Notes: a model not told the origin generated them from the letters alone. A stretch of DNA of 64,000 nucleotides from Coprothermobacter proteolyticus DSM 5265 (GCF_000020945.1 NC_011295.1:1360913-1424912); one strand, 5' to 3'; positions 1 to 64,000 are shown, counted from the first letter of the stretch. Numbers and translations: made by a program.

Positions 1-271
1 CTGGGCAGGCTGTCTCAAGCTCGCTCACTTCCACTGTCTCCTCGGGTGGCGATTCCGTTGGCTCAGTCTCTTCACTAGTGCCTGTAGACTGCTCTGAAGG
101 AGTCTCTGTGTGAGGCACTGTTGGCGTAGGCGGTGTAGTGGGCGTGTTATCTACCACGTTGCCACCTGAAGGAGCAGGCTTTGGCGTTTCTCCAAAATAA
201 GAGCCCAAAGCGAAAGCACCAACCAACAAAGACAAAACTATGAGTGCCACAAGAACCGCTTTCCCTTTCAC
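1..271 (-). CDS. Secreted/membrane-anchored Thr/Pro/Glu-rich protein (5' part only)
   Basis: The gene runs off the left edge; only about 90 codons are visible. I place the start at a GTG (271) because AAGGCGG lies just upstream. The N-terminus is short and basic (MKGKA), followed by a hydrophobic stretch of about 20 residues that can serve as an uncleaved signal anchor or signal peptide. After that comes a low-complexity stretch rich in Thr, Pro, Glu and Ser, typical of an extracytoplasmic linker. The functional domain would lie outside the window, so no function is assigned. It is transcribed away from the Msr gene. Confidence 0.6.
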   Translation of the reverse strand, partial: MKGKAVLVALIVLSLLVGAFALGSYFGETPKPAPSGGNVVDNTPTTPPTPTVPHTETPSEQSTGTSEETEPTESPPEETVEVSELETACP

Positions 272-419
272 CTTATCACCGCCTTACCACAATACTATAC
301 CCAACCCGCATTGCATGGCACATAATTAAGGTAAATGGGTATACTAAGAGTTGATATGGCTAAATTGCATGTTTCAATTTTCGAATTCTCTTTTTCACAT
401 GAAGGAGGCTTTTAAAGCA

Positions 420-1292
420 GTGGAAAATAAAGATTTTTCCGAGTTAGAAAGAAAAGTCATGTTCGAGAAAGCCACTGAACTGCCTTTCACTGGGGAATAC
501 TACGACTTCTTTGAAGAAGGTATTTATGTGTGCAAGAACTGTGGCTTACCTTTGTACCGCTCTCAGGACAAGTTTCATTCTGGATGCGGCTGGCCAAGTT
601 TTGACGATGAAGTACCAGGAGCAGTCTTACGCCAGCCCGACAAGGACGGAGTAAGAACGGAACTTGTATGCGGCTACTGCGGTGCGCACTTGGGACATGT
701 ATTCACAGGCGAAGGTTTTACTAAGAAAGATACGCGTCACTGTGTAAACTCAGTTTCTTTGAAGTTTCTCCCCAAAGGCCAAAAACCGGAAAAGGAACAG
801 ATATTCTTTGCAGCAGGTTGCTTCTGGGGCGTAGAACATCTTTTCAAGCAGTGCGAAGGCGTGTTAGACACACAAGTAGGTTTCATGGGCGGACACACAG
901 ACCACCCCACTTACGAGGAAGTTTGCACTGGTACTACTGGGCATGCTGAAACTGTGAGGGTGGTCTACGACACAAAAGTTGACGTGGAAAACTTAATCAA
1001 GTATTTCTTTGAAATACACGATTTTACACAAGTTAATAGGCAAGGTCCAGACTGGGGTAAGCAATACCGCAGTGTGATTTTCTACACCAGTGAAGAACAA
1101 AAACAAAAAGCAGAAAAAATAAAAGCATTACTTTCCCAAAAGTATAAGGTAGCTACCAGCATAGAGAAGGCGTCCACTTTTTGGCCAGCCGAGGATTACC
1201 ACCAAGACCACTACGACAAGACAGGTAAGACCCCTTACTGCCACTACAGAAGAGCAATTTTCGGCAAAGACATTCCCATTTCTTTGGATTAA
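420..1292 (+). CDS. msrAB: Bifunctional peptide methionine sulfoxide reductase, MsrB-MsrA fusion
   Basis: Repairs oxidised methionine in proteins; MsrB reduces the R and MsrA the S sulfoxide. About 290 residues with MsrB first: zinc CxxC pairs near 38/41 and 84/87 and the catalytic Cys near 108 (RHCVNS). MsrA follows with its active-site motif GCFWG (Cys about 134). I chose GTG 420 because AAGGAGG lies at 402-408 and the MsrB fold begins soon after. The reading frame is open back to 351, and an ATG at 399 overlaps the ribosome binding site, so a longer form is possible but less likely. It appears to be a single-gene transcript. Confidence 0.93.
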   Translation: MENKDFSELERKVMFEKATELPFTGEYYDFFEEGIYVCKNCGLPLYRSQDKFHSGCGWPSFDDEVPGAVLRQPDKDGVRTELVCGYCGAHLGHVFTGEGFTKKDTRHCVNSVSLKFLPKGQKPEKEQIFFAAGCFWGVEHLFKQCEGVLDTQVGFMGGHTDHPTYEEVCTGTTGHAETVRVVYDTKVDVENLIKYFFEIHDFTQVNRQGPDWGKQYRSVIFYTSEEQKQKAEKIKALLSQKYKVATSIEKASTFWPAEDYHQDHYDKTGKTPYCHYRRAIFGKDIPISLD

Positions 1293-1297
1293 CAAAA

Positions 1298-1337
1298 CTC
1301 CGACCTTCCTGAACTTTCACAGTTAGGAGGGCCGGAG
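1298..1337. other. Imperfect hairpin after msrAB
   Basis: A 13-bp stem with one mismatch and one G-U pair encloses a 14-base loop. On the plus strand it is followed by a mixed C/T stretch rather than a clean T run. On the minus strand it is followed by TTTTGTT. It may end msrAB transcription, but it is not a textbook terminator. Confidence 0.35.
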
Positions 1338-1443
1338 TGCCCCGTCCTCATCTTCCCTTTATGGCCTCGCTGTATATTTTAACACAACCATAACATTGGC
1401 TTTCGGTTAAAATAAACTACGTAAGTAGTTGAAAGGAGGAAAC

Positions 1444-2796
1444 ATGAGCATGCGCATGCCAGAGCCTTATCGAATCAAAATGGTGGAACCCATACGCCTT
1501 CTTGCGAGGGAAGAAAGGGAAAGAAAACTAAATGAAGCAGGATTGAATGTGTTTTCTTTGAAAGCCGAAGATGTTTTCATTGACTTGCTCACCGATAGTG
1601 GCACTAATGCCATGAGCGATAACCAATGGGCCGGGCTCATGCTGGGTGATGAGTCATACGCAGGATGCAAAAACTTTTACCACCTGCAGGACACAGCTCA
1701 AGGAATTTTCGGCTACAAGTACATTGTGCCTACCCACCAAGGCAGGGGCGCAGAAAACCTGCTGTTTAGCATCCTTGTAAAACCGGGGCAATATGTGCTT
1801 GGAAATGTGCATTTTGACACCACCGAAGCTCATATAACCCTGAAGGGTGGTAAACCCGTTAACTTGGTTATTGACGAGGCTTATGATACCTCAACCTACC
1901 ATCCATTCAAAGGAAACATTGATCTCCAGAAACTTGAGAATTTCATAAAAGAACATGGCACAGACAGTATTGCTTTCATGCTCATCACTGTCACATGCAA
2001 CACCGTGGGTGGACAACCCGTGTCCATGGAGAACATAAAACAAGTGTCAGAAATATGCAGACGTTATGGCATAAGAGTTTTCATCGACGCTGCGCGTTTT
2101 GCAGAAAACGCCTACTTCATAAAGACCCGTGAAGAAGGCTACCAGGATAAGAGCATACCAGAAATCGTGCGAGAAATGTTCAGTTACGCCGATGGTTTCA
2201 CCTTCAGTGCCAAGAAGGATGCTTTGGTGAACATTGGAGGCATGATCGGCATTAAAGATGATGAAGAACTTTACATGAGACTTCGCGAATTAGTCATCGT
2301 CTATGAAGGTTTTCCCACCTACGGCGGATTGGCAGGCAGAGATTTGGAAGCTATGTCCAGAGGGCTCAGGGAAGTACTCAGCTTTGACTACCTACAGTCC
2401 CGCATCAGCCAAGTGCAGTATTTGGGTCAACTGCTCTCCGAAGCTGGCATTCCCATCCAAACACCCGTAGGTGGGCATGCCGTGTTCGTGGATGCAGGTA
2501 AAATGCTCCCACATTTGCCATGGGACAGTTTTCCCGGTGTTGCCCTAACAGCAGAACTGTATTTGGAAGGTGGTGTGCGTGCAGTGGAAATTGGAAGCCT
2601 GCTCATGGGCAGGCAAGCGCCAACTGAACTGGTGCGGCTTACCATACCACGCCGCGTTTACACCGACAATCACATGGCATATGTGGCAGAATGCCTTAGT
2701 AACATAAACAAACGCCGTGACCAAGTACGCGGAGTAAAAATCACCTACGAGCCACCCGTCCTAAGACATTTCTTAGCCCGCTTTGAGTGGGCTTAA
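1444..2796 (+). CDS. tnaA: Tryptophanase (tryptophan indole-lyase)
   Basis: PLP enzyme of the tryptophanase/tyrosine phenol-lyase family that splits tryptophan into indole, pyruvate and ammonia. About 450 residues, full length for the family. The PLP lysine is in SAKKD near residue 257. Three positions that separate the two activities all read as tryptophanase: Asp in FDTT, Ile in VEIGS (tyrosine phenol-lyase has Arg) and His in LRHF near the C-terminus (tyrosine phenol-lyase has Phe). Start is ATG 1444 after AAAGGAGG; ATG 1450 gives better spacing and is an alternative. No TnaC-like leader peptide is evident upstream. The role fits amino acid fermentation. Confidence 0.9.
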
Positions 2797-2810
2797 ACAC
2801 ATCTCCTAGT

Positions 2811-2845
2811 GGGGCGTAAGCACACCATGGCTGCGCCCCTTTTTG
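2811..2845 (+). terminator. Rho-independent terminator of tnaA
   Basis: GGGGCG and CGCCCC form a stem, extendable by AGC/GCT, followed directly by TTTTTG, 14 bases after the tnaA stop. Confidence 0.75.
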
Positions 2846-4930
<2,085 letters not shown>

Positions 4931-4954
4931 TACCAAAAATGGGAGTGGGGAGCG

Positions 4955-5863
4955 ATGAAGAGGAATACTCGCAGCTACAAATCTAGCGAGGTAGCCTTAG
5001 GATATCTGCTCCTCTCTCCCGTTATCCTTCTGGTTGGCTTTTTGGTTTTGGCTCCGGTCATCGGAACGTTTGTTTCAAGCTTTTACAGAGACATTACATT
5101 CATGCCGCCTGTGAAGTTTATTGGGTTGGGCAACTACAAACGTATGCTCGCCGACCCAGCTTTCTGGCAGTCTGTTCTTTTTACTTTGGGATTCACTGTT
5201 GTATCAGTTTTTTTAGAATCTGTTCTTGGCATGTTTTTCGCATTGGTTATAAATGAGAAATTCAAGTTCAGAGGCATTATGCGAGCTGTGGTACTCATTC
5301 CGTGGGCCATACCCACGATTATTTCCGCTAAACTGTGGCAGCTAATGTATAACTACAACTACGGATTACTTAACTACATTCTTGTTCACCTACATCTTGT
5401 TTCTCAGCCCATTAACTGGTTCGGCAGCCCAACTGGTGCATTTGCTTCAATCGTCATCGCTGATGTGTGGAAGACCGCACCGTTCATGGCTATACTTTTC
5501 TTGGCCGGACTTCAAGCGATTCCTAATTCCTTGTATGAAGCAGCCACCGTTGATGGCGCAAGTTTGAGTCAACAGTTCTTCAAAATAACGCTACCTCTCT
5601 TGGCCCCCATCATTGTCATTGCACTTATATTTAGAACAATTGACGCGTTCCGTATATTCGACTTGATTTATGTACTCACAGGTGGCGGCCCTGGCGGTGC
5701 AACATCATCGCTATCCATCTATGGATTTAACGCTTATATTCTTGGTGACTTTGGCTTTGGTTCTGCTGTTTCTGTAATCACATTCTTGCTCATTCTTGTG
5801 TTCACCATAATTTACTTAAGAGTGGGACATTTCCAAGAGGCGTTGAAAAATGGATGCTTCTAA
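4955..5863 (+). CDS. Sugar ABC transporter permease, MalF/ThuF type
   Basis: Inner-membrane permease subunit, 302 residues, with about six hydrophobic segments. The cytoplasmic EAA loop that docks the ATPase is visible as YEAATVDGAS followed by the conserved F..I.LP.L.P stretch. It lies 24 bases after the binding-protein gene. Its last membrane segment ends only a few residues before the stop. The reading frame overlaps the next permease gene by 10 bases. Confidence 0.9.
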   Translation: MKRNTRSYKSSEVALGYLLLSPVILLVGFLVLAPVIGTFVSSFYRDITFMPPVKFIGLGNYKRMLADPAFWQSVLFTLGFTVVSVFLESVLGMFFALVINEKFKFRGIMRAVVLIPWAIPTIISAKLWQLMYNYNYGLLNYILVHLHLVSQPINWFGSPTGAFASIVIADVWKTAPFMAILFLAGLQAIPNSLYEAATVDGASLSQQFFKITLPLLAPIIVIALIFRTIDAFRIFDLIYVLTGGGPGGATSSLSIYGFNAYILGDFGFGSAVSVITFLLILVFTIIYLRVGHFQEALKNGCF

Positions 5864-6603
5864 TTTCTTTTACCAAGTATCCTAACTTTTTAGCGTCAAA
5901 AGACGTTCCGTTCATACTGACGCTGTCCAATTACCAGCAGATCTTAGCTGAAGCAGACCTTCATATTTTGGATTATTTTAAAAATAGCGTTATTATTGCT
6001 CTCGTTGTAACTGTCTTAACGGTTGTAGTGGCAAGTTTTGCTGCGTATGCTGTCTCAAGAATACAATTCCGAGGTAAAAGCATTATTATAATGGTTATTT
6101 TGGCTGTTTCCATGTTTCCGCAAATAAGCATCGTGGGTTATCTTTTCAAGATCATGACAAGTCTGGGATGGATCAACACGTATCAAGCATTAATCTTCCC
6201 TTATACAGCTTGGACAATGCCTATGTCTCTGTGGATTCTCATAAGCTATTTTACTCAACTTCCTAAAGATTTGGACGAAGCAGCTATGATTGATGGGGCC
6301 TCCAGGATACAAACACTAACAAGAATAATCATCCCATTAGCTGCGCCAAGCATTTTCTCTACCGCTTTGTTAGTCTTTATATCGTCGTTCAACGAGTTCA
6401 TGTTCGCCTTGATGCTTACGACGGATTATCACGCTCGTACCATTCCTGTTGGAATAGCTATGTTCCAAGGATTACATGGAGAAATACCGTGGGGGCAAGT
6501 CATGGCAACTTCAGCTATTGCTGCGGTACCCCTTGTTATCCTCACTTTAATTTTCCAAAGATATATTGTGCAGGGACTTACGGCAGGAGCATTAAAAGAT
6601 TGA
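5854..6603 (+). CDS. Sugar ABC transporter permease, MalG/ThuG type, lacking the first membrane segment
   Basis: Second permease subunit, 249 residues. The EAA loop (DEAAMIDGAS) and the following segments are intact. MalG-family proteins normally start with a membrane helix leading into a conserved W-M-L-x-x-S-F-K motif. Here the predicted ATG is the M of that motif (MLLISFTKYP), the codon just upstream is Trp, and before it lies the end of the previous permease gene, with no hydrophobic stretch in this frame. The first helix therefore appears to be deleted. The gene may still be functional, may have been damaged, or may reflect an assembly error. Confidence 0.8.
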   Translation: MLLISFTKYPNFLASKDVPFILTLSNYQQILAEADLHILDYFKNSVIIALVVTVLTVVVASFAAYAVSRIQFRGKSIIIMVILAVSMFPQISIVGYLFKIMTSLGWINTYQALIFPYTAWTMPMSLWILISYFTQLPKDLDEAAMIDGASRIQTLTRIIIPLAAPSIFSTALLVFISSFNEFMFALMLTTDYHARTIPVGIAMFQGLHGEIPWGQVMATSAIAAVPLVILTLIFQRYIVQGLTAGALKD

Positions 6604-6637
6604 GCGAGCCGTTAATAGCTCGCTCAATCTCTCTTTT
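6601..6637. terminator. Bidirectional terminator between the ABC transporter operon and treT
   Basis: A 9-bp perfect stem (TGAGCGAGC/GCTCGCTCA) with an 8-base loop. Rightward it is followed by a T-rich run ending in TTTT. Leftward the stem is followed by ATCTTTT. It serves two converging genes. Confidence 0.8.
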
Positions 6638-7859
6638 ATAGCATTACTGTTGATTCACCTGAAGAGAACAACGAAAGAAACGCTAACATGTATTCCTTCA
6701 TGTGTCTCGTTATTAGGAAGTTATTCCGTACGTATTCCTTTCCGTTCTTGCCAAGATAGTTTGCATACTCTGGATTTTGTATCAGCTGTTTAATCCAGTA
6801 GGCTGTTCCTTCAATGGTATGTGTCAAAATACCTGATTCTTTATGCTTTATTTGCAGGGTAATTCCACCTACTGCCGAAGCGACTACAGGCCTAGCCTTC
6901 CACAGCCCTTCAGTTACCGTTAATCCGAAACCTTCCTTAATAGATTTCTGCAGAATTACTGTCGATCCTCTCTGCAACGCATTGATTTCAAAGTCGCTGT
7001 TTGGTGGAAGTAGAAGAATGAATATGTCTGGATCGCTGCCTGCCTTTTCTCTAACCTCCGCTAGAACTTTCTCGCTTTCCGGATCATCCGTAGCCGTCCC
7101 GCCAGCTAACACAAGTTGGCAATCCACATGCTTTTTGACGTGTTTATAAGCCTCGATAACACCCACAGGATCCTTCAGGTAGTCAAACCTGGAAACTTGG
7201 GTTATGGTCGGTCGATTCATATCGATTCCAAACTTATCAAATACTGCCCTGATCTCTTCCTTTGACAAATCCTTATTCTTATCACTTAATGGGTCAATGG
7301 ACGGTGAGATGAAAAACTGGTCAATAGGAAGCTGTTGAGCAAACGCTGGAGCTGAGAAAACAGCCGCATCATATTTTTCCACATAAGGCTTGAGGAAATT
7401 CCACGCCCACTCCTGGGGACGAGACACGTCTATGTGGCACCTCCACAGCCATTTATTATTGAACTGAGACCGTTTTTCAACAAGAGCAATGGGCTGCGGA
7501 TCATGAACAAACATTACGTCACCATCTAAATTGATGTTCTTAGCATTTTGTCGGTTAATCTCAAGAAAGTATTCTAACTGTTCCTCTGTCACAGAAACAT
7601 TGACGCCGTGAAGTGCGTTGTGCATGGTTTTAGTTATATTGAAAAATTCATCCGTTCCTTTAATCACTTCCCATGTTGCATCTACCCCTAGCTCATTCAA
7701 GAGCGGTATCATCCTTGACAGAATCTCTGCAACGCCTCCACCTACCGCAGTAGAGTTTATGTTTATTATTCTCTTTCCCTCAAGCTTTTCAGCAATCTTA
7801 AAGAGCTGATCTATTACCTCTTCACCAACTATCGGCGCGTATTCTCTAATTCTGCTCAT
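6636..7859 (-). CDS. treT: Trehalose synthase TreT (GT4 family glycosyltransferase)
   Basis: TreT reversibly joins NDP-glucose and glucose to make trehalose. About 407 residues. The N-terminal half has the TreT-like GGGVAE glycine-rich nucleotide-sugar region and a conserved HDPQP segment. The C-terminal GT-B half has the EGFGLTVTE motif typical of family 4 glycosyltransferases. Start is ATG 7859 after GAGGAGAGG; the frame is open to a TTG at 7874. It overlaps the DUF5752 gene upstream by 14 bases, indicating translational coupling, and converges with a sugar importer. This suggests imported trehalose is cleaved to NDP-glucose and glucose, or made as a compatible solute. Confidence 0.85.
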   Translation of the reverse strand: MSRIREYAPIVGEEVIDQLFKIAEKLEGKRIININSTAVGGGVAEILSRMIPLLNELGVDATWEVIKGTDEFFNITKTMHNALHGVNVSVTEEQLEYFLEINRQNAKNINLDGDVMFVHDPQPIALVEKRSQFNNKWLWRCHIDVSRPQEWAWNFLKPYVEKYDAAVFSAPAFAQQLPIDQFFISPSIDPLSDKNKDLSKEEIRAVFDKFGIDMNRPTITQVSRFDYLKDPVGVIEAYKHVKKHVDCQLVLAGGTATDDPESEKVLAEVREKAGSDPDIFILLLPPNSDFEINALQRGSTVILQKSIKEGFGLTVTEGLWKARPVVASAVGGITLQIKHKESGILTHTIEGTAYWIKQLIQNPEYANYLGKNGKEYVRNNFLITRHMKEYMLAFLSLFSSGESTVML

Positions 7860-8499
7860 AGATCCTCTCCTCAACCATCTGACATATTTTGTTTCTTAGT
7901 CCCTCCACACTCCATGTGTACGGATCCAGTTTAGAAATGCGCTCCGCAAGTTCACTTTCATGAAGTTGTTCCGATAGCCACAAGGAAAAATCATTGGTAG
8001 GGTTTCCTAAAAGAAGCCTTGATTGTACCATGTGAAAATACACTGAACGACTCGGCACTTTTTTAACGCCTTCATAAAACTCCTGCAAATTCCTTGCTTC
8101 GACGCCAGTATCAATGACAAAAGTTTTGACACCCATGAAGTGAAACTCCATTCCTTGAGGTGCTTTTCTTCCGCTTTCCACATCCATGTTGTCTTCAATG
8201 GTCCTAATAATCGCATCCTTAAGGTCTGAAATAGTTGCGTAGTCAATAATGTCTAACGCAGCCACCCTTTCCGCTATGACCTTTTCTAGTAGCACGTCTC
8301 TGATCCAATTTGCAAAGTCATTTGGTAGTTCCGTCGCTAGCTGAGAAATCTGCGTAACAAAGTGGTGAGTGTGGTAATAAACAACTGAATCCGGCAAAGT
8401 TTTTAAGCCATTGACCAACTCCTTCAGGGAATTTGCTTTTCTCCCCGTAAGAAGAACCAAGTCGCAACTTTCACGGAATCTAAAAGGCTCTATTTTCAT
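7846..8499 (-). CDS. DUF5752-like protein with internal duplication, partner of treT
   Basis: About 217 residues of unknown function, with no signal peptide or membrane segment. The two halves are clearly related. Each begins with F-x-F, carries a hydrophobic strand, then a pattern of K-x-x-P-x-S-V-Y-x-H followed by NDF and a W, and ends in an L-x-x-K-I helix. Proteins of this type are found beside TreT-like glycosyltransferases, so a role in trehalose metabolism or its control is likely but unproven. Start is ATG 8499 five bases after GGGAGG. It is the first gene of a two-gene operon. Confidence 0.7.
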   Translation of the reverse strand: MKIEPFRFRESCDLVLLTGRKANSLKELVNGLKTLPDSVVYYHTHHFVTQISQLATELPNDFANWIRDVLLEKVIAERVAALDIIDYATISDLKDAIIRTIEDNMDVESGRKAPQGMEFHFMGVKTFVIDTGVEARNLQEFYEGVKKVPSRSVYFHMVQSRLLLGNPTNDFSLWLSEQLHESELAERISKLDPYTWSVEGLRNKICQMVEERIYEQN

Positions 8500-8582
8500 A
8501 AGCACCTCCCACTTAGATCCTTCTTTCCTTAAATTGACACGAGACCATTTTTGAAAAATTGTAACAGATAGACCTCTTAATT

Positions 8583-8738
8583 ATGCTTCCAAACTCGCTT
8601 AGGAAGCTAAAACAAATTAAGAATTGCTTGGTTTCCCCAGCATTGGCTGAACCACTTTATAATATCTGCAAAAGAGACAAAAAGAAACTCCGAGAGATCG
8701 TTAGGACGATTGAGCGCTTCAAGTCCATCGGTACTTAA
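8583..8738 (+). CDS. Possible small basic protein, 51 codons
   Basis: An ATG-initiated frame in the gap between divergent genes. The predicted peptide is Lys/Arg-rich and looks helical in its second half (KKKLREIVRTIERF). No ribosome binding site is visible before the ATG and no family is recognised. It may be a remnant of a longer gene or not coding at all. Confidence 0.2.
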   Translation: MLPNSLRKLKQIKNCLVSPALAEPLYNICKRDKKKLREIVRTIERFKSIGT

Positions 8739-8821
8739 AGAGCAAAGTCCCTTTGCTAACTGCAATTCAAGAGTTTTGTTATTATTGTCATTCTGCTAGA
8801 ATATGTAAAAAAGGGGGAGTT

Positions 8822-9697
8822 ATGAAACGGTACAAAAAGCTATTAACTGCAGTGTTGGTTATTGGGATAATTTTGGTAGTTTTTGCCATCGTTCTTCTAC
8901 TCTTTGGACTAATCCCTTCTAAGGATATAAAAATAGCTACATATTATATCCTGGTTGCGGATTTCTCACTGCCTTTTATATTGTTAGCTCTACCATTAGC
9001 CATAGGTTTTGACATAATTGCTTGGACAATTGGTGTCATAATATGGCTCTTCGGATACGGTTCATGGCCTGGCCAAGCTTTAGAGATTGTCCTTAGCGCT
9101 CATCCTGTAATCCACCATGTTTTCTACGTCGTTTTCTTGCTTCTTGGCTTATTTGTAATGGTAGTCTTGCCATATTGGATCTTCTCAGCTGTAAGAAAAG
9201 CTATGAACACTCAGAAACATCTTGATTGGGGAAGCAGTATAGTCGGAACTATTACATTGGTTATGGGAATGCATATTCTTGCGCACTTCTTATCGCCCCG
9301 AGGGATAGCTACATCGATCATTGAGTATGTAGTAGGAATACCAGCTCTGGCTACTGGCATTCTTTTACCTCTAAAATACAAACGAATTGATTACAATTTT
9401 CTCGCTGGGCTCATTGGTATAGTCTATGGCATTTTACTTTTTGCTACCCGCTTTAACCATCCATCTTTTTCCATTTACAGTATTTGGTTCATAATCTATG
9501 CTGTTAGAGGCCTTTTGCAAGCACGCACATATAGAACTACAGCGCCTTCACAATATTCCGTGCTTATGGCCTTGAACTTCCTCCTCTTGGTTCTTGGTAT
9601 GTTAGGCGTAATACTTCCATTCTTCACATTAAACAGCTTGCCCCTTGTTGTTGCCATAGCCTTGATGATAGAGAGTGTAATAACATGGCTAGAGTAA
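8822..9697 (+). CDS. Multi-pass membrane protein of unknown function
   Basis: About 291 residues, ATG after GGGGGAG. Hydrophobic segments cover most of the protein, consistent with about eight to nine membrane helices, with short basic loops (for example the RKAMNTQK stretch). I recognise no catalytic or transport motif. It stands alone between the treT operon and a repeat-like region, and no operon partner hints at a role. Confidence 0.75.
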   Translation: MKRYKKLLTAVLVIGIILVVFAIVLLLFGLIPSKDIKIATYYILVADFSLPFILLALPLAIGFDIIAWTIGVIIWLFGYGSWPGQALEIVLSAHPVIHHVFYVVFLLLGLFVMVVLPYWIFSAVRKAMNTQKHLDWGSSIVGTITLVMGMHILAHFLSPRGIATSIIEYVVGIPALATGILLPLKYKRIDYNFLAGLIGIVYGILLFATRFNHPSFSIYSIWFIIYAVRGLLQARTYRTTAPSQYSVLMALNFLLLVLGMLGVILPFFTLNSLPLVVAIALMIESVITWLE

Positions 9698-9735
9698 ACG
9701 CATTGCCATGCTACAATTTCGCTGTGTGAGGGGCT

Positions 9736-9865
9736 ATTAGGACACAAAAGAAGGCGAATGCATTAAGGAACAAAGAAGTCCGGAGGCCAGCAAACTATCA
9801 ATAGTGTAAATGCAAATTCGCCGTATGTTTCATCTACACTACCCCAATATATGTGTCCAACTAAT
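9736..9865. repeat. MITE-like imperfect inverted repeat, about 130 bases
   Basis: The left side carries ATTAGGACACA (9736-9746) and GGCGAATGCATT (9753-9764). The right side carries their complements in reverse order: AATGCAAATTCGCC (9809-9822, with a 2-base insertion) and TGTGTCC with TAAT (9852-9865). The arms are nested, so the whole stretch could fold on itself. There is no reading frame inside. No second copy was seen in this window. Confidence 0.5.
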
Positions 9866-9920
9866 CAAGCTATAATGTCTAAACGAATGTATTTATCCGA
9901 GTTACATTAGGGGGTGTACT

Positions 9921-9995
9921 ATGAAACGTTTTAGAGTACCAGTAATCGTGGGCCTTCACATTCCTATTTTGCGAAGATCCACCTTCTGTGGCTAG
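9921..9995 (+). pseudogene. Possible truncated gene start, 24 codons
   Basis: TATAAT at 9871-9876 and GGGGGTG shortly before an ATG look like the expression signals of a real gene. The frame starts MKRFRVPVIVG and stops after 24 codons. It may be the remnant of a deleted gene or a leader peptide. The rest of the 9698-10014 gap shows nothing else. Confidence 0.25.
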
Positions 9996-10014
9996 GATTT
10001 TGGGCATTGTCAGT

Positions 10015-11592
10015 TTATTTAGTCATGCTGCCTCTTAGCATGGTTTGCTCCAAATCTTCATAGGTCAGCGGGTGAAGCCCATTTTGGTCCAGCAGGTAAA
10101 GCTGGTCGCACACTTCGGAAATGAACTTTCTATCATGGGATGCTGCTACTATGCCTCCCTTAAAGGACCTTAGTGCCTTCCTGATCTCAGGACCCGACAA
10201 TGGCGAAATATTCCTGGTAGGTTCATCTAAAACGAGAAGCTCAGGACGCCTAAGAACCATCCTTAGAAAATACAGTTTTGCCCTTTGACCACCTGACAAC
10301 TCCTCAATGGGATGTACCATTTCTTCTCTAGTGAATTTCATACTTCCAAGGTGGGTGCGGATCGCAGTCTGCTCTTCCTTTGTACCATCCACCGTCAAAA
10401 ATTCTATGGCTGATTGCTTAGGTTCCATTTCCTCTGCGTAGTCCTGAGGCATGTAGCCAAAACGAATGGTATTCTGGTTACTTAGGTAACGAAGTACTTC
10501 TTTTAGCAAGGTCGTTTTGCCAGCGCCGTTCGCGCCCACGATGCACACCTTTTGTGGACCCATAACAAACAGATTTATGTCTCTGCTCAGCAGTTTATCG
10601 CCTGCTCTTAGTTCACTCAGGTGAAAATCAAGAAGCACTTTTCCCTTAGGAACCGTAACGTTTTCGTCGAAGGTAACAAGGATGCTTTCTTCAAAAGCCG
10701 GCAGCGGCGTCATGTTCTCTTTCTGCTTTTCAAAACGGCGCCCCATGGCTTTCACAGAGTGTATCTTGTCTTTCAAATTCTTTGCTTCCGCAGGCGAGCC
10801 TCTGGAAACTGTGCGCAAGGCATATTGAACACTACTGTAGATGCGCCTGTACTTTTCCATTTTCTTTTCATACTCTTCCCGTTCCTTCTGCGCCAGCTTA
10901 GTCTGCCTGCTTATGCGGCTCTCTCTACTGCTCACGTAATCAGCGTATCCTTGCCCCGCAATGGTGTAAAAGGGTTTCGTTTTCTTAATGAGCTGTTCAA
11001 TGTGGATTATAGTGTTGGCGCAGTTTTCCAGGAGTACTTCATCGTGAGAGACGAAAATCACAGGAATCCTGGCATCCCTTATAAACTGCTCCAGCCATCG
11101 AACCGACCATATGTCCAAATCGTTGCTCGGTTCATCCAGCAGCAGAAGTGTTGGATGCTTCATCATCTGGCAGAGCAGTTGGAATTTGATCTTTTCTCCA
11201 CCCGAAAGGTTTTTAACAAAGATATCGGAAGACATGAGTTCAAGTGGAAAGCCCATACTGCTGGCAAATTTGTGGAGCTCAGAATAGTTTATTTCTTCCA
11301 TGTTGATATGGCTATTAAGGTAATCCAGCGTTGTCATGGAAAGATCCCTATCTGGCATCACCTGCGGAAGGTAACCAATGATTTCGCCTTTTTTGTTTAT
11401 TTCGCCCGTCACTTTCACGTAGTCTGCCACTAAGTCTTCATCTACGATGACCTTTAGCAGCGTTGACTTGCCGTTTCCTTCTTCCCCTATCAAAGCTACC
11501 TTCTGACTTTTTTCCAACGAGAAGTTAAAATCATCCAGCAGCGTTCTTAAGTCTTTAAGCAGGTACAAAGTCAAGTTTCTTATTATAAGCAT
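10015..11592 (-). CDS. ABC-F family ATPase (ribosome-associated, possible antibiotic-protection protein)
   Basis: 525 residues with two ABC domains on one chain and no membrane segments, the hallmark of ABC-F proteins that act at the ribosomal E site. Domain 1 has Walker A GEEGNGKST and signature LSGGEK. Domain 2 has GANGAGKTT and LSGGQR, with LLDEPSNDLD and LVLDEPTRN as Walker B regions. A charged helical linker of about 80 residues, rich in Lys, Glu and Arg, separates them, as in resistance-type members. Start is ATG 11592 after GGGAGGTG. It overlaps a short upstream frame by 10 bases. Whether it confers resistance or has a housekeeping role cannot be told from sequence alone. Confidence 0.88.
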   Translation of the reverse strand: MLIIRNLTLYLLKDLRTLLDDFNFSLEKSQKVALIGEEGNGKSTLLKVIVDEDLVADYVKVTGEINKKGEIIGYLPQVMPDRDLSMTTLDYLNSHINMEEINYSELHKFASSMGFPLELMSSDIFVKNLSGGEKIKFQLLCQMMKHPTLLLLDEPSNDLDIWSVRWLEQFIRDARIPVIFVSHDEVLLENCANTIIHIEQLIKKTKPFYTIAGQGYADYVSSRESRISRQTKLAQKEREEYEKKMEKYRRIYSSVQYALRTVSRGSPAEAKNLKDKIHSVKAMGRRFEKQKENMTPLPAFEESILVTFDENVTVPKGKVLLDFHLSELRAGDKLLSRDINLFVMGPQKVCIVGANGAGKTTLLKEVLRYLSNQNTIRFGYMPQDYAEEMEPKQSAIEFLTVDGTKEEQTAIRTHLGSMKFTREEMVHPIEELSGGQRAKLYFLRMVLRRPELLVLDEPTRNISPLSGPEIRKALRSFKGGIVAASHDRKFISEVCDQLYLLDQNGLHPLTYEDLEQTMLRGSMTK

Positions 11593-11768
11593 GGCGTTGC
11601 ACCTCCCACAATTGACGCACCGTCAAAGCTGAACCCTCCCACCCTTAGTAGTGTGGCAACAATAAGCGCCTTCATTATGATGGACACAAAACCATATAAA
11701 AAGTAATAAACCTTATATTCTTTGAGGATTTTGTTCCATAAGAATTTGAACCCGTGCACAGCTTCCAT
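11583..11768 (-). CDS. Short 61-codon ORF upstream of and overlapping the ABC-F gene
   Basis: ATG 11768 is preceded by AAGGAGG (11 bases spacing). The frame ends 10 bases inside the ABC-F gene, an arrangement typical of translational coupling. The predicted peptide has a basic/aromatic first half and a hydrophobic stretch of about 20 residues that could cross the membrane. It may be a regulatory leader peptide, as found before several ABC-F resistance genes, or a small membrane protein. Confidence 0.5.
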   Translation of the reverse strand: MEAVHGFKFLWNKILKEYKVYYFLYGFVSIIMKALIVATLLRVGGFSFDGASIVGGATPCL

Positions 11769-11927
11769 GACTGAAAACGCCTCCTTCTTACTTTTCTTCG
11801 CCCAAAAGCGAATACCAAGAAAACATCGCCAGGGCTGAACCACGGAAAATTCTTTAGGCGTTACTCAGTCACTAATGCATCTCTATGCTATACCCTCCAC
11901 TGCATATTTTAGCATTGGGCCGTTTAG

Positions 11928-12254
11928 TTAACCGATCTTACAACCCAGAGGTACTTCTCTATCTGGCTGGAGCAATACCACACCGTTTTCTGTGTATACG
12001 CCAAGCACTAGTACCTCAGAAACAAAGTCAGCAACCCGCTTCGGCGGAAAATTCATTACGGCGACAACCTCCTTGCCCACCAAGTCTTCCTTCTTGTAAA
12101 GTTCCGTAATCTGTGCGCTGGACCTTTTCACACCCAAAGGACCAAAATCAATGGTGAGCTTGTAAGCAGGCTTTCTCGCCTTAGGAAAATCCTCTGCGTT
12201 TATCACTCTTCCCACCCTTATGTCCAAATCCATGAATTCCTCAAAGGTTGCCAT
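11928..12254 (-). CDS. csaA: CsaA-type tRNA-binding domain protein (export chaperone-like)
   Basis: 108 residues, a single EMAP-II/Trbp111-like OB fold. The start FEEFMDLDIRVGRV, the central VKRSSAQIT and VGKEVVAVMNFPPKR are the conserved stretches of CsaA, known as a dimeric tRNA-binding and secretion-linked chaperone. ATG 12254 follows AGGAGGTAA. It starts 33 bases after the stop of the 180-codon gene at the end of the BREX operon and is probably cotranscribed with it. No defence role is known for CsaA. Confidence 0.85.
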   Translation of the reverse strand: MATFEEFMDLDIRVGRVINAEDFPKARKPAYKLTIDFGPLGVKRSSAQITELYKKEDLVGKEVVAVMNFPPKRVADFVSEVLVLGVYTENGVVLLQPDREVPLGCKIG

Positions 12255-12287
12255 TAAGCTGTTACCTCCTGTGAGAAAAAAACAAAT

Positions 12288-12830
12288 TTACCAATTTTCC
12301 TCTGGATCTTCATCCTCATAGAGTTCATTAAGTATGTCGCAAAGCTCATACTCAGCTTCAAGTGGAATGTAGTCACTCACTACCCCATTCCTGTAGTCAC
12401 TTAACAGAAGCCGTGCTCTGAGGATTTTGTCATCGCCCCATTTTCTAGGTTTTTTGTCACCAAAATACCATCGAGGATTCATTAGGTAATCCCACTCATT
12501 TTCTGCGAATTCTTCGTCGCGACTGTTCCGTCGCCCTATCTTGTAAGTTTCACTTCCATAAGCCCCTTCATGTTTTTGTGAAGTCTTTTGGATTTGTACA
12601 TTAGAAGAACCCAACCGACTTTTCTGCCTTGTCTGCGCGCCATCAACACGGTTGGTTTTATGGAATGATTGGAAATTCCATGTTGTCCGCTTTTCATTGT
12701 TACCGCCTTCTCTTACGCCTTCTTTCGACTCAAAAGCTTCGATTATCTCATCCAATTGCTGCAAGAGAAGATTTTGCTCTAGCTCTTCAAGGCTGCCCTT
12801 ATAATCAGGGTCACCCTCTCCATCAAACAT
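12288..12830 (-). CDS. Uncharacterised 180-residue acidic protein at the end of the BREX operon
   Basis: No family recognised. The N-terminal 35 residues are predicted helical and Leu/Gln/Glu-rich. The middle (about 45-110) is polar, basic and probably disordered. The last 70 residues contain several Trp and Tyr and end in a very acidic tail (ELYEDEDPEENW). The gene follows brxL by 43 bases in the same direction with no terminator between, so it is either a BREX accessory gene or a passenger. No membrane segment or signal is visible. Confidence 0.65.
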   Translation of the reverse strand: MFDGEGDPDYKGSLEELEQNLLLQQLDEIIEAFESKEGVREGGNNEKRTTWNFQSFHKTNRVDGAQTRQKSRLGSSNVQIQKTSQKHEGAYGSETYKIGRRNSRDEEFAENEWDYLMNPRWYFGDKKPRKWGDDKILRARLLLSDYRNGVVSDYIPLEAEYELCDILNELYEDEDPEENW

Positions 12831-12873
12831 CCTCGCTCACTTCATTTCAGGTCGAGCCTGTACTCGTTTGCCT

Positions 12874-14325
12874 TCATGTGCTAACATGGTCTTGCTTCAC
12901 CACGATGTCGGGAATAGCAGCTTTGAATTCAGGATCCATAAGATGGATTTGCCTCTTGACAATGGCACGCTTCTCCAAAGCAGGCTTCAGACAATACGTC
13001 TCGAACTCCTCTTTAGTTATTTGGGAACTATCAGTAATGTGCGGAAAAAGGATCTTCAGATAGGCCGTACACAATCTTTTTACCGCGGTTACATCTCTGG
13101 TATCTGCTTTAGGTGGTATATCTAGCAGCTCATCAACTATGGCCGCATATTCGCTACGCTCTCTTACTTTGTGTAGTATCTCGGAGAAAAACTCCACATT
13201 TAGTGTGTACCCGCTAACTTTCATATCCTCATTTATGCGGGGTAAATGCCACCCCTCGATGAAACCATGAAATCTGTCAAGTAAAGCAGAATCGCGGAAG
13301 AAGTCAGGCAAATGACTAAAGTAAATATCGTTTATGGGCTTATGTTCACTAGTTAAAGGAATATTGCCAAGAAGCATGAAACCGGCCTCAGAGGTCTTGG
13401 TAACATCTGCAATGGTAAACTTCCCAAGCTCCAGATAGTTCTTGAGCGCACCTTTAAGTTCTTCTTCCTCCGCGAATTTTAAAGTTTCTATTTCATCCAG
13501 AGCAACAAAATCGTACCTGGTAATGTAGCCAAAAGACCGACGTGAGATATCGTAAAACATCTTTGCTCTGGTCACTGTGCCTCCACTTATGCACCAACCG
13601 TATTTTGTTAAGTTGTTGAAAATGTATGACTTCCCCGTACCTTTTGGAGCAAGTTCAATCATGTTCAGCCTTGGCTCAACGAAGACGAGCAATCTGCTAA
13701 GGAATAGCAGTTTTTGCTGGGCACTCTCGAAACCTGTAGGCATGTATTCCATGGCTCTTATGAGAACATCAATCCACTCCTCCAAGGTGAACTCCTTACG
13801 CCCTTCCTTAAAGTAATCCAAGTCCACTTCATAAGGTTTGAAAGGTTTAAAATCCATAACCGAGATATGTCCTGGTGTGTGCTCATCCTCAGGCTCGTAA
13901 ACCAACGTAAATATGCCCCATATTTCATCTGCCATTAGCTCCGGATGAGCTTCTATAAGAGATCGAGGTATTATGCCTTCCCCTGGACCTATGCCGAAAT
14001 CTGGTATGGAAAAGCGTATGATGCCCTTCTTAATGTCTGCTTGTGTCTGTACGCGCGCCAACACCGTATATGGTTCTTGAGTCTGAACAAGCTGTTTCTT
14101 GATAATCTGTGCTTGCTTCTTATCTGGGAGAAACCTGTCAAGGTAACTAAGCAGACCTTGCTTATCCAGTGTGCCGTCTTCATCAGTGAACTTTTTTATG
14201 AGCCAATCTTTTATGAAGGATGGTATGTTTCTACCACTAAAGACGCCATAATTTTGTGGCATTTTGTAAACGGATTCATCCGGGAAAACGTCCCTTATCT
14301 TCCTGTCTAAGTCCTCGCTCATCAT
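12874..14325 (-). CDS. brxL: BrxL, BREX AAA+ ATPase (short form)
   Basis: 483 residues. Walker A PKGTGKS lies near residue 230 and Walker B ALDEIE near 276; the stretches around them match the Lon-related BrxL family. BrxL is a core BREX component that assembles on DNA. The longer BrxL of type 1 systems carries an additional Lon-like C-terminal domain of about 200 residues. It is absent here, with the protein ending soon after the ATPase lid. ATGs at 14325 and 14322 are both possible after AAAGGGG; the pglZ stop overlaps them, indicating coupled translation. Confidence 0.88.
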   Translation of the reverse strand: MMSEDLDRKIRDVFPDESVYKMPQNYGVFSGRNIPSFIKDWLIKKFTDEDGTLDKQGLLSYLDRFLPDKKQAQIIKKQLVQTQEPYTVLARVQTQADIKKGIIRFSIPDFGIGPGEGIIPRSLIEAHPELMADEIWGIFTLVYEPEDEHTPGHISVMDFKPFKPYEVDLDYFKEGRKEFTLEEWIDVLIRAMEYMPTGFESAQQKLLFLSRLLVFVEPRLNMIELAPKGTGKSYIFNNLTKYGWCISGGTVTRAKMFYDISRRSFGYITRYDFVALDEIETLKFAEEEELKGALKNYLELGKFTIADVTKTSEAGFMLLGNIPLTSEHKPINDIYFSHLPDFFRDSALLDRFHGFIEGWHLPRINEDMKVSGYTLNVEFFSEILHKVRERSEYAAIVDELLDIPPKADTRDVTAVKRLCTAYLKILFPHITDSSQITKEEFETYCLKPALEKRAIVKRQIHLMDPEFKAAIPDIVVKQDHVST

Positions 14326-16631
14326 AAGCCCCTTTCTTCAATCCCACCCTTAACTTTGAATTGTACTTCCTGTTCAAATCCGGGTACTGTGATTTTAGCC
14401 ACATAATCACCTGATCGGAGGTTTTTCAGGCTAACTTCGAACCAATCCTTTGTTCGTGTTGCTTCATACCTGTTAGACCCAATGACTACCTCCGGAACAG
14501 CTTTGGGTTCGGGTTTTAACCGAAAACGAAGTACACGGTTTCGCACAGATATGCTAGGTGTCTCCAACTCTACTTCGTATTCTACTTTCTTAGCCACTCT
14601 GGCGAAAATGACCGGAACCAAAACTTCTTCAGGTGTTGCCCCACCATGGGACTCTCTTTTTGGCGTTTGCGAAACGGATATGTGCCTTAACGCAAGTACG
14701 AATTTTCTCTCACTTTCTGGATCCTCGTAAACAACAACATCCTCATCGTGTGGCACCTTCTGTCCCGGGTCAAGCTCGGCGTAACGCCCTTCGTCGCGAA
14801 CCTTCTCGAACTTAAACTTATGTACTTTTTGAAACTTATTGCATGCAAAAACCGTAAACCCATGATCAGAAACCAGGCAAAAGTCCTTCTTCAAAGAAGC
14901 CAAAGGCGGGAGGATTTCGTCTGCGACCAACTCCAGCTCCTTAACTAAATCATCCGGGTATTGGTATGTGGTTTTGCCATGAATGTAGCTGTCCAGTGCA
15001 TCAATTCTTTCAATACCTTGAAACATATTAGAACCTGTGGTGCTTGGCAAGTTCGCTCTGGCAAGATGAACTTCCGCTTCGTATCCCATTTCCTCCAATT
15101 TTTTGCACACCAATGATGCAAACTCCATGCCCAAACCATCTACCCAATGGAGTGAGCCGCAAATATCACCACCAATTAACTTTGCGGCCGTAGGTAAAGA
15201 GTAATACCAATCGTAAAAAGAAGATTCATCCTTGTTTAAGTCTTCCAGCAAGGATTCTAATTCGTCAGTAATTGTATTTCTTAACTTGCAGCGCTTGTAT
15301 TCATTTATGTAGGCAAGTAGTTTATCAGTAAATGGCGAATCGCTAACCACGTTCACATCTGAAAGGTAGTAGTGAAGAGCAGAATACTTATCTTTTAAGT
15401 CATTCACTAACTCCCAGTTTCTAACTAGCCATTTCCTCTCAGCAAAGGTAATTCCGGTTACCAAGGGCGCTAAAGTCGATGGATCACCCGTGCTTAGCTT
15501 CTCTTCCAGCTCACGTTCTATTTGAATCGGAACCCGTTTGCCTAAGAGTGTATGTATGTCGCGAAGAACAACGAAGCGCTGAGCCAACAACTCTTTTGAA
15601 AGCGTTTCTTGAAAAGGACTCATCCAACACTGTTCAACAAACTCCTCAACCGACATACCACGCATGGCTCCAAATGTTAATCTAACAAACTCTAACGCAT
15701 CGTCATCAGTACAACGCACAACGAAGTTCTTAATGACCCATCTTTCATAATCATTTTTCGATTTACTAACAAAAATATCTGTCCAATTAGCTTCTTCTGC
15801 ATTGTTGAGGTTGTATTTTTTCTCCAGCAGCGTCCTCACTGAATGTAATTTAGTATTTCTAAACTCATTAATTAGCTCGGTCCAAAAGCCCTCTTCACCC
15901 TTTTCGTATGGAATACAGCTAACATCGATGTGCATTACCTTTTGTAAGAATTCAGGCGGCGTATCTAAATCAATAAAGGATACAACGTCGTCTGAGCAAT
16001 AACAGGTTTTCGTGCGCAAAGTTTGAGAACAACATATGAACTCGTTCTGCTTGGGTCCTTGCCAAAGTCCAGCTAGCGACTTGACATCGGGCAAAACATT
16101 TCTTCCGTTGATTTGGTAGTCAAACCGCAGCATGTTAACACGAACCGTACTTCTTGGGCTGTCCAGTACCCATCTGGGATCAATACCAATATGCCTTCTA
16201 CGTTTGTCCCAAAACACCGCATCAAAACGCTCAGCCAAACCCTCCAGGATTACGTATATACGGCGGTTAGGTGTTCTAAGCGAATTCTCAAACTCCATGA
16301 GACTGCTCACAAGGAGGCCAAACTCATCATCTGACCAAAAACGAATCAAGTTCCCTGCAGAGACAACGACTAAGTCTCCGTCTTGTGTGCTTATCTCCTG
16401 TAAAAGAGTACTAGCTGTAGGAAAACCGTCTGAGCTGAAATTCAGCGGAAAAACATTGGACACATCAACTACCATGGCCGACCTTTGTTTCAACATTTCC
16501 ACAATGTTCTTTACGGTCCACACATCTTTCACAAAGATGAAGCGAACAGGGTAACGCGTTGCAGAAGGAATATTTGACGCCTTATCCTGGTTAACCAAAG
16601 CAGCAAGTTCATCAAAGCCAGTCACATTCAT
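14322..16631 (-). CDS. pglZ: PglZ, BREX alkaline-phosphatase-superfamily protein
   Basis: About 769 residues. The C-terminal half has the metal-site landmarks of the PglZ/alkaline phosphatase fold: WVDGLGMEF, LVSDHGF and SHGGATPEEVLVP. PglZ is the signature protein of all BREX systems. The N-terminal half is poorly conserved. The start is ambiguous: ATG 16631 after TTAGGTG fits best, and GTG 16640 would overlap brxC by 8 bases. It lies between brxC and brxL with essentially no spacing, so all three are one transcription unit. Confidence 0.9.
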   Translation of the reverse strand: MNVTGFDELAALVNQDKASNIPSATRYPVRFIFVKDVWTVKNIVEMLKQRSAMVVDVSNVFPLNFSSDGFPTASTLLQEISTQDGDLVVVSAGNLIRFWSDDEFGLLVSSLMEFENSLRTPNRRIYVILEGLAERFDAVFWDKRRRHIGIDPRWVLDSPRSTVRVNMLRFDYQINGRNVLPDVKSLAGLWQGPKQNEFICCSQTLRTKTCYCSDDVVSFIDLDTPPEFLQKVMHIDVSCIPYEKGEEGFWTELINEFRNTKLHSVRTLLEKKYNLNNAEEANWTDIFVSKSKNDYERWVIKNFVVRCTDDDALEFVRLTFGAMRGMSVEEFVEQCWMSPFQETLSKELLAQRFVVLRDIHTLLGKRVPIQIERELEEKLSTGDPSTLAPLVTGITFAERKWLVRNWELVNDLKDKYSALHYYLSDVNVVSDSPFTDKLLAYINEYKRCKLRNTITDELESLLEDLNKDESSFYDWYYSLPTAAKLIGGDICGSLHWVDGLGMEFASLVCKKLEEMGYEAEVHLARANLPSTTGSNMFQGIERIDALDSYIHGKTTYQYPDDLVKELELVADEILPPLASLKKDFCLVSDHGFTVFACNKFQKVHKFKFEKVRDEGRYAELDPGQKVPHDEDVVVYEDPESERKFVLALRHISVSQTPKRESHGGATPEEVLVPVIFARVAKKVEYEVELETPSISVRNRVLRFRLKPEPKAVPEVVIGSNRYEATRTKDWFEVSLKNLRSGDYVAKITVPGFEQEVQFKVKGGIEERGL

Positions 16632-16632
16632 G

Positions 16633-19600
16633 TTATTCACCTAACCCAAGTTCACGCACTAGCCACTCACAAACCTCAGGATATTCCTCAATCAGGCGTA
16701 ACATTATCTCTTTAAGATCGTGAGAGCCGCTCTCTATGGTTTCTCTTAGTTTGTTCTTCTTTTGTTCACCTTTCAAAACGTCAATTCGTCGTTTCAGTTG
16801 TTCATTAAACTTCTCTTCATTCCAGTAAAAATCAGTATCTTTCAGTACTTGCCTTACTTCTCGTAACAACTGCCTCACTGTAGCATCGTCCAAGTCATAT
16901 AGGCTAAAGCTTTCCTCCAACAAAATCTTCATGTACAAGCTAGCGCTTTCTGGGGTTAAAAGCTCTTTCAGCTGGGGCTCAGAAGCTTTTATTCGTTTGG
17001 CTAAATTCCCTAAGTGCTCAGCGTCTTGCTTTGAACCTGCACTCCTAACAACATCGGCAATGTCAGACAGTAAACTTCTTAAATTAGAATCTTGTGCGAT
17101 CTTTTCAAAAAACCAGTATGGGTAACCAACTCTGTCCAACCATTCCTGTATTCCAGAACTCAAATCAGTCATGTTGCTAACCGATTCGAGTCCGAATAAA
17201 CGCGCCGTAGTAAGGAGGAAGTCCTTAATAGTAATAACTTCACGTAACTGGTCTTCTGTTATTTTCCAAACTTCGCCTCCAGCCAGCCGCACTAAGTCTT
17301 GGCCAACATTAGCAGTGGTATCACAATTGCATCGCTGTGCCCAAATACTGAGTGCCTTCGAACCCACAACGGGACTGAAATTGCTTGCCAGTACGTCTTC
17401 CTTGCCCCTAAGCAAGTTAACGTATTTACCGTAATCAAACATGGCGCCAGAACCTTCACTACTAACTACCAAAGTGTTGAGTGCCATAACTGCATCACTG
17501 AAGTCTTCATCATTGTAAAAATACTTAAACAGCCAGATAGGATAACCTACTTCGTTGTTTATTTTTTGGCGGACCGCTTTTACAGTCGTACCCACCTCCG
17601 GCAAGTCTTCCTCAAGCCTGAAAATCTTGCCTATTATTTTCGCCAGTTGCTTTTCTGTTTCTGAAGCTTCTTTCTCCTGGCCCCATTTTTGTAGCTGTAA
17701 CCTCAACTTGTCTTCTTTCCAAAGTGCTACTTGTTCCTGCATATTGCGAGTCAAATACTCTTTAACAGATGGAATGTCATCGGGCAACACAGTCGCAACG
17801 TCGTCTTGCTGTTGAAGCCATTCTTCAAATGCTCTATTAAGCTTTTCTATGTCCAAAGCTCGTGTGAGAAATGGCTCAAACCTTTGCAGCAATTTATAAA
17901 AACTTGAAATCGATTCTTGGTTCAATTCACTGTCAGGCGAGCTTACCAGCTTATCAATCACCGTTACGATGAAATTGGTAGTATTCTCTTTAACGTTATC
18001 CAGACCTTTGAGCTCATCCACATACTTTAGAACCCACACTGGCACTCTTGCTTTTTCAGTAAACCACTTTCTTACACCCCATCTCACATTGGTCAAGTTT
18101 TCATTCTCTTGTAAATCAAAAAGCTTGGTAAGCAAACTTACTAAAGAGCTCTCTTCTTCGGAGCCAAGTCTGACACGAAGCTCATCTGAAGCAACCCCAC
18201 CGTTATCGAAAGAATCTAGAAGTTTTACCACCTTGCTACCCATTTGGTCGGGCGTTATTTTTATTCCGCTGTTTGCCTGGAATATTTTGTTTATGTAAGG
18301 ACGCAAGGCAAAAGCAAGAGCAGCGGTGTTTACCTCGTTCGCATAAAGCCCGTACGGTTCATAAGCCAAGAAACCCAGGACAGCTCGCAAACTGAAAGTG
18401 GATCCTCTGTTATTCTCTAATGCTCGTTCTACTTCTTTGCATATTTTTACTAGTGGGTGGTCACCATCCGTCAAGTCCTTTTTCAAAAACAGCTTGTTAT
18501 CTACAATGTATTCCCCATTTGTCCTGAACATGGCCATGATCATGTTGTACCTGGCATTGTTTCTTGTTCTTTGCACTAGATCCTCATAGCTTTGAGCAGC
18601 ACAGAAAATCTGAGCCAATTTTTCTGCCCTTTTCTTCTCCCAAATGTTCTTATTCTGTGTAAGGTCTTCTATGTTTTCCAAACCAAATTCAAAGATATCT
18701 TTACTGTGGTTGTTTAGAACTGTGGGCAGAGAACTAAAGCTCACGTTCTGCTTGCCCTGTTTACTGAAAACCATAGCTGTACCTTTTTCTATGGAACTAG
18801 CAAAGTTTTCTGCGAACTTGCGTGCCCACTTCTCATTTTCAATAGCTGATTCGTACCCATGTTCCCTTGCCACAGCCGATTTCGCCTTGTATGTTATGAA
18901 CTTGTCAAACTCCTTTTCGCCCAGGGTATTCCGAGCTACCACAAAAACCACGCTATGCGGATTAGATTCTTGCGGAGTCTTCATAATTTCGTCAATGACG
19001 CTCTCTATGTTCCTAAGCTCATCTTCAGATCTCCCAACAAAAATGGCAACTTTCAGAGCATATGGCTTTTTAAAATCCTCGCGTAGTACTTTTTTCACTT
19101 CATAGTTTCGGGAATTAGCCCCGTAAATTCCGATATCCAACTCCCTTAGCACGTTCTTGCGTAAGCCAGACAGCAAATTATTGTAAAGATCGTCGTATTC
19201 TTTAATGAGTTTTGAGACGTCCTCGTATTTCTTACCAAATTCTACTTTCTTTTTCTTTACCTCATCCTCAGGCAAATTACTAACAGCCACCTCGTAAAGC
19301 CCATCAGCAGTCAAATCAAATATTTCTCTGTCCACAAGATAACCTAATACATCCGTAACTGCCTCTTCTAAGGTCGTCCCTGCAAAAGCACCTCTTATGT
19401 TTTCTTCAGAGGGCAAGAGTAGGTTAACTCCAGCCATGGCGGAGCTCCCACCCACAAACGTGTACAAAACATTTAGCAGGAGAATAACGCGAAATACGGC
19501 GCCATAGGCGGAGCCCCTATTGTCAAGATCATCTTTGTACTGAGTGAACTTTTGTAGAATGGAGCGCATTTTTTCTGATTCTGAGTTCTCAAATTCCTCT

Positions 19601-20892
19601 ACAAAGAAATCCCATAGCGTGGGTGCAGTGAGAAAGTATTCCGTACTTCCATGGAACTCCTTAGGGTATTCCTTCATGAAACCATTGAATCCCTTTTCCT
19701 CATCGTACAAAAAGCTGAATATGGTTCTTTCCGCGGAACCTACATGGTCAGCCAGTTTGGCTGCCAAGAAAGCCGTGTAAGGATGAATGGGAAATACATC
19801 GCTCACTATTCTCTTGATATCGGCCCCATCAGTACTGGTTAGCCTTAGTATGAGGTTAGTTATTGATGTGTTCCGTAAACACTGATCCCTTAGTATTTTC
19901 CACTGCTCCGGATCTTTTTTCTTGATGGCATGGGCAATGATATCGTAAGTTGTAATTTCTTCCATTCTGTAAGTTTTGCTAATGAATCTGTCGAGAACCT
20001 TTTTCTCGTCTTCGGTATAAGCAATTTGTTCAGGATCCCTATGACTAACCACGAACAAATATATGTCTGATGAGAATGTCTTCTCGGCGATGTTTTGCAG
20101 TAGTGTGAGTATTTCAGGAGCCCTTCTCTGTATGTCCAATACGGACGTAAATTCGTCCCAATAAATAGCCATAGAAGTTGCAACATCCTGCGCTTTTAAT
20201 TCCTTTACAACTTCTTCAAGCCATGTTTCGATATCCGCAGTAGGCAACAGAACATCGCCAAGAGCCTTACGGAAAGCCTTTAGCACCTCTACGTTACCAT
20301 GTTCAAGTGCTGTTATTAGTCCATCTCTGTTACCCACCATGGCCCGCAACTGCGGTTTCTCATTTAGGAATACGTCCCAATCATGCCCGTATTTTTCCTG
20401 CTCAAGAACGTGCCTCTTGTATTGCTCAAACTCCGTTAACGGTGTAATGTCTAACCCTTCTTGGTTCAATGCTCTTTTCACAGCATTCTGTATTGCCCAC
20501 TTGAATGAGAGTCCATCATTGATAGAACCACTACCTTTAAGGACAACCGGAAATACACGGTTCCTATGACGGAAGTTCTCCAATTTTTTCTGTAGCTGAG
20601 GTTTAACATTGCCTAGTTGGTCAACAAACTCTTCTATGTCCTCCCACGGGTCCCACAGCAGGTGTTTTACAACGCTTGTAGCGTGACTCTTTCCAACACC
20701 ATACTTACCTTGAAGCCAAATGGATCTCTTTGTTCTTGGATCCGACGATTCTAAAGCCTCCAAAAAACTACTTAGCAGGTCAATAAAAGAATCCACTGGA
20801 ATGAACTGTTTCCAGCCATTCTTGATTTCATCAGTTAGGTCATAAGCTGGCTTGAAGTTTTCGTAAAGCCCCAAAATCTCTGAGTATCTCAC
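16633..20892 (-). CDS. brxC: BrxC/PglY, large BREX P-loop ATPase
   Basis: About 1419 residues, the usual size of this family (DUF6079-like). The P-loop GKYGVGKSH lies near residues 61-69 and a Walker B-like WDEFTS near residue 240. The remainder is long, mostly helical and without recognisable catalytic motifs. It forms the BREX core with PglZ. The start is GTG 20892 because GGGGGTGG precedes it; the frame is open slightly further. It follows the free-standing DUF4007-like gene with almost no gap. Confidence 0.9.
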   Translation of the reverse strand: MRYSEILGLYENFKPAYDLTDEIKNGWKQFIPVDSFIDLLSSFLEALESSDPRTKRSIWLQGKYGVGKSHATSVVKHLLWDPWEDIEEFVDQLGNVKPQLQKKLENFRHRNRVFPVVLKGSGSINDGLSFKWAIQNAVKRALNQEGLDITPLTEFEQYKRHVLEQEKYGHDWDVFLNEKPQLRAMVGNRDGLITALEHGNVEVLKAFRKALGDVLLPTADIETWLEEVVKELKAQDVATSMAIYWDEFTSVLDIQRRAPEILTLLQNIAEKTFSSDIYLFVVSHRDPEQIAYTEDEKKVLDRFISKTYRMEEITTYDIIAHAIKKKDPEQWKILRDQCLRNTSITNLILRLTSTDGADIKRIVSDVFPIHPYTAFLAAKLADHVGSAERTIFSFLYDEEKGFNGFMKEYPKEFHGSTEYFLTAPTLWDFFVEEFENSESEKMRSILQKFTQYKDDLDNRGSAYGAVFRVILLLNVLYTFVGGSSAMAGVNLLLPSEENIRGAFAGTTLEEAVTDVLGYLVDREIFDLTADGLYEVAVSNLPEDEVKKKKVEFGKKYEDVSKLIKEYDDLYNNLLSGLRKNVLRELDIGIYGANSRNYEVKKVLREDFKKPYALKVAIFVGRSEDELRNIESVIDEIMKTPQESNPHSVVFVVARNTLGEKEFDKFITYKAKSAVAREHGYESAIENEKWARKFAENFASSIEKGTAMVFSKQGKQNVSFSSLPTVLNNHSKDIFEFGLENIEDLTQNKNIWEKKRAEKLAQIFCAAQSYEDLVQRTRNNARYNMIMAMFRTNGEYIVDNKLFLKKDLTDGDHPLVKICKEVERALENNRGSTFSLRAVLGFLAYEPYGLYANEVNTAALAFALRPYINKIFQANSGIKITPDQMGSKVVKLLDSFDNGGVASDELRVRLGSEEESSLVSLLTKLFDLQENENLTNVRWGVRKWFTEKARVPVWVLKYVDELKGLDNVKENTTNFIVTVIDKLVSSPDSELNQESISSFYKLLQRFEPFLTRALDIEKLNRAFEEWLQQQDDVATVLPDDIPSVKEYLTRNMQEQVALWKEDKLRLQLQKWGQEKEASETEKQLAKIIGKIFRLEEDLPEVGTTVKAVRQKINNEVGYPIWLFKYFYNDEDFSDAVMALNTLVVSSEGSGAMFDYGKYVNLLRGKEDVLASNFSPVVGSKALSIWAQRCNCDTTANVGQDLVRLAGGEVWKITEDQLREVITIKDFLLTTARLFGLESVSNMTDLSSGIQEWLDRVGYPYWFFEKIAQDSNLRSLLSDIADVVRSAGSKQDAEHLGNLAKRIKASEPQLKELLTPESASLYMKILLEESFSLYDLDDATVRQLLREVRQVLKDTDFYWNEEKFNEQLKRRIDVLKGEQKKNKLRETIESGSHDLKEIMLRLIEEYPEVCEWLVRELGLGE

Positions 20893-20894
20893 TG

Positions 20895-21692
20895 TTACCC
20901 ACCCCCTGTGGAAATACACATTTTTAGCACGTCAACCTCATTAAGCCCTTCATCCAAATCCAGGTAAACTTTGTCATTGGTCCAGGTAACCTTGAAGAGC
21001 TTTTCGCTTTTGCTACTCCCCAACACATCTGCCAACTCTGCCGATGTTATGCAAAAAATCTTTTGCGGTGACTCAACATATGGTTCCATATCTTCAATGG
21101 ATATGGAGAACATTTCATGTTTCCTAGCAAACATGTAGAAAGCATAGATAACTTCCACTAAGTTGAGCTTTGGATGTCCAATTTTCTGAACAATTCTGCT
21201 TCGGCCCGATTTAATGACCTCTCCTTGGCGCAAATCCTTCCCAATTGGTGTGGACTGAAGGGTACTTATAAGGGAATTAGTAATGTTTGTCAAAGTTCTC
21301 TCTCGTTTATCAGTTTGTCGCAACTCCTGAAGCATGCTCTCTCTCGTATAATTACCGGGTGGTTGGTTTGCCCACCATAGAAAGATTCCCGAGTTATGAC
21401 AAAGATTTGCCCATATAATCGCCCACACGCTCAGCACAGAAAGTGAACCTAAAGAATAACCAAACCTGACAACATCACATAACTCCGTGCTTTTTCTGTT
21501 TCTTTCTATGAAACCAGCATCCCTCAAGTATTCATTTAAGGCTGTCTTTTGCTTGGGCCCTAATGTGTTATTACGAAGATAGTCTTCTCCAAGATTCAAG
21601 AATGATGTCATCCATTCTTCTCGAAGACCAAAATTAGAGTACCTTTCCCTTATAGCATCAACCAATTCGTCATAGGAGTCAAATGTCCACAT
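20895..21692 (-). CDS. Free-standing DUF4007-like protein, paralogue of the BrxP C-terminal module
   Basis: 265 residues, ATG 21692 overlapping the end of brxP by 14 bases. Its N-terminal 60 residues align plainly with the C-terminal part of BrxP: both have FGLR-x-EW, a run ending LGPKQ, then LRDA and a basic R-K stretch. The C-terminal half is more diverged. DUF4007-like proteins occur beside DndC/PAPS-reductase-like genes, which supports a role in recognising or building a sulfur-based DNA mark, but the biochemical role is unknown. It sits between brxP and brxC, where a four-gene type 4 BREX would have nothing. Confidence 0.8.
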   Translation of the reverse strand: MWTFDSYDELVDAIRERYSNFGLREEWMTSFLNLGEDYLRNNTLGPKQKTALNEYLRDAGFIERNRKSTELCDVVRFGYSLGSLSVLSVWAIIWANLCHNSGIFLWWANQPPGNYTRESMLQELRQTDKRERTLTNITNSLISTLQSTPIGKDLRQGEVIKSGRSRIVQKIGHPKLNLVEVIYAFYMFARKHEMFSISIEDMEPYVESPQKIFCITSAELADVLGSSKSEKLFKVTWTNDKVYLDLDEGLNEVDVLKMCISTGGG

Positions 21693-24060
21693 TTTCAGAT
21701 AGCAGCTCCTTGTAGTCCTTGACCGAAGGGTCCAAGTGAATGTTGTCCAAGTCCGCTACCAAATCCACGCTGACAAGTCCTTTGTAGTATTCTTGCATCC
21801 CACGAAGCAGCCGCTCTAAGCTTTGCCTTTCTACGCCAAAAATGACGTAGGGCCCACCATAAGCACTGTTGGATTCGTTATAAAGCTCCTTTACCGTAAG
21901 GTTGTAATACCCTTTGCGTATTGCATAGCGGTAAAGCGAATAAAGGACTGCTGCTGGATGCACATCGTTCGTACCCATCTTTAAAGCCACTCGTTCTCGG
22001 TCATGTCTCACCACAGAAACAACACCGAGCTTTTGCAGATATTGATTAGCTTCGAAAGTGTTAAACAACCCATCGATACCGTTTGATATTGTTCTTTTGG
22101 TTATGGTAAGCCCCTCGTTTTCCACCATTTGCTTGAGCTCGTTTGAAGAGTAAGCTTTACCCCATGGGACTCTGCTCAGGTACCAAAACACTGGAGCAGA
22201 ATTGTAAAACAGATTAACCCACACTAGTTCAAAAGCCAGCAGCTCGTCCTTTTCAAATATGCCCTTTAGGTGCTCATAAAAGGGTGTTACTGTTTTCCTC
22301 TTACTATCGATAAGCTCTGCATCACGTAACCAATAAAGCATGGCTTCAACTTGTTTAGGGCCAAGAATGTTGTCTGAAAACCAATTGTTTCCCTTCATCA
22401 TGAAATCCTTTAACCATTCGCTTCTCAGCCCAAAAGTCAAATAGTTTCCAAAACCAGACAGCGTCGACATGGTATTGCCTCCCTCCTTTTGACTTACCAA
22501 AGTTGCCACAGATTTTGCTCTAAGGCAACCCTTTTCAACAAAATCCAAACAGCTGTAACAATGAATGCATTTGCTTGTGTTCACCAAAACCGATGGGATA
22601 ACAGATAATGCACCCGTAGGGCATTCAACTTCACATACTCCGCAGTGCGCACAGTAAGTCGATTTATAGGCAACTTTGTTAAGTCTTCCAAGAAGTAGCT
22701 TGTCGCCTTTTATTCCATCAATGTCAACTATGGCACGTCCAGCAGTGTTTTTATCGACAGAAAAATGCAGCGTTCTATTTGATACCAGAAGATCTCCTTC
22801 CAACTTCCCATTGTCACTCGCAACCCTCACAGGACCAAGTACTTTTATCCATTCTTCAAATCTGTCGCCGGGATCATTTAGAACAAATCGTTGACCTTCT
22901 TCTTTCTGGATGATGTCCAAGCGTGTTTTCCCCGTGTCGACGCCCTCACCGCCACCGCGTTTTTTCCAGTTACCCTCGGAGATGTACTTTCTTACTTCAG
23001 CCTTATCTTCTATGCCGAGGGATTCTACTGTTTTCTCTACTTGGTTGATAAAGCTCTTTACAGTTTCTAAGTAGCCCCTTCCTATCATGTACTCTGTCCA
23101 TTGCGAGGCAAACGGACAAACACTGCAACCAACTCTGTCTAACCCGAGGCGATATGCCGTGTTCAAAGGAAGTTCTCTAGCAAGTATGTACGTGTAAACT
23201 TCTGTTGTCGTCCAGCGCTTAATTACCTCAGCATTTATTTGCGTAAAATGCTTCACGTTCTCAGCAAGCCTGGAGTAACCTTTTCTTCGTGTGCTTTCTT
23301 CTTCCCTAACACCATCAAAAACCACAATCCGCACACCATCGTTTCTGCCAACTATTTCACGAACTAACCTTATCATGGGCGCACTCTTATGCACTGAACA
23401 GCACCACCTCAAGAGTCGACTAGGTGGACCAAATTCCTTCCAAGTTGCCTCCGCCGGTTTCCAGTTCCTTGCCGTGTAGAACTTTAGTTCAGGGTACGTT
23501 TCCCTGTATTTCCTCTTTGTTTCTTCGAAAGCTTCGTAAGTGGGGGGTATTTCCATGGTAGTGTCCGTAAAAATCACAAAATAATCCTCAGGTGGAATAA
23601 CTTTGGAAACAATGTCCAATATGACTTGCGAATCCTTACCAGCACTAAAGGAAACCACGAAAGCGCTGACCTTTCCTTTATATCTTTTATATATGTGGTT
23701 CACGAAGTCAATGGCTTCATTCTCCAAAACTTCCAACTGCTCTTTGTTCTTTTCAAGCATAGCTTGAAGTTTTACCGGCTCAAGACCAAGTCCTTTTCCT
23801 GCATCCGTAAGTTCTATGCGGGGCCTCTCGTAAATACCGCCACCTTTTGCCTCAGCTACCATGGTACCTTTGTAGTAGTATCTTCGACCAGTACGCCACA
23901 AAAGTGGTTCTTTGGTATGCGGATATTTCCAGAACTCATTGAAGCCAAGTAGCTCCAATTCCTCAAAGAAGACCGGACGAGGACTTACAATTAGTGTGTT
24001 TTTGCTTTCGGAAGTTAGTACGATTCCGTTAGTTTCCAAATCCCAGTTAACGTTGTACAT
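21679..24060 (-). CDS. brxP: BrxP: PAPS-reductase/DndC-like domain, 4Fe-4S ferredoxin domain and DUF4007-like C-terminus
   Basis: About 793 residues and the first gene of the BREX operon. The PP-loop SFSAGKDS (about 138-146) is the ATP-pyrophosphatase signature of PAPS reductases and DndC. Cys motifs follow (RWCCSVHK and VGCSVCPF, near 310). A two-cluster ferredoxin module lies near 470-510 (CAHCGVCEVECP and CIHCYSC). From about residue 530 comes a DUF4007-like module. A PAPS-reductase gene in place of the methylase PglX defines BREX type 4. DndC relatives act in DNA phosphorothioation, so a sulfur-based mark is inferred. ATG 24060 follows AAGGGG; GTG 24066 is an alternative. Confidence 0.88.
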   Translation of the reverse strand: MYNVNWDLETNGIVLTSESKNTLIVSPRPVFFEELELLGFNEFWKYPHTKEPLLWRTGRRYYYKGTMVAEAKGGGIYERPRIELTDAGKGLGLEPVKLQAMLEKNKEQLEVLENEAIDFVNHIYKRYKGKVSAFVVSFSAGKDSQVILDIVSKVIPPEDYFVIFTDTTMEIPPTYEAFEETKRKYRETYPELKFYTARNWKPAEATWKEFGPPSRLLRWCCSVHKSAPMIRLVREIVGRNDGVRIVVFDGVREEESTRRKGYSRLAENVKHFTQINAEVIKRWTTTEVYTYILARELPLNTAYRLGLDRVGCSVCPFASQWTEYMIGRGYLETVKSFINQVEKTVESLGIEDKAEVRKYISEGNWKKRGGGEGVDTGKTRLDIIQKEEGQRFVLNDPGDRFEEWIKVLGPVRVASDNGKLEGDLLVSNRTLHFSVDKNTAGRAIVDIDGIKGDKLLLGRLNKVAYKSTYCAHCGVCEVECPTGALSVIPSVLVNTSKCIHCYSCLDFVEKGCLRAKSVATLVSQKEGGNTMSTLSGFGNYLTFGLRSEWLKDFMMKGNNWFSDNILGPKQVEAMLYWLRDAELIDSKRKTVTPFYEHLKGIFEKDELLAFELVWVNLFYNSAPVFWYLSRVPWGKAYSSNELKQMVENEGLTITKRTISNGIDGLFNTFEANQYLQKLGVVSVVRHDRERVALKMGTNDVHPAAVLYSLYRYAIRKGYYNLTVKELYNESNSAYGGPYVIFGVERQSLERLLRGMQEYYKGLVSVDLVADLDNIHLDPSVKDYKELLSENVDI
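22468..22490 (-). promoter_or_regulatory. Strong internal ribosome binding site and in-frame ATG within brxP
   Basis: Read on the minus strand, AAAAGGAGGGAGG (22490-22478) is followed by a 7-base spacer and an in-frame ATG (22470). This is the strongest binding site in the operon. It lies exactly between the ferredoxin and the DUF4007-like modules. Initiation here would give a separate 263-residue DUF4007-like protein (21679-22470), nearly the same length as the 265-residue free-standing paralogue. Confidence 0.6.
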
Positions 24061-24106
24061 GTCCACCCCTTAGCAAATTACAAATTATGTAAAACGGTCT
24101 AAATTT

Positions 24107-24139
24107 TACATATTTTATCATGTTTTGTGGAAATATGTA
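24107..24139. promoter_or_regulatory. Inverted repeat upstream of brxP, candidate operator
   Basis: TACATATTT (24107-24115) and AAATATGTA (24131-24139) form a perfect 9-bp inverted repeat with a 15-base spacer in a very AT-rich stretch between the divergent brxP and glycyl radical enzyme genes. The spacing suits a dimeric regulator. No regulator gene is adjacent. Confidence 0.4.
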
Positions 24140-24266
24140 GATATTTTTCATGTTTTTTACCAAAACAAGCTTTAAGTTTGTATAGTGCACAAAAACCACG
24201 ATTGGTACGCCCGCTAAAGTATAATTTTCTAAAGAGGATTTTTTGAGTCCTTGGAGGTGAATAAAT

Positions 24267-26726
24267 TTGACGGATTCTAATAATCAACCTGATGCCGACA
24301 AGACCACATTGACCATAGAGCAGGAAATCCAGAAGCGCAGAGAAGCTGTTAGGCCCATAAATGAGCGCATAGCTCGGCTCAGAGAAGAAAGTGTAAATGC
24401 CCAAGTAAAGATTTCTACGGAGCGAGCACGGTTAGTCACAGAGTTTTACCAGAGCGGAGTGGCAGACAACCTGAGCATACCAGTGCAGCGAGCCATGGCA
24501 TTTAAGTACTTGCTGGAGCACTGCAGTTTACCGGTGGAAGAGGGCCAACTCATTGTAGGCTTAAGAGGAACAGGCCCCAAAGAGGTGCCCACTTACCCAG
24601 AGATATGTGCTCATTCACTGGAAGATTTGGACATACTAGATACCCGAGAAAATATGCCCTACCACAACACTGCTGAAGACAAACAGCTTTATGAAAGCAC
24701 CATACTGCCTTTTTGGCAAGGTAAAACCATCAGGGAAAAACTGTTCCAACGCATGCCCGAGGAGTGGCTACAGTGCTACGAAGCGGGTATTTGGACAGAG
24801 TTTATGGAACAGCGCGCACCGGGTCACACTGCTGGTGGCGAGCGTATCTTCCAAAAGGGCATTCTGGATATTAAGGAAGAAATAAAACGGCGCATGGCAC
24901 AGCTTGACAAGAGCGATTCCGCATATGAAGAAAAACTGGAAGAGCTTAAAGCCATGGACATTGCAGCTGATGCGCTGCTTATCTATGCTCAGCGTTATGC
25001 AGAGAAATTGGAACAATTAGCACAAGAAGAAACGAATGTGGATAGGAAAGCAGAGCTTTTACATATGGCTTCCATTTGCCGCAAAGTACCTGCTCATGCG
25101 CCAGAAACCTTCTGGGAGGCACTTCAGCATTACTGGTTCATACACGTGGGCATAACTTATGAAACCAACCCCTGGGATTCTTTCAACCCAGGGCGGCTGG
25201 ATCAGCACTTAAGGCCCTTTTATGAGAAAGAAATCAGTGAAGGAACGTTAACTCGGGAAAAAGCAAAGGAACTGCTTGAAGCTTTTTGGGTGAAGTTCAA
25301 CAACCAGCCAGCAGTACCTAAGGTGGGCGTCACGGCTGAAGAAAGTTTTACCTACAACGATTTTACAAAAATAAACATTGGTGGCTTAAAGGTGGACGGC
25401 TCGGACGGCACCAGCGATGTTTCTTACCTGCTACTGGAAGTACTTGATGAAATGCGCACACTGCAGCCAAACACGGCAGTTCTTATAAGCAATAAAACAC
25501 CTGATAGACTGCTCAGGAAAGCACTAGAGGTTATTGGCCCAGGTTTTGGTGAACCACCCCTGTTCAACGCTGATGGCATCATTGTGAAAATGCTTAGGCA
25601 AGGGAAAACCTTGGAAGATGCAAGGACTGCAGGGGTAAGCGGTTGTGTGGAGACAGGTTCCTTCGGCAAAGAATCCTACATACTGACAGGGTATTTTAAC
25701 CTGCCAAAGATACTGGAAATCACCCTTAACAATGGTGTGGACCCAATAACGGGCAAGAAAATAGGTTTGGAGACAGGAGACCCTATCACTTTCCAAACTT
25801 ATGAAGAACTTTGGGACGCCTACTTAAAGCAAATAAAGTACTTCATGGACATAAAGATGAAGGGCAACGACATTATCGAGGAACTTTACGCCACTGAGCT
25901 GCCTGTACCATTCATGTCGCTGTGGATTGAAGATTGCGTAAAGCGTGCAAAGGATTACAACAGTGGCGGGGCTCGTTACAACACGCAGTATGTACAGCTT
26001 GTTGGTTTGGGCACTGTAACTTTGAGTCTGAGTTCCATAAAATACCACGTGTTTGAAAACCACACATTCACCATGGAAGAGCTGCTCAAAGCACTCACGA
26101 ACGACTTTGAAGGTCCATATGAGATGATGAGGCAGGTCATACTTACGCGCACCCCTAAGTTTGGTGAAGACAACGATTTTGCCGACAGCATAGCAAAAGC
26201 CTTAGTAGATGAAACAGTGTGGCTCATTGAGAGTTACCCACCTACACCAGTAAGGAAAGCCTCTCGCAGAGCTTATTGGTTGCCCACTACTGTTCATGTG
26301 TACTTCGGCAAAGTTATGGAAGCCAGTCCAGACGGAAGGAAAGCTGGTATGCCCGTATCCGAAGGTGTTTCGCCGGTACAGGGTAGTGACAGAAAAGGCA
26401 TAGCCGCCGTGTTCAGGTCGGTGAGCAAGTGCGATTGGGATAAAACAGGTGGGGCACTGCTTAACCAGAAGCTCACGCCAGACATAGTGGAAGACCCAGA
26501 AACCCTTAGGAAGCTGGGACAGCTCGTAAGGAGCTTTTTCAACATGGGTGGGCATCACGTTCAGTTCAACGTAGTCAGTGCAGAATTGCTCCGTGAAGCA
26601 CAGAAGAGGCCTGCAGATTTTCAGGACCTCATGGTCCGCGTTGCTGGTTACAGCGATTACTTTGTGAACCTGCCAAAGGGTTTGCAGGAGGAAATCATAG
26701 CTCGAACTGAGCACGAAACGGTGTAA
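24267..26726 (+). CDS. Glycyl radical enzyme, possibly trans-4-hydroxyproline dehydratase-like
   Basis: 819 residues, full family length. The thiyl radical Cys is near 460 and is followed by Val and Glu (GCVETGSFGKE). The C-terminal radical Gly is near 794 in VRVAGYSDYF. The C-V-E triad belongs to dehydratase/lyase members; pyruvate formate-lyase has two adjacent Cys instead, so that label would be wrong. The sequence after the triad recalls hydroxyproline dehydratase (HypD), which would suit a protein fermenter, but no pyrroline-5-carboxylate reductase gene is nearby. Start is TTG 24267 after GGAGGTG. A TATAAT lies at 24220-24225. Its activase follows. Confidence 0.85.
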   Translation: MTDSNNQPDADKTTLTIEQEIQKRREAVRPINERIARLREESVNAQVKISTERARLVTEFYQSGVADNLSIPVQRAMAFKYLLEHCSLPVEEGQLIVGLRGTGPKEVPTYPEICAHSLEDLDILDTRENMPYHNTAEDKQLYESTILPFWQGKTIREKLFQRMPEEWLQCYEAGIWTEFMEQRAPGHTAGGERIFQKGILDIKEEIKRRMAQLDKSDSAYEEKLEELKAMDIAADALLIYAQRYAEKLEQLAQEETNVDRKAELLHMASICRKVPAHAPETFWEALQHYWFIHVGITYETNPWDSFNPGRLDQHLRPFYEKEISEGTLTREKAKELLEAFWVKFNNQPAVPKVGVTAEESFTYNDFTKINIGGLKVDGSDGTSDVSYLLLEVLDEMRTLQPNTAVLISNKTPDRLLRKALEVIGPGFGEPPLFNADGIIVKMLRQGKTLEDARTAGVSGCVETGSFGKESYILTGYFNLPKILEITLNNGVDPITGKKIGLETGDPITFQTYEELWDAYLKQIKYFMDIKMKGNDIIEELYATELPVPFMSLWIEDCVKRAKDYNSGGARYNTQYVQLVGLGTVTLSLSSIKYHVFENHTFTMEELLKALTNDFEGPYEMMRQVILTRTPKFGEDNDFADSIAKALVDETVWLIESYPPTPVRKASRRAYWLPTTVHVYFGKVMEASPDGRKAGMPVSEGVSPVQGSDRKGIAAVFRSVSKCDWDKTGGALLNQKLTPDIVEDPETLRKLGQLVRSFFNMGGHHVQFNVVSAELLREAQKRPADFQDLMVRVAGYSDYFVNLPKGLQEEIIARTEHETV

Positions 26727-26749
26727 AAACGTTGCTCGGAGAAGGATTT

Positions 26750-27670
26750 GTGGATTGGGACGCTCAAGGCACAGTTTTTGATGTGCAGCGTTTTGCTGTG
26801 CATGATGGCCCCGGCATAAGAACGCTGGTGTTTCTAAAAGGCTGCCCACTAAGCTGCTGGTGGTGTCAAAACCCTGAAGGCATAAGCCCTATTCCTGAGC
26901 TGATGCATTTTGAGTTCAGGTGCATGAGATGCGGTACCTGCCAAGAAGTATGCCCACAGGATGCTTTAGAGCTTACCCAAGGCGGCGTAGTGATTGACAG
27001 AACACAGTGCACACGTTGTGGCGTGTGTGCACACTACTGCCCAACCACTGCTTGGCAAATGGTGGGTTTCACGTTGAGCGTAAAAGAGCTTATGCAGGAG
27101 CTGGAAAAAGACCGGCTGTACTACGATCAATCAGGTGGAGGAGTGACCTTCACCGGTGGTGAACCCTTCATGCAAGCTCATTTCTTGCAGCATGCTCTAA
27201 AGGCATGCAAGGAACTAGGCATTCACACAGCCGTGGAAACCTCTGGTTTTGTGCCCAAGGACATTTTTTCTCAATTAGCACCTTTAATAGACGTTTTCTT
27301 GTATGACCAGAAATTGGCAGATTCACAGCAGCATGCGTATTTTACTGGTGTGCCAAATGAACTCATAAAGGAAAACTTAAAGGCTCTTGCAGGCAGTGGA
27401 AGGGCAAGTGATGTAATTATCAGAATACCACTCATACCTGGTATTACTGATACTCCTCGAAATATTGAAGGTTTGATTTCCTTCTTGAAAAATGACATAG
27501 GTAGCGTGAGGCGTGTGGATCTGCTACCCTTCCACGACGTTGGAGAAAAGTATGTGCGTCTGGGGAAACCCTACAGAATGCCCACCCATGAATCACCTGA
27601 TGCAGACCACGTTGAGCACATAAAAGCCTTGTTTGAAAACAGCGGCTTTACTGTAAAAGTGGGCGGGTAA
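26750..27670 (+). CDS. Glycyl radical enzyme activase (radical SAM)
   Basis: About 306 residues. The radical SAM motif CPLSCWWC is near residue 33. An inserted ferredoxin-like region carries two more CxxCxxCxxxCP clusters (CMRCGTCQEVCP and CTRCGVCAHYCP), as in activases of non-PFL glycyl radical enzymes. FTGGEPF is the conserved SAM-contacting segment. It generates the glycyl radical on the enzyme encoded just upstream. GTG 26750 lies eight bases after GGAG; an in-frame TTG at 26732 is possible. Confidence 0.92.
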   Translation: MDWDAQGTVFDVQRFAVHDGPGIRTLVFLKGCPLSCWWCQNPEGISPIPELMHFEFRCMRCGTCQEVCPQDALELTQGGVVIDRTQCTRCGVCAHYCPTTAWQMVGFTLSVKELMQELEKDRLYYDQSGGGVTFTGGEPFMQAHFLQHALKACKELGIHTAVETSGFVPKDIFSQLAPLIDVFLYDQKLADSQQHAYFTGVPNELIKENLKALAGSGRASDVIIRIPLIPGITDTPRNIEGLISFLKNDIGSVRRVDLLPFHDVGEKYVRLGKPYRMPTHESPDADHVEHIKALFENSGFTVKVGG

Positions 27671-27708
27671 ATAAAAATCTTGGCGCAAAACCAGCCTAAC
27701 TGTTTCAG

Positions 27709-28734
27709 TTAGTAGTAATAGACCCTGACTTCATGGAGTACGGGTGTGGTGGAAGTATCAGAGGTGCTTAACGTAGCACGCCATTGTTTGTACCTACCAG
27801 AAGGCAGATCAACTGACGCACGGTATGAGTTATTTGAGACAGCTTCAGCTTCTACTGAAGTCCAGCCTGGAGTAGCGCTGTCTCGTGTAAAAAACGTATC
27901 TGACGCTCTCACTTCAAAAGTAATAGTGGCATTCATCGATAGCGTGGCCTCCCAGCAAATAGAATCCCACTGTGCATTCTCTACTCCGCTGTCAAAGACC
28001 ATTGAGGCAATGCTGCCTGAAGTGTGGTAGGCAGCGTACGTAAGTTCTACTTCTTTTACTGCAGGCCTCATAAAACCCAGCAGCCCGCCACCGTCAAACG
28101 CCATTCTGTAGTAAAACTCTGACACGCCAACCCAATTTAGGTTTGATAAATCAATGTCGTGAGAACCTTCAGACAGTTTGTCCCAGCCGTCTAAAGTTCC
28201 TGCAGAGCTGTACCAGTTTACACCGTCTTTAGAAAACTGTACTTTTACACTGGCTCGCCAAGGGATAGATGCTTCATAGTTAAAGGACTCCACACGTACT
28301 ATGTGCTGAGGAAATAAATTCTTAGACACCAAAACGCCCTCAGATCTCAAAGGCAAAAGCTCCACTTGACCATCTTCTACGCTTATGTTCTGACTTTCCT
28401 CGGAGTTGATGTAGCGCTGGTCGTTAAATTGGTCCAGTACGGTCTGCATTTTTATAGCGAGCACAACATCTCCAGGGCTTGCCGAAGTATCCACTTGATA
28501 AATTAGGCCGCGGTCGAAGTCGTATTTACTGGTTTGAGTCCAGACAGAAACATCTTGGGCAATGGCTCCTGAACCTGTACCTTGTCCATTACCAGGGGGC
28601 ACATTGGCAGCTTTTTGGACAATTTGATTGATACCGAACAAAACTGTTATGACTACAAGGCCCAAAATTGCCATTATGGTCAATCGTTGACCCAGTGTTC
28701 TCACAACTTGTTTACTGTCGCTTTTCGTGTTCAT
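27709..28734 (-). CDS. Membrane-anchored surface protein with beta-rich domains
   Basis: 341 residues, ATG after AAGGAGGGG. A cytoplasmic tail of about 17 residues precedes one hydrophobic segment (about 18-40), after which the protein is extracytoplasmic. The exterior contains stretches rich in Trp, Tyr, Ser and Thr that look like two beta-sandwich domains. The last 90 residues (from about WDSICWEATL to the YYY end) resemble the repeat found in surface carbohydrate-binding or adhesion proteins. There is no catalytic motif. A short perfect hairpin (CTAACTG/CAGTTAG, 27696-27712) overlaps its stop and may end transcription. Confidence 0.7.
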   Translation of the reverse strand: MNTKSDSKQVVRTLGQRLTIMAILGLVVITVLFGINQIVQKAANVPPGNGQGTGSGAIAQDVSVWTQTSKYDFDRGLIYQVDTSASPGDVVLAIKMQTVLDQFNDQRYINSEESQNISVEDGQVELLPLRSEGVLVSKNLFPQHIVRVESFNYEASIPWRASVKVQFSKDGVNWYSSAGTLDGWDKLSEGSHDIDLSNLNWVGVSEFYYRMAFDGGGLLGFMRPAVKEVELTYAAYHTSGSIASMVFDSGVENAQWDSICWEATLSMNATITFEVRASDTFFTRDSATPGWTSVEAEAVSNNSYRASVDLPSGRYKQWRATLSTSDTSTTPVLHEVRVYYY

Positions 28735-28875
28735 GCCCCTCCTTTTCGAGGTAACTGTATATGCTTCTTCTAACCACCCAAGTGCTCCCCAGTCCGTAGC
28801 TCGTTAATATCATAATCCATGAGTGCTTTCTGCGAAACTATTTACGGCTCTGCACAGAAAACACATGGCTTGCGC

Positions 28876-28898
28876 AAGCACTTAGACGCTTAGTGCTT
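28876..28898. repeat. Short inverted repeat in the divergent intergenic region
   Basis: AAGCACT (28876-28882) and AGTGCTT (28892-28898) with a 9-base spacer, between the surface-protein gene and the riboswitch promoter. It may be a regulator site for the leftward gene. Confidence 0.25.
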
Positions 28899-28979
28899 AG
28901 AAAAGAGTGCACTAGCACGAACTGTTGGAATTTCGAAAGAGCAAGCGGATATGAAATATAGCTTACCCATGATTTACTG

Positions 28980-29008
28980 TTGAACAGTCACGTTTTATGT
29001 TCTATAAT
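28980..29008 (+). promoter_or_regulatory. Promoter of the cobalamin-riboswitch transcript
   Basis: TTGAAC (28980-28985) and perfect TATAAT (29003-29008), 17-base spacer. The predicted transcript starts near 29015, just before the riboswitch. Confidence 0.75.
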
Positions 29009-29014
29009 GGAGCT

Positions 29015-29215
29015 AAGTACCGGGTCAGGTGACTATGCCTTTTTTGAGGCATGGGCCAAAAGGGAAGTCCGGTGAGAATCCGGCGCTGTCCCGCAACCGT
29101 GACCGGGGAGCGAAGTCCAAGGTAAGAATGCCACTGGCACCAATAAAAGGCTGCTGGGAAGGCAAGGACCGAGCGTTGATCCGGAAGCCGGGAGACCTGC
29201 CTGATCTGTTACTTC
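29015..29215 (+). ncRNA. Cobalamin (B12) riboswitch
   Basis: The hallmark elements occur in order: GGGAAGTCCGGTGAGAATCC (from about 29074), the GCTGTCCCGCAACCGTGA stretch, GCCACTGG (29130-29137), and the B12 box AGCCGGGAGACCTGCCT (about 29186-29202). It lies immediately upstream of a corrinoid-binding protein gene. The AAAGGAGG ribosome binding site of that gene is preceded by a CCTCTTTT stretch that could pair with it, and there is no clear terminator, so control of translation is the likelier mode. Confidence 0.95.
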
Positions 29216-29250
29216 CGAGCCTCTTTTGCGAGGACAAAGGAGGTGATCTC

Positions 29251-30342
29251 ATGAGGACTCGGTTTTTGCGTGTTGTTGCACTGCTGCTAATGGCTACTAT
29301 GCTCGTATTACCTGCTTCCGCAGCGGTGAAAGTAACAGATGATGTGGGTAAGAATTTAACCTTCGCAGCTGTGCCTAAACGTGTTATCTCGTTGGCTCCC
29401 AATGTTACGGAAATCATGTACGCCATTGGAGCACAGGGCAGTCTAATGGGACGCACGCCCGTGGATGATTACCCACCTGAAGTGAAGAACGTGCCTGTGA
29501 TGGGCGACTACACGCAGCCCAACATTGAACTACTACTGACCAAGAAACCCGATCTGATTATTGGCACTATTAGTTTTAGGAAAGAAACCTACGACATCAT
29601 GGAGAAGTACTGGAACGTATTCATTGCTGACCCACAGTCAGTAAGTGAAGTGTCATCGCTAATTCATCGCATGGGGCTCATTTTCCAGAAGGAAGCCCAA
29701 GCCAAGAAACTTGAAGAACAAATTAGGCTCATGCCTGTAGCGCTAAAATCACTGGGCGGCCCGCATCCCAGGGTGCTTCTTCTTATGTGGCATGATCCGC
29801 CCATGAGCGTGGGTAAAGACACCTTCGTTAACGATGTTCTCAATCAGGTAGGCTTAGTATCAGTTACAGGCAGCTACACCCAACCATGGCCCACGTTGGG
29901 CGAGGAAACACTGCTCAAACTCAACCCAGATTACATCCTTTATCCTGAGAAATCCATGGGTGGAGAAACAGCTTCTTTCAAAGGCAGACCGTGGACTGAT
30001 TTAAAAGCTGTGCAGCAAGGTAAGCTTGTTTCTTTTAATGACGACTGGGTATTTAGAGCAGGACCCCGTCTTACGCAAGGCATGGCAGAACTTTATCTGA
30101 AAGTGGTCCAGCAAAAACCCAATGCTAAAGTGCTTTTCATATCAAACAAAGCAAAAATAGCGTCATTAAATGGTGCATTGGTAGATTATTCCAAGTTCTC
30201 CCTTAAGGACGGACGATTCCTAGTGGATCCAGCTTACGCCAAGACACTTGGCATCACATCTTACAAAGGAAACCTAAGAAGCAGTTCTTTGCAAGCCCAA
30301 TGGGTTGATGCAGAAAAAATGGGAGTGTTCTTGCTCCCATGA
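29251..30342 (+). CDS. Corrinoid/B12 ABC transporter substrate-binding protein with C-terminal extension
   Basis: About 363 residues with a cleavable signal peptide (hydrophobic core, then PASAA). Residues about 30-280 follow the BtuF/FepB-type periplasmic-binding fold (RVISLAPNVTE near the start, DLIIG, WPTLGEE). The last 75 residues are an addition that resembles the copper-amine-oxidase-N-like/stalk domains of surface proteins. The start is ATG 29251 after AAAGGAGGTG; the open frame extends back through the riboswitch but is not coding there. The riboswitch indicates corrinoid binding. No permease or ATPase gene is adjacent, so BtuCD partners must be elsewhere. Confidence 0.88.
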   Translation: MRTRFLRVVALLLMATMLVLPASAAVKVTDDVGKNLTFAAVPKRVISLAPNVTEIMYAIGAQGSLMGRTPVDDYPPEVKNVPVMGDYTQPNIELLLTKKPDLIIGTISFRKETYDIMEKYWNVFIADPQSVSEVSSLIHRMGLIFQKEAQAKKLEEQIRLMPVALKSLGGPHPRVLLLMWHDPPMSVGKDTFVNDVLNQVGLVSVTGSYTQPWPTLGEETLLKLNPDYILYPEKSMGGETASFKGRPWTDLKAVQQGKLVSFNDDWVFRAGPRLTQGMAELYLKVVQQKPNAKVLFISNKAKIASLNGALVDYSKFSLKDGRFLVDPAYAKTLGITSYKGNLRSSSLQAQWVDAEKMGVFLLP

Positions 30343-30396
30343 CAACTAAGCTGCTAGCGCACCTCCCACGTTGGAAATAGACAGTAGCCCTTCTAA

Positions 30397-30453
30397 CCTG
30401 CCCTCGTGCACCTCTCACAGTGGGTCGCGGGGGCAGGCCCTCTCTCTTTTTTT
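30397..30453 (+). terminator. Terminator after the corrinoid-binding protein gene
   Basis: CCTGCCC (30397-30403) pairs with GGGCAGG (30431-30437), and a pyrimidine run ending in seven T follows. Confidence 0.7.
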
Positions 30454-30466
30454 GTGATGGACCTAT

Positions 30467-31555
30467 TTAGAACAAAACAGGCTTACCAGTAGCGGCAGAC
30501 TGGTAAATGGCATCAATGATCTGCGTTACCACCAAAGCGTGCTCCGGTTTTACTAGTGGTTCTTTGTCTTCCCTTATGGCTTCTATCCAAGACTGCATTT
30601 CTAACTTCCCCGGATCTACCACCTGCGGCTCATAGTAGGCAGCTCCGTGAAGCTGTGTTTCTATCATTTTTACATAAAGACTGCCCATATCTTCCCCGTT
30701 TACACGCAAGCCACAAAGGTTATCCGCACCTGCTTTACTGCCACAAAGAATCGTCTGCGCTTCACCTTCATCCAGAGTGTTTAAAGCCCAGCTGGATTCC
30801 ACCACCACCGTGGCACCATCTGCCATGGTAATAAAGCCAAAAGCAGATTCTTCCACCTGGAACCTACTTGGGTCCCAAGGTCCCCAAGGGTTTGCTGCGT
30901 TTTCCTGCTTAGACAGCACATTGTAGGTGGTTCCAAGCACAGCTTTCACCTGGTAGTTATCCATGAGCCACAATGTTAGATCCAAAGCATGGCTTCCAAT
31001 GTCTATTAAGGCTCCCCCACCCTGCATGTCTTTGTTCAGGAAATTGCCCCACGTAGGTACGCCTCGGCGACGCAGTGCCCTAGCTTTTGCAAAGTAGATC
31101 CAGCCTAAGTCGCCCCGCTCCACAATGCGCTTAAGCATCATGTTTTCTGGCTTAAACCGATTTTGAAATGCCACAGTGAGCTTCTTACCGCTCTTCCTTG
31201 CTGCATCCACCATCTTCTGGGCATCCTGCGCGTTAGTTGCCATGGGCTTTTCGCACATGACATGTTTGCCAGACTCCAATGCGGCAATGGTCATCTCTGC
31301 ATGAAACTTGTTAGGTGTAAGCACATGCACCACATCAATGCTGCGATCTTCAAGCAGGTCCTGCCAACTTTGGTAGATTTTTGCATCTTTTGAACCGTAC
31401 TGTTCTTTTGCCCGCCTCGCCTTTTCCTCTGTCGGATTGTAAAACCCTACGATTTCTACGCCACTAATCTGTGACAAAAAAGGCATGTGCTTTGCAAACG
31501 CGATGCCGCCGCAACCTATGATACCAACACGAATCGTGTCTTTAAGCAAACCCAT
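30467..31555 (-). CDS. Gfo/Idh/MocA family NAD(P)-dependent oxidoreductase
   Basis: About 362 residues. The N-terminal Rossmann domain has VGIIGCGGIA and the family motif CEKPMA (EKP lysine). The C-terminal alpha/beta domain has GGGALIDIGSHALDL, with the catalytic-type His in D-I-G-S-H. Members oxidise or reduce sugars, inositols and related polyols; the substrate cannot be assigned. The start is ATG 31555, or TTG 31549 which has better spacing after GGGAGG. A single gene, ending against the terminator of the convergent corrinoid gene. Confidence 0.85.
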   Translation of the reverse strand: MGLLKDTIRVGIIGCGGIAFAKHMPFLSQISGVEIVGFYNPTEEKARRAKEQYGSKDAKIYQSWQDLLEDRSIDVVHVLTPNKFHAEMTIAALESGKHVMCEKPMATNAQDAQKMVDAARKSGKKLTVAFQNRFKPENMMLKRIVERGDLGWIYFAKARALRRRGVPTWGNFLNKDMQGGGALIDIGSHALDLTLWLMDNYQVKAVLGTTYNVLSKQENAANPWGPWDPSRFQVEESAFGFITMADGATVVVESSWALNTLDEGEAQTILCGSKAGADNLCGLRVNGEDMGSLYVKMIETQLHGAAYYEPQVVDPGKLEMQSWIEAIREDKEPLVKPEHALVVTQIIDAIYQSAATGKPVLF

Positions 31556-31794
31556 CGCCTCCCGTGTAATACATTGCACATACAATTCTATAGTGTGTCC
31601 AGCGGTACATGTTCCATAAATTAAGAGCGCAGCTTAAGGGAACAAAACCTACCTATTACAGGCAAATATAAAACCCTAGGTATGAGTAACAGCGTGCTTT
31701 TTTCATTACTACAGAAAGAACATTAGTAGCATATCCATGCAGCTATACTATTTATTATTCTTAGCTAAGACGCAGGGGAGGCAGATAACTAGAC

Positions 31795-33447
31795 ATGGTA
31801 GGCATTCTTGCAGATTTCAGGTTTATCTTAGATTTTTTTAAGCCTTACTATAGTAAACACCGCATGTATATAGTTTTGTGTGTACTTTTTACGGCGTTTC
31901 ACAAGCTTGTGGCTGTAGCACTGCCTATTCTTATTAAGTTGCTGGTAGATACTATTGAAAAGGGCACAAACTTTAAGGAATTTGTTTTCTATGCAGAGCT
32001 GAACATCCTTGGCTTAGTTGTTTTTCTTGTAGTTCTTTTCCTGCGCTACTACTTTGAAAAGCGTACTGAAACTTCCATCAGCGCAGACCTTAGGCAAGAC
32101 ATGCTGCAGCACATCTTAGATGCTGATTATCTCTCCGTGACGAAGGAAGAAACAGGATACTTTCTTGAACGTCAATCGGCAGATTTACAAAACATAAATG
32201 ATTTGATCGTTCATGACCCGGTCTTATTTTTTATAGACTTTTTTTATGTCGGTGCTATCGCAGTCATCATGATCAAGCTGAATGCTGTCCTTTTTGTAGC
32301 CCTATTGGCCCTTTTTCCATTATTCTTTGTTATAGCGCGGATAATCTTACCAAAAATGAAGGCAGTAAAATCACATGTGCTTAAGACAGAAGAAGAGATT
32401 AACAGCTTTACCGAAGAGAGCGTATCAGGAGCCTACCACATCAAAGCAAATAACGCAGAAAACATTTTTGAGCGCAGACTTTCAAATCTTCTAAGTAAAT
32501 ACCTTGGGCTTAACCTCAGTTACGCCACTTTAGACATTCTCTACGATCTTATTCTTTTTACAGGCATTATGAACGTAGCCAATCTTATCGTATACATCCT
32601 TGGCGGTTACTACGTTTTCAAAGGTACGTTTACCGTCGGTAGTCTTTTTGCGTTTGCCATTTACTTTTCAAACCTGTGGGAAGCAATGGAGTTTTACACC
32701 CAGTTTCCAAAAGAGCTTAAGATAAGCATGCTTTCTGTTAACAGAATAAGGGAACTGCTTTCAATCCCGCAGGAACAGGAAGGGAAAGTTACTCTGTCTG
32801 AGCCTATAGAGAGCATTCAATTTGAAGACGTTTCTTTTTCCTACGATAGCCGGATGGTGCTTAACAATGTCAACTTAATCATACGTAGAAGAGAAAAAAT
32901 AGGCATCGTCGGACCAAACGGTAGTGGAAAATCGACATTTTGTAATCTTCTCATGCGTATTATTACTCCGAGCCGTGGCAACATTTTTATCAATGGCATC
33001 GACTACAAAACATTTACGAAGGAATCTCTCCGCAACAAGATCATCCTTGTTCCCCAAGAACCTTATATATTCAGCGGCACGCTCGAGGAAAATGTGACTC
33101 TTTTCGGAAGTGGCGCCAAAAAGCGCTTCGGCAGTATTGACGTAGAAACAATTTTAAGAAATAAACACTGCACTATTCTTACGAAAAACCTCGGAAGCAA
33201 ACTATCCGGTGGAGAAAAAAAGCTCATACAACTCTTACGCGGCATAAACCGCAACGGAGACGTTTACATTTTAGATGAACCCCTTGCTTTTGTAGATAAG
33301 GATTATGCAGATTTGGTCCTACAGCTTATTAAGTCTGGATTTGATGACAAAACCCTAATAATCATAAGCCACCTAACAAACCTGAGCGATTTTTGTGATA
33401 GAACGTATGTAATTACAACAGAAGGATCTTTTCTCCCAATGTGTTAG
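31795..33447 (+). CDS. ABC exporter, fused membrane and ATPase domains
   Basis: 550 residues in half-transporter architecture. Five to six membrane helices lie in residues 1-310, and an ATPase domain in 330-550 has GPNGSGKST (Walker A), LSGGEKK (signature), YILDEPLAFVD (Walker B) and a switch His in IIISH. The signature and Q-loop (LVPQEPYIFSGT) are intact, so it should be active. As a type IV exporter it would work as a homodimer; the cargo is unknown. GGGGAGG lies 13 bases before the ATG, an unusually long spacing, so initiation may be weak. It stands alone. Confidence 0.85.
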   Translation: MVGILADFRFILDFFKPYYSKHRMYIVLCVLFTAFHKLVAVALPILIKLLVDTIEKGTNFKEFVFYAELNILGLVVFLVVLFLRYYFEKRTETSISADLRQDMLQHILDADYLSVTKEETGYFLERQSADLQNINDLIVHDPVLFFIDFFYVGAIAVIMIKLNAVLFVALLALFPLFFVIARIILPKMKAVKSHVLKTEEEINSFTEESVSGAYHIKANNAENIFERRLSNLLSKYLGLNLSYATLDILYDLILFTGIMNVANLIVYILGGYYVFKGTFTVGSLFAFAIYFSNLWEAMEFYTQFPKELKISMLSVNRIRELLSIPQEQEGKVTLSEPIESIQFEDVSFSYDSRMVLNNVNLIIRRREKIGIVGPNGSGKSTFCNLLMRIITPSRGNIFINGIDYKTFTKESLRNKIILVPQEPYIFSGTLEENVTLFGSGAKKRFGSIDVETILRNKHCTILTKNLGSKLSGGEKKLIQLLRGINRNGDVYILDEPLAFVDKDYADLVLQLIKSGFDDKTLIIISHLTNLSDFCDRTYVITTEGSFLPMC

Positions 33448-33671
33448 AAACCAGCTAAGGGAAAACCTTATTCGGTATTAGGGGCATGTTCCAAAAGAAC
33501 AGTGAGAACTTACCTTTTAAGAAACAGTATTAAGTCATATCGAAAACAAATATAACATTCAACTCAGTTCTGGTCAAAGTAGCTTTGGTTTTATTCTTAT
33601 ATGAAGCTGAAATAGAACGGTTTGTTTTGCTATACTAAACTAGAATAACTGTGTGGGTGATGACATAAAGA

Positions 33672-34274
33672 ATGAAGGAAATACTCCATGGAATGTTAAC
33701 GTGGGGTCCGTGGGTCTTCATTGGAGTTCTATTTGCTACAGTATCCGTGGCTATTCCAATCATATGTATTAAGAAACCTTATAACTTCATGGTAGGTGCC
33801 TTAGGTGGTGTGGCTGGCTATTTTGCTTTTCATTTCATCTACGAAAACTACCACATATCGTTTGATACTTTCTTCTCTACTTATGTTACAGACATGTTAT
33901 TAACCGATATCTTCATAAAAGAAACACAACCAGTCCTAGCAATGCTGGTTCTTTTCCCTATCTACATGGTAGGATATAAGGTACTGGAACAGATTATTTG
34001 TAAACCGATTTCACTTCTTACAAGCTCGTATGGTACTTTATTCTTTAACATCCTGCGAATTCCTCTATTACTTTGCTTCGTAGCCCCAATACTACAAGGA
34101 GCGCTTCTAAAAGCTAATACTGCATACCTAGTTGCACCAGTAGCATTCGCAGTAGCGTGCTTCTTTCTAGATCCGCTCAGCCTATTCCTGGTGGCTATAT
34201 CAGTGTTTACGTTGGGTATTTCCATATTATTGGCAATTATTGCCGTGTTTGCCCCTAGACGTGATGACAACTAG
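33672..34274 (+). CDS. Small multi-pass membrane protein of unknown function
   Basis: 200 residues with about five to six hydrophobic segments and a short basic C-terminus (PRRDDN). A TATACT lies upstream near 33635 and a modest GGGTGATG precedes the ATG. No family recognised. It is isolated, with decayed sequence to its right, so its function is uncertain. Confidence 0.6.
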   Translation: MKEILHGMLTWGPWVFIGVLFATVSVAIPIICIKKPYNFMVGALGGVAGYFAFHFIYENYHISFDTFFSTYVTDMLLTDIFIKETQPVLAMLVLFPIYMVGYKVLEQIICKPISLLTSSYGTLFFNILRIPLLLCFVAPILQGALLKANTAYLVAPVAFAVACFFLDPLSLFLVAISVFTLGISILLAIIAVFAPRRDDN

Positions 34275-35316
34275 CAAAAGAAGATGCCACTCCATCTTCT
34301 TATCGAAATAAACACCTTCATGAACTAGCGCCTATTTCGTTATTTCAATGATTACTAAGAAACTAAAATAGAAATAGCCGAACATAAGCATTCGCATGTT
34401 CAGTTGTCATAATTGCTAAAAGAAGTGCACCATGATTCCTTACACAAGGATAGCGATAAAAGCAGTACGGCTCTATACAGTATCCTACCGTGCCTGCTGT
34501 CACCACGGCACACAGCATGGTTTATGGTAGATAGCCACTCAACCATTTCTTACGTCACACGTTTTGGTTCAACTTTTCACGGGCAATACGTATTACAAGC
34601 CGATACAACATGCAAATTTGGCATTATTGTGTCAAATAGAAAAGACCAAAGTAGTGATTGAAGCCGTAAGATTGCCAAAAACCAAAGGCCCTTTCGCTAT
34701 GACTTTGGTTACGACAAGGTTGTCCACTTCACTTCAAGCCCGGCACATAACATATAGAATCCGCATGCACATAGTAGTTGTATTCATTCAACAGTGATGC
34801 GCCTGCTATTGAGCTCAAGGCATGTAAACAACTCACAGCTCCAAACTTAAAGGAACCAATTTGACTTACGCATAATGCTTGAGGTCTTACATTGTTTTGT
34901 TATGGACCTTAAGCAATAATGCCTAGAACAAAGGGGAAGAACATTTTCTTGAAACTTTCTTAAACTATTCGGGGGTAGTTACTAGAACTGGCCGCTAGTA
35001 GCATTGAAAGCAAAATTGGTATTTGTACTTGTAGCTACCCCTAACAACTCAATAAAACAACACAAAGAGCATTCAATTTGGCCCAACACCACTTAGCGGA
35101 TACTGTCCCCATTTTCAATTGCATAGATTTGGACCAACACCTCGCCTGATGAGCCCGCTCATGTTTCTTTTTACTCCTCTAAAACAGTCTCGTTCTACTT
35201 ACCGTTTACAAGAAAAACAACATGATAGCCGCACATATTATCTAGATCTGAAGGAATGCTAAGCAAAAAAAAAACAGTATGTACCACAATGAGAAGAAAA
35301 ACATTTCCTAAAACCA
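34275..35316. other. Gene-poor stretch of about 1 kb
   Basis: Only overlapping short frames without ribosome binding sites (34413-34661, 34564-34797) and no recognisable domains. One feature stands out: GGGGTAG (34972-34978) pairs with CTACCCC (35035-35041), with an inner ACTAG/CTAGT hairpin. This looks like decayed sequence, as in the other gaps of this region. Confidence 0.4.
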
Positions 35317-35349
35317 ATAACGGCAAGGGAGAGTCTCCCTTGCCGTTAT
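35317..35349 (-). terminator. Terminator of the lipoprotein operon
   Basis: A near-perfect palindrome (ATAACGGCAAGGGAGA and its complement, 35317-35332/35334-35349) just after the stop of the leftward lipoprotein gene, followed on that strand by TTGGTTTT. Confidence 0.65.
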
Positions 35350-35363
35350 GCCGTCTTGCGTAG

Positions 35364-36626
35364 TTAATGAGGTATATCAGATAACTTCATGTCAATTAAA
35401 GAACCCCTGCTTTCACTTGTAATGCGTAGCGTATAATCAAAGGGATTGGCTCCTTTAGGTATTGCCCAGTATAGCTGGGCTCTCCACCATTGTCCTATAG
35501 CATCCATCTTACTAAAGTTTGTCACATATTGAGGCTTATGTCCAACCTGATTTACAACAAAGCCTTCCTTGTCCAGGAGAGTAAACCACGAGGTCTTAGG
35601 TAAATCTTCTGACATACCCCAGAATAATTCAGGCGTTGAAGTCAGAGTAAGCTTAACGTCGATCAGTAAATACTGTTGGTTAGGATCTCCTAGTTCATTC
35701 TCTCCTTCTTGAGGCAATGTCTTTATACTGCAAATGTCAATTTTGTATGGTGTAGTACTGGTTGTATAGATAGGCGAACTATCTGCAGCAATTTTCCCTA
35801 GGAGGGGCACGCTCCAATAAGCATCCCAACCCTTGTATGTAAGATTGTAAACATCGAGTGGACGATCTTCTGGAAGGGTCACTCTGAAATGACCTTTCGT
35901 CTTTGCTTGCGGCGGTACAGGATCAGTATCAAGGTTAGCATTTGCGCGGTAAGAAATACTATATTGACTATCTACAAGATAAAGTTCCCCAAGAGTTTGG
36001 TCTTTAGTATATGTATTGGTATATACAAAATCCCCTTGTATTTCAAGAACACCTGGGTTGCTCGGCGACTTAATAACTCTTATACTGGTTGCAGTAAGCC
36101 GTTCGCCGTATTGAGCTATGTTTACATCAATATTAGTTTGAACTAATTCTTCTTTCGGTTCTTGGCTCACAGGTTGAACCACGGGCTCATTAGTATTCTC
36201 GCTTCCTTTATTCTGACTTGATTCTTCTTCGCCTTCTTCCCCAGTGTTCTCATAATCAGGGTTCTTATCCAGGCTCCCTTCACCACCATATCGCTCATAT
36301 ACGGCCACTACACCTTCGCTGGATGCGTCCAAGGACAAAAACTCAAGGCTTTTCAGTTTTGGAATTTTATTTCTGTCATTGAAGAAGTAGATGGTCAAGT
36401 AATCTACGTTTTTATCAAAATTATCTCCAAAATTCTGAAGTTTTTGCCATGTAGCATCTTCATTCTTAAAGTTACTTACGTAGGCAGTAACAATCTCATC
36501 ACCCAAAATGTTTTGCTTCTCAATAACTTTAATCGATACTCCACCACAGCCAATAAGTACTGATAAAGTGAACACAAAGACAATTCCTAGCGACACTAGC
36601 TTAGCTACTCTGATTCTCTTCCTCAT
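35364..36626 (-). CDS. Lipoprotein of unknown function
   Basis: About 420 residues. A basic N-terminus, hydrophobic core and lipobox LIGC (Cys about 27) predict a lipid-anchored surface protein. Residues about 100-170 are an acidic, Glu/Asn/Ser-rich linker that separates two globular parts. The C-terminal part is rich in Tyr, Trp and beta-prone sequence. No family recognised. The ATG at 36626 has good spacing after GGAGGG. The gene overlaps the upstream membrane-protein gene by 26 bases, so the two are coupled. Confidence 0.7.
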   Translation of the reverse strand: MRKRIRVAKLVSLGIVFVFTLSVLIGCGGVSIKVIEKQNILGDEIVTAYVSNFKNEDATWQKLQNFGDNFDKNVDYLTIYFFNDRNKIPKLKSLEFLSLDASSEGVVAVYERYGGEGSLDKNPDYENTGEEGEEESSQNKGSENTNEPVVQPVSQEPKEELVQTNIDVNIAQYGERLTATSIRVIKSPSNPGVLEIQGDFVYTNTYTKDQTLGELYLVDSQYSISYRANANLDTDPVPPQAKTKGHFRVTLPEDRPLDVYNLTYKGWDAYWSVPLLGKIAADSSPIYTTSTTPYKIDICSIKTLPQEGENELGDPNQQYLLIDVKLTLTSTPELFWGMSEDLPKTSWFTLLDKEGFVVNQVGHKPQYVTNFSKMDAIGQWWRAQLYWAIPKGANPFDYTLRITSESRGSLIDMKLSDIPH

Positions 36627-37269
36627 TGCCATTACCCTCCTTTTCCTCATTTTTTGGCTTTACTTCCTGTTCTGCTGTCGACTTTGATGTTGTCTTATCA
36701 GACCGCTTAGCTATGCTCTGCCAAATAACAGAGTTGCGGTACAAGTCAAGTATCTCACCCTTATGAACCCCTTCCGTGTAATTGTTGAGCATGTACCAGT
36801 TGTAGGCGAATGACCCCACCGCAACTATCCAGGCAATGTAGAAAGCAGGTTTATACTGAACTGTGCTCATATCATCAAGGTACATCCCGCTACCAAAGGT
36901 ATTAACTGCATCAGCTACTATTGAACGAGTACCAAAGGTCACAAAAAGCATTGCCAGTGTGGTTACACCCGAAATAAATACGCCTGAGAAATAAACAACA
37001 CGTTCCTTCTCAACAATACCAACAATAATACCTACCACAAGCAAAATGACCGCCAGCATGAGCCCCAAATCCATTCTTGCTAAACTAAAACCAGAGTAAC
37101 TAGCCACTACCATTCCACTGCAGGACACTGTAACCCAAGGCATCATGAAAAGAATGAACAGAACCAAATAAGTTAGACTACTAACATGTTTCCCATGTTG
37201 ACTCAAAAAGTCTTTAGCTGCCGCAGGTACTTCAAACTTCTTTTCTTTACGCTCTACATCATCCTCCAT
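36601..37269 (-). CDS. Membrane protein of unknown function, coupled to a lipoprotein gene
   Basis: About 222 residues from ATG 37269 (preceded by GAGAAGG; the frame is open further upstream but without a sensible start). A charged N-terminal tail of about 30 residues is followed by about four hydrophobic segments, a soluble stretch, and a C-terminal Lys/Glu-rich tail. No motif is recognised. It is the first gene of a two-gene operon with the lipoprotein, suggesting that the two act together at the membrane. Confidence 0.65.
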   Translation of the reverse strand: MEDDVERKEKKFEVPAAAKDFLSQHGKHVSSLTYLVLFILFMMPWVTVSCSGMVVASYSGFSLARMDLGLMLAVILLVVGIIVGIVEKERVVYFSGVFISGVTTLAMLFVTFGTRSIVADAVNTFGSGMYLDDMSTVQYKPAFYIAWIVAVGSFAYNWYMLNNYTEGVHKGEILDLYRNSVIWQSIAKRSDKTTSKSTAEQEVKPKNEEKEGNGNEEENQSS

Positions 37270-37383
37270 CCTTCTCACCACCCCTTCCAGCGAACATCCT
37301 TGTCTTGTTAACTTCATAGAGAACAGCCAAAAACATTCCCATCGCTTGTCACACCTCCCTTCATAAGCATTACACATATCCAA

Positions 37384-37929
37384 TTATATAAAAACCATAG
37401 AGCTTAAAGACGTCCACCCAGCACAACAAAAATGGTTATGAAGAAAACTACCAAACACTGCGTTACTGTCTGTCTGTACGCCTGCCTAGCCGCCAACGTA
37501 CAAGAAGGGCGGCCAACACACCACAGATCATTCTTTCACTTTCGAGAGTCGCTACACGAAAATCCACCACTTTCGCTTCCCATCAAAGCACAACAAGAGC
37601 CAGATAAACGGCCCAGAAAACAATCTGCCCTTGCTAAATCCCTGAGTTTCAGGGATTATACTCACGTCACATCTATGCATTTGTATCTGTTCCTAACATT
37701 GTGCATGCAAGCTCCCACTTGAATATAAACCTGCACCTGTGAAAGATTGCACATCAAGGATTACAGACATCTAAGGCCCTTTCTTAGAATCCAAGTTTTT
37801 TAGTAGAACCCAATTTGTTTGCTGGATCTTCTGCTTGGCCATTTGTCGCATAAGAGTGACGAGCTGTCAAAACACGAACGCGAGACATTGCTCACAAGCT
37901 CTCACAAAAACTGTTCTCGAATCTCCAAG
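37384..37929. other. Gene-free stretch
   Basis: About 550 bases with only unsupported short frames (for example 37432-37722). No domain, terminator or promoter of note is visible. Confidence 0.35.
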
Positions 37930-38030
37930 TATTGCTCAAAAGACCAGCTTAGATATTGGTTTTTTTGCCAAAAGGTTAATTACTAAAGATAGCAAAACTC
38001 TGGTTCTATATCCCGCAGGCGGATAAGAAT
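37930..38030 (+). pseudogene. Decayed fragment of the 5' end of the 38982-39707 membrane-protein gene
   Basis: Bases about 37936-38030 match about 38943-39035 over the upstream region and the first codons. Both read ATT(G/A)CTCAAAAGA, then AGCAAAACTCTGG or AGTAAAACTCTGG further on. The translated fragment (KRLITKDSKTLV) corresponds to KKSITKESKTLV in the intact gene. The homology stops soon after and the start codon is lost. Confidence 0.65.
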
Positions 38031-38469
38031 CCAGCTAGATCTCCTCGAAAAAAGACAAACTCTAATGGCATCCAATGAAAGACCATTGTGCTACGCATCA
38101 AACACATAACGCTATTGAATAGATAGATAAACAAACTAAACAAGGAGGACATTTAGTACACCACAACTGAACTAAACGATCTCTCTCGTGTTTCAGAAGT
38201 AAAGTTTGGGCACCACGAAGTCCTAGTTCAATGCGGTTGTAGTTGTGTGGGTGCGCTCTCATACAATGGGGGTTAACTAAGCTAAGCATGCCTTCAAGTC
38301 TGAACGTCACAACAACTCCTCACAAAGGAACAACCCAAAAATAACATTTTTATGGACATTATACTCATCCTTAAACTAGGTATACAGGTGTATTCGCCAG
38401 TAGCTAGACCTATATAATTCAAATATATAGTTTTGCCGTATTAACCTCTTTCGAATGGGGGTGTACATC

Positions 38470-38867
38470 TTGAGAAAACTTTTAGCTGTCATGAGTGTAA
38501 CCTTGTTGCTCCTTGTGTTTCTGTGTGGCTGTCAGAACATCTCTCTTGACCAGCAAAAGCGTAATGACGCAGGGCAAACCGCCTCAGTAACTATTCAAGA
38601 ACTTAATGCCTATGATACTTTCTTGGACGGGACCTTGCTTATAACTTATGAAGGAGTTTACGGTTTTGCTAAAACCAAGTATACAGATAGAAGACAGGTG
38701 ACTACTAGCATGCAAGTTACAAATATCACAGGTTCAATACGAAAATTACAGCTGCACAGTTTGCTGTTACATTCAGCCGATATATAGTAGATTACGCTTC
38801 AAAACGCGAGTATGTCAATGAATCTTTCCCATGTTTTTGCTCATTGTTTCCAGGTGCGTCACAATAG
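38470..38867 (+). pseudogene. Lipoprotein gene disrupted by a frameshift near 38733
   Basis: TTG 38470 follows GGGGGTG; the peptide starts MRKLLAVMSV and has a lipobox LCGC (Cys about 18). The frame continues to about 38733 (MQVTNITG) and then runs into a short unrelated tail that stops at 38787. A one-base shift restores a sensible continuation (FNTKITAAQFAVTFSRYIVD) to a TAG at 38865-38867. Either the gene is recently damaged or there is a one-base sequence error. Function unknown. Confidence 0.55.
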
Positions 38868-38981
38868 TCCAGTCTAGTTTAGCCAACACAATTATCCCAG
38901 GTAGAATACTACTTCAACAAGAAGTTATTAACTAGCTGGTAATATTACTCAAAAGAGCAGCCTAGATGTTTGGTTATTTTT

Positions 38982-39707
38982 ATGAAAAAGTCAATTACTA
39001 AAGAGAGTAAAACTCTGGTCGCGTTGGCGGTTTTTGGCGTAGCCATGGGGCTACTGGAAGCGGCCGTAGTAGTCTATTTAAGGCAACTTTACTACCCGGA
39101 GGGGCTTACGCTTCCTCTGAAACCTGCATCGTCAACGATACTACTCATTGAGTCATCGAGGGAGTTAGCTACCCTTGTAATGCTCATCACTGCGGCAATA
39201 GCTGTAGGTGAAAACGCCCTTCAAAGTTTTGCTTACTTTCTTTACATGTTCGGTTTTTGGGACATCTTTTACTATGTTTTCTTAAAAGTGTTCTTAGACT
39301 GGCCAGCATCAATTCTGACTTGGGATGTGCTGTTTTTCGTACCGGTGCCCTGGGTCAGCCCAGTGCTTGCGCCAATTATATGTTCTTTGACCATGATCGT
39401 ATTTGGATGCATTGCGGTGCTTCTACAACAGAAAGGCGCACACATAAAAATAAAAGGTGTTGACTGGGCGCTTTTTATCAGTGGGGCTGCAGTTATCTTT
39501 TATTCATTCATCAAGGACTACGTGACATTTCTTTTGAGTGAAGGTTTGCCCATCAATATATGGGCGCTAGCTAGGAATCCCAACTTCCAGCAATTAATAT
39601 CTCAGTATGTCCCAACCCATTACAGCTGGTACTTGTTCTTTGTTGGAGAACTATTGATGGTGATTGGAATGTTCCACGTATTTAGGTGCTCACAACCTAA
39701 ATCTTAA
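38982..39707 (+). CDS. Conserved multi-pass membrane protein (intact member of a locally duplicated family)
   Basis: About 241 residues with six or so hydrophobic segments. Conserved-looking polar stretches include YLRQLYYPEG near the first external loop, SRELATLVML, and WDIFYYVFLK with TWDVLFF-PVPW. I recall similar membrane proteins in other bacteria, with no known function. The ATG has no clear ribosome binding site. Two decayed pieces of the same gene lie in this window, near 37936 and 47640. Confidence 0.7.
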   Translation: MKKSITKESKTLVALAVFGVAMGLLEAAVVVYLRQLYYPEGLTLPLKPASSTILLIESSRELATLVMLITAAIAVGENALQSFAYFLYMFGFWDIFYYVFLKVFLDWPASILTWDVLFFVPVPWVSPVLAPIICSLTMIVFGCIAVLLQQKGAHIKIKGVDWALFISGAAVIFYSFIKDYVTFLLSEGLPINIWALARNPNFQQLISQYVPTHYSWYLFFVGELLMVIGMFHVFRCSQPKS

Positions 39708-39910
39708 GGTACTGCCCAGCGTAACAGCAGAGCTAGGTGCAAAGAAACACTCCTTTTCGAAGTCTTACAGGTACTAATTATCTTGTATAAACCTTGATTT
39801 GTCATGCCGTCTAAGACCCTGTCGTCGTAGAAATCCCTACAAATAAGCTAGCGAGAATGGATATACTGACCGCCTACGGGTAAGACTCTCCCGTTTCTTA
39901 GGAATAGAAG

Positions 39911-40260
39911 TTACTCCGATAACCAGAATGAAAGCCAAGATTCTAGTTCATATTGAATTGTGTTCCAGTCATACGTAACCCCAGAGAAAGCTGCGGCTTT
40001 TCGTTGCTGCTTTGAGGCTTGACATGTCTCCTTTGCTACCAACCCGTGTCCACGCGGTAACTCCGACAGGCCTTTCAAAAAGTCAACAGCATAGTAGATT
40101 GTAACTTTACCCGACAACTTTCCGGCCATTTGTCGAATACCCCTTATCCTGGGCGCATCATTATAAAAAGTCGTCAACGCCAGTGTTCTGTTTAGGTGTA
40201 GCGAAACCCCGCAATTTTACCCCCCAACAGCGTTCAATTCTCGCCAATTCAATAATGGGC
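39911..40260 (-). pseudogene. Decayed fragment of an ABC-2 permease gene (copy of part of 41860-43470)
   Basis: Bases about 39985-40095 align with about 42555-42657 of the permease gene, including CGGCTTTTCG, GAGGCTTGACATGTCTCC and AAAGTCAACAGCATA. On the minus strand both encode IYYAVDF, followed in the fragment by a frameshifted copy of the soluble loop. Weaker similarity continues to about 40255 (CCAATAATGGG or TCAATAATGGG). Neither end of the gene is present. Confidence 0.7.
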
Positions 40261-40603
40261 ACGTACCAGCAGCTTCTTTTACCAATGTGTCAATGCGCTT
40301 TCTAAGTTTGGGCAACTCCATAATATGCGAGGCTTGATCACAAAGTAATGCCATGCAACAGAATAGTTATGTGTACCTACAAGCGTTCGTAATTTGGGGA
40401 CTAAATAACTCTTAAAATGAAAGTCATTATAAATTCATGCACTAAGAGATTTTTAAGTGACCTGCATGCTTAGACAGGTTCTATTATGTCTCACGAAAGT
40501 GTTTTTGAGCTAGGCCATTCCATTTTGAGTCGCGTTGTGCTTTTCTTTTTCGAGTGCCATAGATCAGCTCCATAATCGTGCCGATTATTCTCTGTAAATG
40601 TGG

Positions 40604-40632
40604 TTGACATCAGCAGATTTTAGTCCTATAAT
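40604..40632 (+). promoter_or_regulatory. Consensus promoter of the toxin-antitoxin operon
   Basis: Perfect TTGACA (40604-40609), 17-base spacer, perfect TATAAT (40627-40632). The operator palindrome covers the predicted start of transcription. Confidence 0.9.
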
Positions 40633-40643
40633 GTTAAAGTAGG

Positions 40644-40670
40644 ATGTAGTAATACTTTGTATTACTACAT
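40644..40670. promoter_or_regulatory. Perfect palindromic operator of the toxin-antitoxin operon
   Basis: ATGTAGTAATAC-TTT-GTATTACTACAT: two 12-base perfect arms around a 3-base centre. It lies just downstream of the -10 box and before AGGAGGTG. Ribbon-helix-helix antitoxins bind such sites as dimers of dimers to repress their own operon. Confidence 0.85.
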
Positions 40671-40688
40671 TAGAGGAGGTGAAATAGA

Positions 40689-40997
40689 GTGAATCAAACG
40701 AAAGGAAAAAACAATCGAAAAGTAATTAAGGCGATTTCTCCTCATAAAACGAAAAGGAGTGGCACTAGGAAAACAGCGGTACTGACTTTCTCCGTACCAC
40801 CAGAAATGGGAAAAATGATAGACGACCTAGCGAAACAAGAAAATAGAACAAGAAGTGAGCTCATAAGAGAAGCGATAAGAAGATACATAGCGGAAGAAAA
40901 ATGGGCACAGATTTATCGTTATGCGGAACAGAAAGCTTTAGAAAAAGGAATAACCGAAGATCAGATTGAAGAAATAATAGATGCCGAAAGGGAATAG
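40689..40997 (+). CDS. Ribbon-helix-helix antitoxin
   Basis: 102 residues. A basic N-terminal tail of about 28 residues precedes an RHH (CopG/Arc-like) domain: strand AVLTFSVP, helix KMIDDLAKQ, turn N-R-T, helix SELIREAIRRYI. The C-terminal 30 residues are charged and helical, the usual toxin-binding part. GTG 40689 follows AGGAGGTG by seven bases. It is translated just ahead of a PIN toxin gene, overlapping it by 17 bases, and probably represses the operon through the palindrome upstream. Confidence 0.88.
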   Translation: MNQTKGKNNRKVIKAISPHKTKRSGTRKTAVLTFSVPPEMGKMIDDLAKQENRTRSELIREAIRRYIAEEKWAQIYRYAEQKALEKGITEDQIEEIIDAERE

Positions 40998-41439
40998 ACA
41001 ACAAAACCTGAAAGTAGTTATTGATACAAACGTTTTTGTTTCCGCTCTTCACTTCGGTGGTACTCCTAGAAAAGTTGTAGATTTAATGTGGAAAGAGGCA
41101 ATTGAGGTTTACATTTCTCCATTCATTGAGGAAGAGATAGAACGCGTGCTCGTCAGTCGCTTTGAATGGGATAAACACATGGTTGATCAAGTAATAAATA
41201 GCATAAATGAATACGCAATTATGGTAGAACCAGAAGTAACGGTATCAATCATTGATGCCAAAAAGACAGATAACCGCATATTAGAATGCGCAGTGGCTGG
41301 AAAGGTTGATTGCTTGGTCTCTGGAGATAAAAAACACATACTACCGTTAAAAGAGTTCCACGAAATTAAAATCATGTCGCCCGCCGAGTTTCTAGACTAC
41401 TTCTATACAAAGAGAAAAGAGTGGCTAGAAAAAAAGTAA
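40981..41439 (+). CDS. PIN-domain toxin (putative endoribonuclease)
   Basis: 152 residues. The first PIN acidic motif is in VVIDTNVFVSAL. A middle Glu lies in EEEIERVL, and the third and fourth acidic positions are in KKTDNRILECA and SGDKKH. Such proteins (the VapC-like COG1569 group) cleave RNA and are neutralised by the partner antitoxin. Start is ATG 40981 inside the antitoxin gene, indicating coupled translation. Confidence 0.88.
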   Translation: MPKGNRQQNLKVVIDTNVFVSALHFGGTPRKVVDLMWKEAIEVYISPFIEEEIERVLVSRFEWDKHMVDQVINSINEYAIMVEPEVTVSIIDAKKTDNRILECAVAGKVDCLVSGDKKHILPLKEFHEIKIMSPAEFLDYFYTKRKEWLEKK

Positions 41440-41470
41440 TTTTCTGTTTCATATTTGAAGGAGATTGTTA

Positions 41471-41590
41471 ATGCGTTTAACTACCGATCCTCCTTTCCTC
41501 CTTTTCCGAGCTTCTGCTAAATACCTAAACAACTTGCTATTTTTGCCTGAACACAATAACCAGAAAGGGAAAATTGTGTCCTCAGCATGA
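41471..41590 (+). CDS. Possible small protein, 39 codons
   Basis: ATG 41471 is seven bases after AAGGAG, downstream of the toxin gene. The predicted peptide begins MRLTTDPPFLLF and has no known match. The remaining part of the 41440-41859 gap shows nothing else. Confidence 0.2.
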   Translation: MRLTTDPPFLLFRASAKYLNNLLFLPEHNNQKGKIVSSA

Positions 41591-41859
41591 AATCTGCATT
41601 AATCGAAATCACAGAAGTGAGAAAAAGAAAACCAGCGGCCTCACTTTCTTAGAGATAACAAAATAACAAGAATTGAAAAGGTGGGCTTGCAACACATGGC
41701 AGATGGAGACAACAATGATAATGGATAATTGAACGCCGGTCGCGGTGACAAATCCAAGGACATCCCCAAAAACCGATGCAATAGCCCCCCTTCTTTAAAA
41801 CCAAAGAACAAAGAATAGAAAGCCATAACTTGCAACGAAAAATGAGCTGCCTACGGCTT

Positions 41860-43470
41860 CTAGCTTGGCATCTCCATACGCCAAAAGATTTTGTCTGTAA
41901 TTAATAGCTGTAAGAAAACGGTTAGGACGGCACCGACGGCAAAACCAAAGTAACCCCAGAGAAAGCTCTCAGTCGGAATACCGATAAGCAGGGCAATGAG
42001 AATAGCAGGAGCCATGGACAGAGCAAAGACAGCAAAGCGTAAATAGACCGTAAGCACATTCCCGGAATCGAACGTGGGAAAAATGACATTCACAACACTC
42101 ATGCCAAATAACACTAAAACGTCTGCTGACATTATGAACAGAAACACTGCCAGCGCTTCCGAAAAGGTTAGACCTGACAAGATCCAAATCGGCAAAACCA
42201 AAGCCATTGCCCTCATGCCAGCTCTCAAAGAAAGCAGAGCATTTACAGCTGAAATTTTCTGCCACGGTCTGCCTGGTAGTAAATAAATGTACTGTTTATG
42301 TAACTCATACTGAACCCCTACAGGTAAAACTTGAACCAACATAGCATACATAACAACGTAAATTAGTGCGAACACAGTGATCGAGGAAAAACCCTCACTG
42401 AAATATCCGACAATCGCTCCAAGAATAAGCAGTAGAAGCTGATCCCAGCCGAGTATGATAAACTTCTGACTTCGCTTGTTTCCAATAGCCTGTTTCCATG
42501 TAAAAGCCCAAGGTCCCTTAAGGTTCCAATCAAGATCCATTTCCTTAGATTTCTTCTGCGGCTTTTCGCTGCTGCTTTGGAGGCTTGACATGTCTCCTTT
42601 GCTAACAGCCTGTGCCCACTCTGCAACAGTGACAGACTCTTCATAAAAGTCAACAGCATAATAAATGGACAAGGCAACTACGGCCAAAGTTGAAGCTAAG
42701 AGAACTGAGAATAATGGCGGCGAAATTCTACTCATGAATGGCGCCATTATGAGTGTTTTTGCCCATCCAATAATGGGAATAGAACCAAGCAAAGGACCAT
42801 TCAAAGTAGTAAGCAAACCTTCCCAAACGTTGTCACCGCTTAGCATGCCCCAAGCTACATAAGCAAGGACCGCTATGATAAGTACCTTGATAAACCTCTT
42901 AATCAATCTGCCAATGTTGAACCTGTGTGCGATGGAGAAAACGAAGAAGTTTAAAGATGATACAAGTATTGAGAGGACCATGATGGTTAAACCGGAATAA
43001 ACTAGCCTGATATGATTCATGGGCAAATTGAGCATCCGTCCAAATAAAGGAAGATAAATGATGGCTAAAACCGTCGTATACAAAGAACTCCAGAACTGAC
43101 GTATCATTGACCATGCATAAACACTGCGCTGATTAATGGGTGAAGGAAATAACAAGTTAGCATCAGCCATGGTATAAGTACCAGGAGCATAGCTGACAGA
43201 AGCTTTATTTAGCCCTCCCAAAAATATGAGCAGCAAGAGCGCCATAATTACGGAACCGATAACGTCTAGGCTTAAATACCATGGCGATTCCAGAGGATCG
43301 CTTCTCTTAAACAAAAAAGGCAAGATCCATATGAACTGCAAGCCGTATTGAACAACCAAACCTGCGAGCTTTGCCGGATGGTGAATAGCATCGATAACAT
43401 AGTTTTTGTACTTCGTGGAATCCAAAAAATAGAGAGCTCTGAAACCGCCGAGAATATTACTTGTTTTCAT
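41860..43470 (-). CDS. ABC-2 type exporter permease
   Basis: 536 residues. About twelve hydrophobic segments in two groups of six are separated by a soluble loop of about 45 residues (Ser/Gln/Lys-rich). This two-halved layout is typical of ABC-2 exporter subunits encoded beside a single ATPase. The ATG overlaps the ATPase gene by 14 bases. The cargo is unknown. A decayed fragment of the same gene lies at about 39911-40260. Confidence 0.8.
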   Translation of the reverse strand: MKTSNILGGFRALYFLDSTKYKNYVIDAIHHPAKLAGLVVQYGLQFIWILPFLFKRSDPLESPWYLSLDVIGSVIMALLLLIFLGGLNKASVSYAPGTYTMADANLLFPSPINQRSVYAWSMIRQFWSSLYTTVLAIIYLPLFGRMLNLPMNHIRLVYSGLTIMVLSILVSSLNFFVFSIAHRFNIGRLIKRFIKVLIIAVLAYVAWGMLSGDNVWEGLLTTLNGPLLGSIPIIGWAKTLIMAPFMSRISPPLFSVLLASTLAVVALSIYYAVDFYEESVTVAEWAQAVSKGDMSSLQSSSEKPQKKSKEMDLDWNLKGPWAFTWKQAIGNKRSQKFIILGWDQLLLLILGAIVGYFSEGFSSITVFALIYVVMYAMLVQVLPVGVQYELHKQYIYLLPGRPWQKISAVNALLSLRAGMRAMALVLPIWILSGLTFSEALAVFLFIMSADVLVLFGMSVVNVIFPTFDSGNVLTVYLRFAVFALSMAPAILIALLIGIPTESFLWGYFGFAVGAVLTVFLQLLITDKIFWRMEMPS

Positions 43471-44185
43471 CGGATGTAATCTCCAGGAAAAGCTCTTCCA
43501 AAGTGCTTTCTTGAGCCGCCTGCACCCGCTTTCTCAAGTCATCAATCGTGCCCTCGGCAATCAGTTTACCGCTTTTCATTACAAGCACCCTGTCACATAG
43601 ATTTTGGGCTGTATCCAGCATATGCGTGCTTATCAGAAGTGATTTCCCAAGGGCTTTTAGATCCATAAATACCTCTTTTAACTCGTGCACTGCCTTTGGA
43701 TCAAGTCCAATCAATGGCTCGTCGAAAAGTAGAACATCGGGATCATGTAGTAACGCGCAGCAAATCATGGTTTTTTGCTTCATTCCTTTGGAAAGGTGCA
43801 TACCCAACTCATTACGCTTCTCCATTAAATCAAATCGATGTATTAAATCATTAGCTCTCTTTTCCCAATCATGAAGGTTATATGCTAAAGCGATAAACTT
43901 TAAGTGGTCCCATACGGTCAAACCTTCGTAGATATCTGGAACCTCAGGTATGTAAGCAAGCTTTGCACGTGCCACATCGGAACGGTGGTCCATACCATCG
44001 ATGGTTATCGTGCCTTCCGCCTTTCTAAGCAGCCCGACTATGCATTTGAGTGTGGTTGTCTTGCCTGCGCCATTTGGGCCAAGAAGACCCACCACTTCGC
44101 CCTCACTTAGGGAAAAGGACAAGCCGTCTACCGCTTTTGTCTTTCCAAAATACTTTTTCAGCCCATTAACCTCAAGAACCGTCAA
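43457..44185 (-). CDS. ABC exporter ATP-binding protein
   Basis: 242 residues with GPNGAGKTT (Walker A), HLSKGMKQK (a signature with K where most have GG), LLFDEPLIGLD (Walker B) and the switch His in LLISTHML. It belongs to the DrrA/CcmA-like group that powers ABC-2 exporters. It is the first gene of a two-gene operon with the permease. Confidence 0.9.
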   Translation of the reverse strand: MTVLEVNGLKKYFGKTKAVDGLSFSLSEGEVVGLLGPNGAGKTTTLKCIVGLLRKAEGTITIDGMDHRSDVARAKLAYIPEVPDIYEGLTVWDHLKFIALAYNLHDWEKRANDLIHRFDLMEKRNELGMHLSKGMKQKTMICCALLHDPDVLLFDEPLIGLDPKAVHELKEVFMDLKALGKSLLISTHMLDTAQNLCDRVLVMKSGKLIAEGTIDDLRKRVQAAQESTLEELFLEITSDENK

Positions 44186-44290
44186 CTAAATCCCCTCTTC
44201 CTGGTAGTCTAATAACATTGTAACTAGCTTACTGGAAATCCATGTCACTAACAGTATACAGAAGATTTTCATTTCAAGGAGGTTCAGTAA

Positions 44291-44325
44291 CAAAAAAGGC
44301 TCCACACTTAGAAAAAATGAGGAGC
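44291..44325 (-). terminator. Terminator of the SDR gene
   Basis: Read leftward, GCTCC and GGAGC form a stem, followed by CTTTTTTG. It lies 27 bases after the SDR stop. Confidence 0.65.
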
Positions 44326-44351
44326 ATTTTTATGCACTTTACACTTTTATT

Positions 44352-45113
44352 CTACTTCGCCCGCCAACCTCCATCCACACGCAGAGCTTCACCAGTTATG
44401 TAGCTGGACGCATCGCTGGCTAAGAACAAGATAGCTTCTGCGATTTCTTCTGGTTCACCCCATCGTCCAAGCGGCGTGGTTTGTTTTATCAACTGATCCG
44501 TTTGCGGATCAGACATAAGATCTCTGGTCATCCCTGTAACTATGCCCCCTGGACAAACAGCATTTACACGGATACCTTGGCTGGCATACTCGCATGCAAT
44601 TTGCTTAGTTAAACCAACAACACCATGCTTAGATGCGGTGTATGCCGTGCCACCAGCCATGGCTCCTAAGCCTGCGACGGACGCAGTATTTACAATAACC
44701 CCACCATTGCCTTGAGAAAGGAACTGCTGGATAGCGCGCTTGCACCCGTAGAACACACCTTTAAGGTTGATGTTGATGATGCGCTCCCACAGCGCTTCAT
44801 CTGACTCCAAGCAAGGCTTGAAGCCGTCGAATACACCTGCGTTGTTAACCATGATATCAAGTTTTCCATAATGCTCCACAGCTGCCTCTACAGCCTTGTT
44901 AACATCGTCCCAGTGCGACACGTCCGCTTTAACTGCTATAGCCTCCCCACCCTTTTCATTGACCATCCGCACTGTTTCTTCTGCCGTTTCTCCTACATAG
45001 TCCACTGCTACAACTTTCGCACCCTCTTGAGCAAAAATAATGGAAGCAGCTCTTCCCATACCAGAACCTGCTCCGGTTATGACTACTACTTTGCCGTATA
45101 ACTTCCCATCCAT
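44352..45113 (-). CDS. Short-chain dehydrogenase/reductase (SDR)
   Basis: 253 residues, classical SDR. The nucleotide-binding TGAGSGMG is at residues 13-20, NNAG near 90, a catalytic Ser in NTASVAG, and YTASK with the Tyr-x-x-x-Lys pair near 155. PGG and the C-terminal ITGEALRVDGG are typical. The acidic residue at the end of the second strand (VAVDYVG) suggests preference for NAD(H). The substrate is not predictable; FabG-like ketoacyl reduction or sugar/polyol oxidation are both possible. Single gene. Confidence 0.88.
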   Translation of the reverse strand: MDGKLYGKVVVITGAGSGMGRAASIIFAQEGAKVVAVDYVGETAEETVRMVNEKGGEAIAVKADVSHWDDVNKAVEAAVEHYGKLDIMVNNAGVFDGFKPCLESDEALWERIININLKGVFYGCKRAIQQFLSQGNGGVIVNTASVAGLGAMAGGTAYTASKHGVVGLTKQIACEYASQGIRVNAVCPGGIVTGMTRDLMSDPQTDQLIKQTTPLGRWGEPEEIAEAILFLASDASSYITGEALRVDGGWRAK

Positions 45114-45826
45114 TTCTCAATCACACCCCTTGTCCTCAGGCGTGCCGTTATACGAGAAGACAAAAGACTATCTTACCTGATTAAGTGAGGCAAATCCCCC
45201 GCCAATATAACTCTTTGAAAATCTACTTATTCTAAGCTGACTCACAACCTCATGCGTAGCAACTTCCCAAATAGTGTGCTAACACGCTTTCAGGTTTTAA
45301 TGAGTGATATTATACGCCACATAAATGCAAACTGTTGCCGTGAAACATGATACTTATTCTTTCTAATTTGCTAACGCTACAAGAGAACTTTTGCATTCTC
45401 TACTTCGTGGTTTGCCTTCTCTGTAGATTTACATAATAGTCATATCTCTTAGTCTTTACAAGTCTTCGTTATAGTGAAACCCCATGCGCCATGCATCAGT
45501 GGTATGCCTTGGATACTGATGCTTAGTTTGGCATAACCGCCAACTATCTTTCTTTGTGGAGGACAGTAATTTTAAGTTTGAAAGCGCCATTCCCTCAGCA
45601 TTTACTTCCATAGCTATTGCTAATAATTTTCAAGCAAAGCATAAAAAAAACTAAGGCTTTCTGTATTATTATCCTTTTTACTTGGTAATAGAAGATCGAT
45701 AGATTTCGTAGTTTGTTCAGGATTTAGGCCCAAAACATCACCTCTATGTTCAGAAAGTTGATGTATTGTAAAAGATTTCCATTATTCGCACATTTAATGT
45801 TATTTTAATCACAATTTAATAATTAC
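45114..45826. other. Intergenic stretch of about 700 bases upstream of the protease
   Basis: AT-rich and without a supported gene. A small hairpin (GCATCAGT/ACTGATGC, 45493-45522) is visible. The promoter of the protease lies at the right end. Confidence 0.35.
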
Positions 45827-45854
45827 TTGACAATTTAATTTTGTTGTGTATACT
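45827..45854 (+). promoter_or_regulatory. Promoter of the subtilisin-type protease gene
   Basis: Perfect TTGACA (45827-45832), a 16-base spacer and TATACT (45849-45854), about 47 bases before the ATG. Confidence 0.75.
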
Positions 45855-45900
45855 TATAAACATTAGTTTCAAAATCTTGTTTCACGGGGGAGGCAGATTG

Positions 45901-47223
45901 ATGAAAAAGATACTATTAACACTGGTTATCGCAGTACTTTTGTTGTCAGGTTTTGCAGGGGTAAAAAGTGCAGAACTACTGTTTGTGAGCAATTCCACAA
46001 CCACTAATCAAGAGGATCCAGAGAATGAAATCATCGTCGGTTATAAAGAGAATACTGACGTTGCAGTTCTCTCTAAGCAAGTGGAAAAGACTACTGGCGC
46101 AAAACTTTCTAGAAAAGGCTTAAAGAACTTTGCAGTATTCAAACTACCTCAAGGCAAGGCCGCCGATGTGGTGATGAATCAATTGAAGAATGATCCGAAT
46201 GTGGAGTACGTTGAGCCAAATTACATTGCTCACGCTTTTGACGTTCCGAATGACACTTTCTTCAACCCATACCAATGGAACTTCTACGATTATGGCATGA
46301 CAAGCAACGGCTATGTCTCTAACTACGGCATTCAGGCTGTTTCTGCATGGAATATTACAAAAGGTGCAGGCGTTAAAGTAGCAATAATCGATACAGGTGT
46401 AGCCTACGAGAACTACGGTGCATATACCAAGGCTCCAGATTTAGCAAATACACTGTTTGATACTGCAAATGCGTATGACTTTGTTAACAACGACACTCAC
46501 GCTAATGATGACAACAGTCATGGAACTCACGTAGCTGGAACAATTGCTCAATCGACAAATAATGGCATGGGAGCCGCTGGTATTGCTTATCAAGCAACCA
46601 TATTGCCTATAAAAGTACTCGATAGCGAGGGCTCCGGAACATACGACGCCATTGCCAACGGCATTATATGGGCTGCTGACAAAGGAGCCAGGGTCATCAA
46701 CATGAGTTTGGGAGGAAGTTCGGGGTCTACAACACTTCAGAACGCTATACAATACGCATACAACAAAGGCGTCGTGATTGTGTGTGCTTCTGGAAATGAT
46801 AGAAGATCTACAGTAAGTTACCCTGCGGCCTATACTCAGTGCATCGCTGTTGGATCAACTCGCTTTGACGGAACGAGAGCTCGTTATTCTAACTATGGTA
46901 GCGCGCTCGATATTGTTGCTCCTGGTGGAGATACATCCGTTGACCAAAATCATGATGGCTATGGCGATGGCATCTTACAGCAGACTTTTGCCGAAGGATC
47001 ACCCACAGACTTCGCTTATTACTTCTTCCAGGGAACTTCAATGGCGTCTCCGCACGTGGCTGGAGTAGCTGCTCTTGTTTTATCGGCACATCCGACGTAC
47101 ACAAACGAACAAGTGAGAACTGCACTTCAGTCCACAGCAAAAGATCTTGGCACAGCAGGATGGGATAAATACTATGGTTATGGCCTAGTAAATGCGTATG
47201 CTGCAGTAAACTGGACACCATAA
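45901..47223 (+). CDS. Secreted subtilisin-like serine protease (peptidase S8) with propeptide
   Basis: 440 residues. A signal peptide of about 23 residues is followed by an I9-type propeptide (about 40-120, ending PNVEYVEPNY) that folds and inhibits the enzyme until cleaved. The catalytic triad is Asp164 (IIDTG), His207 (SHGTHVAG) and Ser380 (GTSMASPHVAG). The oxyanion Asn is in CASGND near 300. It degrades protein outside the cell for fermentation. The architecture fits proteolysin-type thermostable subtilisins. ATG follows GGGGGAGG. It has its own promoter and terminator. Confidence 0.95.
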   Translation: MKKILLTLVIAVLLLSGFAGVKSAELLFVSNSTTTNQEDPENEIIVGYKENTDVAVLSKQVEKTTGAKLSRKGLKNFAVFKLPQGKAADVVMNQLKNDPNVEYVEPNYIAHAFDVPNDTFFNPYQWNFYDYGMTSNGYVSNYGIQAVSAWNITKGAGVKVAIIDTGVAYENYGAYTKAPDLANTLFDTANAYDFVNNDTHANDDNSHGTHVAGTIAQSTNNGMGAAGIAYQATILPIKVLDSEGSGTYDAIANGIIWAADKGARVINMSLGGSSGSTTLQNAIQYAYNKGVVIVCASGNDRRSTVSYPAAYTQCIAVGSTRFDGTRARYSNYGSALDIVAPGGDTSVDQNHDGYGDGILQQTFAEGSPTDFAYYFFQGTSMASPHVAGVAALVLSAHPTYTNEQVRTALQSTAKDLGTAGWDKYYGYGLVNAYAAVNWTP

Positions 47224-47238
47224 AAAACGCACCCCATT

Positions 47239-47279
47239 AAAACAAAAAGACCCTCTGAAAAAGAGGGCCTTTTTGTTTT
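47239..47279 (+). terminator. Terminator of the protease gene
   Basis: A long stem (AAAACAAAAAG and CCCTCT with complements AGAGGG and CTTTTTGTTTT) with a small loop; the right arm doubles as the T tract. Confidence 0.85.
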
Positions 47280-47629
47280 ACAACTGAGAAAGTTTACTCA
47301 TGTTCTTAGCCTTAAAAAAATCAGATCTTGTTTGAGTAAAGTTTCTCAGTATTTTGCTGTCTTTCTTACCTCTCCCCCTGTTGGGTCGCTGCCTCTCAAT
47401 GCATGGCATCATCAAGACGTGCGAAACCAATGATGATACCCCTAAATAAGAAAGCGACAAAGCCAGTAAAACTCAACTGCAAAATAGCAAAAATAGCCCG
47501 TTTCCCGATTTTCGCGACCAGATAAAATTGGGTTCTTGATGGTTTTCTATAAAGGGGCTGCCGTTGACATTGAGGTGATTCACACCTTAACATACCGACG
47601 AGACTGCCCAGCTCACTGTTTTCGCCATT

Positions 47630-47747
47630 GCCATAACTTTACTGAAAACTACCACAATAGTCTATCTGAATCAGCTTTACTACGCAGAGGGACTCTCGCT
47701 TCTTTTCAGAACAGCGTTGCCAGGAGAACCTCTCGTTGAGTCATCAG
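47630..47747 (+). pseudogene. Decayed fragment of the 38982-39707 membrane-protein gene
   Basis: In translation, GTCTATCTGAATCAGCTTTA and what follows give VYLNQLYYAEGLSL, matching VYLRQLYYPEGLTL of the intact protein. GAGTCATCAGGAAAGCTAGCC matches GAGTCATCGAGGGAGTTAGC. The similarity stops at 47747, where an inverted copy of the last bases begins. The upstream part (from about 47536) does not clearly align. Confidence 0.65.
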
Positions 47748-47775
47748 GAAAGCTAGCCTCTGATGACTCAACGAG
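47732..47775. repeat. Perfect 16-bp inverted repeat at the end of the decayed fragment
   Basis: CTCGTTGAGTCATCAG (47732-47747) and its exact complement (47760-47775) flank a 12-base loop. The left arm is part of the decayed gene; the right arm is an inverted copy of it. No T tract follows, so it is probably not a terminator. Confidence 0.7.
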
Positions 47776-47865
47776 CATGATGCCCTGTTCCCATGGCATC
47801 CTTCTTTAAGCTATAGTTCTATTTCAAATTACCTGAGGTTAAGCCTACGCACTTTGAACATTGCC

Positions 47866-48696
47866 TTAGTGCATCTTCAAGCTCTTAAACCTCTCAGCGT
47901 TAGCCTTGATTGCTACTTCCACAGGAATTCTCTCCATGCTTGAAGCGCCGAAGAATCCAACGATACCTTTTGTGTGGTCGAAAATGTACTGTGCATCCTC
48001 AGGCTCGGCAATAGGGCCACCGTGGCAAATAACCATGACATTGGGGTTCACGCTCTTTGCCGCATCATGTATGGCTTGAATACGCTGTGCACAGTCATCC
48101 AGTGTTAATGCTGTTCTTGCTCCAATAGCACCTTTGGTTGTCAAGCCCATATGAGCTACAATAACGTCTGCACCTGCTTTGGTCATTTCTATGGCATCGT
48201 TTTCATTGAAGACATAAGGACAAGTGAGAAGATCCATATCGTGTGCCATGGCGATCATCTCTACCTCTTTGTAGTAACCCATATCTGTTTCTTCCAAATT
48301 CTGACGGAATTGACCATCAATTAGACCCACTGTTGGAAAGTTTTGAACACCGGTAAATCCGATATCTTTTATTTGTTTGAGGAAATTCTTCATTATTTTG
48401 AATGGATCTGTCCCGTTAACACCAGCCAAAACCGCTGAATTTTCTGCAATGGGTAGCACTTCATTTGCCATCTCCAGAACGATCTGGTTCGCATCACCGT
48501 AAGCTAATAGACCTGCCAAAGAGCCTCTGCCAGCCATTCTGTAACGACCTGAGTTGTAAATGATAATTAAATCAACACCACCTGCCAAAGTAAACTTAGC
48601 AGAAATACCTGTACCTGCACCCGCACCGATGATGGGGCGCCCACTCTTAACTTGTGACTGCAATCTTTCTAATGCAGTCTTCCTGTCAATTGCCAT
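47866..48696 (-). CDS. Phosphoenolpyruvate-hydrolase-family TIM-barrel protein
   Basis: 276 residues, a complete TIM-barrel. Glycine-rich [12 protein letters not shown] is near residue 24, with [25 protein letters not shown] and [11 protein letters not shown] further on. Bacterial members always seem to accompany a Tm-1-like ATP-binding protein, and in plants and fungi the two are fused. The substrate is not established. It follows its partner gene by 14 bases. Confidence 0.8.
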
Positions 48697-48710
48697 TCTG
48701 TTTCCTCCCT

Positions 48711-49943
48711 TTACTTACTAAACCTATTTCGAATCAACTGGAGCAAGGCATTTGCCATGGCTTCAGCAAATTCCGGATCGTTAATGTGGTAATCCAGTTC
48801 TCTAACTTCAATATCAGTTCTTAAGTTTTTCTTTAGCGTCTCAAACAAAGCCGTATCAGCTTCAGGGTCATAGAAAGGCATGCCTTCTTTATCTATGCCA
48901 GACACACCTTTAAGCGGCAGGAATACCACAATAGGCCCTTTGGCCTGATTCAGCTTTTGCGCGATTATTTCCCCAAGTTTGCGGTTTTCTTCTACTGTTG
49001 TCCTCATCAGTGTGACTGAAGGATTGTGCACATGCAGTTTTCTTGACCTAAATTTCTCTGGAACGGTGTCCATGGGACCAAAATTGACCATGTCCAAGGC
49101 GCCTACAGAAACAACTTGTGGTATCCCTTTTTTAGCTGCAGCATCCAGCCTGGTAGGCCCAGCTGATAATACCCCTCCAACCAATTCATCAGCCCATTCT
49201 GTGGTAGTTATGTCAGCCACTGCATCTATAAAACCACTCTCTATCAAACTTTCCATTGCCCTTCCACCAGTTCCTGTGGCGTGGAATACAAGTACTTCAC
49301 AGCCATTTTCTTCCAGAACGGAGCGAACTTTTTCTACACAAGGAGTAGTAAGTCCAAACATGGTTGCTGCTACGAGAGGTTTCTCTTCTTTGGTGGATTC
49401 AAAATCCTTAGGTACTTCTGCCTCCACCATTCCACATATGGCACCTGCGGCATTAGCAAGTATGCGTGATGAAAGCCTGTTTATGCCTGAAATATCGACG
49501 ACCGAGTACATCATGGTGACATCCTTAATGTCCACGTAAGGCCTGGTATCACCAGAAGCCATAGTAGAAACCATTAATTTTGGAACTCCAACAGGTAGCG
49601 CACGCATAGCTGGTGTAGCCAGAGAAGTCCCGCCTGAACCACCCAAACTTAAGATTCCATCGATTTTACCTTCCTGGTAAAGCTCTTCGACTAAAACAGT
49701 TGCACCTTTGGCCATTGCTTCAATAGCGACACCTCTGTCAGTTTTAGCAAGCTCCTCAATGGTGTAACCTGCTTTCTTTGCTACCTCATCTCTGGAAATA
49801 TCTGGCGTAGTTTTTGGTTCACCAATAATGCCTGCATCAATTAAAAGCGTATTATGTCCACGGCTTTCTATAATTCTCTTAACATACTCGAATTCCTTGC
49901 CTTTAGTGTCAAGTGTCCCCAGTAAAACAATTGTCTTACTCAT
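48711..49943 (-). CDS. Tm-1-like ATP-binding domain protein (UPF0261 family)
   Basis: About 410 residues. The start [17 protein letters not shown] is the hallmark of this family. [13 protein letters not shown] and [12 protein letters not shown] are the conserved glycine-rich stretches. The plant relative Tm-1 binds ATP and inhibits a viral replicase; the bacterial role is unknown, though pairing with a PEP-hydrolase-like TIM-barrel suggests a metabolic enzyme complex. ATG 49943 is supported by AAAGGA upstream and by family alignment; the open frame extends further back. Confidence 0.85.
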
Positions 49944-50105
49944 CGCGTCACATCCTTTGCAGGCTTTATTAACCCCCGAAAGCCTCAATAGCTTAAATTC
50001 TATCACTCAAATCGGAAGAATTTATAATGGTCCTATTAGATCATCATAAAGACAAACCTTCGCACTGGTGCTTTATGCACTCCGGCAAGTTATTAGGAAA
50101 ACCAA

Positions 50106-50114
50106 TGCTATAAT
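50106..50114 (+). promoter_or_regulatory. Extended -10 promoter of the ClC gene
   Basis: TG-C-TATAAT: an extended -10 with a perfect hexamer (50109-50114). No good -35 is seen, consistent with an extended -10 promoter. About 50 bases before the start. Confidence 0.5.
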
Positions 50115-50167
50115 CGAATTGCATAAATGCTGACTTGAGCTATGTTTCATGGCTATGGAGGATTACT

Positions 50168-51730
50168 TTGGAAAGCGAAAGAAGTAGCGCTTCAGTATTA
50201 CTAAGTGGTCTGAGTAAACTCAAATGGAATTTGCTTGTCAAAGGTCTTCTTGTGGGCGCGGTTTCGGGTATTTTGGCTGTTCTTTACCGCATTGCCATAG
50301 AATACGGTACGAAAACGTCGTTAGGTATTTACGCTTATTTGAGAGCGCACCCCACTTATATCGCATTATGGATTTTCGTCGTGCTAGCAGGCGGCTTGTT
50401 CGTAGCGTGGTTAGTAGCACTTGAACCCATGGCATCAGGAAGTGGTATTCCACAAGTTGAAGGTGTCGTTCTATTCGGCCTAAAGATGAAATGGCATATG
50501 ATTTTGGTAGTACGTTTTCTCGGTGGCATCTTGTGTAGTTTTTTTGGCTTGTCGTTGGGACGTGAAGGGCCATCTGTTCAGATAGGTGCTGCGGGAGGGC
50601 AAGCTGTGTCGCGTTTGCTTGCTGAGCATGACGCAGAGGAAAATTACTTAATTACCAGTGGTGCAGCTGCAGGTTTGTCAGCAGCATTTAGCGCGCCACT
50701 GTCGGGTGTAATGTTCGCTCTCGAAGAAATTCACAGAAGCTTTTCACCGTTAATACTTGTTTCAGCTTTCGCCGCATCAATTGTTGCCGATTTCATATCC
50801 AAGTACTTCTTTGGTTTAAGACCTGTCTTGCACTTTTATCCCATACCCCAGCTGCCCGTATCTTATTATTGGTATTTGCTACCCGTAGGAATTATCGCTG
50901 GGTTGGTAGGTGCCCTTATGAATGCGACATTACTGAGTTTTCAGCAGTTCTACAAAGGAATTCCTCGACGTATAAGACCATGCGTCGCTATGTTGATTGC
51001 GCTACCCTGCGGCCTTTTTCTGCCACTTGCTTTAGGTGGAGGAAGCGACTTAATTGCTTTGGCAGAAGGAGCAAAAAGCGGAGTTGTAGTGCTAATAATT
51101 TACTTGGTAGTAAAATTGCTTTTCACAAGTGTGAGCTTCGGCAGCGGAGTACCAGGCGGTATCTTCATGCCCATACTAACAGTGGGAGCCCTTTCTGGAA
51201 GTATCTTGTCGCTTACTGCCACCAGGTTTGGCTTCCCCATAGAGTATGTGCCTGTGTTTGCCATATGTGCCATGGCTGGTACCCTTGCTTCATCCGTTAA
51301 AGCCCCCATCACTGCAATCCTTCTCACCGCCGAAATGAGCGGGTCATTGGTCCATACGCTGCCCGTTGCTGCATGTGCTTTCATAGGCTTACTGGTGTCA
51401 GATATTCTAAAAATTGACCCCATATATGAGACATTGCTACAACGTTTCATCGACAGAAACGGCACTACTATGACTGCCAATCGCAGAGGCGGAATAGTGG
51501 AAGTGCCCGTAGAATTTGGGTGTGAAGTCGTAGGCAAAGCCATTAGGGATGTTCAATGGCCACAGGGCATTCTAATCGTAGCAATACGTAGAGGGGCAAA
51601 AGAATTAGTACCTCAGGGTAGTACCGTCATTGTTCCTGGTGATTATCTTATTGCTTTGTGTCCACAAGGTCGCGAACATGAAGCCAAAGAAGCAATGAGA
51701 AAACTCTGCTTAGTACAAAAGGAAAATTAA
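50168..51730 (+). CDS. ClC-family chloride/proton antiporter with C-terminal TrkA-C domain
   Basis: About 520 residues. The three selectivity-filter motifs are present: GSGIPQ, GREGP and GSGVPGG-F-P. Both the external gating Glu (in GREGP) and an internal Glu (in ALEEI) are present, pointing to an H+/Cl- (or fluoride-type) exchanger rather than a channel. The final 70 residues form an RCK-C/TrkA-C-like ligand-binding domain, probably regulatory. TTG 50168 is chosen because GGAGG lies six bases upstream. Confidence 0.9.
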   Translation: MESERSSASVLLSGLSKLKWNLLVKGLLVGAVSGILAVLYRIAIEYGTKTSLGIYAYLRAHPTYIALWIFVVLAGGLFVAWLVALEPMASGSGIPQVEGVVLFGLKMKWHMILVVRFLGGILCSFFGLSLGREGPSVQIGAAGGQAVSRLLAEHDAEENYLITSGAAAGLSAAFSAPLSGVMFALEEIHRSFSPLILVSAFAASIVADFISKYFFGLRPVLHFYPIPQLPVSYYWYLLPVGIIAGLVGALMNATLLSFQQFYKGIPRRIRPCVAMLIALPCGLFLPLALGGGSDLIALAEGAKSGVVVLIIYLVVKLLFTSVSFGSGVPGGIFMPILTVGALSGSILSLTATRFGFPIEYVPVFAICAMAGTLASSVKAPITAILLTAEMSGSLVHTLPVAACAFIGLLVSDILKIDPIYETLLQRFIDRNGTTMTANRRGGIVEVPVEFGCEVVGKAIRDVQWPQGILIVAIRRGAKELVPQGSTVIVPGDYLIALCPQGREHEAKEAMRKLCLVQKEN

Positions 51731-52082
51731 GCAAGCATCGGTGTCTTTACTAGTACCTCTTAACACGGGCTATTTAAAAGAACAAAGTTAACAAATTCTA
51801 AAAAAAGAAAACATATAAAGAACTATCGACAACGTAAACTATCTGCTTATCTGCATATGGTTGCGCCCTCTATTCTTATAACAAATAGCGCAAAGTCCAT
51901 CCATTCACCGTGGTCTTACCCTACTTGTATTTGGAATTTTATTCTCAAGAACTGCTTCAATTTGTATTACCATATAACTAACGCAAAAGAAAACGGGTTC
52001 TTGACAAAAACTTAATCAAAATTGCTTACAAACAGCATTATTCTGTAATTGTGAAATAAATAACGCTTGGGAGGTAATCGTA
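51731..52082. other. Intergenic stretch between ClC and ferredoxin genes
   Basis: About 350 AT-rich bases with no supported gene. A TTGACA near 52000 and a weaker TTGCTT/TGTAAT pair near 52023-52050 may promote the ferredoxin-AOR operon, but neither is convincing. Confidence 0.3.
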
Positions 52083-52487
52083 GTGCCCAAAATACTGAAA
52101 GTGAAAAACATGAACAAATGCATCGGATGCTTTGAATGCATGATAGGTTGCGCATCATTGAACTTCCATAGTCACACGTTAACAAAGAGTGCCATCAGGG
52201 TCAAAACAAAGGGTGGACTTCAGAGCCAGTTCGCAGCTGTCATCTGTGTGGGATGCTCAGATCCCGCCTGTGCAGAAGCGTGCCCCACACAGGCACTAAC
52301 GCCCCGACCAGGAGGTGGCGTCTTATTTGATGCGAAGAAATGTATTGGCTGCGAGAAATGCGTGCCAGCGTGCATTGTGGGAGCCATTGCCATGGACAAG
52401 CAAGCTAAAAAACCCATCATTTGCAAACAATGTGGAGCATGTGTGCAGCTTTGTCCACATGAATGCTTAGCCATGGAGGAGGCGTAA
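52083..52487 (+). CDS. Polyferredoxin (4Fe-4S), partner of the AOR-type oxidoreductase
   Basis: 134 residues, GTG after GGGAGG. Four Cys groups, each of the C-x-x-C-x-x-C-x3-C type or close to it (CIGCFECMIGC, CVGCSDPACAEACP, CIGCEKCVPAC, CKQCGACVQLCP), predict up to four 4Fe-4S clusters, as in the electron-transfer subunits of aldehyde oxidoreductases and related enzymes. It lies 4 bases before the AOR gene and probably carries electrons to or from it. Confidence 0.9.
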   Translation: MPKILKVKNMNKCIGCFECMIGCASLNFHSHTLTKSAIRVKTKGGLQSQFAAVICVGCSDPACAEACPTQALTPRPGGGVLFDAKKCIGCEKCVPACIVGAIAMDKQAKKPIICKQCGACVQLCPHECLAMEEA

Positions 52488-52491
52488 AAAC

Positions 52492-54252
52492 ATGCTCGGA
52501 GCTGATTACATAAGAGTCTTGTATGTGGACTTAACCAAAGAAAAAGTCTCTGTTGAAGAACGAAAAGATCTATTTCATCTGTTAGGTGGAACCGGAGTAG
52601 CAGCAAAGCTACTTGAGGAAAACATGCATCCAGAACTGCCAGCGCTTCATGAGGACCAACCTATCGTGTTTGCCATAGGACCTCTGTCGACGATTTTCCC
52701 CGTCGCCACAAAGACTGTTGCCACATTCATTTCTCCGCTAACAGGCGAATACGGTGAAAGCCATGCTGGTGGTCGCTCCGCTATGGCTATCAGGAATGCT
52801 GGCTACGATGCCATAGTAATAACTGGTAAAGCAAGAAGACCAACTTACCTGAGCATTTCTGATCATTCTGTTGACTTCAAAGATGCCCGTGGCTTGTGGG
52901 GCTTGGGTGTTGATGAAGTAGGAAGGATTATTAGAGAGCGTGAAGGTATACCAGGCAAACGCAGCATCATGCGTATTGGTGTGTCGGGAGAAAACTTAGT
53001 TAGTTTCGCTGGGGTAAACGTGGACACTTACAGACACTTTGGAAGGCTAGGCCTGGGAGCCGTATTTGGAAGCAAACAGTTGAAAGCCATTGCCATCACA
53101 GGCGAAACAGACATTCCCGTAAGTAACTTCAAAGACTACTACACCACCTTTCGTTGGCTCTATAAAAAGGTAGTAGAAACTGATCTCATGGCGAAGTATC
53201 ACGAGATTGGAACTCCCATAAACATTAAGGTGCTTAACGCAATTAACTCTCTACCTACTAAAAACCTACAGCAGTCCACATTTGAGTACGCTGATGCCAT
53301 CTCTGGCGAAACTTTCGCAGAGCAAACACTGGTGAGAAAAGTATCCTGTGTGGGTTGTCCTATTGGCTGCATTCACGTAGGTCAGTTCAGAAGGCTATTT
53401 GATAAAGGCTATGAGTATGAATCATTGGCGGTATCCTACGACCACGAACTCATATATGCACTAGGCAGTTTGCTGGGAACAACCTCAGCTAGTGAAGTTT
53501 TGGAGCTTATCGATGAGGTAGAAGAAACCGGTTTGGATGCTATGAGCACTGGTGTTGTCTTAGCTTGGGCAACTGAAGCCTTACAAAAAGGGCTGATCAG
53601 CATGGACCAGACCATAGCGCCCTTGGAATTTGGAAATACGGACAGTTACAAGAAAGCTATACACTACCTCGCCGAAAAAACTAACGATTTTTACAGCACT
53701 CTGGGAATGGGCTTAGCTAAAGCCACAGAAGTTTATGGAGGCAAAGATTTTGCATTGGTTTATGGTGGCAACGAAATGGCTGGATATCACACAGGCTACG
53801 CCTTTACACTTGGACAAACAGTGGGAGCAAGACACTCACACTTGTGCAACGCAGGTTACCAGTACGACCAAAGCGCTAAAGAGTTAAACGATGAAGAAAT
53901 TGTAGATTATTTGATAAAGGAAGAGAAAGAAAGATGCATGCTCACATCTTTGGTGATCTGCTTGTTTGCTCGGAAGGTATACGACAGAGAAACAGTGCTA
54001 AGAGCCCTAAACTCCATCGGCATACCATTCACTAATGACGATCTAACCAAGACCGCCGAAGAAACGTTCTTTACCAGATTACGCATAAAACAAAAACTGG
54101 GTTACTCACTGGAGAACGAAAGATTTCCTAAAAGGGCCTTTGAAACACCTACGCGTTGGGGGAAAATGGACGAAGAGCGCATGAACAAACTGCTTAAGAT
54201 GTATGTACAAAGGCTTCAATCAGAATATGAGAATTACAGTTCAAATAAATGA
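52492..54252 (+). CDS. aor: Aldehyde:ferredoxin oxidoreductase (tungsten/molybdenum pterin enzyme)
   Basis: 586 residues, usual AOR length. The N-terminal pterin-binding domain includes GGTGVAAKLL, ISPLTGEYGESHAGG and RNAGYDAI. CVGCPIGC (near residue 283) with a later Cys in VICLF binds the 4Fe-4S cluster. AORs oxidise aldehydes to acids with ferredoxin as acceptor and typically use tungsten; in amino acid fermenters they clear aldehydes from 2-keto acids. The exact aldehyde is unknown. It follows its ferredoxin gene closely and precedes a MoaD-like gene. Confidence 0.92.
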   Translation: MLGADYIRVLYVDLTKEKVSVEERKDLFHLLGGTGVAAKLLEENMHPELPALHEDQPIVFAIGPLSTIFPVATKTVATFISPLTGEYGESHAGGRSAMAIRNAGYDAIVITGKARRPTYLSISDHSVDFKDARGLWGLGVDEVGRIIREREGIPGKRSIMRIGVSGENLVSFAGVNVDTYRHFGRLGLGAVFGSKQLKAIAITGETDIPVSNFKDYYTTFRWLYKKVVETDLMAKYHEIGTPINIKVLNAINSLPTKNLQQSTFEYADAISGETFAEQTLVRKVSCVGCPIGCIHVGQFRRLFDKGYEYESLAVSYDHELIYALGSLLGTTSASEVLELIDEVEETGLDAMSTGVVLAWATEALQKGLISMDQTIAPLEFGNTDSYKKAIHYLAEKTNDFYSTLGMGLAKATEVYGGKDFALVYGGNEMAGYHTGYAFTLGQTVGARHSHLCNAGYQYDQSAKELNDEEIVDYLIKEEKERCMLTSLVICLFARKVYDRETVLRALNSIGIPFTNDDLTKTAEETFFTRLRIKQKLGYSLENERFPKRAFETPTRWGKMDEERMNKLLKMYVQRLQSEYENYSSNK

Positions 54253-54451
54253 TTACTTTAATCGCTACGGTGTCCGCTCTGGAGAAATAGAACTTCCAGC
54301 TGGCGCCACCGTAGCTGATCTCTTAAAAAGTTTAGGCATACCGCTCTCGGAAATAGGCTTTGTAGTGCGTAATAGTACCGTACTAAAAGAAACAGAACAG
54401 CTACGAGATGGCGACGTAGTACTAATACTTCCTTTTGTGTTAGGCGGCTAA
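54227..54451 (+). CDS. MoaD/ThiS-family sulfur carrier protein
   Basis: 74 residues, a ubiquitin-like fold ending in Gly-Gly (VLGG), the site of thiocarboxylate formation. It overlaps the end of the AOR gene by 26 bases. MoaD proteins donate sulfur for the dithiolene of the pterin cofactor, so this copy probably serves the tungstopterin of the adjacent AOR. The ThiS alternative (thiamine) is less likely in this context. Confidence 0.85.
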   Translation: MRITVQINDYFNRYGVRSGEIELPAGATVADLLKSLGIPLSEIGFVVRNSTVLKETEQLRDGDVVLILPFVLGG

Positions 54452-54452
54452 G

Positions 54453-55691
54453 TCACAATTTTTGGCTTTTTGACAAATAGTTCTCAAATACTTCTTCGGG
54501 TACCATGCTACCGCCTGTGAGCCAGACCATGTGAACACCATCACCTACGATGCCATACAACCCAGCATTGGCCGAAGGTTCAGTTTTTATGCCTTCCTTG
54601 TCCCAGAGCCAGCGTACCATGTCAAGCATGAACTCATCAGGGACCGTGAACACTCCATCGATGAGATGCATCATCCAAGAAGTAGTCAGCTTTGATGCTC
54701 GACCCACGGCCAAACCGTCAGCCACGGTTATTCCATCCAGGCCAACGTCGCTCACGCTGATGTCACTTAGCTTGCCAGTAGCCAAAGCAAGTAGCATGCA
54801 GGGGCTGTGCGTGGGCTCAGCAAAATAGACTTCTACTCTGTCGCCCAAAGTTGCCTTCAAACCGAAGGCTATGCCGCCAGGAGCACCGCCCACTCCACAA
54901 GGAATGTACACCTTTAGGTTTTTGCCTGTTTCATCTAGAAGTGGTCGAATCTGTGGCGCCAGTCTTAAACCAGCCACGGCATAACCCAGGAACAATATGA
55001 CAGACTCCTCATCATCCACAAAGTGCGCTTTTGGATTACTGCTGGCTATTTGGCGTGCCTGAGCTACTGCTGAAGAATAATCGCCTTCGTGTTCCACAAC
55101 GCGTGCTCCTAGACTGCGAAGTTTTTCCTTTTTCCAAGCGGCAGCTTCCTTGGACATATGCACTTCCACATTGAAACCAAAGGCACGCCCCATGATTCCA
55201 ATGCTGAGCCCCAGATTTCCTGTGGAACCCACAACTAGTGAGTAGCCGCTGAAAACGTTACGCGCCTCTGGAGTAAGCAAAGCACGGTAGTCGCTATCTA
55301 GGGTTATAACGCCCTCCTGTAGAGCCACCTGCTCAGCAAACCACAGTACCTCGTATATGCCACCGCGGGCTTTCACAGAGCCTGATATGGGAAGGTAGTT
55401 ATCCAACTTTGCGTAAACGGGGCCTGAAAAGCTCTCCAGCGTTATACCCTTTAACTCCTCTGCGTGCTTCAGTTCTGTATGCGAACTTTCTATGATGCCA
55501 TCATTTGTTTCTGGAAAAAGCTCCTTTATGGCTGGTGCAAAACGCTGCAAACGTTTCTCTGCATCTTCAATGTCCATCAAGCCCAAAGGGATATGCTTCA
55601 AAGCTTTTGTTGTTTCTTCTTTGTTCGGGTTACGCCAGAAAACTGGCTGGTACGTTTTTATCTTGTTTAACAAGAACTCATCAGCATTCAT
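54453..55691 (-). CDS. dsdA: D-serine ammonia-lyase (D-serine dehydratase)
   Basis: About 412 residues. The PLP lysine is in SGSVKARGG near residue 105, the glycine loop in GSTGNLGLSIG near 155, and EPTHSP and GVGGAPGG are characteristic of DsdA. It converts D-serine to pyruvate and ammonia. The ATG at 55691 lies 7 bases after the stop of the PfkB kinase gene. Its start is supported by AAAGG, although spacing is short; GGAGG lies further up within the kinase gene. Confidence 0.88.
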   Translation of the reverse strand: MNADEFLLNKIKTYQPVFWRNPNKEETTKALKHIPLGLMDIEDAEKRLQRFAPAIKELFPETNDGIIESSHTELKHAEELKGITLESFSGPVYAKLDNYLPISGSVKARGGIYEVLWFAEQVALQEGVITLDSDYRALLTPEARNVFSGYSLVVGSTGNLGLSIGIMGRAFGFNVEVHMSKEAAAWKKEKLRSLGARVVEHEGDYSSAVAQARQIASSNPKAHFVDDEESVILFLGYAVAGLRLAPQIRPLLDETGKNLKVYIPCGVGGAPGGIAFGLKATLGDRVEVYFAEPTHSPCMLLALATGKLSDISVSDVGLDGITVADGLAVGRASKLTTSWMMHLIDGVFTVPDEFMLDMVRWLWDKEGIKTEPSANAGLYGIVGDGVHMVWLTGGSMVPEEVFENYLSKSQKL

Positions 55692-55698
55692 GATCCTT

Positions 55699-56511
55699 TC
55701 AGAAATACCTCCTTTCAAAATCGGTAGCAACCCACCTGCTGGCTTCCGCTGAAGCCTTTCGGCAAGCTTCTACCAAGGCTGCACCCTTTGAGACCTCAGC
55801 TATGAAGACGCCGTTAAAGCAGTCTCCTGCTCCCAAGGTGCTTACCACTTCCACTTGAGGCGCTTCAACATGGACACCATCCACAGTGGCTCCTCTGCTA
55901 CCTTGCTTCACCACCACGTGCTTGTAATAGTAGTCAGTTTTTGCTAAGATTTCCATTTCATGTTCATTAGCAAAGAGAAAGTCGTAACCGCGTGTCATCT
56001 GCAAGAAGGTACTTAAGTGCTGCTTAAGTGGCTCATAGGAAGCGGCATCCACAGAAAGAACGGCTCCATTGCTTTTAGCTTTAGCAGTCAGCTCCTGAAC
56101 CACTTTAGAACTCTCAGGGTGAAATAAAGCATAACCGCTGATGTGAAGCCAATCAATGTCCACCTCAGGAACACTTATGTAACTGCGAGCCACATTGGGA
56201 GAACTCCACATGTTTCGCTCGCCTTTCTCATGACGCACCAGCAGTGTACCCGTGAAGCCCTCCTTTTGCGTGAGCAGCATATTGATACCGTAGCGCTGCC
56301 CAGCCTCCATAAAAAACCCATAGCCACCATCAGTGCCCACACAGCCTAAGATTCCCACATTAGATCCCCAGCGTGCAGCATGACGAGCAGTATTGAACGC
56401 GGAACCGCCAGGAACCACCAGAGCCCTTGCTTGTGCATCTGACGCATAGACTTTTGGAGCTTCCTCAAAAATTAACACATCCATGAGCACATCTCCGTAA
56501 ATTAGGACCAT
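55699..56511 (-). CDS. PfkB-family sugar kinase, possible pseudouridine kinase
   Basis: About 270 residues. The N-terminal GDVLMDVLIF, the VPGGSAFNTA glycine stretch and the C-terminal catalytic loop TLGAGDCFNG (Asp as base) are family signatures. It is divergent from psuG, and PsuK kinases, which make pseudouridine 5'-phosphate for PsuG, belong to this family, so pseudouridine is a reasonable guess. ATG 56511 is required by the conserved N-terminus. It has no ribosome binding site, but TACAAT lies about six bases upstream, so a leaderless mRNA is plausible. Confidence 0.8.
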   Translation of the reverse strand: MVLIYGDVLMDVLIFEEAPKVYASDAQARALVVPGGSAFNTARHAARWGSNVGILGCVGTDGGYGFFMEAGQRYGINMLLTQKEGFTGTLLVRHEKGERNMWSSPNVARSYISVPEVDIDWLHISGYALFHPESSKVVQELTAKAKSNGAVLSVDAASYEPLKQHLSTFLQMTRGYDFLFANEHEMEILAKTDYYYKHVVVKQGSRGATVDGVHVEAPQVEVVSTLGAGDCFNGVFIAEVSKGAALVEACRKASAEASRWVATDFERRYF

Positions 56512-56548
56512 ACTATAATTGTAGTGCTTAAAGAGGAGGTATGAAAAT

Positions 56549-57457
56549 ATGTTGCAAATCGCACCACACGTAAAAGAAGCCATAGAGACGCTAAAACCCG
56601 TAGTTGCGTTGGAATCCACCATAATAACTCACGGCATGCCCTATCCTGCAAATTTGCATACGGCATTAGAAGTGGAGCAAGTCATAAAAGAAGCTGGGGC
56701 TGTGCCAGCTACCATAGGTGTCATAAACGGCATCATAAAAGTAGGTTTGAGCGAAGAAGAAATAACATACCTAAGCCAGGCAAAAGACCTTCATAAAATC
56801 AGCCTGAAAGACTTGTCAGTGGCAGCAGCCAAGAAACTCTCTGGCGGCACAACAGTTTCTGCAACCATGTTTGCTTCCTACAAGGCCGGCATTCAAGTTT
56901 TCGCCACTGGGGGCATCGGCGGAGTTCATCGCGATGCACGGGAAAGCTTCGATGTGAGTACCGACTTGGAAGCCTTGGGGTCCATCCCCATAACCGTGGT
57001 ATGCGCAGGCGCTAAGGCCATATTGGACCTACCAGCCACATTGGAGTATTTGGAAACCAAAGGGGTACTAGTAGTGGGTTACAAAACCGATGAATTCCCC
57101 GCTTTCTACTACGGCCGCAGTGGACTGAAGCTGGAACACTCAGTTACTACTCCTGGAGAGTTGGCTCAAATCATACGTGAGCGTGATGCACTGGAGATCA
57201 ATAAAGCCATATTGGTGGGAAATCCACCTCCTGAAGAGATGGCTCTGGAAAAAGGCAAAGTAGAGCAACTCATTGAAGCAGCTTTACAGCAAGCAAAAGT
57301 AAACAACATTAAGGGTAAAGATGTTACGCCATTCTTGCTGGATTACTTAGCCAAAAACTCCAAAGGTGAGACTCTGGAAACCAACATTGCCCTGGTAAAG
57401 AACAATGCCTATGTGGGTTCTCTGATCGCAAAAGCTCTGATGGCTGCTAAGATATAG
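56549..57457 (+). CDS. psuG: Pseudouridine-5'-phosphate glycosidase
   Basis: 302 residues. [29 protein letters not shown] and [12 protein letters not shown] are characteristic of PsuG, which splits pseudouridine 5'-phosphate into uracil and ribose 5-phosphate. The conserved Lys and Glu residues of this fold are present. ATG follows GAGGAGG. A TATAAT is present upstream at 56513-56518, so the promoter lies inside the divergent PfkB gene's start region. Confidence 0.93.
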
Positions 57458-57483
57458 AAAGAGCGCAAAGGAGGGGATAAGCC

Positions 57484-57792
57484 ATGCCAGAGTTTTCAAG
57501 TCCATTTAGCGGAAACAAGTACGACCGCAAGCTCACACACGAGGAATTAGTGAGGGCTATTCGGTTCATGGTCGCAGCTGAGTATGAAGCCACACAACTT
57601 TACATGCAGCTCGCAGAAAGCATTGACAACGCGCTTGCCAAAGACGTTTTGGTGGACATAGCCAACGAGGAAAGAGTTCACGCAGGAGAGTTCCTCCGCT
57701 TGCTTTTAGAGCTGGAACCTGATGAGAAAAAGTTTTACGAAGAAGGCAAAGATGAAGTAGAGGAATTCATAAAGAAACACCAAAAGAAGTGA
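57484..57792 (+). CDS. Ferritin-like protein (encapsulin-cargo-like)
   Basis: 102 residues, two helices with the di-iron motif E-Y-E-A-x-Q (about 34-39) and EERVHAGEF (about 61-69). This half-ferritin layout matches EncFtn/FLP proteins that oxidise and store iron or quench oxidants, often inside encapsulin shells. The C-terminus (EFIKKHQKK) is charged. No encapsulin gene follows in this window. ATG after GGAGG. It is downstream of psuG by 26 bases, possibly cotranscribed. Confidence 0.8.
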   Translation: MPEFSSPFSGNKYDRKLTHEELVRAIRFMVAAEYEATQLYMQLAESIDNALAKDVLVDIANEERVHAGEFLRLLLELEPDEKKFYEEGKDEVEEFIKKHQKK

Positions 57793-57825
57793 GGTAAAAA
57801 GAAATAACGGAGGCGTCCGTGTTAG

Positions 57826-57859
57826 AAAGGGGCTTACCCATTACGGGTAAGCCCCTTTT
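57826..57859 (+). terminator. Terminator of the psuG/ferritin-like transcript
   Basis: Perfect stem AAAGGGGCTTACCC/GGGTAAGCCCCTTT, 5-base loop, followed by TTTTG. Confidence 0.95.
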
Positions 57860-57904
57860 GCTTAAGTCATGCCATTTATCGTGATTAACTTGAACGCTAT
57901 TTTT

Positions 57905-58861
57905 TTACTTCACCATGACACGCGTTAAGAAAGCAGCCACTTGGTCACGGGTTAGCGTTAGGTCTGGCCCAAACGTGGTTTCTGTCATGCCCTTTACTAC
58001 TCCCTTTTCGTAAAGGTAAGCCACATAGATCTTCGACCAGTGCCCGAAAAGATCAGTAAATGGCGACTTGGGGATAAAGTTCTGACCAGGCTCTAACGGA
58101 AGCGTCAAGGCGATCAACTTCGCAGCCTCACCTCTGGTTAGATAACCAGCTGGACGCAGTGTCCCATCAGGATAACCCTTTACAATGTTAGCTTTGTAGA
58201 ATGCCCAATAATAAGGAGCTACAGCACTCTTAGGATCTACATCTTTAAACGGGTTCTTTCCATCTAATTCCGCCAACGTAACAGGCTTAACACCTGTAGC
58301 TAAAGCCAGTGCATACATGAATTCACCGCGAGTAATGGGTTCTGTGGGTCTGAACTTGTTGTCAAGCACCGTCAAGAATTTCTTCTCTACCACAGTGGTA
58401 ATGTTGTCTTTTGCCCAAGAATTACTAATGTCAGTGATTTCAGGTACAGAGCCGAGCACAAATGAACCTGAAGTGGAAACGTTTTGGCCCACTAACCAAA
58501 CCTTGTAAGTGTAGCTACCTGCAGGAATGTTAGGCAAAGTGATGAATCTAATCAGCGTGTTCCCAGTGGGGAATGTTTTCTTCATTATTGCTTGGGTGTA
58601 GCTCTTGCCTTGAGAATCCTTGTAATGGAAGTTACTGCCAGTAATCTCTACATCGTAGTAGTAACCGCTGCTGAACTGCATTGTTACTGACGAACCTGGG
58701 TTCACCACGTAAACCATCAATTCTACCCCACCAGTGGGAAGTTGCATTACATCCAACTTGATTGTAAGTGTGCCTGCTGCCGATGTTGCCAAAGGTGCCA
58801 TGACAACAAACAAGCTGAGGCACAGCAACACCGGAATGATTTTCTCTACCAACTTTCTCAT
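57905..58861 (-). CDS. S-layer-anchored protein: signal peptide, BsuPI-like domain, three SLH domains
   Basis: 318 residues. The signal peptide ends near 28. Residues about 30-130 match the intracellular-proteinase-inhibitor (BsuPI) fold: VYVVNPGSSVTMQF, YDVEITG, Q-A-I and a final YTYKVWLVG. Three SLH repeats follow (about 140-318), with FKDVDP, ITRGEF, YPDGTL, LTRGEA and WSKIYVAYLYEKGVVKG. These bind cell-wall polymer. ATG follows AAGGAGG. The combination would place a possible protease inhibitor on the cell surface, near a secreted subtilisin. Confidence 0.88.
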   Translation of the reverse strand: MRKLVEKIIPVLLCLSLFVVMAPLATSAAGTLTIKLDVMQLPTGGVELMVYVVNPGSSVTMQFSSGYYYDVEITGSNFHYKDSQGKSYTQAIMKKTFPTGNTLIRFITLPNIPAGSYTYKVWLVGQNVSTSGSFVLGSVPEITDISNSWAKDNITTVVEKKFLTVLDNKFRPTEPITRGEFMYALALATGVKPVTLAELDGKNPFKDVDPKSAVAPYYWAFYKANIVKGYPDGTLRPAGYLTRGEAAKLIALTLPLEPGQNFIPKSPFTDLFGHWSKIYVAYLYEKGVVKGMTETTFGPDLTLTRDQVAAFLTRVMVK

Positions 58862-58963
58862 CCTTGTTTCACCTCCTTAACCAGGACGTACTTAAACCCC
58901 TGTTAGTTTCTTATTGTAACATTGTATCAGCCTATCAAGTGTAAATTGTGCTTTAATTAATCC

Positions 58964-59848
58964 ATGGAAGAAAAAATAACTCTGCCAAGAATTGTTTGGG
59001 GACTCTGGAGAATTAAAACTTGGAATAGAACACCAAAAGAACTTGCTAGAACCATGAACAAGCTTTTGGACCTGGGTGTAGACACTGTGGATTTAGCGGA
59101 CATTTACGGAGACTATGAAGCCACAAAGATGTTCGGTGAAGTGCTGCAAGCAGACCCAACACTCTCCAATCGCATAAAAGTGGTTACAAAAACAGGCATT
59201 GTCCTGCTTTCGGAGAAACAACAACAGGTCTACGTAAAACATTACGATACTTCAGCTGAGCACATCATTGCCTCGGTGGATCAATCTTTACTTGACTTGG
59301 GCAGGGATCACATTGATCTACTGCTCATACACAGGCCTGACCCGTTCACGGATCCGCTGGAAGTGGGCCATACCTTTGATGAGCTCTACAAGGAAGGAAA
59401 GGTGCTTTCTTTTGGCGTATCCAACTTCATGCCTTATCATCACTCACTACTCACAAAGTACGTGAAACAACCATTATTTGTGAATCAGATAGAAATCTCT
59501 CTTGCACATCCACAACCTTTTTTGGACTGGCAAATTCCATACATGATGGAAAACGACATAACCCCCATGGCTTGGTCACCCCTGGGCGGAGGAAAACTGT
59601 TCACCAGTGATGAACCCAACATGGTTAAGTTAAGGAACGCGCTGGAACAAGTCGCTCAGAATCACGGCGTCACACCTGAACACATTGCTTACGCATGGCT
59701 ACTTAGCCATCCGTCAAATATTGTTGTCATAGCAGGCAGCAGCAACTACGATCGAGTAAAATCTGCAGTGGAGGCAAAGGACATAGTCCTTGACCGACAG
59801 GAGTGGTTTTATCTTTTAGAGCAAGCCACCGGTGAGCCCGTACCTTAA
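58964..59848 (+). CDS. Aldo/keto reductase
   Basis: 294 residues, (beta/alpha)8 fold. The catalytic tetrad is visible: Asp and Tyr in DLADIYGDYE, Lys in VVTKTG and His in LLIHRPDP. GVSNF and the SNIVVIAGSSN segment near the C-terminus bind NADPH. It most resembles the YdhF-like group. Substrate unknown. The ATG lacks a ribosome binding site, and TTTAAT lies about seven bases upstream, so a leaderless transcript is possible. An RNA methyltransferase gene follows by 36 bases. Confidence 0.9.
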   Translation: MEEKITLPRIVWGLWRIKTWNRTPKELARTMNKLLDLGVDTVDLADIYGDYEATKMFGEVLQADPTLSNRIKVVTKTGIVLLSEKQQQVYVKHYDTSAEHIIASVDQSLLDLGRDHIDLLLIHRPDPFTDPLEVGHTFDELYKEGKVLSFGVSNFMPYHHSLLTKYVKQPLFVNQIEISLAHPQPFLDWQIPYMMENDITPMAWSPLGGGKLFTSDEPNMVKLRNALEQVAQNHGVTPEHIAYAWLLSHPSNIVVIAGSSNYDRVKSAVEAKDIVLDRQEWFYLLEQATGEPVP

Positions 59849-59884
59849 TAGACAGTAGAGAAAAAGAAAAGCAGAAGACAAACG

Positions 59885-61201
59885 ATGGAAATCCTTGAAA
59901 TTACAGACCTCACTGTGGAAGGTTTTGGTGTTGCTAAGTCATCTGGTCTTGTGTATTTTGTAAAAGGCGTGGTGGCTCCTGGCGATGTGGTAAAAGCCGT
60001 AATTACTTCTCAACATAGAAACTATGTTGAAGCTGAATTTGTCGAACTGGTTCAGCCGAGCCCTTACAGGATAGAACCCTTGTGTCCACATTTCTCTCAG
60101 TGCGGCGGGTGCCAGCTTCAACACATATCCTATCAAGAGCAACTTCAATGGAAGAGCAATTTTGCAAGCCAAAACCTATGGAAACTCGCCCGTGAAAAAG
60201 TGGACAACGTACACATAGTTCCTTCTGATCTACTTTATGGTTACAGAGCAAAAGCTCACTTCACTTTTGGCGAAGAAAACAATATTTTGAACATTGGGTA
60301 CTTTAGTAAATCCGACAAATGGTTCGCTTTGACTACTTGTCCCATACTCAAAGAAACACTTTGGGTGACAGCTCAAGACGTATTGAGTGTTTTAAGGAAG
60401 CATGACCTAAAAAGCTATTTCACCAGCAACGGAACACTTAGGCATCTGCAGGTTAGAGTGTCGCTGCTGACGGGAGAAAAACAAGTTCTCGTAACCTTTA
60501 CGCAATTTCCCAAAAATTTTGAAAACGTGGCAGAGGAGATTCTTAGTGCTGGCATAAGCAGTTTGGCTTTGCACCAGAACACAGCTCAAAACAAAACAGT
60601 TATCGGTAAAGGTGCCACTTTGTACAACGGCAATCAATACGTGCAAGAACAGCTCATGGGTAAGGTTTACAACATTACCCCCGTTTCCTTCTTCCAAATA
60701 AACCCAGTGCAAGCAGAAAAGCTCTTTTCTATTGCTTTGGATTACTTAGAGCCTCAGCCCGAGGATATCGTGTTTGAAGGCTATTCAGGCGTAGGCGCTT
60801 TCACTTTGCTGTACGCCCAGAAAGTTAAAACTGTCATAGCAGCAGAAGGTGTAGAAGAAGCTGTACAGCAGGCATGTAAAAATGCTGCATTAAACAACGT
60901 AGACAACGTGCAGTTTTTAGCCAAGCCCGTTGAAGAAGCCGCTGGTTCCCTACAACAGAAGATTAACAAAGTAGTAGTTGATCCACCAAGAAACGGTATG
61001 ACTCAGGAAGCATTGAACGCTGTAGCAAGGCTCCAGCCAGAACGTATTGTCTACATAAGCTGTGATCCATCAACTCTTGCTCGGGACATCAGCAGGTTTC
61101 AGCCCTTTGGCTATTCCTTAAACCACATCCAAGCCATCGACATGTTTCCACAAACCACACACGTTGAGTGCGTGGCACTACTGATAAAAGAAAAACTTTG
61201 A
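59885..61201 (+). CDS. rlmD: RNA (uracil-C5) methyltransferase, RumA/RlmD family
   Basis: 438 residues. An N-terminal TRAM RNA-binding domain (about 1-60) is followed by the 4Fe-4S site C-P-H-F-x2-CGGC (near 75) with a fourth Cys in TTCPI. The methylase domain has GYSGVGAF (SAM), VDPPRNG and catalytic Cys in YISCDP. It methylates U in 23S rRNA (or tRNA in TrmA members). Whether the target is U1939, U747 or both is not clear. Confidence 0.9.
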   Translation: MEILEITDLTVEGFGVAKSSGLVYFVKGVVAPGDVVKAVITSQHRNYVEAEFVELVQPSPYRIEPLCPHFSQCGGCQLQHISYQEQLQWKSNFASQNLWKLAREKVDNVHIVPSDLLYGYRAKAHFTFGEENNILNIGYFSKSDKWFALTTCPILKETLWVTAQDVLSVLRKHDLKSYFTSNGTLRHLQVRVSLLTGEKQVLVTFTQFPKNFENVAEEILSAGISSLALHQNTAQNKTVIGKGATLYNGNQYVQEQLMGKVYNITPVSFFQINPVQAEKLFSIALDYLEPQPEDIVFEGYSGVGAFTLLYAQKVKTVIAAEGVEEAVQQACKNAALNNVDNVQFLAKPVEEAAGSLQQKINKVVVDPPRNGMTQEALNAVARLQPERIVYISCDPSTLARDISRFQPFGYSLNHIQAIDMFPQTTHVECVALLIKEKL

Positions 61202-61737
61202 GCATTCCAGCAAAGGGCAAACCCGAGTCAAAGCGCTACAATGAAAAGGCTTTAAGATTAGATTGCAAATTACGCGATGTATTGGTATAGGAGCAAAACA
61301 TTAGATTATTCTCATGGGCAGGAGATAAACCATGCATTTTAGGCAAGTAACGTTGATGGTCGACAAACTCGAAGGATTTATTGAGTTTGTAAGAATTTAC
61401 CATTAGGCAAGTCCACAGCTTTTTTGAAATTATTTCCCCCTTAACAAAAATGGCTGACGTGTATGGCCTTTGCTTTGTTTACAGTGTCTACAGGTTTGCT
61501 CCTATTTGCTCTTGCACAGATAATACCTACACAAAAGTAAACTAAAGCACACGACCAATTGCCATAAATTCAAGGCAAAAAAGAACTCTTCCCATGCAAA
61601 AAAACATCTCATATGACGCGATTATCAACTCACTCTATATAGAACTGCAATAACTGTAAATATTGAATCAATATTTATTCAAGAAAAATGAGCTAATGGT
61701 TCTGCTAAAGCATAGGTAATTGCTGCCGCTTTTATGT
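61202..61737. other. Intergenic stretch with a possible gene remnant
   Basis: About 540 bases. It contains a possible promoter (TACAAT near 61238) and the VOC-like fragment listed separately. The rest is AT-rich with no supported gene. Confidence 0.35.
61332..61406 (+). pseudogene. Truncated glyoxalase/VOC-like gene start, 24 codons
   Basis: GCAGGAGAT lies just before an ATG. The peptide begins MHFRQVTLMVDKLEGF, which resembles the first strand-helix unit of vicinal-oxygen-chelate proteins, and stops after 24 codons. No continuation is seen in other frames. It is likely the remnant of a lost gene. Confidence 0.3.
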
Positions 61738-61765
61738 TTGTTTTCAGGGTATTCTTTGCTATAAT
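61738..61765 (+). promoter_or_regulatory. Promoter of the ERF-family recombinase transcript
   Basis: TTGTTT (61738-61743), 16-base spacer, perfect TATAAT (61760-61765). A leader of about 250 bases follows before the ERF gene, carrying two short reading frames with ribosome binding sites. Confidence 0.6.
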
Positions 61766-61788
61766 ATAATCCGGTGCAAAGGAGAAAC

Positions 61789-61851
61789 TTGGACGATATT
61801 TATCCTCTATATAAGAGAAAACAATTCTCCGAGAATTCGTTCATAAAATGA
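61789..61851 (+). other. Possible leader ORF of 20 codons
   Basis: TTG 61789 after AAAGGAG (4-base spacing, short). The peptide is MDDIYPLYKRKQ and ends at TGA 61849. A second ATG frame (61848) follows without a binding site. Translation here is uncertain. Confidence 0.25.
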
Positions 61852-61957
61852 GCGTATCAAGAATTTCACGTACTCCAGCCTAAATAAGCCTACGATCCCT
61901 GTCTACAAACCTTGAAGCCCTTTTGCACTGAGTTTTCACAGTAAGGAGGTAAGTCAT

Positions 61958-62026
61958 ATGTGCTGTACATATGCGCAGAGAAAATCAAGAAAACAAGATA
62001 AGCAACTGAGGAGGTACATAAGATGA
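61958..62026 (+). CDS. 22-codon upstream ORF coupled to the ERF gene
   Basis: ATG 61958 is seven bases after GTAAGGAGGT. The peptide is short, basic and Cys-rich at the start (MCCTYAQRK), and its TGA overlaps the ATG of the ERF gene (ATGA). The last codons of this ORF also contain the GGAGG binding site of the ERF gene, so translating ribosomes would control its access. Likely regulatory. Confidence 0.45.
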   Translation: MCCTYAQRKSRKQDKQLRRYIR

Positions 62027-62703
62027 AAGTAAATGGAAACCCTGAAGGCATAAGCGAGCTTATTAAAGCGTTGCTCGCTGTGCAACATGAAGTCAAAAAT
62101 CCAATTGCGACCAGTGAGAACCCATATTTCAAATCTAAATACGCACCACTGGACCAAATTGTCGATCTACTCCGCCCTTTACTCACAAAAAATGGTTTGA
62201 TAATGGCGCAAGAAGTTTTATCCAACAGTTCGCAAGAAATCTCTATTGTTACTTACCTGTTTCACACGAATGGATGCTGGTTAGAGTTTGGACCTGTGAC
62301 GGCTAATCCTCAAAGAACACGTGTTCAGGTAGGCGTTGATGAAGAGAGAAAACCTATTTACGAGACAACCGATGAGGTATCCGTACAAACGATAGGTAGT
62401 ACTATATCTTACTTGAGAAGGTATGCTCTTTTGTCGCTGTTCAATATGGCAGCAACCTCTGAAGATGATGATGCAGAAAGCACAATGCCAGAACATCAAA
62501 CTGTATCTAACGCACTTCTCATAGCCAACCCCAAAAGAATTTCTTTTGTGCTTACCCTTGCAAAAGAAGTTGGCTTAAACGAAGAACAGATTAGAACAAT
62601 GGTGGAAAAGAAATACAACGTCCCACTGGAGAAGCTAAATAACGAGCAAGTTGATGCACTGATAAACTACCTACGTAGCAAGAAACAAGAACGAAGCTTG
62701 TAG
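62023..62703 (+). CDS. ERF-family single-strand DNA annealing protein
   Basis: 226 residues. The core pattern of the ERF superfamily is present: helix AL-AVQHEVKNP, YKSKYAPLD-like FKSKYAPLDQI, and TIGSTISYLRRYALLSLFNMA followed by an acidic EDDDAE. ERF proteins anneal complementary strands in phage recombination. The C-terminal 60 residues form a small extra helical domain. No integrase, capsid or other phage gene is nearby, so this is an isolated or domesticated copy. Start is ATG 62023 after TGAGGAGGT. Confidence 0.88.
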   Translation: MKVNGNPEGISELIKALLAVQHEVKNPIATSENPYFKSKYAPLDQIVDLLRPLLTKNGLIMAQEVLSNSSQEISIVTYLFHTNGCWLEFGPVTANPQRTRVQVGVDEERKPIYETTDEVSVQTIGSTISYLRRYALLSLFNMAATSEDDDAESTMPEHQTVSNALLIANPKRISFVLTLAKEVGLNEEQIRTMVEKKYNVPLEKLNNEQVDALINYLRSKKQERSL

Positions 62704-62735
62704 AATAGACTTTCTTAGCAAGTCAATACAAAGAG

Positions 62736-62770
62736 GAGGACCGCCCCGTAAAAAGTGTGGTCCTCTTCAT
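62736..62770. terminator. Terminator between ERF and the leftward flavoprotein gene
   Basis: GAGGACC (62736-62742) pairs with GGTCCTC (62759-62765), followed by TTCATTTATT. It lies between two converging genes and may serve both. Confidence 0.6.
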
Positions 62771-62773
62771 TTA

Positions 62774-63853
62774 TTACTGTAGGTTTTCTTCTGCTTCTCT
62801 GACCAGTTCGCTTATGAGTTCATCCACATGAACAATTTTGTCTACTCTGTAGACATTTTCTCCACAGAAAGCGAAACCTTCGTCTAAATTGCCCTTTTGC
62901 GCGTTTATCAAAGCTTGAGAAATGCAGTAAGGTGCTTTTTTGGGATCACACGTCTTTAGGCAATTGTATCGGCACATGTCCGGCTTCTTTGCGTTGTTCT
63001 CAACATCAATAAGGAATTGATTTCTTATGGCTCTCCCTGGCATACCCTCGGGGCTCTTTATGATTACCACATCTTCCTTTTTCGCATTTATGTAAGCCTG
63101 CTTGAACTCCATTGCCGCATCACATTCATAGGTCGCCACAAACCGCGTCGCCATCTGCACTCCACTGGCACCAAGCTTTATGAACTTAGCAATGTCTTTG
63201 CCATCAAAAATGCCACCAGCTGCAATTATAGGTATTTTCTTACCATACTGTTCTTCAAAGGGCTTCACAGTTTCAATGACCTGCGGAACAATGTCCTCAA
63301 GCTTGTAATTGTCCATGTTAGCCAACTCTTCCAATTTAAAACCGAGGTGTCCACCTGCTTTTGGCCCTTCCACAATGATGGCGTCTGGTATGTAGTTATG
63401 CTTTTGAATCCACGATTTGCAGATGGTCGCTGCCCCACGAGCAGAAGAAACAATGGGCACAGCCTTTGTGTGGGTGCCCTTTACAAACTCCGGTAAACTT
63501 AGGGGAAGTCCAGCACCAGAAATAATAAGGTCTGCACCTTCCTCCACGGCAGTTGCTACAAGATCCTCATACTCCGTCACGGCTACCAATATGTTTACAC
63601 CAATGATGCCCTTTGGTGAAAGCTCCCTAGCCCTTCTTATTTCATGCCTTAGTGCTTCAATGTTACCCTTTCTAATGTTAGGACCCCACTTAGGGTCGCT
63701 AAGAGACAGATGCAAACCGGATATGACTCCAATGCCACCAGCATTAGCCACAGCAGATGCCAAGCCCGACATGGATATCCCTACACCCATTCCACCTTGA
63801 ATTATGGGCACTTTTGCTTCCAAATCTCCTATTTTAAGAGATGGCAATTTCAA
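62774..63853 (-). CDS. Nitronate monooxygenase/FabK-like NAD(P)H-dependent flavoprotein
   Basis: 359 residues, TIM barrel binding FMN. PIIQGGMGVGIS at the start, GVNILVA, the EGPKAGGH-GF phosphate/active-site loop with His, and IIAAGGI are characteristic of the 2-nitropropane dioxygenase/enoyl-ACP reductase II family. A Cys-rich segment (MCRYNCLKTCDPKKAPYC) near residue 300 could bind an iron-sulfur cluster and is found in some anaerobe members; the canonical FabK lacks it. Start is TTG 63853, six bases after AGGAGG. Confidence 0.85.
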   Translation of the reverse strand: MKLPSLKIGDLEAKVPIIQGGMGVGISMSGLASAVANAGGIGVISGLHLSLSDPKWGPNIRKGNIEALRHEIRRARELSPKGIIGVNILVAVTEYEDLVATAVEEGADLIISGAGLPLSLPEFVKGTHTKAVPIVSSARGAATICKSWIQKHNYIPDAIIVEGPKAGGHLGFKLEELANMDNYKLEDIVPQVIETVKPFEEQYGKKIPIIAAGGIFDGKDIAKFIKLGASGVQMATRFVATYECDAAMEFKQAYINAKKEDVVIIKSPEGMPGRAIRNQFLIDVENNAKKPDMCRYNCLKTCDPKKAPYCISQALINAQKGNLDEGFAFCGENVYRVDKIVHVDELISELVREAEENLQ

Positions 63854-64000
63854 GTTTTTCCTCCTGCCTTCTTATGAAATATCTACGTTGTTCATCATAG
63901 CATAAGTCCAAGAAGTTGCTGCAAGTATCAGAGAGTAGCAGGTTTAACCTAAAACAACAGATAGCAATGGAGCACCTTACACGACGATTCTCAATGTATG
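63854..64000. other. Right-edge intergenic sequence
   Basis: About 150 bases upstream of the flavoprotein gene. No gene, hairpin or promoter can be supported before the window ends. Confidence 0.3.

Follow-up and report, generated by a model that had tools for sequence, protein, structure and literature searches.

The type-4 BREX operon and the predicted start site inside brxP

The window, that is, the whole 64,000-nt stretch of Coprothermobacter proteolyticus DSM 5265 DNA that we analyzed, carries on its minus strand an operon in the order brxP, DUF4007 paralogue, brxC, pglZ and brxL, which is that of type-4 BREX (Table 1). As in other systems of this class (brxPCZL), a PAPS reductase protein, BrxP, replaces the methyltransferase (PADLOC match over the full length; PF01507, E = 8.8e-27), and BrxC, PglZ and BrxL are all encoded in the operon. 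Judging from SD energies and the starts of homologues, the longest ORFs open a few codons ahead of the likely true starts of pglZ (16631), brxC (20892) and brxP (24060). For brxP the longest ORF reaches GTG 24066 (795-aa reading), but the sequence makes ATG 24060 the most likely start. This ATG follows AAGGGGTGGAC, with an SD energy of −10.3 kcal/mol as against +0.8 for GTG 24066, and it fits the MY.V.WD with which brxP homologues open; the internal methionine discussed below is thus residue 531 of 793. PADLOC labels the stand-alone DUF4007 paralogue "BrxP" as well, though it has no PAPS reductase part, which is likely to mislead automatic annotation.

Table 1. Features of the type-4 BREX operon and of the predicted internal start site in brxP (window coordinates).
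Feature	Coordinates	Strand	Description and evidence
brxP	21679..24060	minus	PAPS reductase + alpha/beta domain + ferredoxin + DUF4007 fusion, 793 aa; ORF list; Pfam PF01507/Fer4/PF13182; PADLOC BrxP PDLC02510, 1199 bits
Ferredoxin-type 2x(4 Cys) region of brxP	22525..22653	minus	Invariant Cys columns 470-512 in A2/A3; Fer4 models
Linker, ferredoxin to DUF4007	22459..22500	minus	Residues 521-534 of 793; predicted disordered, AlphaFold2 pLDDT < 50 over exactly this segment
Internal Shine-Dalgarno (SD)	22478..22490	minus	AAAAGGAGGGAGG, read directly; anti-SD duplex −11.4 kcal/mol; equivalent in 42/43 fused homologues examined
Internal in-frame start codon	22468..22470	minus	ATG, Met 531 of 793, in frame with brxP; ATG/GTG/TTG at the equivalent place in homologues
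Predicted free product	21679..22470	minus	SspB-like DUF4007 protein, 263 aa; AlphaFold2 mean pLDDT 93.9 modelled alone; superimposes on SspB 6juf/6lb9
DUF4007 paralogue gene	20895..21692	minus	Separate gene, 265 aa; 14-nt overlap with brxP end; PADLOC PDLC02511, 636 bits; 26% identity to brxP module
brxC	16633..20892	minus	SspC-like AAA+ ATPase; likely start GTG 20892, ORF listed from 20919; PADLOC BrxC 3392 bits, SspC models too
pglZ	14322..16631	minus	Likely start ATG 16631 (SD energy); PADLOC PglZ 1862 bits
brxL	12874..14325	minus	ORF; in relatives homologous brxL comes after pglZ, and homologues align

Inside brxP the minus strand reads GTAAGTC AAAAGGAGGGAGG CAATACC ATG TCG, the spacer CAATACC being seven bases long. 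A preliminary description of this DNA had reported an SD, seven bases and an in-frame ATG at the boundary between the ferredoxin and DUF4007 modules, and direct reading of the sequence bears it out (SD from 22490 to 22478, ATG at 22470). The placement is also right, as the last ferredoxin cysteine is residue 514 in the 795-aa reading and in the 263-aa product the match to PF13182 begins at residue 12. So are the lengths it gave, 263 aa from the internal ATG and 265 aa for the adjoining paralogue, although their near equality reflects homologous domains and is not separate evidence. In an AlphaFold2 model of full BrxP (mean pLDDT 88), residues 521-534, which hold the SD and Met 531, form the only internal stretch below 50; the alignment used for AlphaFold was free of plasmid and phage rows.

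Taken by itself, the internal site in the brxP of the window is not beyond chance. Equal windows in the same gene score as well, with an in-frame start and an SD as strong, in 4.0% of cases, and a test against synonymous codons gives p = 0.43 because the peptide QKEGGNTM forces purine-rich codons. It is conservation among relatives that carries the case. Promoter and terminator scans of brxP gave about as many hits as shuffled sequence, and we therefore propose no promoter within the gene.

Conservation of the start signal among fused homologues

Searches among relatives and several phyla, and of plasmids, phages and viral contigs, yielded 37 brxP frames that run across the junction between ferredoxin and DUF4007. 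The set spans several phyla and one archaeon, includes a Methanosphaera plasmid, and has a median pairwise identity of 38% in the N-terminal part of BrxP. Searches of phyla with an alignment were far richer than the contig search with a single protein, which yielded one true homologue only; the viral-contig searches returned 80 loci, mostly generic PAPS reductases with about five relevant, and no matches when the homologue L138 served as query.

An SD-like sequence lies ahead of an in-frame linker start codon in 36 of the 37 fused genes (26 ATG, 7 GTG and 3 TTG), counts that pairs of related sequences, a few of them above 65% identity, inflate somewhat. The anti-SD duplex reaches −8 kcal/mol or lower in the linkers of 35 of the 37 genes, compared with 4.9% of windows of equal length from the rest of these genes, and −10 kcal/mol or lower in 78% as against 1.5%, the background being drawn from the brxP genes themselves and not from genome-wide SD statistics. 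Moreover, when six further genomes were examined by a procedure fixed beforehand, the site was present in all six. The exceptions are L138, which has an ATG without an SD, and L049, where the SD is weak (−6.1). L165 and L166, which by eye seemed to be two more because no SD stood close to their DUF4007 start, are not exceptions, as the automatic scan found the SD moved upstream: in the subclade of L165, L166, L195 and L196 it has shifted into Cys-Trp-Arg codons (TGTTGGAGG) and is accompanied by its own new ATG. Two BrxP frames, in genomes G804 (L189) and G733 (L188), retain 68 and 153 aa of the DUF4007 module, cut short by a frameshift, a real truncation or an assembly error. Their internal SD is intact, so the signal can outlast the full-length product for a while.

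One could suppose that a Gly-Gly-x-Met-like linker peptide, or chance, merely happens to read as an SD. There is a GG in many of the linkers, and synonymous tests on single genes are often not significant (median p 0.12, and the value given above for the gene in the window). Nevertheless, the linker residues are not conserved across fused BrxP, and the SD is encoded in different codon frames, as KEGG (aag-gag-gga-ggc), IGG (gga-gga), SERS (gaa-agg-agt) and TEG (acg-gag-gga), apart from the Trp-Arg codons of the subclade above; the methionine, in turn, is replaced by GTG-encoded valine or TTG-encoded leucine. When the peptides were held fixed and codons redrawn from each gene's own usage, the synonymous-codon null was rejected over the fused genes combined with p = 6e-10. 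This explanation is already disfavoured, and we regard it as exceedingly improbable.

The position of the SD, at a domain boundary and in a linker predicted to be disordered, would also suit a programmed pause, in which the SD-like sequence slows elongation and helps the ferredoxin and PAPS modules to fold without any initiation. A pause, however, needs no start codon, whereas in a decoupled test an in-frame start was found 4-12 nt downstream of SD-like clusters in 36 of 46 cases in linkers (78%) as against 89 of 511 (17%) elsewhere (p = 3e-17). Also at odds with pausing are the second codon, which is AAA in 12 of 36 genes, the A content at +4 to +9 of the internal start (0.48 as against 0.31), and an RNA structure around this start that is weaker than the gene average (p = 4e-4). 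We give the pausing explanation very little credence. In 23 of 28 genes the main start of brxP has a weaker SD than the internal one. Read together, these sequence features mark a predicted initiation site rather than a place of pausing or a peptide motif, and the conserved internal SD plus in-frame start codon is what is found in defence subunits encoded as a gene within a gene. On these grounds it is highly likely that ribosomes use the internal start and that the internal product is made; brxP very probably yields both a large fused enzyme and a separate predicted DNA-binding protein.

Fold, proposed origin and putative role of the predicted free DUF4007 protein

The 263-aa product scores 28.3 bits against PF13182, with a curated cut-off of 27, and rises above this cut-off only when scanned alone. 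Its model, residues 1-263, superimposes on residues 5-320 of SspB (6juf_B) with Z 21.4 and an rmsd of 3.1 over 254 aligned residues, while the best chain other than SspB reaches Z 9.0, which places it in the SspB fold. As the agreement with the SspB crystal structures runs through the whole model, the internal start coincides with the beginning of SspB. BrxA was absent among the structural matches listed for this model, which has no bearing on its relation to BrxA. DUF4007 proteins of the SspB type have been described as triple-wHTH recognition components, and SspC as an AAA+ ATPase (PMC10853773); a survey of type-4 BREX describes the DUF4007 protein as BrxA-like and often fused to PAPS reductase (PMC12839542).

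In the phylogeny of the PAPS-ferredoxin part, the fused BrxP form one branch with a support of 100/100, and their closest sister clade, of Ssp type, comprises 21 loci with a stand-alone DUF4007 gene. The gene order there is that of sspD-, sspB- and sspC-like genes (in a Treponema example PADLOC calls the second gene SspB and the third SspC), in the 20 loci where the DUF4007 gene could be placed its start is offset by −11 to +44 nt relative to the stop codon of the preceding gene, and its SD is often inside that preceding gene. The modules are the same as in SspB-SspC-SspD systems (PMC8092258; PMC10853773), namely an SspD-like PAPS protein, SspB/DUF4007 and SspC/BrxC, encoded in collinear genes and with the match to the SspB crystal fold. 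Unlike in brxP, where they are fused and accompanied by an internal start, SspD and SspB are separate genes in Ssp systems, and type-4 BREX adds PglZ and BrxL. The simplest history these sequences suggest is that a stop codon was lost between ancestral sspD and sspB, with the second start signal already at the junction, and that selection on this start continued. The best reading of the sequence comparison would be that BrxP is an SspD-SspB fusion that keeps a separate SspB-like subunit by internal initiation. The preliminary description had offered two readings, fused and free products from one gene, or loss of a stop between two genes, and had looked to the conservation of AGGAGG and to homologues split at the junction to judge them. 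The start signal is kept in nearly every fused member, so that the lack of AGGAGG conservation which it had named as refuting did not turn up, and the sister clade has two adjacent genes for the sspD-like and the sspB-like DUF4007 proteins; the comparative evidence supports both readings, as stages of one history.

Such a history would leave exactly this arrangement even if the SD and ATG were a relic of the two-gene ancestor and no longer used, given that in the split sister clade the first gene carries the second SD at or within its end. Yet the linker peptide has drifted, whereas the SD and start were kept or moved, and the conservation goes beyond the synonymous null. The fused genes being one branch with the low median identity given above, their synonymous sites are saturated, which further argues against an unused relic. 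We therefore consider a relic very unlikely.

Our best overall explanation, to which we assign a probability of about 0.8, is that in type-4 BREX brxP has a second gene nested in it, which codes for a free SspB-like subunit. The brxP ORF would encode a full SspD-type PAPS reductase/ferredoxin protein fused to a DUF4007 module, while initiation in the linker would give the DUF4007 module as a protein of its own, about 260 aa long, that corresponds to the stand-alone SspB of Ssp phosphorothioation, and selection would have preserved the second start signal since the fusion. The free protein would most likely join a complex with the SspC-like BrxC as an additional subunit for DNA recognition and thereby determine how many SspB-like modules there are per PAPS reductase; with fused and free DUF4007 together, recognition modules would outnumber those that transfer sulphur, much as Cas11, made inside cas8, serves Cascade. 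Provided that the product is made, a subunit role is the likelier course, and we infer that the protein is stable and has a stoichiometric role. The separate DUF4007 paralogue in the operon of the window might make a free module seem redundant here. Across the 37 loci, about 24 have no separate DUF4007 gene detected beside brxP and about 11 have one; the internal start is kept with and without the paralogue, which does not, then, replace it. A wider claim stands at even odds: that across bacteria and archaea type-4 BREX has no other source of this core DNA-recognition subunit than internal initiation within another gene. The subunit would then be essential for phosphorothioation or restriction, the working complex would accordingly contain fused as well as free modules, and all annotations would lack the subunit.

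The free DUF4007 protein could instead be a regulatory short form that inhibits or titrates the complex of full-length BrxP and so restrains a potentially harmful DNA-nicking or modification complex. SspB has been described as a DNA-nicking nuclease (PMC8092258), the stronger internal SD would give an excess of the short form, and internal starts are known to give C-terminal products in other defence genes. In McrBC, two products, McrBL and McrBS, come from one restriction gene by internal initiation (PMC12707154), but McrBS, which modulates restriction, is without the DNA-binding domain, whereas the free product of brxP would be the DNA-binding-type module itself. Similarly, RpnS is a C-terminal gene-within-gene product of the anti-phage gene for RpnL (PMC10327210), although it is an antitoxin to RpnL from an unrelated protein family and brxP gives no sign of an antitoxin role. 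Against a regulatory form, the sister Ssp clade has this module as a subunit of its own with a positive function, and no conservation pattern found here points to inhibition. As nicking by SspB is reported to be essential for single-strand PT formation (PMC8092258), a positive role is the simpler carry-over, and inhibition seems to us rather unlikely.

A positive role has a likeness in type I CRISPR, where an in-frame internal start in the large defence subunit Cas8 yields its C-terminal part as a separate small protein, Cas11, that joins the interference complex (Haloferax volcanii Cas11b; PMC11899642). CRISPR Cascade has no homology to BREX, however, and the product has been experimentally shown there, whereas for brxP it is predicted. 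Our full-text literature searches, whose coverage did not extend to the key paper on PT by type-4 BREX, found no report of internal initiation in BREX, and the survey of this same system (PMC12839542) says nothing, in the passages we consulted, of an internal start or of DUF4007 produced on its own from the fused gene. Internal initiation in defence genes is already known, and in BREX it appears to be new. If the proposal is true, type-4 BREX has a subunit that annotations have missed, and recoded (codon-optimised) brxP constructs would silently lose the free subunit, which could mislead reconstitution work. It would also add, after Cas8/Cas11, McrB and Rpn, a further phage-defence family in which one gene gives a large protein plus a separate module, and the passage from sspD-sspB to brxP would show that a gene fusion can retain a free subunit via its old start site.

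Rearranged relatives of brxP

Some rows inside the fused branch look split. Two are duplicate regions of fused loci, one is a gene seemingly cut by a group II intron, and two are phage copies without DUF4007. These last, L050 and L052, with two PAPS-ferredoxin genes in a phage, were considered as secondary splits and rejected, as no DUF4007 follows. In the L050 contig (2364-5940) the two genes are in tandem, and the first has a Zn-finger-like domain fused at its C terminus, whereas for the second this domain is encoded in a separate overlapping ORF with its own SD-like sequence, the same fuse/unfuse pattern as in brxP with another domain. The gene that looks intron-cut is the brxP of G207, broken in the linker (L044 and L046:2244-2330, minus): one contig reads GGAGGGAAAAACATGA into a sequence like the 5′ end of a group II intron, and on a second, separate contig a group II intron domain (RF00029) stands just ahead of AAAAGGAGG...ATG and a free DUF4007 ORF.

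Finally, G197 (L035:9221-11032) offers a natural dissection that speaks for the free module: its brxP has lost the PAPS/ferredoxin part, and a 261-aa DUF4007 ORF with AGGAGG-ATG stands by itself ahead of full-length brxC, pglZ and brxL frames. The DUF4007 paralogue of this locus is frameshifted, and what remains is a BREX-4 without the sulphur-transfer enzyme, decaying or repurposed. G198 (L036:7603-8753) holds the complementary remnant, N-terminal pieces of brxP with stops, followed directly by a short pglZ fragment.
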